Source: Oscillospiraceae bacterium (GTDB lineage: Bacteria; Bacillota; Clostridia; Oscillospirales; Oscillospiraceae). Taken from it: a DNA stretch of 32,233 nucleotides. A program made the position numbers and the translations under genes. The DNA lies in assembly GCA_017439425.1 (NCBI GenBank), contig JAFSJE010000042.1, positions 1 to 32,233 of the forward strand, read 5' to 3'. Below the pieces are notes generated by a model that made no database searches, was not told the DNA's origin, and saw only the letters and a program-made list of their open reading frames with translations. This document shows positions 1 to 32,233 of this stretch, piece after piece. Numbering within the stretch: the stretch's first letter is position 1; every line of letters begins with the position of its first letter.

Positions 1-141
1 GCGTTGGATAAAGGAGGCGGGGATCTGTGAAGGGGCCGGCCAAGAGGCCCCTTCACGTCGCATAACCCGCCCGCAGGCGTCATATTTTGCGCTCAGAGAG
101 CGCAAAATATGTTCGATGCGGAGACTTTGTCGACGCATTGA
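1..141 (+). repeat. Three-hairpin intergenic repeat, copy A (left end may be cut)
   Basis: This is a non-coding repeat, about 94% identical by eye to 17226-17367, in the same orientation. It folds into three hairpins. The first has arms GTGAAGGGGCC at 27-37 and GGCCCCTTCAC at 46-56. The second has 14-base arms at 81-94 and 98-111 with a 3-base loop. The third is a weaker one, from ATGCG near 116 to CGCAT near 134-138. Most differences from copy B avoid the stems, which suggests the structure matters. The copy B context implies that about 24 more bases of the element lie before base 1. Short open frames inside it look incidental. Confidence 0.85.
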
Positions 142-162
142 GGCGCCGTCCGGCGCCTTTTT
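142..162. terminator. GC-rich hairpin abutting repeat copy A, 3' of spoIID
   Basis: Arms GGCGCC at 142-147 and GGCGCC at 152-157 enclose GTCC. A run of five T follows on the plus strand, so it would terminate rightward transcription. For spoIID, which reads leftward, the hairpin is followed by element sequence and not by a T-run. This matches the split-terminator arrangement at 17174-17401. Confidence 0.6.
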
Positions 163-1105
163 ATATCTCCAAAAGTTCTGTTCCCGGGTAATACGCCGAC
201 AGTATCTCGCGGTAGTCCGCTCCGGAAGCAGCCATTACGTTTGCCCCGTACTGGCTCATGCCGACGCCGTGACCGTAGCCGACGGAGGTGAGTGTGATTC
301 CATCCTCGCCTATTTCAAAGCTGAGGTCAGCCGAGCGCATTCCGAAAAGCTCGCGCACCTCGCGCCCTGTGACCCTCACGCCTCCGATTTCCACGGATGC
401 GAGCCTGCCGGATGGCAGGTATTCAGCGCCCTTTATCCAATCGGTTTCTGCGCCGGAGAAGTCGGCGGAGGGGTGCTGCTTTTTGAAAACCTCCTGAAAA
501 TCATCGCGCGAGAGAGTGACGCTCGTAATAAAATTCGGCACGGTTTCGGCGCTCTCCGGAGTTTCCACGCTTACAAGATACGGCACCGCCGTCGTCCATA
601 CATTCTCGCTTGCCTCCGTGCGGCCGGGGGAGGAGGAATGAAATACCGCGAGCGCCATTTCATTCTCGTAGCTGAGATAGACCCCGCGCGTGTCGTTCAC
701 GGCGGCTGTTATTTTTGAGTAGTATTTGTCAAAATCCTCTCCCCATCGCTCTCTGAGCGCGCTCTCGCTCATCCAAGCGGCGCAGCAGCCGATATCCGAG
801 CAGACGGTTTCCTCGTGATTCTGCGATGGCTCCATGTACTTTTTGCGCATAGCATACGTTCTGAGCGCCACTGCCTGTGCCTTCAGCGCCTCGGGCTCGA
901 AGGAAGCGGGCATCTCCGCCGCGACCGCGCCGACGACATACTCTTCAAGCGTCATGGACTGCGAATGTTCGCCGTCGAGCAGAGTGACGAGCGGACTCGG
1001 AGAGTACCAGAGCGCGCCGGTTTCGGGCTCGCGAAGGGCAAAAGAGGCAGGAAAAAGCAGTGTAATTGCTGAAACAATCAGCGAAATGACGATTATTTTC
1101 TTCAA
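161..1105 (-). CDS. spoIID: Stage II sporulation protein D (SpoIID/LytB-type peptidoglycan lytic transglycosylase)
   Basis: SpoIID cleaves denuded glycan strands during engulfment of the forespore, as part of the SpoIID-SpoIIM-SpoIIP machine in the mother-cell membrane. The 314-residue product has an N-terminal hydrophobic anchor (about residues 3-22). The motif AAEMP follows, with Glu64 matching the family's catalytic Glu, then PEALKAQAVALRTYA. A Cys-rich patch CSDIGCC (102-108) fits the zinc site known in clostridial SpoIID. The signature GYGHGVGMSQYGA starts at residue 276. The length is normal. The start is a TTG at 1105, supported by AAAGGA about 8 bases upstream; no ATG fits better. It is divergent from the membrane protein gene at 1224. 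Mother-cell SigE control is expected from the family, but I could not assign a convincing SigE promoter. Confidence 0.93.
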   Translation of the reverse strand: MKKIIVISLIVSAITLLFPASFALREPETGALWYSPSPLVTLLDGEHSQSMTLEEYVVGAVAAEMPASFEPEALKAQAVALRTYAMRKKYMEPSQNHEETVCSDIGCCAAWMSESALRERWGEDFDKYYSKITAAVNDTRGVYLSYENEMALAVFHSSSPGRTEASENVWTTAVPYLVSVETPESAETVPNFITSVTLSRDDFQEVFKKQHPSADFSGAETDWIKGAEYLPSGRLASVEIGGVRVTGREVRELFGMRSADLSFEIGEDGITLTSVGYGHGVGMSQYGANVMAASGADYREILSAYYPGTELLEI

Positions 1106-1119
1106 AACGCAATCCTTTC

Positions 1120-1148
1120 TTGACTATTAACACAAAAAATAGTAATAT
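1120..1148 (+). promoter_or_regulatory. Putative SigA promoter for the membrane protein gene
   Basis: TTGACT at 1120-1125, a 17-base spacer and TAATAT at 1143-1148. The -35 is good and the -10 is weak. Transcription would start near 1155, leaving a leader of about 70 bases before the start at 1224. Confidence 0.4.
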
Positions 1149-1157
1149 GATATAGTC

Positions 1158-1206
1158 CAATCTATGCTTACGGAAAAGAATGGCTTTTCCTTATAGCAAT
1201 CTATGC
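1158..1206. repeat. Small hairpin flanked by 10-base direct repeats, in the leader of the membrane protein gene
   Basis: CAATCTATGC occurs at 1158-1167 and again at 1197-1206. Between them lies an inverted repeat, GGAAAAG at 1172-1178 and CTTTTCC at 1184-1190. The right copy ends 7 bases before the Shine-Dalgarno GGAAG at 1213-1217. It could be a paired operator or an RNA element; nothing here decides which. Confidence 0.5.
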
Positions 1207-1223
1207 AGATTCGGAAGTGTTTT

Positions 1224-1970
1224 ATGCAGAAAAAAATCATTCGGGTGATCGCGCCAATTACCCTCGGAATACTCACCGGCGCAATACATATGTTCGAAAT
1301 GCAGGCGGTTTTTGCGGACGGCGTTTTGCAGAACTCAACGCCTCTCACCGCTGTGACGATATCGCTTGCCGTGCTGTCGATAGCGCTCTTTGCGCTTTTT
1401 GCCCTGCGCGAAAAGGGCGGAGCCGAGACGGGGGTCGACTATTCGCATAAGTACCCGTCGCAGACCGGCTTTTTCATAATCGACCTCGCAATCGGGCTGT
1501 CGTTTGTCTCTGCCGGAGCATGGATTTTCCTCTTCGGCGGCAAGGAGCTGACGGATTTCATCACCGTTGCGCTCTGCGCGCTTACAGGGCTTGCGATCAC
1601 GATCATGGGCTACTCCGCCAGGAGAGGCAAGGACTTTCTCATCACCATGTCCGCATCGCTCATTCCGGGCGTTCTGTTTGCGTTCCTCATGGCGCTTACG
1701 TATCACGATTACGCCGGCAGCCCCAGCGTTCTCAGATACTGCTGGGCGGTTTCGGCATTCGGACTCGCGGCGCTCAGCTTCATGGCGTTCGCGGGCTATG
1801 CATTTGACCGCGGCTCGCGCCGTCAGACGACGTTTTTCCCGATGAGCGCCGCTTTTACACTTACCGTTCTCCTCTTTGAGGGGGGGGAAGCGTGGAAAAT
1901 GGCAATTACCTGCGCCGCGCTTATCTTTACCGGGCTCAGCCTTTGGAAAGAGGCCGAAAAAACTATTTAA
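1224..1970 (+). CDS. Multi-pass membrane protein, unknown function
   Basis: I do not recognise this family. The 248-residue product is hydrophobic, with about seven likely membrane segments. These are separated by short polar loops, such as the loop around residues 60-75 and the RRQT loop near residue 200. It has no obvious catalytic or nucleotide-binding motif, and ends in a short acidic/basic tail. An upstream in-frame ATG exists at 1203. The ATG at 1224 is preferred because GGAAG lies 6 bases before it, while 1203 has no ribosome site. It is transcribed away from spoIID and toward the glycogen operon, which has its own promoter just after this gene. There is no terminator between them, so read-through is possible. 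Confidence 0.75.
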   Translation: MQKKIIRVIAPITLGILTGAIHMFEMQAVFADGVLQNSTPLTAVTISLAVLSIALFALFALREKGGAETGVDYSHKYPSQTGFFIIDLAIGLSFVSAGAWIFLFGGKELTDFITVALCALTGLAITIMGYSARRGKDFLITMSASLIPGVLFAFLMALTYHDYAGSPSVLRYCWAVSAFGLAALSFMAFAGYAFDRGSRRQTTFFPMSAAFTLTVLLFEGGEAWKMAITCAALIFTGLSLWKEAEKTI

Positions 1971-1974
1971 TAAG

Positions 1975-2003
1975 TAGACAAATCCGTTTTTATATGTTAA
2001 ACT
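1975..2003 (+). promoter_or_regulatory. Putative SigA promoter of the glycogen operon
   Basis: TAGACA at 1975-1980, 17 bases, then TAAACT at 1998-2003. Transcription would start near 2010, about 40 bases before glgB. The promoter sits inside an inverted repeat (1981-2017). Confidence 0.6.
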
Positions 2004-2017
2004 GATAAAAGCGGATT
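1981..2017. promoter_or_regulatory. Inverted repeat spanning the glg promoter, candidate operator
   Basis: Arms of 13 bases, AATCCGTTTTTAT at 1981-1993 and ATAAAAGCGGATT at 2005-2017, are complementary except for one T-G position. They flank the -10 hexamer. The placement suits a repressor site; a 5' mRNA hairpin is less likely because the left arm lies upstream of the predicted start. There is no T-run, so it is not a terminator. Confidence 0.45.
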
Positions 2018-2049
2018 CATAAAAATTTATCATAAGGAAGTAGAATCTT

Positions 2050-3960
2050 ATGACAAATCTTGACAATCTTTACATGACTAAGGACGACGCTTACCTCTTC
2101 CACGAGGGAACCTGGGCGGGGCTGTATGAGAAGCTCGGCGCGCATCCCGCCTCCGTTAACGGTCAGGATGGCTATTCCTTCGGCGTATGGGCGCCGAAGG
2201 TCAAGGCAGTTTCCGTCGTTGGAGATTTCAACAACTGGGACGAGAAGGCGCATCCTATGACGAGCGTTGACGGCGAGATCTGGGAGCTCTTCATCCCCGG
2301 CGCGAAGGAGTACGACAACTACAAGTTTGCCGTGACCGATAAGACCGGCGAGACGAGGCTCAAGTGCGACCCCATCGCCTTCCATGCCGCGACCCCGCCC
2401 GAAACTGCCTCAAAGCTCTACGATATCGACGGCTACGAGTGGCACGATAAGGCGTGGATGGACAAGCGCGCGAAGTCTAACCACATGGAGAAACCTCTCA
2501 ATATCTATGAGGTTAACTTCGGCTCCTGGAAGCGCTATGACGACGGCAACTTCTATTCCTACCGCGATCTTGCCGATTCTCTCGTACCCTACGCTGTCGA
2601 TATGGGATACACCCACATCGAGATCATGCCCCTTATGGAGCACCCGTTTGACGGCAGCTGGGGATATCAGATAACCGGCTACTATGCTCCCACGAGCCGC
2701 TACGGCACGCCGAAGGATCTTATGTACTTCGTGGATATGGCTCACAAGGCAGGCCTCGGAGTTATCCTTGACTGGGTGCCCGGCCACTTCTGCCCCGACG
2801 CTCACGGACTTGTCGCCTTCAACGGTGAGAAGCTCTATGAGAAGGAGCAGCACCCCCAGTGGGGCACCTATAAATTCGACTTCAGAAGGGGAGAGGTTCG
2901 CTCCTTCATGAAGTCCAACGCATTCTACTGGATCGAGCGCTACCATGCCGACGGTATCCGCGTCGACGGCGTTACGAGTATGCTCTATCTGAACTTTGGC
3001 GTCGACGACGACCGATTCAAGAAGTTCAATGAAAAGGGCACTGAGGAGGATCTTGACAACGTCAAGTTCATTCAGATCCTCAATAAGGAAATCGGCGCTC
3101 ACCACCCGGACGTTATGATGATTGCCGAGGAGTCCACCGCGTGGCCCCTCGTGACATATCCGCCTGAGGACGGCGGTCTCGGCTTCAACTATAAGTGGGA
3201 TATGGGCTGGATGCACGATACCCTCCACTATATGCAGGCCGACTTCCCGTACCGCCCCGGTGCGCACCACCTTCTGACCTTCTCGATGATGTACACCTTT
3301 AACGAGAACTTCATCCTCGCCCTCAGCCATGACGAGGTCGTTCACGGCAAGTGCAGCCTTATCGGCAGAATGCCGGGCGACTACTGGCGCCAGTTTGCAG
3401 GTATGAGAGCGCTCGCATTTTATCAGATCGCCCACCCCGGCGCAAAGCTGAACTTCATGGGCGCTGAGATCGCGGAGTTCATTGAGTGGCGCTACTATGA
3501 GGGTCTTGAGTGGTTCCTCCCGAGGGAGCACGAGGCGCACAGAAAGCACCAGGCATATATAAAGGCGCTCAACCACCTCTATAAGACCGAGAAGGCGCTC
3601 TATGAGCAGGGTTACAGCTGGGACGGCTTCGAGTGGCTTGACGCCGACAACTCCAAGCAGTCCATGATAAGCTTCATCCGCCGCGGCAAGCAGACCAAGG
3701 ATGAGATCGTAGTCCTTATAAACTTCTGCCCGGAGACGTATCAGGGCTTCCGCCTTGGAGTTCCGAGACCCGGCACGTATAAAGAGATCTTCAACTCCAA
3801 CGCCCCCGAATTCGGCGGCAGCGGAACTGATATGAATCCCGTTCCCATCAAGAGCGAGAAGATACCCTTCCACGGGCAGAAACAGTCCATCGCCATTTCC
3901 GTGCCTCCCATCGGCGGCGTGATGTTCAAGAGAACAAGCTCCGTTAAAAAGGAAAAATAA
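2050..3960 (+). CDS. glgB: 1,4-alpha-glucan (glycogen) branching enzyme, GH13
   Basis: GlgB cuts alpha-1,4 chains and reattaches them as alpha-1,6 branches on glycogen in the cytoplasm. The 636-residue protein has an N-terminal CBM48 domain (about residues 20-125, around FGVWAPKVKAVSVVGDFNNW). The GH13 barrel follows, with all four conserved regions visible: DWVPGHF (241-247), GIRVDGV with nucleophile Asp306, AEES with the acid Glu near 360, and SHDEVVHGK with His427-Asp428-Glu429. A C-terminal beta domain ends the protein. The length is normal for the short bacterial form. AAGGAAG lies 9 bases before the ATG. It is the first gene of the five-gene glg operon. C-ending codons are strongly favoured across this operon, which fits high expression. 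Confidence 0.96.
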   Translation: MTNLDNLYMTKDDAYLFHEGTWAGLYEKLGAHPASVNGQDGYSFGVWAPKVKAVSVVGDFNNWDEKAHPMTSVDGEIWELFIPGAKEYDNYKFAVTDKTGETRLKCDPIAFHAATPPETASKLYDIDGYEWHDKAWMDKRAKSNHMEKPLNIYEVNFGSWKRYDDGNFYSYRDLADSLVPYAVDMGYTHIEIMPLMEHPFDGSWGYQITGYYAPTSRYGTPKDLMYFVDMAHKAGLGVILDWVPGHFCPDAHGLVAFNGEKLYEKEQHPQWGTYKFDFRRGEVRSFMKSNAFYWIERYHADGIRVDGVTSMLYLNFGVDDDRFKKFNEKGTEEDLDNVKFIQILNKEIGAHHPDVMMIAEESTAWPLVTYPPEDGGLGFNYKWDMGWMHDTLHYMQADFPYRPGAHHLLTFSMMYTFNENFILALSHDEVVHGKCSLIGRMPGDYWRQFAGMRALAFYQIAHPGAKLNFMGAEIAEFIEWRYYEGLEWFLPREHEAHRKHQAYIKALNHLYKTEKALYEQGYSWDGFEWLDADNSKQSMISFIRRGKQTKDEIVVLINFCPETYQGFRLGVPRPGTYKEIFNSNAPEFGGSGTDMNPVPIKSEKIPFHGQKQSIAISVPPIGGVMFKRTSSVKKEK

Positions 3961-4014
3961 CAGGGCAACAAGGGATTAAACCCTTCTTATAAACAAACAG
4001 TTAGGAGAAACCCA

Positions 4015-6432
4015 ATGTTCAAAGACAAGCAGGAATTTATTTCACAGTACAAGGAGCTGTGCAGAACCGCCCTCGGCAGAGATTTTGAGGACTGCGATAA
4101 GAATGAGCGCGCTCAGATACTTATCCGCTTCATAGCCGCCAAGGCAAGAGTTCAGCGCAGCCAGAGCATGAAGGAAGTCGCTGAGAAGCACAAGAAGCAG
4201 GTTTACTACTTCTCAATGGAGTTCCTCATCGGCAAATTGCTTGAGAACTATCTTATGAATTTCGGCGTCATTGACACCGTTCGCGAGGGCCTTGGCGACC
4301 TCGGCGAGAACCTCGATGACCTTCTGAAGTACGAGCCGGATCCCGGCCTCGGAAACGGCGGCCTCGGCAGACTTGCCGCTTGCTTTATTGACTCCCTCGC
4401 TTCCCTCGGCTATGCCGGTCACGGCAACGGTATCCGCTACCGCTACGGCTTGTTCCATCAGGAAATTAAGGACGGCCGTCAGGTTGAGCTTCCGGATAAC
4501 TGGCTCGAGGATGGCTACGCATGGGAGCAGAAAAAGCCCGAAAATTCCGTTGTCGTTCGCTTCGGCGGCTCTGTAGAGTGCCGCATGGAGAACGGCGAAT
4601 ACAAGTATAAATGGGTCGGCGGAGAGCCTATTCTCGCCGTTCCGTATGACGTCCCCGTAGTCGGCTACGGCGGAAAGACCGTCAACACCCTCCGCCTCTG
4701 GCAGGCTGAGCCCTATAAGCAGGAATTCGATATGGACGCCTACAACCGCGGCGACTACTCCGGAGCCTTCAAGTTCCGCTCCGACGTTCACGCGATAACC
4801 GCAGTCCTCTATCCCTCTGACAACGCGGATCCGGGCAAGAAGCTCCGCTTAAAGCAGGAGTATATGTTCGTCTGCGCGGGAATCAATAACATTCTCCGCT
4901 CCTATGAGAAGGAATACGGCCCTGACTGGAAGCATCTCGCCGACCATGTCGCCATCCAGACTAACGATACGCACCCCTCTCTCTGCGGAGCCGAGCTTAT
5001 GCGTGTGTTCATGGATGAGAAGGACCTCTCCTGGGCTGAGGCGTGGGAGATCGTTACCCACACAGTAAGCTATACTAACCACACGATCCTCCCCGAGGCG
5101 CTCGAGAAGTGGCCAATCGATATGTTCCGCGCCCTTCTCCCGCGTATCTATGATATTGTTGAGGAGATCGACCGCCGCTATCGCGAGTCCTTCCCGCGCG
5201 ACAGAGAGAACTGGCAGGAGCTTCTCCGCGCCACCGCTATCCTCTGGGACGGTCAGGTCCGCACCGCGAATCTCTCCGTTATCTGCGGTCACGCCGTAAA
5301 CGGCGTTGCGGCGCTTCACACCGAGATACTCAAGGCTAACGTTCTCAAGGAGTTCTATCAGCTGACTCCCGAGAAGTTCAACAACAAGACGAACGGCATC
5401 ACCCACCGCCGCTTCCTCGCTCAGGCGAACCCGAGTCTTGCAAAGCTCATCACCGACTCCATCGGAGATAAGTGGTACACCGACTGCGACGAGCTTGAGA
5501 AGCTTCTCCAGTTCAAGGGCGACAGAGGATTTATGCTCGAAATGGAGAAATCCAAGAAGGAGAACAAGGTCCGCCTCGCAAACTACATTTACGAGACCAC
5601 CGGCGTCGCCGTCGATACAAACAGCATCTTTGACGTTCAGGTAAAGCGCTTCCACGCCTACAAGCGTCAGCTTCTGAACGTTCTCAAGATAATGGACCTC
5701 TACAACCGCCTCCTCACCGACCCGAGCTTCGATATGTACCCGACCACCTTTGTCTTCGCCGGCAAAGCGGCTCAGGGCTACGAGTTCGCGAAGGACGTTA
5801 TCCGCCTTGTCAACTCCGTTGCGGACGTTGTCAACAACGATAAGCGCGTAAGGGGCAGAATAAAGGTCGCGTTCGTCCCGAACTTCTCCGTTTCCAATGC
5901 TCAGTACATCTATCCGGCTTCCGACATCTCCGAGCAGATATCCACCGCCGGCATGGAGGCGAGCGGCACCGGCAACATGAAGTTCATGATGAACGGCGCA
6001 ATCACCCTCGGCACCCTCGACGGCGCAAACGTCGAGATCGCAAACGTTGTCGGCGATGAGAACATCGAGATCTTCGGCCTCAGGACCGAGGAGGTCGACC
6101 GCATGAAGCGCGAGCACAGCTACTTTGCGTGGGATCTCTACAACTCCGACGGGCGCATCAAGCGTATTGTCGATCAGCTCGTTGACGGCACCTACTCCGG
6201 ACTCTCCGGCGGCTTCAACGGCATCTATGATGAGCTTCTCCGCGCTAACGACTTCTTCTTCGTACTTCCCGACTTCCACTCCTATGTGAACGGCTGGCAG
6301 AAGCTCGAGAGCCTCTACGCCACCGACAAGCAGCGCTGGAACGAGATAAGCCTTACAAACATCGCAAGATCCGGCTTCTTCTCCTCCGACCGTACCATCA
6401 AGCAGTACGCCGAGGAGATCTGGGGTCTGTAA
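4015..6432 (+). CDS. glgP: Glycogen/maltodextrin phosphorylase, GT35
   Basis: GlgP releases glucose-1-phosphate from the non-reducing ends of glycogen, using phosphate and pyridoxal phosphate. The 805-residue length matches bacterial family members. Visible motifs are YYFSMEFLIGK near the N terminus, GLGNGGLGRLAACF (the glucan/active-site region), QTNDTHPS, NGITHRRFL, and the cofactor site EASGTGNMKFMMNGA. In that site Lys656 is the expected Schiff-base lysine. TTAGGAGAAA precedes the ATG with good spacing. It lies 54 bases after glgB in the same direction. A small AAGGG/CCCTT inverted repeat in the gap lacks a T-run. Its placement between glgB and glgC puts the degradative enzyme inside the biosynthetic operon. 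Confidence 0.96.
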   Translation: MFKDKQEFISQYKELCRTALGRDFEDCDKNERAQILIRFIAAKARVQRSQSMKEVAEKHKKQVYYFSMEFLIGKLLENYLMNFGVIDTVREGLGDLGENLDDLLKYEPDPGLGNGGLGRLAACFIDSLASLGYAGHGNGIRYRYGLFHQEIKDGRQVELPDNWLEDGYAWEQKKPENSVVVRFGGSVECRMENGEYKYKWVGGEPILAVPYDVPVVGYGGKTVNTLRLWQAEPYKQEFDMDAYNRGDYSGAFKFRSDVHAITAVLYPSDNADPGKKLRLKQEYMFVCAGINNILRSYEKEYGPDWKHLADHVAIQTNDTHPSLCGAELMRVFMDEKDLSWAEAWEIVTHTVSYTNHTILPEALEKWPIDMFRALLPRIYDIVEEIDRRYRESFPRDRENWQELLRATAILWDGQVRTANLSVICGHAVNGVAALHTEILKANVLKEFYQLTPEKFNNKTNGITHRRFLAQANPSLAKLITDSIGDKWYTDCDELEKLLQFKGDRGFMLEMEKSKKENKVRLANYIYETTGVAVDTNSIFDVQVKRFHAYKRQLLNVLKIMDLYNRLLTDPSFDMYPTTFVFAGKAAQGYEFAKDVIRLVNSVADVVNNDKRVRGRIKVAFVPNFSVSNAQYIYPASDISEQISTAGMEASGTGNMKFMMNGAITLGTLDGANVEIANVVGDENIEIFGLRTEEVDRMKREHSYFAWDLYNSDGRIKRIVDQLVDGTYSGLSGGFNGIYDELLRANDFFFVLPDFHSYVNGWQKLESLYATDKQRWNEISLTNIARSGFFSSDRTIKQYAEEIWGL

Positions 6433-6520
6433 GGCTCCGAAAAACCCGCCCGCGGGGCGAACTAAAATCGTGTTCAAAAAATTAACATAACCCAACTATT
6501 CTGAAAGAAGGTGCGCGAAA

Positions 6521-7675
6521 ATGGCAAAGAAAAAAGAGTTCATCGCGATGCTCCTTGCCGGTGGTCAGGGATCGCGTCTCGGTGCGCTGACAAAGAGCGT
6601 CGCAAAGCCCGCCGTTTCATTCGGCGGCAAGTACAGAATCATCGACTTCCCCCTTTCAAACTGCGCCAATTCCCATATCGACACGGTGGGCGTGCTCACA
6701 CAGTATCGTCCTCTGCGTCTTAACGCGTATCTCGGCACGGGTCACGCGTGGGATATGAACGGCCGCGACGGCGGCGTATTCATCCTCCCGCCTTACGCGA
6801 CCGAGTCCGGCGCCGAGTGGTACAAAGGTACCGCCGACGCTATCTACCAGAACCTCGACTTCATTGATCTCTACGATCCCGAGTACGTCATCATCCTTTC
6901 CGCGGATCAGATCTACCGCATGGACTATCAGGATATGCTCGCAACTCACAAGAAGCACAACGCAGACCTCTCTGTCGCCGTCATGCAGGTGCCCTGGGAG
7001 GACGCCTCCCGCTTCGGCATCATGACCGCCAAGGAGACCGGCGAGATCGTAAAGTTCACCGAGAAGCCGAAGAACCCCGATTCCAACCTCGCCTCCATGG
7101 GTATCTACATCTTCACAAAGAGCGTTCTCAAGAAGGCTCTTATGGAGGACGCCGCCGATCAGAACTCCGAGCACGACTTCGGCAACAACATCATTCCGAA
7201 GCTCCTCGCTGAGGGCAAGCGCCTCTTTACTTATGAATTTGCCGGCTACTGGAAGGACGTCGGAACCTTCGGAAGCTACCATCAGACCAGCATGGAGCTT
7301 CTCGACGAGAATCCCGAGTTCGACCTCTACGATCAGGAGAATCCGATCCTCTCCAACACCAACTCTCAGCCGCCCCAGTACATCGGCGCCAACGGCTGCA
7401 TCAGACAGTCCATCGCCGCCAACGGCACACGCATCTTCGGCACCGTTGAGCACTCCGTTCTCGGAGCTGACGCCTTTGTCGGCGAGGGCGCTTATGTCAA
7501 GGATTCCGTAATTCTGCCCGGCGCCCGCGTTGAGGCAGGCGCAAAGGTCGTCCGCGCCATCCTCGGCGACGGTGCGATCGTAAAGGAGAACAGCGTTTTC
7601 GGCTCTGAGGACGAGTCAGTTGCTATCGCAGTTCTCGGAAATGAAGCCGTTTACGGCGTGGGAGGTAACGAGTAA
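6521..7675 (+). CDS. glgC: Glucose-1-phosphate adenylyltransferase (ADP-glucose pyrophosphorylase), catalytic subunit
   Basis: GlgC makes ADP-glucose from ATP and glucose-1-phosphate, the committed step of bacterial glycogen synthesis. The 384-residue protein starts with the nucleotidyltransferase fold: AGGQGSRL (13-20), [15 protein letters not shown], and LSNCANS. Further on are the metal/sugar regions [11 protein letters not shown] and GYWKDVGT. A left-handed beta-helix follows from about residue 290 ([19 protein letters not shown] and similar hexapeptides). Key residues of an active enzyme are present. GAAGGTG lies 7 bases before the ATG. Its TAA stop overlaps the glgD ATG by one base, so the two subunits are probably translationally coupled and made in a fixed ratio. 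Confidence 0.96.
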
Positions 7676-8778
7676 TGGATAGAGCAATCGGTATAATCAC
7701 TACTAACTACGAAACTCCCGATCTCAAGGAGCTCATAAACGGCCGTACCGCCGCTTCCGTCCCCTATGGCGGACGCTATCGCATGATCGACTTCTCCCTC
7801 TCCAACATGGAGAACGCAGACATCACAACAGTCGGTATCATCACCCCGTACAAGTACCGCAGCCTTATCGACCACTTCGGCGCAGGCAGCGAGTGGAACC
7901 TCGATCGCAAGATCGGCGGACTTTTCGTCCTGCCCGGCTCCGTCTTCGGTATCTCCACCAAGGGCAGCCGCTTCCTTCTCCGCGACTTCCGCCGCAACAT
8001 GGTCTTCCTCAGCCGCGCCAGCGCGAAGTACGTCGTAGTCACCACTGCGAATATCGTCGCCAACCTCGATTACAACAAGATGATCGACCAGCATGAGCAG
8101 TCCGGCGCAGATATCACCCTTGCTTATGTTGATGGCGTCCGCGATGATAACGACATCTCCACCATCGTCACCGACGAAAGCGGCAAGGTCAAGGACATCC
8201 TCCGCGGCGTAAAGAAGGGCGACAAGGCGTTTGTCGACTCCTTCGTCATCAGCTACGAGCTCCTTCTCAAGGTTCTCGACTGGTACGCTGCCATCGACTA
8301 CCTCGATCTCTTCGAGGCTCTCGCCGCCGACTTCGATAAGATGGACATCCGTCTCTTTAAGGTCGAGGGCTATCTCAGAAGCATCTATTCCGCCGGAAAC
8401 TACTTCCGCAACAGCATGGATCTTCTCAGACCCGAGGTTTCCGATGAGCTCTTCCGCCGCGATCGTCCCATCGCGACCAAGATCACCGATGCGCCTCCCA
8501 CCAAGTACGGCGCCGAGTGCGTCGTCAAGAACAGCCTTATCCCCGCCGGCTGCATCATCGAGGGCACCGTTGAAAACTCCATTCTCTTCCGCGGCGTAAC
8601 CGTCGGCAAGGGCGCAGTTGTCCGCAACGCCATCGTAATGCAGTCCTGCAAGATCGGCGACGGTGCTGTCGTTGAGAATGCTATCATCGACCGCTCCAAC
8701 AAGATCGAGGCCGGCTCCGTTCTCAAGGGAACACCCGAGAATATCCTCATCAAGGAAAAGAACGAGCTCGGCAACTGA
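7675..8778 (+). CDS. glgD: GlgD, non-catalytic/regulatory ADP-glucose pyrophosphorylase subunit
   Basis: GlgD is the Firmicutes paralogue of GlgC that pairs with it and raises its activity, with little activity alone in characterised cases. The 367-residue protein keeps the fold (SVPYGGRYRMIDFSLSN, then a beta-helix with VENSILFRGVTVGKGAVVRNA). The GGxGxRL nucleotide loop at the N terminus is replaced by IGIITTNYETPDLKEL, which explains the lost catalysis. Sequence after residue 200 (DYLDLFEAL, GYLRSIYSAGNYFRNSMDLL) is typical of GlgD. It overlaps glgC by one base. A perfect inverted repeat (8795-8815) follows before glgA. Confidence 0.95.
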   Translation: MDRAIGIITTNYETPDLKELINGRTAASVPYGGRYRMIDFSLSNMENADITTVGIITPYKYRSLIDHFGAGSEWNLDRKIGGLFVLPGSVFGISTKGSRFLLRDFRRNMVFLSRASAKYVVVTTANIVANLDYNKMIDQHEQSGADITLAYVDGVRDDNDISTIVTDESGKVKDILRGVKKGDKAFVDSFVISYELLLKVLDWYAAIDYLDLFEALAADFDKMDIRLFKVEGYLRSIYSAGNYFRNSMDLLRPEVSDELFRRDRPIATKITDAPPTKYGAECVVKNSLIPAGCIIEGTVENSILFRGVTVGKGAVVRNAIVMQSCKIGDGAVVENAIIDRSNKIEAGSVLKGTPENILIKEKNELGN

Positions 8779-8793
8779 ATCACCGCATTTCAT

Positions 8794-8816
8794 AGGGAGG
8801 GGAAATTCCCCTCCCT
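8794..8816. other. Perfect inverted repeat between glgD and glgA
   Basis: GGGAGGGGAA at 8795-8804 is an exact inverted match to TTCCCCTCCC at 8806-8815, with one central base. No T-run follows, so termination would be weak at best. It could stabilise the upstream glgBPCD message or attenuate glgA. The glgA Shine-Dalgarno GAGGTGA at 8841-8847 lies outside it. Confidence 0.65.
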
Positions 8817-8854
8817 TATGAGAATATTCCCTTCTTTCAAGAGGTGAAAGTACA

Positions 8855-10483
8855 ATGAAAAGAAGAATGAACGTTCTTTTTGCCGCCTTTGAGGCTGTCC
8901 CGTTTATGAAGACCGGAGGCCTCGGCGACGTCGCAGGCTCTCTGCCTGAGGCGCTGAACGGCGCCGGATGCGACGCAAGAGTTATCATGCCAAATTTCTC
9001 CGGCATTCCCCAGGAGTACCGCGATGAGATGGTGCATCTCTGTGATTTCTACGTCCCCCTTGCGTGGCGCAACCTCTACTGCGGCATCGAGACACTTACA
9101 AGACGCGGCGTGACCTATTACTTTGTCGATAACGAGTATTACTTCAACCGCGGCTCCGCCTACGGCTACTTTGATGACGGCGAGCGCATCGCCTTTTTCT
9201 CAAAGGCAGTCGTTGAGGCGATACAGTATCTTCCGGACTTCCCGGTGGATATTCTCCATGCCAATGACTGGCACACCGCGCTCAGCCCCGTATTCCTCCG
9301 CGAGTTCTACCGCGGCATTGAGGCTTATGACCGCATCAAGACTGTTTTCACAGTCCACAACCTTAAATTCCAGGGTCAGATGTCCGATTACGTCCTCTCC
9401 GACGTGCTCGGACTTGCCGGGATCCCGGCTGCCGCCGATCAGCTCAGAATGGATAAGGACAGCATTGACTTCATGAAGGGCGCGCTCTGCTATTCCGATG
9501 TTCTGACGACGGTTTCGCCAACCTATACCGAGGAGGTTCAGCGCCCGTTCTTCGGCGAGCATCTCGACGGCATTTTCCGCCGCCGCTCCAACGTGCTCTA
9601 CGGCGTTATGAACGGAATCGACTATGTCGAGTGGGATCCGTCCACTGATCCGTTCCTCACAAACCACTTCTCAAAGGCTGACCTTAGCGGCAAGGCGGAG
9701 CAGAAAAAGGCGCTTCAGGAGGAGCTCGGTCTTGACGTTGACGAGAATATCCCGCTTGTCGTCATGATCGGCCGCCTCACCGAGCAGAAGGGTCTTGACC
9801 TTGTTGCCCGCGTGATCGAGGAGATGCTCTATAAGCCCGTGCAGCTCGCGGTGCTCGGCACCGGCGACGCGAAGTACGAGGATATGCTGCGCTACTATGC
9901 GTGGAAGTTCCCGGGGCGCATGAGCGCCTGCGTCACCTTCGACAACTCCCTCAGCCACCGTATGTACGCCGGCGCGGATATGCTGCTCATGCCCTCGCTC
10001 TTCGAGCCCTGCGGCTTGAGCCAGATGATAGCCATGCGCTACGGCACTCTGCCCGTTGTGCGCGAGACCGGCGGCCTGAAGGATTCTGTCATGCCGTACA
10101 ACAAGTACACTGGCGAGGGTACCGGCTTCTCGTTTGCAAACTACAACGCTCACGAGATGCTCTACACCGTTCAGCACGCCACTGATCTCTTCCAGAACGA
10201 CAAGGAAACCTGGAAGAAGCTTCAGGAGCAGGCGATGTCGGCGGATTTCAGCTGGTCGAAGGCAGCAAAGGAGTATGTAAATATTTACGTCGGACTTCAG
10301 CCCGATGTAGAGCCCGGCGACCCCGAGCCCGTAAAGACCGAGGAGAAGCCGAAGAAGGCTCCTGCAAAGAAGCCGGCAGCAGAAAAGAAGCCTGCCGCGC
10401 CGAAGAAGCCCGCAGCTGAGAAGAAACCTGCGGCAAAAAAGCCCGCGACAAAGAAAAAGTCCGAGCCTAAAGAGGAAAAATAA
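8855..10483 (+). CDS. glgA: Glycogen synthase (ADP-glucose dependent, GT5) with a Lys/Ala/Pro-rich C-terminal tail
   Basis: GlgA adds glucose from ADP-glucose to the growing alpha-1,4 chain. Residues 1 to about 480 are a complete GT5 enzyme. They include KTGGLGDV with Lys19 for ADP-glucose binding, DILHANDWHT, TVHNLKFQG, MIGRLTEQKGLD, and the C-terminal FEPCGLSQMIAMRYG with Glu384. The usual length is near 477. This protein continues to 542 with a low-complexity tail from about residue 485, built of PAAEKKP/PAAKKP-like units and strongly basic. Such tails resemble histone H1-like or surface-binding sequences; the function here is unknown. GAGGTGA lies 7 bases before the ATG. It is the last gene of the operon, followed at once by a strong terminator. 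Confidence 0.95.
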   Translation: MKRRMNVLFAAFEAVPFMKTGGLGDVAGSLPEALNGAGCDARVIMPNFSGIPQEYRDEMVHLCDFYVPLAWRNLYCGIETLTRRGVTYYFVDNEYYFNRGSAYGYFDDGERIAFFSKAVVEAIQYLPDFPVDILHANDWHTALSPVFLREFYRGIEAYDRIKTVFTVHNLKFQGQMSDYVLSDVLGLAGIPAAADQLRMDKDSIDFMKGALCYSDVLTTVSPTYTEEVQRPFFGEHLDGIFRRRSNVLYGVMNGIDYVEWDPSTDPFLTNHFSKADLSGKAEQKKALQEELGLDVDENIPLVVMIGRLTEQKGLDLVARVIEEMLYKPVQLAVLGTGDAKYEDMLRYYAWKFPGRMSACVTFDNSLSHRMYAGADMLLMPSLFEPCGLSQMIAMRYGTLPVVRETGGLKDSVMPYNKYTGEGTGFSFANYNAHEMLYTVQHATDLFQNDKETWKKLQEQAMSADFSWSKAAKEYVNIYVGLQPDVEPGDPEPVKTEEKPKKAPAKKPAAEKKPAAPKKPAAEKKPAAKKPATKKKSEPKEEK

Positions 10484-10488
10484 TAAAC

Positions 10489-10531
10489 CCGGAGCTGTGA
10501 TCTGATTGATTTTCACAGCTCCGGTCTTTTT
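10489..10531 (+). terminator. Rho-independent terminator of the glg operon
   Basis: Twelve-base perfect stem, CCGGAGCTGTGA (10489-10500) with TCACAGCTCCGG (10513-10524), a 12-base loop, then TCTTTTT. Its end overlaps the stop codon of the convergent gene on the minus strand. Confidence 0.9.
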
Positions 10532-11081
10532 ATCTTATGGTTTTTTGTGCCTCTTTGACTATCGCCTCGGGGTCAGCACCGTTAATGTCGAGTCCGAGCG
10601 CTTTGATGAGGTTTACCTCGGGTATTCCGTAGTAGCCCTGCGCGAGCGCCTTGACGTAGCCGAAGCCGAACTCCTCGGGGAAGTAGTAGCCTCCGGCGGT
10701 GGTGACGTAGGTGAGCTTATGCGCACGACATAGTCCTTGGGGAATGCCCTCCGGAGTATAGACAAAGGTCACGCCGAGAACGTTTATCTGCTCGAAATAC
10801 TGCTTCAGAGAGGCAGGGAAGGAAAGATCCCAGAACGGCGCGGCGATAACGATCTCGTCAGCTGAGGCAAACTGCCTCGCAAGGCTGAACGCCGGATCGT
10901 CAAAATTGCGCGCGGCTATGAGAGCGTCGCGCATTTCTAAAAACTGCGCGTCCGCGACGGGGAAGAATATTTTATCGAGCCGGACTTCCTCAATTGTGTC
11001 AGTCAAAGTTGACAGATATGTGTCCGCGAGCCGCTTCGTGCGCGACTCGGCGCGCGTGCAGGCGTTAATAAATAATGTCAT
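10530..11081 (-). CDS. FMN-dependent NAD(P)H oxidoreductase, AzoR/flavodoxin_2 family
   Basis: The family is made of flavodoxin-fold enzymes that pass two electrons from NAD(P)H to quinones, azo compounds or similar acceptors. The 183-residue protein begins with the FMN phosphate loop region (FINACTRAESRTKRLAD). It then shows the typical AAPFWDLSFPASLKQYFEQ and GVTFVYTPEGIPQGL blocks, and the FMN-contacting TTAGGYY. A longer reading frame starts at 11114. I chose ATG 11081 because GGAGGTG sits 6 bases upstream and the family starts here. It is a single gene converging on glgA. The physiological acceptor cannot be deduced, so no gene symbol is given. Confidence 0.85.
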   Translation of the reverse strand: MTLFINACTRAESRTKRLADTYLSTLTDTIEEVRLDKIFFPVADAQFLEMRDALIAARNFDDPAFSLARQFASADEIVIAAPFWDLSFPASLKQYFEQINVLGVTFVYTPEGIPQGLCRAHKLTYVTTAGGYYFPEEFGFGYVKALAQGYYGIPEVNLIKALGLDINGADPEAIVKEAQKTIR

Positions 11082-11102
11082 CACAGCACCTCCGTTTTGA
11101 AG

Positions 11103-11108
11103 AGTATA
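11103..11108 (-). promoter_or_regulatory. Possible -10 element of the oxidoreductase gene
   Basis: On the minus strand TATACT lies 22 bases upstream of the start codon, just before the GGAGGTG site. No clear -35 hexamer lies 16-18 bases further up, so this is tentative. Confidence 0.3.
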
Positions 11109-11238
11109 GCACATTTTTGAGGAAAAGAGAAGGAAAGATTCGCGTGCATCCGGTATTGCCCAGTTTTCGGACTGGTCAACAAATATGGAGATATTAAAAA
11201 ACCGTCACTTCGCACAAAAGTGCATAAATAAGGGAAAC

Positions 11239-11280
11239 CAAAAAAGAAAACCCTTGAAACCTAATGATTTCAAGGGTTTT
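11239..11280 (-). terminator. Rho-independent terminator of tRNA-Ser
   Basis: Perfect 13-base stem, arms at 11247-11259 and 11268-11280, with an 8-base loop. Read on the minus strand it is followed by a T-rich run (TTTTCTTTTTT). It starts two bases after the tRNA 3' end. Confidence 0.9.
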
Positions 11281-11282
11281 CA

Positions 11283-11374
11283 TGGCGGAGAAGGAGAGAT
11301 TCGAACTCTCGAACGGCTTTTGACCGTTACACGATTTCCAATCGTGCGCGCTCGACCAACTACGCGACTTCTCC
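11283..11374 (-). tRNA. tRNA-Ser, anticodon GGA
   Basis: The 92-base length and long variable arm are typical of serine tRNA. The acceptor stem GGAGAAG pairs with CTTCTCC, followed by discriminator G and an encoded CCA. The anticodon arm CACGATT-GGA-AATCGTG gives anticodon GGA, reading UCC and UCU. The T arm carries GTTCGAATC. The gene is monocistronic, with a near-perfect promoter upstream and a terminator immediately downstream. Confidence 0.97.
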
Positions 11375-11414
11375 ATTCGTTGGTTGAACTGAAGCTTATC
11401 CAGAAAGCTTAATT

Positions 11415-11443
11415 ATTATAATAAAAGATACTTGAGTTGTCAA
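11415..11443 (-). promoter_or_regulatory. Consensus SigA promoter of tRNA-Ser
   Basis: On the minus strand: TTGACA (11438-11443), 17 bases, TATAAT (11415-11420). Both hexamers are perfect consensus, as expected for a stable RNA gene. The start would be near 11408, giving a 5' leader of about 34 bases. Confidence 0.9.
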
Positions 11444-11460
11444 GAGTTTTTTAGTATACT
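11432..11460 (+). promoter_or_regulatory. SigA promoter of the C_GCAxxG gene, back to back with the tRNA promoter
   Basis: TTGAGT (11432-11437), 17 bases, TATACT (11455-11460). Its -35 directly abuts the -35 of the minus-strand tRNA promoter. The transcript would start near 11467, 20 bases before the ATG. Confidence 0.7.
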
Positions 11461-11486
11461 GGAGAAAAAACTTGGGGGGAAGTCCT

Positions 11487-11873
11487 ATGAACATAGAAGA
11501 ACGCGCGGAGAGAGCGGCCGAGTGGAAGCGAACGGGCAGATACAACTGCTGTCAGGCGGTGGTGATGGCGCTCATCGACGAAACCGGTCTTACCGAGGAG
11601 CAGGCGAGGGCGGTCGCCTCCGGCTTCTGCGTAGGCATGGGAACGATGGAAAACACCTGCGGAGCCCTTATCGGCGCAGGAATGGTTGCCGGACTGAAGG
11701 TCGGCGGGCAGGGCACTGTGCGCTTTACGCGCGCGCTGACCGAGCGGTTCCGCGCGAAATGCGGAGCGCTTCTCTGCAAGGAGCTGAAGGGCATAGAGAC
11801 CGGCAGAATCATATGCCCGTGCGATGAGTGCGTGCGCAGCGCCGTTCTCGCATACGGAGAGATAATGGTATAA
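11487..11873 (+). CDS. C_GCAxxG_C_C family protein (putative redox protein)
   Basis: This 128-residue protein matches the cysteine-rich C_GCAxxG_C_C family, found in anaerobes and thought to be redox-related but of uncertain role. Cysteines are at 21, 22, 48, 58, 92, 97, 110, 112 and 115. The hallmark block is CGALIGAGM (58-66), the C-GCA-x-x-G motif in the form C-GAL-I-G. The later CGALLCKELKG and the closing CPCDEC are also typical. The frame could be extended to a TTG at 11472, but ATG 11487 has a GGGGGGAAG ribosome site just before it. It is a single gene. The cysteines suggest a metal or iron-sulphur site, which the sequence cannot prove. Confidence 0.88.
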   Translation: MNIEERAERAAEWKRTGRYNCCQAVVMALIDETGLTEEQARAVASGFCVGMGTMENTCGALIGAGMVAGLKVGGQGTVRFTRALTERFRAKCGALLCKELKGIETGRIICPCDECVRSAVLAYGEIMV

Positions 11874-11878
11874 ACATA

Positions 11879-11900
11879 GGGCGCGGGAAAACCCGCGCCC
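11879..11900. terminator. GC-rich hairpin between convergent genes
   Basis: GGGCGCGGG (11879-11887) pairs perfectly with CCCGCGCCC (11892-11900) around an AAAA loop. It sits just after both stop codons. Only weak T/A-rich sequence follows on either side, so termination efficiency is uncertain. Confidence 0.6.
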
Positions 11901-11905
11901 TGAGC

Positions 11906-13012
11906 TTATATATTCGTCTTGCCCTTAATAAGAATATCCGCGATGCGCTTGGACGCGAAGCCGTCGCCGTAGGGATTCTCGGCGTTGCTCATCGCGTCGT
12001 AGAGCTCCTCGTCGGTCAGGAGAGCCTTGAAGGTCCGGTAAATATTCTCCTCGTCGGTGCCGACGATTCTCAGCGTACCGGCGGCGACTCCCTCCGGGCG
12101 CTCCGTGACCTCGCGAAGAACGAGCACCGGCTTGCCGAGCGACGGAGCCTCCTCCTGAATTCCACCGGAGTCGGTGAGTATCATATAGCTGCGCGCGAGA
12201 AAATTGTGGAACGCCATAACGTCGATGGGCTCGGTGATGCGAATGCGGTCGCAGCCGGAGAGGGTATCCTCGGCGGCCTTGCGGACGAGGGGGTTGAGAT
12301 GGACAGGGTAGAGCACCTTGACGTCCGGAAACTCCTCAACGACCCTGCGTATTCCGCGGAAGATCGAATAAAGCGGCTTGCCCCAGTTCTCACGGCGGTG
12401 CGCGGTCAGAATAACGAGTCTCGAACCTTCCGCCCAATCGAGGTCGGGATGGCTGAAATCACTGACGACCGTGGTACCGAGTGCGTCGATCGCGGTGTTG
12501 CCGGTGACCCAGATCGTGTCGGGATTTTTGCCCTCCTTGATGAGATTCGCGCGGGCGTTGACGGTGGGGGCAAAGTTGTATTTTGCGAGTATTCCGACCG
12601 CCTCGCGGTTGAACTCCTCGGGGTAGGGGGCGCTTATATCGTAGGTGCGCAGACCCGCCTCTACGTGGCCGACGGGTACGTTCATATAGAAGCAGGTGAG
12701 AGCGGCTGCGAAGGTAGTCGTCGTGTCGCCGTGGACGAGCACAACATCGGGCTTTTCCTTCTCGATAACAGGGCGCAGACCCTCCATAACGCGCTCTGTG
12801 ACCTCAAAAAGCGTCTGCCCCTGGTGCATAACGGCGAGATCGTAATCCGGTGTTACCTCAAAGGCGTCCAGCACCTGCTGGAGCATTTCGCGGTGCTGAC
12901 CTGTCACACAGACGACGGTTTCGACCTGACTGCGGCTCTTGAGCTCCTTGACGAGCGGACACATTTTTATCGCCTCGGGTCGGGTTCCGAAGACAAGCAT
13001 TATTTTTTTCAT
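11906..13012 (-). CDS. wecB: UDP-N-acetylglucosamine 2-epimerase (non-hydrolysing)
   Basis: The enzyme interconverts UDP-GlcNAc and UDP-ManNAc, feeding ManNAc into cell-wall polymers such as teichoic-acid linkage units or capsule. The 368-residue protein has the family blocks FGTRPEAIK (8-16), VCVTGQHREML, HGDTTTTFAAAL, GHVEAGLRTYD, HRRENWG starting at His205, and LTDSGGIQEEA. The length is normal. A longer frame begins at 13090, but the conserved MKKIMLVFGTRPEA start is at 13012. The ribosome site there is weak. The gene has its own promoter at 13132-13160 and a leader containing a large palindrome. No other polysaccharide gene lies next to it. Confidence 0.94.
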   Translation of the reverse strand: MKKIMLVFGTRPEAIKMCPLVKELKSRSQVETVVCVTGQHREMLQQVLDAFEVTPDYDLAVMHQGQTLFEVTERVMEGLRPVIEKEKPDVVLVHGDTTTTFAAALTCFYMNVPVGHVEAGLRTYDISAPYPEEFNREAVGILAKYNFAPTVNARANLIKEGKNPDTIWVTGNTAIDALGTTVVSDFSHPDLDWAEGSRLVILTAHRRENWGKPLYSIFRGIRRVVEEFPDVKVLYPVHLNPLVRKAAEDTLSGCDRIRITEPIDVMAFHNFLARSYMILTDSGGIQEEAPSLGKPVLVLREVTERPEGVAAGTLRIVGTDEENIYRTFKALLTDEELYDAMSNAENPYGDGFASKRIADILIKGKTNI

Positions 13013-13070
13013 ATCTTTATGACCATTCCCTTTGCAAAAGCTTAAGGCACAAAACGGCTTGGATTTCAAC

Positions 13071-13094
13071 AAGTTTGAAACTTGTTTCAAACTT
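13071..13094. promoter_or_regulatory. Perfect 24-base palindrome in the wecB leader
   Basis: AAGTTTGAAAC (13071-13081) and GTTTCAAACTT (13084-13094) are exact inverted copies separated by two bases. The site lies about 30-55 bases downstream of the predicted wecB start and about 95-120 bases upstream of the divergent XRE promoter. It suits a dimeric regulator or an RNA hairpin. The neighbouring XRE protein is one candidate binder. Confidence 0.55.
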
Positions 13095-13131
13095 ATCCTT
13101 CCTCACGAAAGCCCCAAATTTCCACAAATAA

Positions 13132-13160
13132 AGTATAGCATTATTCCGCGCAAAAAACAA
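13132..13160 (-). promoter_or_regulatory. Putative SigA promoter of wecB
   Basis: On the minus strand: TTGTTT (13155-13160), 17 bases, TATACT (13132-13137). The transcript would have a leader of over 100 bases containing the palindrome at 13071-13094. Confidence 0.65.
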
Positions 13161-13188
13161 CTTATATTTTCGGGCAACTGCGCGTTGC

Positions 13189-13217
13189 TTGCAATTAATG
13201 TGAGTTCAATCTATAAT
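13189..13217 (+). promoter_or_regulatory. SigA promoter of the XRE regulator gene
   Basis: TTGCAA (13189-13194), 17 bases, TATAAT (13212-13217). Transcription would begin near 13224, at the edge of the AAGGGGG ribosome site (13226-13232), so the leader is only about 16 bases. Confidence 0.75.
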
Positions 13218-13239
13218 GCAAGAAAAAGGGGGCTTGCGT

Positions 13240-14004
13240 ATGAATACGAAGGATATAATCTACGGGCTGAGAACCAAATCCGGCTTGTCGCAGGCGGAGC
13301 TTGCGGAAAAGCTTTTTGTATCGCGGCAGGCAGTCTCGCGCTGGGAAAATGGCGAGACAGTTCCGAATACAGAGGCTCTGAAGCTGCTCTCGAGAGTTTT
13401 TGACGTCTCCATCAATACGCTCCTCGGGTCTCCGCGGCAGCTTATATGCCAATGCTGCGGAATGCCGCTCGATGATTCGATCCTCGGCAAGGACAGCGAC
13501 GGAGCGCTGAACGAGAACTACTGCCAGTGGTGCTATGCTGACGGCACGTACGTTTACAGCGATATGGACGAGCTTATCGACGTCTGCGCCGCAAACATGG
13601 CAGAGAACGGCTTTACCGACAGCGAAGCGCGGGCGATACTCAGAGAGAACCTCCCGAAGCTCGACTATTGGAAGCGCTACGAGGAGCTTTCCGACAACGG
13701 CAAATTTGAGGAATTCAAGCGCAAGCTTATCGACGAGATAAATGAGCTCGCCATACCCGGCCTGCCGCGCCTTGAGAGGCTCAACGCTCTCGCGGGGAGC
13801 TGCGTAAACCTCGAATACCGGCTTCCGGGCGGGCAGAGAGTGAAGTTTCTGAACGACCGCACGACCTATCTGGGAAATCAGCTCGAATCGGAGTTCGGCG
13901 GGGACAGATGTTTCGGAGTGCTGGCGAATATGGATTTCATTCTTGTCTGCACCTATGAAAAAAACGGCGAAAATCCGGAGCTTGTACTGTACAAGAAAAG
14001 ATAG
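13240..14004 (+). CDS. XRE-family transcriptional regulator with zinc-ribbon domain
   Basis: Residues 4-62 form a Cro/CI helix-turn-helix (LSQAELAEKLFVSRQAVSRWENG, then VPNTEALKLLSRVFDVSINTLLG). Next comes a putative zinc-ribbon domain with two CxxC pairs, Cys70/Cys73 in CQCCGMPL and Cys95/Cys98 in YCQWCY. That block (CGMPL ... ENYCQWCYADG) is typical of the PF12674-type domain, which also occurs as a stand-alone protein. The last 80 residues (from about IPGLPRLERLNALAGSCVNLEYRLPGGQ) I do not recognise. The total is 254 residues. ATG 13240 has AAGGGGG 7 bases upstream; the ATG at 13216 does not. Its stop codon abuts the stop of convergent spoIIE with no space between. A metal- or redox-sensing role is inferred only from the cysteines. 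Confidence 0.85.
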   Translation: MNTKDIIYGLRTKSGLSQAELAEKLFVSRQAVSRWENGETVPNTEALKLLSRVFDVSINTLLGSPRQLICQCCGMPLDDSILGKDSDGALNENYCQWCYADGTYVYSDMDELIDVCAANMAENGFTDSEARAILRENLPKLDYWKRYEELSDNGKFEEFKRKLIDEINELAIPGLPRLERLNALAGSCVNLEYRLPGGQRVKFLNDRTTYLGNQLESEFGGDRCFGVLANMDFILVCTYEKNGENPELVLYKKR

Positions 14005-16290
14005 TTAAAGCGCCTCGACCTTGACCACGACTACGGTCATATCGTCGTCAAACTCGGTTTTGCGCTTTGCGGAGGCGAGAATCCTGTCGGCAAGCTGCTG
14101 AGGTGTGCCGGAGTGGGTTCGAATGCCCTCAATGAGCCAATCCTCGCCGGAGCCCTGAGTAATGCCGTCTGTGACCATGATAATCTCATCGCCTGAGTTA
14201 ATTGAAAAGCTCGCGCTGTTTGACTTTTCTCCCGCGCTTATGCCGGTGGGGAAGAGGCTGGAGCCGAGCTTTTTTACGTTTTCGCCGCGCTTTAAGTATG
14301 ATGCCGGCGCGCCGCGCTTTGTGAGGGTAGCCGTGCCGGAAAACGTGTCTACCGCGAGGTAATCGACGGTTGAGGTCTCGACCTCAGCCTCAGAGCGCAG
14401 GAACATCGCGTGTTCGAGGAGCCTGAGACTCAGCTCCGGGGCGATTCCCGCGCACGTAAAGCGCTTCATACTGCCTACGACTGCACTGCTGAGCTTTGCC
14501 GCAGCCTCACCGGTACCCATTCCGTCGGAAATAACGAGACAGAACGCGCCGGAGTCGGTCTCGAATCCGGAAAAGCTGTCGCCGGAAACGCGCGAGCCGC
14601 GCTTTGGCTGCACCGCCGCGCCCATGCTGACTGTGAGCGGCTCGGCTGAGAGCAGAATGAGCCTCGTCGGGTCGAGACTCTCCCCCTCGCGCAGACGGCA
14701 GTCCACACTTTTACTGATCGCCTCGAGCCAATTCTCCTGCTTGCGGAGCTTCGGAAGACTCTCACTCTTTATTTCGATTCGCAGTCTGCCGCGGCCCAGC
14801 CGGAACACCGCCGCCGAGCCGTCGATGCTCATCGCAGAGAGCGCTCGCACTACCTTGCGCTCGAGTGCCGGCTCGACCTTTATGCCGCCGGAAAGCTCGC
14901 GCCCGAGGCTTCTCATCACCTCTGCAACATCGCCGTAGCGCCCGGCAGCGGAGACGCGGTTTTCTTCGATTCCCGCGCGGAAGCGGCGCCTCAGACGCAG
15001 GGCGCGCTCCTCGGAATTTATCTCGCTCGCAAGCCAGCCGATGCGACTGCACCGCTCAGTGAGCCTGTCCGGAAAGTCGCCGGGTACTATGCGCCCCTCG
15101 CCCGTAAGCTTCGGAGTGAGGTGGTTGAGAATATCGTAGGTGTCGGCGTAGTCGAGCTGCCAGCAGCGGATCTCGCTCTTGCACCCGCGGCAGACGGTTT
15201 CGGTGGCGCGGTCGTAAACGCCGGCGGGATCGTCAGCAACGTCGCCGCGGCTGACAGCTCCGGCGGTATCCGCGAGAATCGTAAACGCTTCGGCGGACAG
15301 ACCGATTCGGCGCGAGGTGTAGTCACGCGCGCGGGAGAACCCGTAATTCGAGGCTCTGAGCGGAAAAATCGCGCCGATTTTCGAGAGTATGTAATCGGGA
15401 ACGAGCATAAAAACAACGCTCGCAGCAAAGGCGTCAAACAGCGGCTGAGCAGAGCGGGTAATGCTGAAGCTCCAGACAACGCCGATCGCGTCGGCGCAGA
15501 CAAAGCTCAGAAGGAAAATCAGACGTCCGGATTTTCTGAATATACCGCCGAGCGTGGCGGCGAGAGCGTAGGTCATCGCAAAAACTCCGGCGGTGCCGGC
15601 CTGAAGATCCATCGCCGCGCCGAGCACGGTTGCGGCTATGCAGCCCATTCCGACGCCGGATTTGAACACAGCGATGAGAATAGTAAGCAGCGCGAGAGTG
15701 TGCCCTACGGAGAGAACGCCGAAAACCATCGGCTCCGCGATCCCGGCAAACGCTGTCGCCGCGAGATAACCGAGGCAGGCGAGGTGGCTCACGCGGCTCT
15801 CTCCGGTATCAGAATAGCTTGTGAGCGCAACGCGGTAAAAAAGTACGCTTCCCGCTCCGACAAAGCACTCTGTGAGATAGAGAGCAGCGGCCCTTACCCC
15901 GAAGCCCTCATCAAAGGCGTAGACAAAGCCGACGAGCGCAAAGGATACAAAGGTGACGGCAAGGGGAAACCATTTCGATTCCGCTGCCTCGGTGCTTCTG
16001 AGAGCGAGAAAGGTTACGCGCACGAGCGCGAGAATGGCGAGATACTTCACCATCATCGGCACGTCGCCGCTCAGCGCGTAGCCGATTGCCGCGCCGAAGA
16101 GACTCACAGCGCCGGCGGCGCCGACCTTTGCGGAGGCGACAAATGCCGCACCAAAGGGTGAGAACGAGCCGAAGAGCCGAAGTGACGCCGTGGCGGCGGA
16201 GAGAGCGAACCGGAGAACAAGCTCCGCAGCCCTCGCCCTGTCGATTGGTCGGATGCGCCCTATGGCGCCGGAAAGTACCTTTTGCAGCAA
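14005..16290 (-). CDS. spoIIE: Stage II sporulation protein E, membrane PP2C-type serine phosphatase
   Basis: SpoIIE dephosphorylates SpoIIAA-P, freeing SigF in the forespore, and also helps shift FtsZ to the polar septum. The 761-residue protein is slightly shorter than the B. subtilis one (827). Residues about 25-310 are a multi-pass membrane domain of roughly ten segments. A central region follows (containing VCRGCKSEIRCW, a Cys cluster). The PP2C/SpoIIE phosphatase domain runs from about residue 545 to the end. Its metal-site blocks are VISDGMGTGEAA (Asp589) and MVTDGITQGSG (Asp708). The start is TTG 16290, with GAAAGGG about 9 bases upstream. The promoter at 16323-16355 has the wide spacing seen in Spo0A-activated genes. 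Its 3' end abuts the XRE gene without a terminator. Confidence 0.95.
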   Translation of the reverse strand: MLQKVLSGAIGRIRPIDRARAAELVLRFALSAATASLRLFGSFSPFGAAFVASAKVGAAGAVSLFGAAIGYALSGDVPMMVKYLAILALVRVTFLALRSTEAAESKWFPLAVTFVSFALVGFVYAFDEGFGVRAAALYLTECFVGAGSVLFYRVALTSYSDTGESRVSHLACLGYLAATAFAGIAEPMVFGVLSVGHTLALLTILIAVFKSGVGMGCIAATVLGAAMDLQAGTAGVFAMTYALAATLGGIFRKSGRLIFLLSFVCADAIGVVWSFSITRSAQPLFDAFAASVVFMLVPDYILSKIGAIFPLRASNYGFSRARDYTSRRIGLSAEAFTILADTAGAVSRGDVADDPAGVYDRATETVCRGCKSEIRCWQLDYADTYDILNHLTPKLTGEGRIVPGDFPDRLTERCSRIGWLASEINSEERALRLRRRFRAGIEENRVSAAGRYGDVAEVMRSLGRELSGGIKVEPALERKVVRALSAMSIDGSAAVFRLGRGRLRIEIKSESLPKLRKQENWLEAISKSVDCRLREGESLDPTRLILLSAEPLTVSMGAAVQPKRGSRVSGDSFSGFETDSGAFCLVISDGMGTGEAAAKLSSAVVGSMKRFTCAGIAPELSLRLLEHAMFLRSEAEVETSTVDYLAVDTFSGTATLTKRGAPASYLKRGENVKKLGSSLFPTGISAGEKSNSASFSINSGDEIIMVTDGITQGSGEDWLIEGIRTHSGTPQQLADRILASAKRKTEFDDDMTVVVVKVEAL

Positions 16291-16322
16291 AATGATCGCC
16301 CTTTCAGATGTGTGATGGGGTA

Positions 16323-16356
16323 ATCATAATCTGCCGCAAAAGAAAATTATGTCAAA
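16323..16356 (-). promoter_or_regulatory. spoIIE promoter: 21-base spacer with a 0A-box-like site on the -35
   Basis: On the minus strand TTGACA (16350-16355) and TATGAT (16323-16328) are separated by 21 bases. That is too far for an ordinary SigA promoter, but is the architecture described for B. subtilis spoIIE. TGTCAAA at 16350-16356 on the plus strand matches the Spo0A box TGTCGAA at 6 of 7 positions and overlaps the -35. The leader would be about 25 bases. Confidence 0.65.
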
Positions 16357-16412
16357 TTATCGCTTGAAAGAATAAGAATTTAAAAAAATATCTACCAATT
16401 ATGCGCGTAATT

Positions 16413-16421
16413 TGTTATAAT
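16413..16421 (+). promoter_or_regulatory. Extended -10 promoter of the DUF975 gene
   Basis: TGTTATAAT gives a perfect TATAAT (16416-16421) preceded by the extended -10 TG. No good -35 is seen at normal spacing, which extended -10 promoters tolerate. The start would fall near 16428, just before the GGGAG ribosome site at 16435. Confidence 0.55.
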
Positions 16422-16449
16422 AATTCGTATTATAAGGGAGAGTGATAGA

Positions 16450-17169
16450 ATGGAACACGTCCGGCATATTAAGGCGCATTCGCGCGCTATTATATTCAAG
16501 GATCTCATGAATGTGCTGCTGAGCTCAGTGATACTTTTTGGAGTTCTGCTGCTTCTGGAGGAGCTGTATATGCACCTCAGCGGTCTGCATCAGATGACCC
16601 ATGAGCTTGAGGAAGCGGTGCTGCACAACGACTTCGAGGCATTCCAAAAGGTCACGCTGCCGGAGATGCCGCTGGCTTCACGGATCATCGGCGCGGTGGT
16701 GTACCTGCTTACGATAGTCGTAGAGCTCGGCTACGAGGGCTATGCCCTCAGGCGCGCGAGAGGCGAGACGCCCAAGGCGTGGGACATTCTTCCAAAGGCG
16801 AAATTCTTCCTCAGACTGTACGTAATCTGGTTTTTGAAGGCCATCATAGTCGGTGCGGGACTTGCTCTCTTTATCGTTCCCGGAGTGTACCTCTTCTACG
16901 GTTACCGTCAGGCAGTATACATAATGTTTGACAATCCCGAGCTGGGCGCAATCGAATGTATGCGCCGCTCGCGCCTTATGATGAAGGGCAGGAGAGTTCA
17001 GCTCCTCCTTCACGACGTTACGTTTATCCTCTGGGATCTTCTGTGCGTGTTCTTCTCCCCGGCGGCAGTGTGGGTAACGCCGTATAAGGCGATCGCTCAC
17101 GCGCTCTTCTATACTGAGATAAGCGGCACTGAGCCGGTCATCGAGGCCGATGACAGCGCGATTGAATAA
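16450..17169 (+). CDS. DUF975 family integral membrane protein
   Basis: The 239-residue protein has four to six membrane segments. The C-terminal pattern is typical of DUF975: a segment ending FIVPGVYLFYGYRQAVYIM, then DNPELGAIECMRRSRLMMKGRR, then a last hydrophobic stretch leading to WVTPYKAIAHALFYTEI. Family members are widespread in Firmicutes and have no established function. The start at 16450 has GGGAG about 9 bases upstream. It is a single gene with its own promoter, converging on tcdA. Its terminator region has been split by repeat copy B (17174-17401), so its 3' untranslated region probably includes the whole repeat. Confidence 0.85.
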   Translation: MEHVRHIKAHSRAIIFKDLMNVLLSSVILFGVLLLLEELYMHLSGLHQMTHELEEAVLHNDFEAFQKVTLPEMPLASRIIGAVVYLLTIVVELGYEGYALRRARGETPKAWDILPKAKFFLRLYVIWFLKAIIVGAGLALFIVPGVYLFYGYRQAVYIMFDNPELGAIECMRRSRLMMKGRRVQLLLHDVTFILWDLLCVFFSPAAVWVTPYKAIAHALFYTEISGTEPVIEADDSAIE

Positions 17170-17173
17170 AGAT

Positions 17174-17201
17174 ATCCCCTTGAGAATGCTCTCAAGGGGA
17201 T
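17174..17201. repeat. Terminator hairpin, left duplicate
   Basis: A 28-base palindromic unit with arms ATCCCCTTGAGA and TCTCAAGGGGAT around ATGC. It is identical to 17367-17394. On the plus strand it is followed by element sequence, not a T-run. On the minus strand it is followed by ATCTTTATT, so it can terminate leftward transcripts. Confidence 0.9.
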
Positions 17202-17367
17202 CAGACTGTAGACAAAAAGAAAAAAGCGTCGGATAAAAGAAGGCGGGGTTTTGTGAAGGGGCCGGCCGAGAGGCCCCTTCACGTCGCATCACCCGCCCGC
17301 AGGCGTCATATTTTGCGCTCAGATAGCGCAAAATATGTTCGATGCGGAGACTTTGTCGACGCATTGA
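17202..17367 (+). repeat. Three-hairpin intergenic repeat, copy B, with its left end
   Basis: The part from 17226 to 17367 matches copy A (1-141) at about 94%, same orientation. The 24 bases before it (CAGACTGTAGAC at 17202-17213, then an A-rich run) are likely the element's left end, outside the window in copy A. The first and second hairpins are kept, with changes mainly in the loops. It carries no coding capacity worth calling and resembles a MITE or REP-type non-autonomous element. It lies between the two copies of the 28-base terminator hairpin. Confidence 0.85.
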
Positions 17368-17401
17368 TCCCCTTGAGAATGCTCTCAAGGGGATTGTTTT
17401 A
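17367..17401 (+). terminator. Terminator hairpin, right duplicate, with T-run
   Basis: Same 28-base palindrome as 17174-17201, here followed by TTGTTTTA on the plus strand, so it can end transcripts coming from the DUF975 gene. Read from tcdA (minus), it is followed by element sequence instead. It touches the tcdA stop codon. Confidence 0.8.
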
Positions 17402-18130
17402 TCCGTAATTCTCGTTTCTCACTCCGGTGAGGTCTTTTACTACCTCAGCGGCGATTATCAGCCCGACAACACTCGGAACGAAGGAAACCGACCCCGGAGT
17501 GACGCGCTTAGCCTCGCCGCTCTCGCGCTCCGGCTGGGGAATATCCATCGGAATTTCCTCAGAAAAGACGCATTTTACGCCGGAAATGCCGCGCTTTTTG
17601 AGCTCCTTGCGCATTATCCGCGCGAGCGGGCATACACGGGTCTTTTCAATGTCGGCAACGCGGAATGCGGTCGGGTCGAGCTTGTTTCCGGCGCCCATTG
17701 AGCTGATCACCGGAACGCCCGCCTCCTTCGCACAGCGGATAAGCTCAAGCTTGCCCGTCACTGTGTCGATGGCGTCCACAACGTAGTCATAAGAGGCGAA
17801 ATCGAACTCGCCGACAGTCTCCGGAAGAAAAAAGCAGCGGTGCTTTGTGACTTTGCAGTCGGGATTTATGGACTTTATCCTCGCCTCGGCGGCGTCGACC
17901 TTGTACTGACCGACTGTGTCGCGGGTCGCAATTATCTGGCGGTTGAGATTTGAAGGCGCGACGGTGTCGCTGTCGACTATGTCCAATGAGCCGATTCCGG
18001 CGCGGCAGAGCGCCTCGACGGCGTAGCCTCCGACCCCGCCGACTCCGAATACCGCAACGCGGCTCTCCTGAAGCTTTTTTACGGCATTATCGCCCAGCAT
18101 GAGGGCGGTTCTTGATAAAAATTCATCCAT
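17399..18130 (-). CDS. tcdA: tRNA threonylcarbamoyladenosine dehydratase (TcdA/CsdL, ThiF/E1-like)
   Basis: TcdA uses ATP to convert t6A37 to cyclic ct6A in tRNAs that read ANN codons. The 243-residue protein has the E1-like ATP site GVGGVGG (29-35), Asp53/Asp55 in IVDSDTV, and SNLNRQ (60-65). It also has the family's VVDAIDTVTGKLELI and CPLARIMRKELKKRG blocks. A longer frame begins at 18289 and overlaps the upstream gene. The true start is ATG 18130, with GGGGGCG just upstream and one base of overlap with the preceding TGA. It is the last gene of the mnmA operon, so two enzymes acting on the tRNA anticodon loop are co-expressed. Confidence 0.92.
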   Translation of the reverse strand: MDEFLSRTALMLGDNAVKKLQESRVAVFGVGGVGGYAVEALCRAGIGSLDIVDSDTVAPSNLNRQIIATRDTVGQYKVDAAEARIKSINPDCKVTKHRCFFLPETVGEFDFASYDYVVDAIDTVTGKLELIRCAKEAGVPVISSMGAGNKLDPTAFRVADIEKTRVCPLARIMRKELKKRGISGVKCVFSEEIPMDIPQPERESGEAKRVTPGSVSFVPSVVGLIIAAEVVKDLTGVRNENYG

Positions 18131-18444
18131 CACTGCGCCCCCAGAATATCGAGCGAATCGAGCGCCTCCTGACCTCTTGCGGTCAGTGAAGCCGAGCCTC
18201 GCACGGCGCTTTCGGGATATACGGAGTAGTCGCCTCCCTCGACGGGAGCAGAGAGCTCGATATCGACAAGCCCCTTGAGCTGAAGCCACATCAGCGAGTC
18301 GGAATAATCCTCGCCCGCGAGAATAAGATATGGCGTGTCGAGGCTGATGCGCCGCACTACCGGCATAAACGGCTCTGTGCGGAAGAAATCGAGAAGGCGC
18401 ATTTCGCGCTCGGTGAGCTGTATTTCGTGCTTCGGGCAGCTCAT
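18130..18444 (-). CDS. Small protein of unknown function between mnmA and tcdA
   Basis: I do not recognise this family. The 104-residue protein is soluble and acidic. It begins MSCPKHEIQLTEREMRLLDFF and contains an ILAGEDYSDSLMWLQLKGLVDIEL segment. A strand-like SVYPESAVRGSASLTARGQEALDSL ending follows. The pattern of helix, helix, turn and hairpin, with LTARGQEAL, resembles a winged helix, but that is a guess. It is clearly real: it overlaps mnmA by 4 bases (ATGA) upstream and tcdA by 1 base downstream. This tight coupling suggests a role connected with tRNA modification. Confidence 0.8.
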   Translation of the reverse strand: MSCPKHEIQLTEREMRLLDFFRTEPFMPVVRRISLDTPYLILAGEDYSDSLMWLQLKGLVDIELSAPVEGGDYSVYPESAVRGSASLTARGQEALDSLDILGAQ

Positions 18445-19529
18445 TCGCCCACCTCCTTTATCACACCGCCGCCTACTACGATGTCGCCGTCGTAGAAAAC
18501 GGCGCTCTGACCGATTGTCATCGCCCTCTGCGGCTCATTGAATTCAAGGCGAAGTCCGCCGCCGTCCGGGTAGACGGTCGCGGGAGCCTCTCGCTGGGAA
18601 TAGCGGGTTTTCGCGGTGACGGAAAGTCCCTCGGGCGGGATATCCGCGACGGAGATGAGGTTGCAGTCAGTCAGCTTGCACACGCTGTGAAAGAGGAGAC
18701 TTTCATCGGTTGAAACGGTCACTGTGTTGCGCGCGGCGTCCTTTTCGATGACGTAGCAGCGCTCGCCCATGGCGAGGTCAAGCCCCCTGCGCTGACCGAC
18801 AGTGTAATGAACTGAGCCGAGGTGCGAGCCCAAAACCCTGCCCTCCGGCGAAATATAGTCGCCCTTTGGGTATTTTCCGCCCCTTCTGCGCTCCATGAAC
18901 GCGGCGTAGTCGCCGTCAGGCACGAAGCAGATGTCCTGACTGTCGCGCTTGCGGGCGTTGATGTAGCCCTCGCGTTCGGCGATGGCGCGCACCTCGTCCT
19001 TTGTCATATTGCCGAGCGGAAACAGCACCCTCTGAAGGTCGGACTGCGTGAGGTTGTAGAGCACGTAGCTCTGGTCCTTTTTGCTGTCGCGCGCCTTTCT
19101 GAGAAGCCAGCGGCCGCGCGCCTCGTCAAACTCCACGCGCGCGTAGTGACCGGTCGCGATATAGTATAACCCATGGCTGTCGGCGTAATCGCGCAGAGCG
19201 GAAAATTTCATGAATTTGTTGCACTCGATACAGGGGTTCGGCGTTCCGCCCGCCTCGTAGACCGATATAAAGGGCTTTATGACATTCTCGTCAAACTCGC
19301 GCCGCAGGTCGACCACCTCGTAGGGTATGTCGATGAGGATCGAAACGTCGTCAGCGTCGTGGATGTCCTTCTCGGAACAGCAGGTGCGGCCCTTCGGGTC
19401 GGAAAACTCCGGGTCGAAGAGCTTCATCGTCACGCCCGCAGTCTCGTAGCCGGCGGAGCGGATGAGATACGCCGCGACTGAGGAATCCACCCCGCCGCTC
19501 ATCGCGACAAGACAGCTTTTTTCTTGCAC
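18441..19529 (-). CDS. mnmA: tRNA-specific 2-thiouridylase MnmA (TrmU)
   Basis: MnmA places sulphur on U34 of the Lys, Glu and Gln tRNAs, after activating the base with ATP. The 362-residue protein starts with the PP-loop AMSGGVDSS (9-17). The catalytic Cys100 lies in NPCIECN and the persulphide-receiving Cys201 in SQDICFVPDGDY. ATGHYAR and the C-terminal HYTVGQRRGL are also present. All essential residues are intact. The start is GTG 19529, with AGAAGTGAT upstream. It leads a three-gene minus-strand operon with the small unknown gene and tcdA, from a promoter at 19558-19586. Confidence 0.95.
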   Translation of the reverse strand: MQEKSCLVAMSGGVDSSVAAYLIRSAGYETAGVTMKLFDPEFSDPKGRTCCSEKDIHDADDVSILIDIPYEVVDLRREFDENVIKPFISVYEAGGTPNPCIECNKFMKFSALRDYADSHGLYYIATGHYARVEFDEARGRWLLRKARDSKKDQSYVLYNLTQSDLQRVLFPLGNMTKDEVRAIAEREGYINARKRDSQDICFVPDGDYAAFMERRRGGKYPKGDYISPEGRVLGSHLGSVHYTVGQRRGLDLAMGERCYVIEKDAARNTVTVSTDESLLFHSVCKLTDCNLISVADIPPEGLSVTAKTRYSQREAPATVYPDGGGLRLEFNEPQRAMTIGQSAVFYDGDIVVGGGVIKEVGE

Positions 19530-19557
19530 TTTATCACTTCTTTTGTGTTTTTCCGGT

Positions 19558-19586
19558 AGTTTATCATTTTTCCGGTCTTTTGTAAA
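19558..19586 (-). promoter_or_regulatory. Putative SigA promoter of the mnmA operon
   Basis: On the minus strand: TTTACA (19581-19586), 17 bases, TAAACT (19558-19563). It lies between metY and mnmA. No terminator follows metY, so metY transcripts may also enter the operon. Confidence 0.6.
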
Positions 19587-19591
19587 GTGTC

Positions 19592-20869
19592 TTAAACCTT
19601 ATTCAGCGCCTGAGCGAGGTCGGCGATAATATCGTCAGCGTGCTCGGTTCCGATGGAGAGGCGCACCGTCGCGGGGGTGATGTTCTGCTCCGCGAGCTCC
19701 TCGGGCGAAAGCTGAGAATGGGTAGTCGTCGCCGGGTGAATTACAAGGCTCTTGACGTCCGCGACATTGGCAAGGAGTGAGAATATTTCAAGCGAATCTA
19801 TGAAGCGGAATGCCTCCTCCTCTCCGCCCTTGATATCAAAGGTGAAGATCGAACCTCCGCCATTCGGGAAATACCGCTCGTAGAGCGCATGGTCGGGGTG
19901 ATCGGGGAGCGCCGGGTGGCTGATTTTTGCGACCTTCGGGTGATTCGAGAGGAAATCGAGTACCTTTTTTGTGTTCTCGGCGTGCCGCTCGACGCGCAGG
20001 GAGAGAGTCTCGATGCCCTGAAGGAGCAGAAACGCGTTGAAGGGACTGATCGCCGCACCGGTGTCGCGCAGCAGGATCGCGCGGATGTAGGTCGCAAGCG
20101 CCGCCTTTCCCGCCGCGGCGGTGAACGATACGCCGTGATAGCTCGGATTCGGCGCGGCGAGGGCAGGGTACTTGTCCGCAGTCCATTCAAAGGTGCCGCC
20201 GTCGACGATTATGCCGCCGAGGGTCGTGCCGTGACCGCCGAGGAACTTCGTCGCGGAGTGAACTACAACGTCCGCGCCATGCTCGATCGGGCGGAAGAGA
20301 TACGGAGTCGCAAAGGTGTTGTCAATGACTACCGGAACGCCGTGCGCGTGGGCGATCGCGGAGATCGCTTCGACGTCAGGTATGTCGGAGCTCGGGTTGC
20401 CGAGCGTTTCAAGATAGACGAGGCGCGTTTCCGGATTTATTGCTGCCTCGAGCTCATCGAGCTTCTGCGCGTCTACGAACGTGGTGCTGATACCGAGAGC
20501 GGGGAGAGTGTGGGCGAGAAGATTGTAGCTGCCGCCGTAGATCGTCTTCTGCGCGACTACGTGACCGCCGCCCTGTGCGAGCGCTTCAATGACGTAGCTC
20601 ACCGCTGCGGCGCCGGAGGCGACCGCAAGCGCCGCGACGCCGCCCTCGAGCGCAGCCATGCGCTCCTCGAGCACGCCCTGCGTGGGATTGGTCAATCTGC
20701 CGTAGATATTTCCGGCGTCACGCAGGCCGAAACGGTCGGCGGCGTGCTGCGAGTTGTTGAAAACGTAGCTCGCGGTCTGGTATATCGGCACACTCCTTGC
20801 GCCGGTTGCCGGATCGGGCTTTTCCTGTCCTGCGTGGAGCTGTAAGGTCTCAAATCTGTAGTTTGCCAT
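19592..20869 (-). CDS. metY: O-acetylhomoserine sulfhydrylase (aminocarboxypropyltransferase)
   Basis: The enzyme makes homocysteine from O-acetylhomoserine and sulphide using pyridoxal phosphate, giving direct sulphur assimilation into methionine. The 425-residue length and the opening FETLQLHAGQEKPDPATGARSVPIYQTASY are typical of MetY and distinguish it from shorter cystathionine enzymes. Other landmarks are NIYGRLTNPT, SGAAAV, LGNPSSDIPD, VIDNTFATPY, and SATKFLGGHGT with Lys208 as the cofactor lysine. AGGAGGAA lies about 8 bases before ATG 20869. A perfect consensus promoter sits close upstream, and the leader (about 40 bases) is too short for a SAM riboswitch. Confidence 0.94.
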   Translation of the reverse strand: MANYRFETLQLHAGQEKPDPATGARSVPIYQTASYVFNNSQHAADRFGLRDAGNIYGRLTNPTQGVLEERMAALEGGVAALAVASGAAAVSYVIEALAQGGGHVVAQKTIYGGSYNLLAHTLPALGISTTFVDAQKLDELEAAINPETRLVYLETLGNPSSDIPDVEAISAIAHAHGVPVVIDNTFATPYLFRPIEHGADVVVHSATKFLGGHGTTLGGIIVDGGTFEWTADKYPALAAPNPSYHGVSFTAAAGKAALATYIRAILLRDTGAAISPFNAFLLLQGIETLSLRVERHAENTKKVLDFLSNHPKVAKISHPALPDHPDHALYERYFPNGGGSIFTFDIKGGEEEAFRFIDSLEIFSLLANVADVKSLVIHPATTTHSQLSPEELAEQNITPATVRLSIGTEHADDIIADLAQALNKV

Positions 20870-20912
20870 AGTGGGTTCCTCCTAAAACATACTAAAAAAG
20901 TAGGTTAGTAGG

Positions 20913-20941
20913 ATTATAGTGCGGCGACGTCAAAATGTCAA
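20913..20941 (-). promoter_or_regulatory. Perfect consensus SigA promoter of metY
   Basis: On the minus strand: TTGACA (20936-20941), exactly 17 bases, TATAAT (20913-20918). Both hexamers are consensus. A short palindrome touches the upstream side of the -35. Confidence 0.9.
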
Positions 20942-20956
20942 TATCGAAAAACGATA
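20942..20956. promoter_or_regulatory. Inverted repeat between divergent -35 elements, candidate operator
   Basis: TATCG (20942-20946) and CGATA (20952-20956) flank AAAAA. The site directly abuts the metY -35 and is 7 bases from the -35 of the lipoprotein operon, so a bound protein could affect both. Confidence 0.45.
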
Positions 20957-20963
20957 AATTATA

Positions 20964-20992
20964 TTGACTACTTCGCTGAATTATGGTAAACT
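20964..20992 (+). promoter_or_regulatory. Putative SigA promoter of the hybrid ABC operon
   Basis: TTGACT (20964-20969), 17 bases, TAAACT (20987-20992). It is followed by a leader of about 95 bases and a strong AGGAGGT before ATG 21097. Confidence 0.65.
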
Positions 20993-20999
20993 TACCATA
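20982..20999. promoter_or_regulatory. 18-base palindrome covering the -10, candidate repressor operator
   Basis: TATGGTAA (20982-20989) and TTACCATA (20992-20999) are exact inverted copies around AC. They cover the -10 hexamer, a classic repressor position. No regulator gene is encoded next to it, so the binding protein is unknown. Confidence 0.6.
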
Positions 21000-21096
21000 T
21001 CTATGTAATTTATTTTGCCGAGACGGGAACAAATGAGTCCGTCAAATCGTCTGAAATGTGTAAACATAGGTTCTTTCTTTTTTCAGGAGGTACATA

Positions 21097-23673
21097 ATGA
21101 AGAATTTTACCCGCACGCTGGCGCTGATTCTGGCGCTTGTAATGGTCATGGGCGCACTTTCCGGCTGCACGCCGAAGAGTGACGGAGACCCGACAAAGCC
21201 AAATGATAACCCCCCCTCCGGACCGAAGCCGGAGGATAACCCCGCTATTTCCGACCCGGACGGCTTCACCTACGTCGCAAGCTACTCAAAGCTCGACACA
21301 GGCGAGGACGGAATGTATTACGACGTGCGCTACGCCGCCGGCAAGCTCTGGTACACCACCTCGGAGTATGTCAGCGACCCCGTCTACAATGAAAACGGAG
21401 ACCAGATCGGTGATAACGGATATACAAAGACTTATCTATGGAATATGGACACCGACGGAAGCAACATTACGAAGCTCGAGGGCTTCGAGGCATACAAACC
21501 CGAGGAAGAGGGCTGGGACAACGCTTCGAGCTACATTCAGTCCATCGCCGACGCCGGCGACGGCAATATCTGGGTCGTAGAGAGCTATTACGCGAGCCGC
21601 AACACCGCTCCCGAGGGCATTGAGCCCTACTCCGAGCAGTGGTACAACTATCAGGAGTACAAAAACGGCGCGATAATCGCAAAGCTCGGCCCGGACGGCT
21701 CTGCGCTTGCCACCATTGATTCGAGCGCCATCGCGCCCGACGCGGATTACTTCTATATAAATGGTCTCATCCCGACAAAGGACGGCAAGCTTCTCGCCTT
21801 CAGCGATATGTCCTGCTATGTTCTGAGCACCGAGGGCGAGGTTGCCGGCGTGATTACGTCTGATAATTACTTCGGCTCCGTTGTTGCCCTGCGCGACGGC
21901 ACCATCGTCACACGCAGCTATGAGTATAACGAGCTTGACGGAACAGGCAAGGAAACGTGGAAGACCGTAGATATCGAGAATTTCAAGCTCGGCGACGAGT
22001 ACGACATCCCGTCCAAGGGCGACATCTATAACTACGTCACCGGCACCGGTGAATACGATCTCTACGGCATGGGTCAGAACGGCATCTTCGGCGTGAAGAT
22101 TGCCGAAGGCACCTGCGAGGAGATTGTGAACTACATAAACAGCGATATCGATATGAGCGATATCGGCAGCATCACCCCGCTTGACGACGGCACCTTCTTT
22201 GCCGTTTCCTCCACCTGGAACGATCAGGGCATGGAGATGAGCATTGTCAATATCCACCCGGTCAAAAACAGCGAGATCCCGGTCAGAACCGTTCTCACCT
22301 TTGCCTGCATGTACTTAAACTACAACGTCCGCAGGCAGATCCTTAATTTCAACCGCAACAGCGACAAATACCGCATCAAGGTCATTGATTACAGCCAGTA
22401 CAATACAGAGAACGACTGGGAAGCGGGTCTTACAAAGCTTACCACCGAGCTTCTTGCGGGCAACATCCCCGATATGTTCGATATAAATCAGCTCCCCGTA
22501 ACCCGCCTTGCGGCAAAGGGCTATCTTGAGGAGCTCACGCCGTGGATCGAGCAGGATACCGGCATCGGCGGCATGGCGGGACTTGTCGCGCCGATAATGA
22601 ACGCCGTCAAGGACGCTGACGGAAAGCTCTGGTACACCGTTCCGACGGCGTATCTCTCCACCGTAATGGCTCCGACGAGCCTCGTGGGCGACCTTGTACG
22701 CACAAATCCCGACGGCAGCGTTTACTGGACGATTGCCGACCTTATGGAGGCTTACAAGCGTATGCCTCAGGGCGCGGACATCTTCTCGAGATACTCCACC
22801 GCAACTGATATGCTCAGTGAGATCACCAGCTACATGATGGACGATCTCATAAACTGGTCCACCGGCGAGTGCAAGTTCGACTCTCCCGATTTCGTCGCAG
22901 CGCTCGAGTTCTGCAACCTCTTCCGCAAGACCCCGTATGACTGGGAGAAGGAGTACGATCCGAACATCGACGATTCCGAGGCCACCCGCTTCCGCGAGGG
23001 CAGACAGATGCTCTATCCCAACCAGATCAACGATTTCACAGGCTGGCGCCAGTACGACAGACTCTTTAATGGCGCGACATTCGTCGGCATCCCCGTTTCG
23101 AGCGGCAGCGGCAATGCGTGGAATATCTCAAATAACGGCACTATTGCGATGAGCAGCCGCTGCTCCGATAAGGAGGGCGCGTGGAGCTTCATGCGCTACT
23201 TCTTCACCGAGGAGTTCCAGACCAATAACTACGGCATCCCGACTAACAAGGCTGTGTTCGACAAGATGCTCGACGACGCCTGCACACCCCAGTATGAGGA
23301 TAACTACGACGAGAACGGCAACGTTATCGGCAAGGTCGAGATACCGAAGGACTGGTACTGGTACGGCGAGGGCGGCGGTGGAATCGTCTATGAGGATGAC
23401 GTCGCAGTTGCCGCGACAAAGCAGGCAGGCACTATCACCGGCCCGAGCGAGCAGTACCCCGCGGAGCAGTGCTTCTTTGCCATGACAGAGGAGGAGAGAG
23501 CAAAGATCGAGAGCGTCATAAACTCCACAACCCGCCTCGCCTCCGCCGATGAGAGCATCGTCACCATCATTCTCGAGGAGGCGGCTCCGTACTTCGACGG
23601 CAAGCAGACCTCTCAGCAGACCGCCGACACCATTCAGAGAAGAATCAATCTCTACGTCAACGAGCAGAGGTAA
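21097..23673 (+). CDS. Lipoprotein: beta-propeller-like domain fused to an ABC solute-binding domain
   Basis: The signal peptide ends in a lipobox LSGC with Cys24, so the protein should be anchored outside the membrane. A Pro/Asp-rich linker follows. Residues about 50-390 contain repeated blade-like units, such as AGKLWYTTSEY, AGDGNIWVVESYY, KDGKLLAFSDMSCYVLSTEGEV and LRDGTIVTRSY, typical of beta-propellers. From about 396 (VRTVLTFACMYL) to the end is a family 1 solute-binding domain (LTTELLAGNIPDMFDI, AAKGYLEELTPWIE, DGKLWYTVPTAYL, EGAWSFMRYFFTEEFQ). At 858 residues it is about twice the normal binding protein. AGGAGGT lies 6 bases before the ATG. It is the first gene of a six-gene operon with CUT1-type permeases. 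The ligand is unknown; a carbohydrate is inferred from the permease class. Confidence 0.85.
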   Translation: MKNFTRTLALILALVMVMGALSGCTPKSDGDPTKPNDNPPSGPKPEDNPAISDPDGFTYVASYSKLDTGEDGMYYDVRYAAGKLWYTTSEYVSDPVYNENGDQIGDNGYTKTYLWNMDTDGSNITKLEGFEAYKPEEEGWDNASSYIQSIADAGDGNIWVVESYYASRNTAPEGIEPYSEQWYNYQEYKNGAIIAKLGPDGSALATIDSSAIAPDADYFYINGLIPTKDGKLLAFSDMSCYVLSTEGEVAGVITSDNYFGSVVALRDGTIVTRSYEYNELDGTGKETWKTVDIENFKLGDEYDIPSKGDIYNYVTGTGEYDLYGMGQNGIFGVKIAEGTCEEIVNYINSDIDMSDIGSITPLDDGTFFAVSSTWNDQGMEMSIVNIHPVKNSEIPVRTVLTFACMYLNYNVRRQILNFNRNSDKYRIKVIDYSQYNTENDWEAGLTKLTTELLAGNIPDMFDINQLPVTRLAAKGYLEELTPWIEQDTGIGGMAGLVAPIMNAVKDADGKLWYTVPTAYLSTVMAPTSLVGDLVRTNPDGSVYWTIADLMEAYKRMPQGADIFSRYSTATDMLSEITSYMMDDLINWSTGECKFDSPDFVAALEFCNLFRKTPYDWEKEYDPNIDDSEATRFREGRQMLYPNQINDFTGWRQYDRLFNGATFVGIPVSSGSGNAWNISNNGTIAMSSRCSDKEGAWSFMRYFFTEEFQTNNYGIPTNKAVFDKMLDDACTPQYEDNYDENGNVIGKVEIPKDWYWYGEGGGGIVYEDDVAVAATKQAGTITGPSEQYPAEQCFFAMTEEERAKIESVINSTTRLASADESIVTIILEEAAPYFDGKQTSQQTADTIQRRINLYVNEQR

Positions 23674-23691
23674 CGTCGGCGTAAGCTTCAT

Positions 23692-23818
23692 ATCATGCGC
23701 TCTACCACTGAGGGGCGCGGCAGAGCTTATTCATTACGCTGCGCCTCCTTTTCCACACAAAAGCATCGCTTTTGTGTGGATGTCAGGGGCTGGCATGGGC
23801 GGGTCTCCGTACCCGCCC
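23692..23818. repeat. Cluster of hairpins between the binding-protein and permease genes
   Basis: Three inverted repeats lie in the 200-base gap: GGCGC (near 23713) with GCGCC (near 23740); a 13-base stem at 23752-23764 and 23768-23780 around ATC; and GGGCGGGT (23797-23804) with ACCCGCCC (23811-23818). None has a T-run. In known importers such structures protect the binding-protein message. At 23692-23712 the minus strand resembles a tRNA D-arm (CTCAGTGGTAGAGCGCATG), with no tRNA around it. Confidence 0.7.
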
Positions 23819-23877
23819 GCTTACTGTGTAATACTAAAAGAAAGCAGGTGAGCGTTATCGTTTCCCTGAAAGAAAAA

Positions 23878-24810
23878 ATGGCGAGGAAGGCTCGCCTGAA
23901 GGAAATACGCGGCCCCATAACCGCAAAGGAGCGGGCGGAGGGAGTGCTCCTGAAGCTGAAGGACGCGCTGTCCTCACTCCTGTTCTCCGGCCCGAGCTTT
24001 ATCGGCGTGCTCATTTTCTTCATTGTACCCTTTGGCGTTGTAGTTTACTACTCGCTCATTCGCTCAAGCCTCAATCCGGAGTTTGTCGGGCTTGACAACT
24101 ACCTCAATCTCATAAAAAACTCAACCTTCCAGACCGCCGCGAGGAACACGGCGATTTTCTCTGCTACGGCGGTTCCGCTCGCGGTGGTGCTGAGCCTTGT
24201 GCTGGCGCTGCTGCTCGACACGCGCATACCGCTCAAGAGCCAGTTCAGAACCTTCTTCCTCAGCCCGATGATGGTGCCGGTGGCTTCAATAGTCCTCATC
24301 TGGCAGGTGCTTTTCAATCAGAACGGCGTTGTCAACGACGTGACTGCGCTCTTCGGCGCAGAGGCGATAGACTGGTTCAAATCCGACCACGCGCCGCTCG
24401 TTGTTATTCTGCTCTTTCTGTGGAAAAACCTCGGCTACAACATGATACTCTTCATGTCTGCGCTGGCGAATATCCCGACGGAGCTATTGGAGGTCGCGGA
24501 CGTCGAGGGCGCGAGCCCGCTGTATAAGTTCTTTGCGATAAAGCTCCGCTACCTCAGCCCGACGGTGCTTTTCGTGGCGATACTCTCGCTAATCAACTCT
24601 TTCAAGGTTTTCCGTGAGGTGTATCTGCTCACCGGCAACTACCCGTTTGACTCGCTCTACACTCTCCAGCACTTTATGAACAATATGTTCAAATCCCTCG
24701 ACTATCAGAAGCTCTCCGCCGCGGCAGTCATGATGGCAATCGTGATGGTAGTCATAATCGCCGTTCTGTTCATCGTGGAGGATTGGTTCGGAAAGGACGT
24801 GGAGGGATGA
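23878..24810 (+). CDS. ABC importer permease, MalF type (CUT1 class)
   Basis: This is one of two membrane-spanning subunits, forming the translocation path with its partner at 24807. The 310-residue protein has a basic N-terminal tail, then six membrane segments (first around FSGPSFIGVLIFFIVPFGVVVYYS). The cytoplasmic EAA-type coupling loop is at about residues 202-222 (ELLEVADVEGASPLYKFFAIKL). PSFIGVLIFF and RTFFLSPMMVPVAS are typical of MalF-like permeases. The start is uncertain: ATG 23878 has only a weak purine-rich site, while an in-frame GTG at 23848 would add ten residues. The reading frame open further upstream crosses the hairpin cluster and is not coding. It overlaps the next gene by 4 bases. 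Confidence 0.9.
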   Translation: MARKARLKEIRGPITAKERAEGVLLKLKDALSSLLFSGPSFIGVLIFFIVPFGVVVYYSLIRSSLNPEFVGLDNYLNLIKNSTFQTAARNTAIFSATAVPLAVVLSLVLALLLDTRIPLKSQFRTFFLSPMMVPVASIVLIWQVLFNQNGVVNDVTALFGAEAIDWFKSDHAPLVVILLFLWKNLGYNMILFMSALANIPTELLEVADVEGASPLYKFFAIKLRYLSPTVLFVAILSLINSFKVFREVYLLTGNYPFDSLYTLQHFMNNMFKSLDYQKLSAAAVMMAIVMVVIIAVLFIVEDWFGKDVEG

Positions 24811-25688
24811 AGAAAAAGCATTACATCGGCAGGGCGATTACTTTTATTGCCTGCCTCATCTTCGCTTTCGCGTTTCTTATGCCTACCGTGCTGACGATCA
24901 CGAACAGCTTTATGACAGAAACCGAGATCGACGCAAACTACGGCGCGGTCTTCGGAACGGCAAATACCGGCAAAACCTACGTTTCTGAGAAGGTCAATCT
25001 GAAATTCATTCCGGACAAGGTGAGCTTTTCACAGTATATCACCGTGCTCTTTAAGAGTCCGGACTATCTCTTCAAATTCTGGAACAGCGTTATCCTCGTA
25101 GTGCCGATAGTCTTTTTACAGCTCGGCATCGCATCGCTTGCCGCCTACGGTTTCACGCGGTGGCGCGGCAAAATAAGAGCGGCGATATTCTTCTTCTACG
25201 TCATCCTTATGCTGATGCCGTATCAGGTAACGCTTGTGCCGAACTACCTCGTTTCTGACTGGCTCGGCATAATCAACACGCGCTCGGCGATAATACTCCC
25301 AGGCGCGGTGGCGCCGTTCTCCGTCTTTCTTCTGACGAAGTTCATGCGAAGAGTGCCCTATTCGCTCATCGAGGCCGCGAAGATCGACGGCGCGAGCGAG
25401 TGGCACGTTTTTACGAAGATCTGCCTGCCTCAGTGCAGGGCGGCTCTGTTTTCAATCGCAATTCTCGTTTTCATCGACTATTGGAACATGGTCGAGCAGC
25501 CGCTCATCCTGCTGGCTGATGAAACGCAGCAGCCCTTGAGCGTATTTTTGAGCAAAATAAACGCCGGCGAGGTCGGACTTGCCTTCGCCGTTGCTACGAT
25601 ATATATGGTGCCGACGCTGCTGCTGTTCCTCGGCGGCGAGGAATACCTCGTCGAGGGAATCGCGCATCAGGGCTCAGTAAAGGGGTAA
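24807..25688 (+). CDS. ABC importer permease, MalG type (CUT1 class)
   Basis: This is the second permease subunit. The 293-residue protein has six membrane segments. The coupling loop is LIEAAKIDGASEWHVFTKICLPQ (Glu189-Ala-Ala...Asp-Gly-Ala), a clear MalG-type EAA motif. Between the first and second segments is an extracellular stretch of about 70 residues (DANYGAVFGTANTGKTYVSEKVNLKF...). This is longer than in maltose permeases and could contact the external proteins of the operon. ATG 24807 overlaps the TGA of the previous gene (ATGA). GGAGGG sits immediately against the start, and AAGGA lies about 10 bases upstream. Confidence 0.92.
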   Translation: MKKKHYIGRAITFIACLIFAFAFLMPTVLTITNSFMTETEIDANYGAVFGTANTGKTYVSEKVNLKFIPDKVSFSQYITVLFKSPDYLFKFWNSVILVVPIVFLQLGIASLAAYGFTRWRGKIRAAIFFFYVILMLMPYQVTLVPNYLVSDWLGIINTRSAIILPGAVAPFSVFLLTKFMRRVPYSLIEAAKIDGASEWHVFTKICLPQCRAALFSIAILVFIDYWNMVEQPLILLADETQQPLSVFLSKINAGEVGLAFAVATIYMVPTLLLFLGGEEYLVEGIAHQGSVKG

Positions 25689-25692
25689 TACC

Positions 25693-27564
25693 ATGGAAGA
25701 AAAGAAGAATAAGAGAGGCTGGGTCAAGACTGCGGCGATCGTATTTCTGTCCGTTCTGCTTGTGCTGACCTTCTTCTCAAATACTATTATGAATGCGACT
25801 CTGCCCGAGGTTGCGATCCGCACCGTCACGAGCGGGTCGATAAACGTGCAGATCCGCGGCACCGGCACTGTCAAGGCGACCGAGACCTATAACGTAACAG
25901 TCGACGAGAGCCGCAAGGTGAGAAGCGTAAATGTCAAGCTCGGCGACGAGGTATCTGTCGGCGACCTTATTATGGTTCTGAGCGACGAGTCGAGCGAGGA
26001 GCTTGTAGAGGCAGAGGCCCAGCTCAAGGCCGCCAGGCGCGAATACGAGCGGCTTCAGCTTTCCGGCGGCACCACGTCCGCTTACCGTCAGCTTACCGAC
26101 GCGAAGGCGGCACTTGCCGAGGCAGAGAAGCTGCTTGCAAACGTAGCTGACTACGACGCCGCCGTTGCCGAGGCCGAGGCTAAGGTCAAGGCGGCAGAGG
26201 CTGAGGTCAAAAATATCTCCGTTCAGATAAAGTCGATTGAAAAAACGCTTAAAAAGTACGGCGTTGAGGGAGAACTGTCCGAGGACACGATCGAAAGTCT
26301 CAGGGATCTGCTCTCTCAGGATTCCGACAGCGTAAGAATTGCGGCGGTTGAGCTCGAGCTGGCGGCGAAGCGATATAAGGTCTATTATGACAATATCGCG
26401 GATGAGGCCAGGCGCATCATTATGCTTACTGACGGATACCTCGCGCTTGATGACGAGGCGGCTCAGAAGAAGTACGTTGAGGACAGGCTCGATGTCTATA
26501 TGGATGATGAGTACGAAAAGACCAAGACGGGCGAGAGCGTTCTAGTGCTTAATGAGCATGAGTGGGAATTCAGAGACGGCGAATATACTTTTAAGATAGA
26601 ACCGGAGCTTCAAGCGGATTACGAGGTCGGCTACAAGACCTATAAGGATGCGCTGACGAAGTATAATACCGCCGTCGCGCAGTACGCAGCGGCGAAGGGC
26701 GACGAGCTGCCCGATTTCATCGCACTGTGCGAAAAGACGTATGCTGACAGTGCTGCCGCAAAAGACGCCCTGACAAAAGCCGAAACCGCTCTCAGTGACC
26801 TCAAGAAGCTCGACCCGAGCACCCTTACCGACCTCAGGCGCGCCGTTACCGACGCTCAGCAGGCGTATAACCTCGCTTCCTTCGATTACTCAAATCAGCT
26901 TAATGACGCTAAAGCCAACATTGAAAAGCTCGAGGCGGAGGTTGCGAAATACTCCGGCGTACAGACCGGAACTGAGATCCACAGCGAGATAAACGGCGTA
27001 ATCAAGCAGATAAACGTCTCTGCCGGCGCCAAGACCACGCCCGACAGCACCCTCGTAGCTATCGAGGTGCCGGACAGAGGCTACACCGCCGAGATGAGCG
27101 TGACCATTGACCAGGCGCAGCGCGTTATGATCGGCGACACGGCTGAAGTGCAGTCCGGCTGGTGGTGGGGCGGCAGAGATATTACCGCCCGCCTCGTCGC
27201 TATCCGCACCGATCCGCAGACTGCAAGAACAAACCGCATTCTTGTGTTCGACATCTCCGGCTCCGACGTAAACTCCGGCGATACGCTGAACCTTACCATC
27301 GGCGAGCGCAGCCGCAGCTTCGACACGATCGTGCCGAAGAGCGCGATGAGAAGCGACTCAAACGGCGACTTTGTTCTCATGGTCGTCGCGCGCCAGAGCC
27401 CGATGGGCAACCGCTACACCGCGCAGAGAATCGACGTAACCAAGCTCGCTGAGGACGATGTGAACGTAGCAGTTTCCGGCGACCTCAGCTATAACGACGC
27501 CGTTATAACCACCACTACCGCGCCCATCTCAAGCGGTATGCAGGTAAGAATGGCAGGTAATTAA
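25693..27564 (+). CDS. HlyD/MacA-like membrane-fusion (adaptor) protein with a long coiled coil
   Basis: An N-terminal membrane anchor (about residues 11-33) is followed by the first half of a lipoyl-like/barrel domain (GSINVQIRGTGTVKATETYNVTV, then VRSVNVKLGDEVSVGDLIMVLSDE). A very long, charged, Ala/Glu/Lys-rich hairpin (about 98-430) reads as coiled coil with a small inserted segment. The second lipoyl half (EINGVIKQINVSAGAKTTPDSTLVAIE) and a barrel-like C-terminal region follow. At 623 residues it is much longer than MacA or YknX (about 370-380). These adaptors normally assist ABC or RND exporters. Here it is inside an importer operon, 4 bases after the MalG-type permease. A Gram-positive cell has no TolC, so the coiled coil would project into the wall. 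Confidence 0.85.
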   Translation: MEEKKNKRGWVKTAAIVFLSVLLVLTFFSNTIMNATLPEVAIRTVTSGSINVQIRGTGTVKATETYNVTVDESRKVRSVNVKLGDEVSVGDLIMVLSDESSEELVEAEAQLKAARREYERLQLSGGTTSAYRQLTDAKAALAEAEKLLANVADYDAAVAEAEAKVKAAEAEVKNISVQIKSIEKTLKKYGVEGELSEDTIESLRDLLSQDSDSVRIAAVELELAAKRYKVYYDNIADEARRIIMLTDGYLALDDEAAQKKYVEDRLDVYMDDEYEKTKTGESVLVLNEHEWEFRDGEYTFKIEPELQADYEVGYKTYKDALTKYNTAVAQYAAAKGDELPDFIALCEKTYADSAAAKDALTKAETALSDLKKLDPSTLTDLRRAVTDAQQAYNLASFDYSNQLNDAKANIEKLEAEVAKYSGVQTGTEIHSEINGVIKQINVSAGAKTTPDSTLVAIEVPDRGYTAEMSVTIDQAQRVMIGDTAEVQSGWWWGGRDITARLVAIRTDPQTARTNRILVFDISGSDVNSGDTLNLTIGERSRSFDTIVPKSAMRSDSNGDFVLMVVARQSPMGNRYTAQRIDVTKLAEDDVNVAVSGDLSYNDAVITTTTAPISSGMQVRMAGN

Positions 27565-27575
27565 AGGACTATTCT

Positions 27576-28637
27576 ATGAAAGCATTTCTGTTAAAAAACA
27601 GAAAAATCGTGATTTCGGTGCTGATCGCGCTCCTTTGCGTGATTCTGACGGGCGTGACGCTCGTGAGATATTTCTCGCTCGCCACGCTTCTCGGAAGTCA
27701 GCAGGCGGCCGAGGCGTTCAAGGGCGAGAGCGATAAGCTCACCGCGCAGGTGAGCGCATATTTCCCGGTGGGCGGCGGAATAACCTTCGAGGGAGTCTAC
27801 TCCTTCCGCAATAATCTCGACAGTAAATACGTCGACGCAAGCATCGAAAAGCCCGCCGTCGGCGCAAACTGGAAGGACGGGTACTCCGCGAAAAGCTCAA
27901 TCTCCGTCTCCGGCGCGAAGGCGACAACGGACTGCACGGTGTACGGCGTCGGCGGAGAGTATTTCTATTTCCACCCGCTTTATCTGCGCGACGGCAGCTA
28001 TATCTCCGAGTCCGATCTCGTCCACGACTGCGTTATCCTCGATGAGGAGCTTGCATGGCGCCTTTTCGGCGGCTTCGAGCTTGAGGGAATGACCGTCACC
28101 ATCGGCGACAAGCCGTTCCGCATCGCCGGAGTTATCCGCCGCGAGGACGATTTTGCCACGAAGAGCGCATATTCCGACGGAGCCGTGATGTATATGCACT
28201 ATGACGCGCTGAATGAGCTTCAGGAGTCGAAAATAACGACCTATGAGCTTGTCGGCGTCGACCCCATTGACGGATTTCTGAAAAACATCGTTGCGGAGGG
28301 CTTTTCGGAAGCCGCTGTTGTCGAAAACAGCGCAAGGTTTATGCCGCTCAATGAGCTTAACGTCCTCTCGCGCTACTTTACGCGCACGATGGTAACAGAG
28401 CCGGTGGTCTATCCCTATTGGGAAAACGCCGCGCGCAACGTGGAATCGCGGCTTGCGCTGCTGCTCATTCCGGCGGCTGTGCTGCCGATCTATCCGATTG
28501 CTCTTGCAATCTACTGGGCGGTGCGCGGCATCAAGGCGGCAATTAACGCACTGAAAACCGCTATCCCCGACGCGCTGGATAAAATCAGCGAGCGCCGCTA
28601 CGAACGCAGTATGAGAAAGAAGGCTAAAAATGGCTGA
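27576..28637 (+). CDS. MacB periplasmic-core-like membrane protein lacking the FtsX domain
   Basis: The 353-residue protein has one membrane segment near the N terminus (about 11-30) and one near the C terminus (about 292-315), with a large extracellular domain between. Residues about 135-215 (DCVILDEELAWRLFGGFELEGMTVTIGDKPFRIAGVIRRED) match the MacB_PCD signature: LA-x-x-LFG, then an I-G-x-x-F-x-I-A-G-V-I strand pair. True MacB/FtsX permeases have four segments, with a three-segment FtsX core at the end. Here only one segment remains, followed by a basic tail, so it cannot form that permease alone. AAAGGA lies 8 bases before the ATG. It overlaps the ATPase gene by 8 bases and directly follows the membrane-fusion protein, its usual partner. 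Confidence 0.75.
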   Translation: MKAFLLKNRKIVISVLIALLCVILTGVTLVRYFSLATLLGSQQAAEAFKGESDKLTAQVSAYFPVGGGITFEGVYSFRNNLDSKYVDASIEKPAVGANWKDGYSAKSSISVSGAKATTDCTVYGVGGEYFYFHPLYLRDGSYISESDLVHDCVILDEELAWRLFGGFELEGMTVTIGDKPFRIAGVIRREDDFATKSAYSDGAVMYMHYDALNELQESKITTYELVGVDPIDGFLKNIVAEGFSEAAVVENSARFMPLNELNVLSRYFTRTMVTEPVVYPYWENAARNVESRLALLLIPAAVLPIYPIALAIYWAVRGIKAAINALKTAIPDALDKISERRYERSMRKKAKNG

Positions 28638-29736
28638 GGTCACACTTAAACACGTCTGGAAGGTCTATAAGGACAGCGGCGTCGAGGCTGTAAAGGACTT
28701 CAACCTCGAGATAAAGGATAAGGAATTCGTCGTTTTCGTAGGCCCGTCCGGCTGCGGAAAGAGTACCACTCTCCGCATGGTCGCGGGACTTGAGGAGATA
28801 TCCGGCGGCGAGATCTTCATCGGCGGCAGGAAGGTAAACAATGTTCAGCCGAAGGACAGAGATATTTCGATGGTCTTCCAGAACTATGCCCTCTATCCGC
28901 ACATGTCGGTATTCGACAACATCGGCTTTCCGCTCCGAATGCGCCATTTCCCGCGCGCTGAGATAAAGCGCAGGGTAGAGGAGGCGGCGGATATCCTTGA
29001 GATACGCGACCTTCTGAAGCGCAAGCCGAAGGCTCTCTCCGGCGGTCAGCGTCAGCGAGTCGCTATCGGCAGAGCGATAGTGCGCGAGCCGCAGGTATTC
29101 CTTATGGATGAGCCGCTCTCGAACCTGGACGCAAAGCTCCGCAATCAGATGCGCACAGAGCTTATTAAGCTAAGAGAGCGCATAAACACGACATTCATCT
29201 ACGTTACCCACGATCAGACCGAGGCGATGACTCTCGGCGACCGCATTGTAATTATGCACGACGGCGTGATCATGCAGGTCGGAAGCCCGAGCGAGGTGTT
29301 CAATAAGCCTGAAAATACCTTTGTCGCAGGCTTTATCGGAATGCCGCAGATGAACTTCCTCGATGGCGAGCTGAAGATGGGTGCAGAGAGCGCTTTTGTC
29401 ACTGTCGGAGGCAAGGAGATCGCGCTGAACGCCGACCACTTCGAGCGCCTCAAGGCACACGGCGCAAGGAACGGCAGGGTAACATTCGGCATACGTCCCG
29501 AGCACTTCGAGATGAAGGAGGGCGGAATCGCCGCGAAGGCGGATGTCAGCGAGCTAACCGGCAGTACCTTGAACGTACACGCGAAGATCGGCGACGCTGA
29601 CGTTGTCGCGGTCGTGCAGATAGACGAGGACGACGCTGAGCCGCCGAAGCCCGGAACTCCGATCTCCCTCGTTCCCGAGCAGAAGAGAATCCATATCTTC
29701 GACCCGGATACGGGCAAGAGCCTGTTATACGGATAA
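28630..29736 (+). CDS. ABC transporter ATPase, MsmX/UgpC type (carbohydrate importer)
   Basis: This 368-residue protein is the only ATPase in the operon. It has Walker A GPSGCGKST (38-46), a Q-loop in MVFQNYALYPHMSV, signature LSGGQ (136-140), Walker B VFLMDEP (Asp160, Glu161) and H-loop His194. The C-terminal regulatory OB/TOBE region (GRVTFGIRPEHFEM and after) marks the CUT1 importer class, not MacB-type ATPases, which are about 230 residues with no such tail. The ATG lies inside the end of the previous gene (8 bases of overlap), with GAAGG about 6 bases upstream. A terminator follows. It should power the MalF/MalG-type pair. Similar ATPases often serve several importers. Confidence 0.94.
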   Translation: MAEVTLKHVWKVYKDSGVEAVKDFNLEIKDKEFVVFVGPSGCGKSTTLRMVAGLEEISGGEIFIGGRKVNNVQPKDRDISMVFQNYALYPHMSVFDNIGFPLRMRHFPRAEIKRRVEEAADILEIRDLLKRKPKALSGGQRQRVAIGRAIVREPQVFLMDEPLSNLDAKLRNQMRTELIKLRERINTTFIYVTHDQTEAMTLGDRIVIMHDGVIMQVGSPSEVFNKPENTFVAGFIGMPQMNFLDGELKMGAESAFVTVGGKEIALNADHFERLKAHGARNGRVTFGIRPEHFEMKEGGIAAKADVSELTGSTLNVHAKIGDADVVAVVQIDEDDAEPPKPGTPISLVPEQKRIHIFDPDTGKSLLYG

Positions 29737-29741
29737 ATTAT

Positions 29742-29771
29742 ATCGGTCAGCAGATTGCTGGCCGATTTTTA
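29742..29771 (+). terminator. Rho-independent terminator of the hybrid ABC operon
   Basis: ATCGGTCAGCA (29742-29752) pairs with TGCTGGCCGAT (29756-29766), with one G-T pair and a 3-base loop, followed by TTTTATT. Confidence 0.88.
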
Positions 29772-29800
29772 TTGCATTTTTCATTCTTGCAGAGTAAAAT
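29772..29800 (+). promoter_or_regulatory. Putative SigA promoter of the MATE-UDG operon
   Basis: TTGCAT (29772-29777), 17 bases, TAAAAT (29795-29800). It starts directly after the upstream terminator. The leader would be about 25 bases. Confidence 0.65.
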
Positions 29801-29830
29801 AAACAGATAAAACTCGAAAAGGACAGAAAA

Positions 29831-31324
29831 ATGGACAAATCCCAGGTTTCCACAGCAATCGACGATCTTCCGTACGCAGATCCGACGGAAAATGAGATAA
29901 ACGGCCCGGTGCACCGTCAGAAGCCGCCGGAGAGTGTTTCGGAGGGGCGGCTTTACCGCGATATCGTAATGATAGCGTGGCCGAGCCTTATCGAGCTTAT
30001 TCTCACGCAGCTCACAAGCATGGCGGATCAGGCGATGGTCGGCGCTCTGCCGGGCGATGCGGGCGTTATGGCGATAGCCTCTGTCGGACTTGCGACCCAG
30101 CCGAAGTTCCTTTTGATGACAATGGTGCAGGCGATGTGCGTCGGCTCGACGGCGCTGATCGCTCGCTTTCGCGGTCAGCAGGACAGAAGGCGCGCAAACG
30201 AGGTTTTCCGGCAGGCGCTTGTGCTGAATATTCTGATCTCGGCGCTCTTTATGATGGTGGGTCTTGTGTTTGCCGAGTGGCTCATAACCTTTATGGGCGG
30301 TTCCGGCGACATCACCGAGGCTACTCTGCGCGACGGAATACTCTACTTCAACATTCAAATGTACGGTTTTGTGCCGCTCTGCCTCGGCTTTACCGTGACG
30401 GCGGCGCTTCGCGGCATCGGCGATACAAAAATCCCGCTTGTCTACAACACACTTGCAAACGTAGTCAACCTCTTAATGAACTACGTTATGATCTACGGCC
30501 GCCTCGGCTGTCCTGCGATGGGCGTTGAAGGCGCCGCGTGGGCTACGATAATCGGCCAGACTGTCGCCGCAATCATCGCCGCCTCGGTCGTGCTGAGAAA
30601 GACGAGCTACATACACTTTGACTTCCGCGAGAGGTTCAGATTTGATAAGACTCTCATCAGCAACGTTGCTATGATCGGAGTTCCGAGCATGGTCGAGCAG
30701 CTTTTTATGCGCGCGGGACTCATTATCTATACCCGCACGGTGGCGGGGCTCGGCGACCTCATCTATTCCACGCATTTGATTCTGATGAGCATCCAGTCAA
30801 TGACGTTTATGATGGGGCAGGCGTTTGCCAACGCAGCGACAACTCTGATGGGCCAATCCCTCGGCAAGCGGCGCTACGATATGGCGTCGATATATATGAG
30901 CCGCACTCAGCGCCTCGGAATAGTTACAAGCCTCGCGATGAGCGCCACACTGGTGCTCTTCAATGACGAGATAATCTCGATCTTTAACAAGACTCCCGCG
31001 GTCATCGCGACCGGTGCGCCGGTGCTCATTATGCTCGCGGCAACACAGCCGTTCCAGTCGGCACAGTTCATAACTGCCGGAGGACTGCGCGGTGCAGGTG
31101 ATACGCGCTATACGGCACTCGTGTACGCGATTACGGTGCTCGGCATACGCTCCGGGCTCGGGCTTCTCTTTATGCGCGTGTTCAGGTGGGGAATATGGGG
31201 CGCATGGATCGCGCTCGTGTCCGATCAGCTTATGCGAACTGTGCTCATGAGCCTGCGCTACCACTCCGGCAGGTGGAAGAGAATGGCGGCTGATAGATTC
31301 AGAAAGGTGGATAACAAAGCATGA
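29831..31324 (+). CDS. MATE family efflux transporter (DinF/NorM-like)
   Basis: MATE proteins expel cationic drugs or metabolites using a Na+ or H+ gradient. The 497-residue protein has a hydrophilic N-terminal tail of about 40 residues, then twelve predicted membrane segments in two similar halves. Landmarks are IAWPSLIELILTQLTSMADQAMVG, the ALRGIGDTKIPLVYNTLANVVNLLMNYVMIYG block, and its second-half counterpart GGLRGAGDTRYTALVYAITV. The length is slightly above the usual 450 because of the tail. AAAGGA lies about 10 bases before the ATG. It overlaps the glycosylase gene by 4 bases. The substrate cannot be deduced. Confidence 0.93.
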   Translation: MDKSQVSTAIDDLPYADPTENEINGPVHRQKPPESVSEGRLYRDIVMIAWPSLIELILTQLTSMADQAMVGALPGDAGVMAIASVGLATQPKFLLMTMVQAMCVGSTALIARFRGQQDRRRANEVFRQALVLNILISALFMMVGLVFAEWLITFMGGSGDITEATLRDGILYFNIQMYGFVPLCLGFTVTAALRGIGDTKIPLVYNTLANVVNLLMNYVMIYGRLGCPAMGVEGAAWATIIGQTVAAIIAASVVLRKTSYIHFDFRERFRFDKTLISNVAMIGVPSMVEQLFMRAGLIIYTRTVAGLGDLIYSTHLILMSIQSMTFMMGQAFANAATTLMGQSLGKRRYDMASIYMSRTQRLGIVTSLAMSATLVLFNDEIISIFNKTPAVIATGAPVLIMLAATQPFQSAQFITAGGLRGAGDTRYTALVYAITVLGIRSGLGLLFMRVFRWGIWGAWIALVSDQLMRTVLMSLRYHSGRWKRMAADRFRKVDNKA

Positions 31325-31887
31325 TAAACGAGCTTTACGACAGATGCTCACAGTGCCGCAGGTGCGCTCTGTGGGAAACGCGCACAAACCTGGTGTTCGG
31401 CGACGGAAACCCTAGCGCAAGCGTTATGTTCGTCGGCGAGGGCCCCGGAGAAAACGAGGATCTGACCGGAAAGCCCTTCGTAGGGCGCGGCGGTCAGCTT
31501 CTCACCGATATGCTCGCCTACGTCGACCTTGTGCGCGAAAAGAATTATTACATCGCGAATATCGTCAAGTGCCGCCCGCCGAAAAACCGCGACCCGCTTC
31601 CGGAGGAGCAGAAGGCGTGCATGGGTTGGCTCAGTGAGCAGATGGGTATAATAAAGCCGAAAATCGTCGTCTGCCTCGGCAGGATCAGCGCGATGGCGCT
31701 TATTAAGCCGGACTTCAAGATCAGCCAGGAGCACGGACTTGTGTTTGACAAGGGCGGCGTGAAGTATATGGCGCTCTTTCACCCTGCAGCGCTTCTGCGC
31801 GATCCGCGCAGGCGGCCAGAGACGTTTATAGATCTCAAAAATCTGCAGAAGCTTATTATGGAGATAGCGCCTGAAACATATCAGTAA
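31321..31887 (+). CDS. Uracil-DNA glycosylase, type 4 (4Fe-4S)
   Basis: The enzyme removes uracil from DNA at the start of base excision repair. The 188-residue protein has the type 4 layout. Cluster cysteines are Cys12 and Cys15 (CRRCALWETRT), Cys84 (VKCRPPKNRDP) and Cys100. The catalytic/uracil pocket motif is GEGPGENEDLTGKPFVGRGGQLL (39-61), and the C-terminal motif is FHPAALLRDP. Cys9 is an additional cysteine near the cluster. The length is normal. The ATG overlaps the MATE stop (ATGA), so translation is coupled, although the functions seem unrelated. Confidence 0.94.
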   Translation: MINELYDRCSQCRRCALWETRTNLVFGDGNPSASVMFVGEGPGENEDLTGKPFVGRGGQLLTDMLAYVDLVREKNYYIANIVKCRPPKNRDPLPEEQKACMGWLSEQMGIIKPKIVVCLGRISAMALIKPDFKISQEHGLVFDKGGVKYMALFHPAALLRDPRRRPETFIDLKNLQKLIMEIAPETYQ

Positions 31888-31952
31888 ATATTTTTAAAAA
31901 AATCTGATTTTTAAAACTCTTGTAATAATTTGCTGTTTATTTCGTAAAACTT

Positions 31953-32007
31953 AGAGGATAATATAATAACCGTGAACAACAAATTCACCTTTTTCATTTT
32001 ATCCTCT
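31953..32007. other. Nested inverted repeats in the gene-free 3' region
   Basis: The stretch 31888-32233 has no gene. AGAGGATAA (31953-31961) pairs with TTATCCTCT (31999-32007), enclosing GTGAA (31972-31976) and TTCAC (31984-31988). A TATAAT is at 31962-31967 but lacks a good -35. It may be structured 3' untranslated sequence of the glycosylase gene or a short RNA ending at the terminator after it. Confidence 0.4.
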
Positions 32008-32014
32008 TTTTTTC

Positions 32015-32053
32015 AATGAAGAAACCCCTCGCCGGGGTTTCTTCATTTTTTAT
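32015..32053 (+). terminator. Strong Rho-independent terminator
   Basis: Fourteen-base perfect stem, arms at 32015-32028 and 32034-32047, core GAAACCCC and GGGGTTTC, 5-base loop, followed by TTTTATT. It probably ends the MATE-UDG transcript. Confidence 0.9.
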
Positions 32054-32121
32054 TCCCTTTTTTAAAGCTTTGTGTTATACTTAAAATGAATAATACTAAT
32101 CCCTGATTAAAAGCTTTAACC

Positions 32122-32224
32122 GAGCGCGCAGAATTTTTTGCGTCATACAAGGCGTCCGGTGCAGACAATACTTTGTGTATTATCAAGCCGGATAACGAAG
32201 TATGACGCGAAAAGGGCAAGCGCG
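32122..32224. repeat. Nested inverted-repeat element at the window end
   Basis: Several concentric arms share one axis: GCGTCATAC (32140-32148) with GTATGACGC (32200-32208), extended by TTTT and AAAA; TCCGG (32155-32159) with CCGGA (32188-32192); AATAC (32167-32171) with GTATT (32177-32181). GCGCG-type bases lie at both outer ends. It forms a single long bulged hairpin. It may continue past the window edge. Only one copy is present here. Confidence 0.65.
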
Positions 32225-32233
32225 AATTGAAGA

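Follow-up and report, generated by a model that had tools for sequence, protein, structure and literature searches.

CUT1 importers such as MalFGK2, UgpABCE and AlgM1M2SS share permease, ATPase and binding-protein families with an operon in the window, the whole 32,233-nucleotide stretch of Oscillospiraceae DNA analysed here, and to our knowledge importers of this type have neither a membrane-fusion protein (MFP) nor a MacB-core (PCD) protein. The MFP and the PCD fold encoded by the operon are shared with MacAB-TolC and YknXYZ (MacB, 5gko; YknZ, 5f9q), which are type VII ABC systems with an adaptor. Unlike those systems, the operon has no MacB/YknY ATPase and no FtsX domain, only two membrane helices are predicted in its PCD protein, and the pair is encoded beside importer permeases. 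Gram-positive bacteria lack an outer membrane that such adaptors could contact. One review holds that the existence of Gram-positive MFPs alone implies functions beyond bridging (PMC4446572), and another states that many Gram-positive adaptor genes share operons with macB homologs (PMC5985334).

The same gene set is found in transporter C of C. thermocellum (CbpC, Cthe_2125-2128 region), which was overlooked by the earlier note on this DNA when it claimed that no system with this set had been described. The C. thermocellum locus L193 encodes a binding protein identical to CbpC over 437 residues, two permeases, an MFP-type gene and a PCD protein, as does the window. Its PCD protein has 473 amino acids and approximately six predicted membrane helices rather than two, and its binding protein, of 460 amino acids, lacks the extra beta domain of the window protein. 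A MoxR-like gene lies between cbpC and the permeases, and no MalK-type ATPase was seen in the fetched L193 stretch. The MFP gene is split into two frames, so the L193 copy may be atypical. The legend of Fig. 1 of Yan et al. 2022 includes 'acra' and 'hp' among the transporter-cluster gene names (PMC9601137); we infer from L193 which of the clusters they belong to, the MFP-type gene there probably being 'acra'. According to the same paper, growth after inactivation of transporter C was normal on glucose, cellobiose and Avicel, and in one study CbpC failed to bind any sugar that was tried, a loop blocking its pocket (PMC9601137); both results count against reading the set as an importer. Targeted searches of open-licence PMC papers, covering titles and abstract openings, gave no description of an importer with an MFP or PCD protein.

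On balance we favor, with modest confidence, the reading that the operon encodes an ABC importer of the CUT1 type equipped with its own extracellular adaptor, built of two export-pump parts, that would dock on the permease and hold the binding protein. The gene set suggests that an importer took over the outer scaffold of an export pump.

Organization of the operon

Six co-directional genes on the + strand (21097-29736), each open reading frame confirmed in place where the earlier note had put it, encode in order a binding protein, MalF-type and MalG-type permeases, an HlyD/MacA-type MFP, a MacB-core PCD protein and a UgpC/MalK-type ATPase. The count of four junctions that overlap or lie within 11 bases was correct, because MalF (end 24810) and MalG (probable ATG 24807) overlap by 4 bases, 4 bases separate MalG (end 25688) from the MFP gene (start 25693), 11 bases separate the latter (end 27564) from the PCD gene (start 27576), and the ATPase gene (start 28630) overlaps the end of the PCD gene (28637) by 8 bases. 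A single common promoter, also claimed, was not borne out: the best + strand site upstream (20964-20992), with TG preceding the second hexamer, has 9/12 matches and is not above chance, promoter-like sites numbering 5 versus 5.5 in shuffles. A hairpin resembling an intrinsic terminator, with a T-run after it (29742-29766, + strand), has 11 pairs, the most among the 15 hairpins found by the scan (10.2 expected). A plasmid search with the window gave zero matches.

The binding protein (21097-23673, + strand, 858 amino acids) has a lipoprotein signal (LSGC, read by eye), an all-beta N-terminal domain with a probable beta-propeller fold (residues 57-395), and a solute-binding domain of the CUT1 type (residues 398-858). 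Single-sequence searches against Pfam and NCBIfam gave nothing significant; profile and fold matches identify a family-1 solute-binding protein, with CbpC as the closest PDB profile match (7x0o, E 1.6e-42).

The MalF-type permease (23848-24810, + strand, 320 amino acids) probably starts at GTG 23848, and the listed open reading frame from 23695 is probably too long: in the related locus L039, whose PCD protein is 85% identical, ATG 23878 is not conserved and the frame opens at the GTG equivalent to 23848. With that start, the first junction is a 174-base gap (23674-23847, + strand) containing two strong hairpins (23753-23779 and 23797-23818). Folding of 23674-23870 is strong (z -4.94), and the gap is nearly invariant in two kin and has partial matches at nine further places in the same genome. 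The MalG-type permease (24807-25688, + strand) carries the motif FIDYWNMVEQP. BPD_transp_1 and, by eye, EAA loops are present in both permeases, as in a two-permease CUT1 system, and AlgM2 and MalG are among the PDB profile matches of the permease. The ATPase (28630-29736, + strand) is of the MalK/UgpC type, with ABC_tran, OB_MalK, TOBE_2 and UgpC all above cut-off; both permease and ATPase families are importer-type. Among 80 fetched stretches of at least 12 kb, 18 have a MalK-type gene near the module, and many relatives have none nearby; where the operon does include an ATPase gene, it is importer-type.

The adaptor pair

The MFP (25693-27564, + strand, 623 amino acids) has a single membrane helix, conserved and N-terminal, and its lipoyl halves are separated by a long insert. 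It matches HlyD_3 above cut-off and RND_mfp slightly below, and is an HlyD/MacA-type adaptor such as characterizes MacAB/YknXYZ exporters. The PCD protein (27576-28637, + strand, 353 amino acids) consists of TM1, the MacB-like periplasmic core (MacB_PCD, E 1.8e-10), the segment VVYPYWENAAR, TM2 and a C-terminal helix that is probably cytoplasmic; its predicted model (pLDDT 89.5) resembles both MacB and YknZ. No FtsX domain was matched in this protein or in nine relatives, with L147 as positive control. Conservation peaks at three places: the MFP membrane helix (0.74 versus 0.21 in the insert), the PCD motif VVYPYWEN beside the membrane (0.90 versus 0.35 in the PCD) and the MalG motif WNMVEQP (0.90 versus 0.66 over the whole of MalG). 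The last differs from most ordinary CUT1 loci compared: WNxxE is present at this position in all 92 pair-bearing MalG proteins, and among ten MalG proteins without the pair, six have WNDY and two have EQP, as in carriers.

An alternative is that the importer ATPase, acting via MalFG, drives or reads a PCD-MFP collar that does its work outside the cell, in ligand release or kinase signalling, instead of aiding uptake. We regard this as unlikely. MacB is described in a review as turning ATP hydrolysis into work outside the membrane without transmembrane transport (PMC5985334), and the PCD proteins of deeper relatives mostly have 4-6 predicted membrane helices. Near kin of the window protein have two and lack FtsX, which leaves them without any known element for coupling. 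A signalling role finds some encouragement in a protein cluster, represented in 9 of 57 loci, whose one examined member is a histidine kinase, a response-regulator cluster in five, and HisKA as the commonest neighbor family, which nevertheless accounts for only 5 of 125 proteins; no partner kinase is conserved, and none was seen adjoining the window operon.

Linkage of the adaptor genes to the permeases

Since loci L039-L097 had been found via the PCD protein, with the selection bias that this entails, linkage was judged from permease-only searches. The class-wide search gave 44 loci of at least 240 bits, in 42 of 391 class genomes, and both adaptor genes are present in 38 of them, the PCD gene having been set by coordinates in five of the 38. 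The six others comprise three contig ends, one broken PCD frame, one small MFP-like frame, and L203, a real exception in which the pair is absent save for a 122-aa MFP-like frame. In the phylum search, all six new loci of at least 240 bits carry both genes. The set thus recurs in both searches, and we rejected the possibility that the window holds a one-off operon fusion.

Pooled by permease score at a loose cut-off of 15 bits, 71 loci at 420 bits or above include 70 with an MFP gene and 65 with both genes; the corresponding numbers are 16, 16 and 16 at 320-420 bits, 11, 10 and 8 at 240-320 bits, and a mixed 7, 7 and 4 at 200-240 bits. Below 200 bits are nine ordinary CUT1 loci, one with an MFP gene, none with both and all nine without the PCD gene. 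Ten loci of at least 240 bits fail strict cut-offs: five short stretches with PCD placed by coordinates (L152, L160, L162, L164 and L165), three contig ends (L157, L196 and L199), the broken PCD frame (L219), and L203. The L046 locus has a PCD gene, which a longer open reading frame displaced in one comparison.

At strict cut-offs the pooled set has 92 loci with both genes, including the second locus of L198, counted solely because its first module is in range and having an MFP-like frame of its own of 146 amino acids. With mechanical ORF starts, the order MalG-MFP-PCD holds in 86 of the 92, and in 76 of those 86 the MFP-to-PCD gap is at most 30 bases. Among the six of other order, L043 and L077 reflect overlapping ORF starts and L198 the neighboring module; the three truly reordered loci (L191, L202 and L209, the last two from one genus) keep the pair despite the change. 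The usual order is MalF-MalG-MFP-PCD, with the binding-protein gene before or after the module. Pairwise distances of MalG, MFP and PCD correlate at 0.88-0.92, the highest of 500 permutations being 0.26, as shared descent alone would also predict.

Judged by these genomes, the MalF/MalG pair is a distinct permease type that MFP and PCD genes accompany in nearly every case, as expected if the adaptor genes travel with the permeases, the check proposed in the earlier note. The counter-case that it had named, importers lacking the pair, is true of ordinary CUT1 loci and untrue of this permease type. L203, at 240 bits, and the two EQP-motif MalG proteins without the pair are evidence against the importer reading.

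Relation to MacAB-type exporters

The operon contains no exporter ATPase and no full MacB permease, as had been noticed: its ATPase is UgpC/MalK-type only, not MacB/YknY-type, the FtsX-type membrane domain of MacAB/YknXYZ exporters is absent, and all eight FtsX matches above cut-off in the window genome lie on other contigs. A MacB-type permease was found in one of 97 fetched module stretches (L047), a lower bound, because many stretches are short and there were two query permeases only. There the adjoining exporter set has its own MFP, and the adaptor pair stays with MalFG. The pair is encoded with the importer permeases and not with a MacB ATPase and permease of its own, in line with the earlier note, and on the evidence of these 97 stretches we rejected the candidate that it belongs to a neighboring MacB exporter.

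The pair could also be a co-transcribed MacAB/YknXYZ remnant that shares the operon by chance and works separately, its ATPase and permease being supplied from other loci. Sets of ATPase, MFP and MacB genes are indeed present at other places in carrier genomes (L269 and L270), in addition to the set adjoining the module in L047. Against this stand the near-constant linkage across families, in three gene orders, and the conservation of the MFP helix and PCD motif, and the exporter sets inspected have MFPs of their own, which makes chance sharing highly improbable. A search of 12 genomes, including 11 carriers, gave no MFP beyond the module with a score above 56 bits; among four inspected, three adjoin MacB-type permeases (two with an ATPase) and one adjoins an RND pump.

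A proposed model of an adaptor-equipped importer

In the importer reading, the MFP membrane helix and the membrane-proximal PCD motif would contact MalFG on its outer half, while the MFP and PCD protein would pair through MacA/MacB-like surfaces to form a collar above the permease. The variable-length MFP insert may reach into the wall and position the binding protein, and the additional beta domain of the latter would attach to wall or substrate. As MalK opens and closes MalFG, the solute would be moved inward, and the collar may move too. More tentatively, Bacillota may possess a class of importers that are adaptor-equipped assemblies, in which an MFP and MacB-core collar on MalFG spans part of the wall and passes substrate to the permease from a binding protein that is tethered and bears a propeller; this broader proposition we consider possible rather than probable. 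If it is true, the adaptor-equipped importer would be the importer counterpart of the tripartite pump. An adaptor and MacB core tied to importer permeases would give Gram-positive adaptors a second role with a concrete partner set, offer a candidate explanation for the silent transporter C of C. thermocellum, and may bear on solute uptake across a thick wall in fibre-degrading bacteria. The gene set occurs in a minority of Clostridia from the gut and of fibre degraders in that class.

Substrate

An oligosaccharide is the probable substrate, although a different solute derived from the envelope or from fibre is possible. GH9 cellulase genes occur more often in genomes with this permease (18 of 37 genomes versus 31 of 354, p 9e-9; by genus, in a hand count, 6/19 versus 15/203, p 0.004). 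The test used a single cut-off (permease E <= 1e-80, 37 genomes) and was based on permease score, not on the pair, so that six weaker-scoring pair-bearing genomes (G274, G082, G376, G394, G206 and G432), of which G274 has GH9, were counted among the non-carriers. In the genome that the window comes from, GH9 was not matched. Neighboring genes are mostly housekeeping (125 neighbors, 169 Pfam families), neither a glycoside hydrolase nor a LacI-type regulator is among the 25 commonest of these families, and a substrate guess from neighboring enzymes is not supported.

The housekeeping neighbors, and the failure of CbpC to bind any sugar tested, would fit a permease for a fixed envelope substrate, such as a wall fragment, lipid or peptide, for which the CUT1 label is misleading. 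MalG is far more conserved than its partners (median identity across loci 54%, versus 26% for the MFP and 22% for the PCD protein, a comparison within the module only), and this too would fit such a permease. We nonetheless think a non-sugar importer quite doubtful: binding-protein and permease profiles are nearest to carbohydrate systems, and the GH9 association also argues against it. L128 and L130 have several binding proteins per permease, which suggests varied ligands.

Genetic linkage of the adaptor pair to the permease

The row of six genes described in the earlier note is borne out: 21097-29736 on the + strand holds six real open reading frames, all in the same direction. Pfam and NCBIfam searches place BPD_transp_1 in both permeases, HlyD_3 above cut-off in the membrane-fusion protein (MFP), with RND_mfp slightly below cut-off at 87 bits, and a UgpC/MalK-type family above cut-off in the ATPase; the binding protein received no significant family name from them. 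The MacB-core (PCD) protein matches MacB_PCD at 41.9 bits against a cut-off of 27. As a variant of the CUT1 importer, the MalF-MalG-MFP-PCD module is real and recurs, and it has gone almost unremarked. Comparative sequence evidence gives good support to an adaptor pair, MFP and PCD protein, that would work with the permease. The manner in which it does so we infer, and the earlier note's scaffold delivering substrate to the permease is the best of the mechanisms and slightly likelier right than wrong.

A search starting from the permease is the fair test of the linkage. With MalG matches to the window-type permease of at least 240 bits, 44 loci were found in 42 genomes of the class. The expectation that the pair always travels with the permeases held at 38 of the 44, where both genes are present (including Clostridium thermocellum, L193, whose MFP is in two frames), and failed at L203, a true exception. 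Three other loci lie at contig ends (L199, L196 and that of genome G239, seen in L157), L219 has its PCD frame in two pieces, and the second locus of L198 has only a small MFP-like frame. A search of the phylum added six further loci (L210-L215), all with both adaptor genes. At permease scores of 200-240 bits both genes occur in 4/7 loci; the nine CUT1 loci scoring less than 200 bits all lack a PCD gene, and one of them has a short MFP-like frame. Small MFP-like proteins of 122-252 aa with one predicted membrane helix and no Pfam match stand beside divergent permeases (L203 5771-6139, L218 8527-9180, L207 4444-5202); they are possibly a minimal adaptor form.

Of 99 genomes, 29 (counting the window's) match the PCD protein at E <= 1e-3, and 22 of these reach E < 1e-39; 39 loci come from records named Oscillospiraceae, Lachnospiraceae, Ruminococcus and other Clostridia. 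A PCD profile found matches at E <= 1e-8 in 108 of 391 genomes of the class, with scores split into two groups. Above 120 bits are 23 genomes, again counting the window's; the tail below 80 bits is mostly larger proteins, some of them ordinary FtsX permeases (control L147) and some members of the system (L145, L146 and others). In 17 of the 22 other high-scoring genomes, which were fetched, the MFP adjoins the PCD gene with MalF-MalG in front, except in G239, where the contig begins inside the MFP gene; in the remaining five the permease lies within about 3 kb, judged by coordinates. The permease was matched at E <= 1e-45 in 12 of 398 genomes of the phylum, which makes the system uncommon beyond the class.

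These bacteria also retain ordinary exporters, which have their own MFPs. In 12 genomes (11 carriers and the non-carrier G337), MFPs outside the module score at most 56 bits with the MFP profile. Four were inspected: two (L269, L270) lie in sets of ATPase, MFP and PCD+FtsX permease, one (L266) beside a PCD+FtsX permease and one (L267) beside an RND pump. A complete YknXYZ-like set of MFP, ATPase and PCD+FtsX permease lies directly upstream of the module in L047 (2165-6020), the only such case observed among 97 fetched module stretches.

Structural variants and conservation of the adaptor pair

In the model of the PCD protein (pLDDT 89.5), residues 9-36 form the first membrane helix and about 56-265 the PCD; a second membrane helix begins at 281 and is followed by a long helix at the C-terminal end. 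Foldseek matched it to MacB (E 1.6e-12) and YknZ (E 1.3e-10), with TM-scores that are low across the full query, and a sequence profile matches MacB structures over the PCD. A Pfam scan of nine relatives found MacB_PCD in all (below cut-off in L202) and FtsX in none, an exporter control being positive for both. In L056 (10001-11653) a HAD-type phosphatase domain is fused to the C-terminal end of the PCD protein, which fits a cytoplasmic C-terminus.

Helices were counted by a hydropathy rule. At 65 loci with permeases of at least 420 bits, median lengths are 368 aa for the PCD protein, 614 aa for the MFP and 812 aa for the binding protein, and 55 of the PCD proteins have two helices. At the 15 loci of 320-420 bits the corresponding medians are 462, 431 and 460 aa, with 5-6 helices in 12/15; at the 12 loci of 200-320 bits they are 403, 440 and 755 aa, the last from five binding proteins, with four helices in 7/12. 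The two-helix PCD protein is thus the form of the window's kin, and long binding proteins are not confined to a single branch. The window's branch has likely lost the last helices of the PCD protein.

Membrane or membrane-adjacent parts are fixed and outer parts variable. Conservation is 0.74 in the MFP membrane helix (residues 11-40) versus 0.21 in the insert, 0.90 in motif 277-287 of the PCD protein versus 0.35 in the PCD, and 0.90 in MalG residues 222-236 versus 0.66 for the whole protein. VVYPYWEN, ahead of the second PCD-protein helix, is invariant across 37 aligned proteins, the window's among them, and among 36 MFPs the stretch between the lipoyl halves varies between 154 and 530 residues in length. 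This is the pattern expected of a permease-docked adaptor with adjustable reach; in part it would also be expected of a conserved MFP-PCD assembly alone.

Binding protein and C. thermocellum transporter C

In the model of the binding protein (pLDDT 82), an all-beta domain spans 57-395 and residues 398-858 adopt a binding-protein fold; the top Foldseek match is CbpC of C. thermocellum. With a profile of relatives, the C-terminal half matches CbpC (7x0o, E 1.6e-42) and part of the N-terminal half gives weak beta-propeller matches; the beta domain may be a propeller. Conservation is 0.38 in the binding domain and 0.22 in the beta domain.

The L193 binding protein is identical to CbpC (Cthe_2128) over 437 residues, which identifies L193 as C. 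thermocellum and its module as transporter C. There the MFP gene is split over two overlapping frames, and cbpC is separated from the permeases by a MoxR-like AAA gene (regions 6634-7987 and 9932-10780 for these two observations). Passages of Yan et al. 2022 (PMC9601137) report that inactivation of transporter C left growth unchanged on 3/3 substrates, that CbpC bound none of the tested sugars, contrary to an earlier binding report, and that a loop blocks its pocket; a figure legend on the transporter clusters names acrA and a hypothetical protein. Passages of other papers call CbpC Cthe_2128 and either describe its expression or refer to its binding; none of these passages, nor those of Yan et al., discusses the adaptor. 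In the same passages of PMC9601137, transporter B is served by a standalone ATPase gene, which fits the absence of ATPase genes beside many modules; of the 80 fetched stretches of at least 12 kb, 18 contain a MalK-type gene.

MalF start and genomic neighborhood

The window's ATG at 23878 is AAG in relative L039, whose MalF frame starts at a GTG equivalent to window 23848, giving 320 aa in both. The 174-base gap ahead of MalF (23674-23847) contains two strong hairpins and is nearly unaltered in two kin. Folded as 23674-23870, it reaches -83.4 kcal/mol versus -61.6 in shuffles (z -4.94), none of which was as good. Portions of it find matches at nine further sites dispersed in the genome, and one more match, the tenth, is the gap's own inverted repeat. 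Such a gap might maintain a surplus of binding-protein mRNA.

Among 125 neighboring proteins (132 less seven operon ATPases), HisKA is the most frequent family (5), ahead of ABC_tran (4) and of HAMP, PDZ and AAA_21 (3 each); housekeeping enzymes come next among the 25 most frequent of 169 families. Genomes with the window-type permease are enriched in GH9 genes, and counted by genus the enrichment is moderate; no GH9 match was found in the window's genome. A minority of loci (L042, L045, L048, L087, L090, L096) have a histidine-kinase-type cluster member close to the module, some of them together with a response-regulator-type member. In the window, a perfect consensus sigma-70-type promoter (20941-20913, - strand) precedes an O-acetylhomoserine sulfhydrylase gene divergent from the operon, and a tRNA-Ser (GGA) gene lies at 11283-11374 on the - strand.
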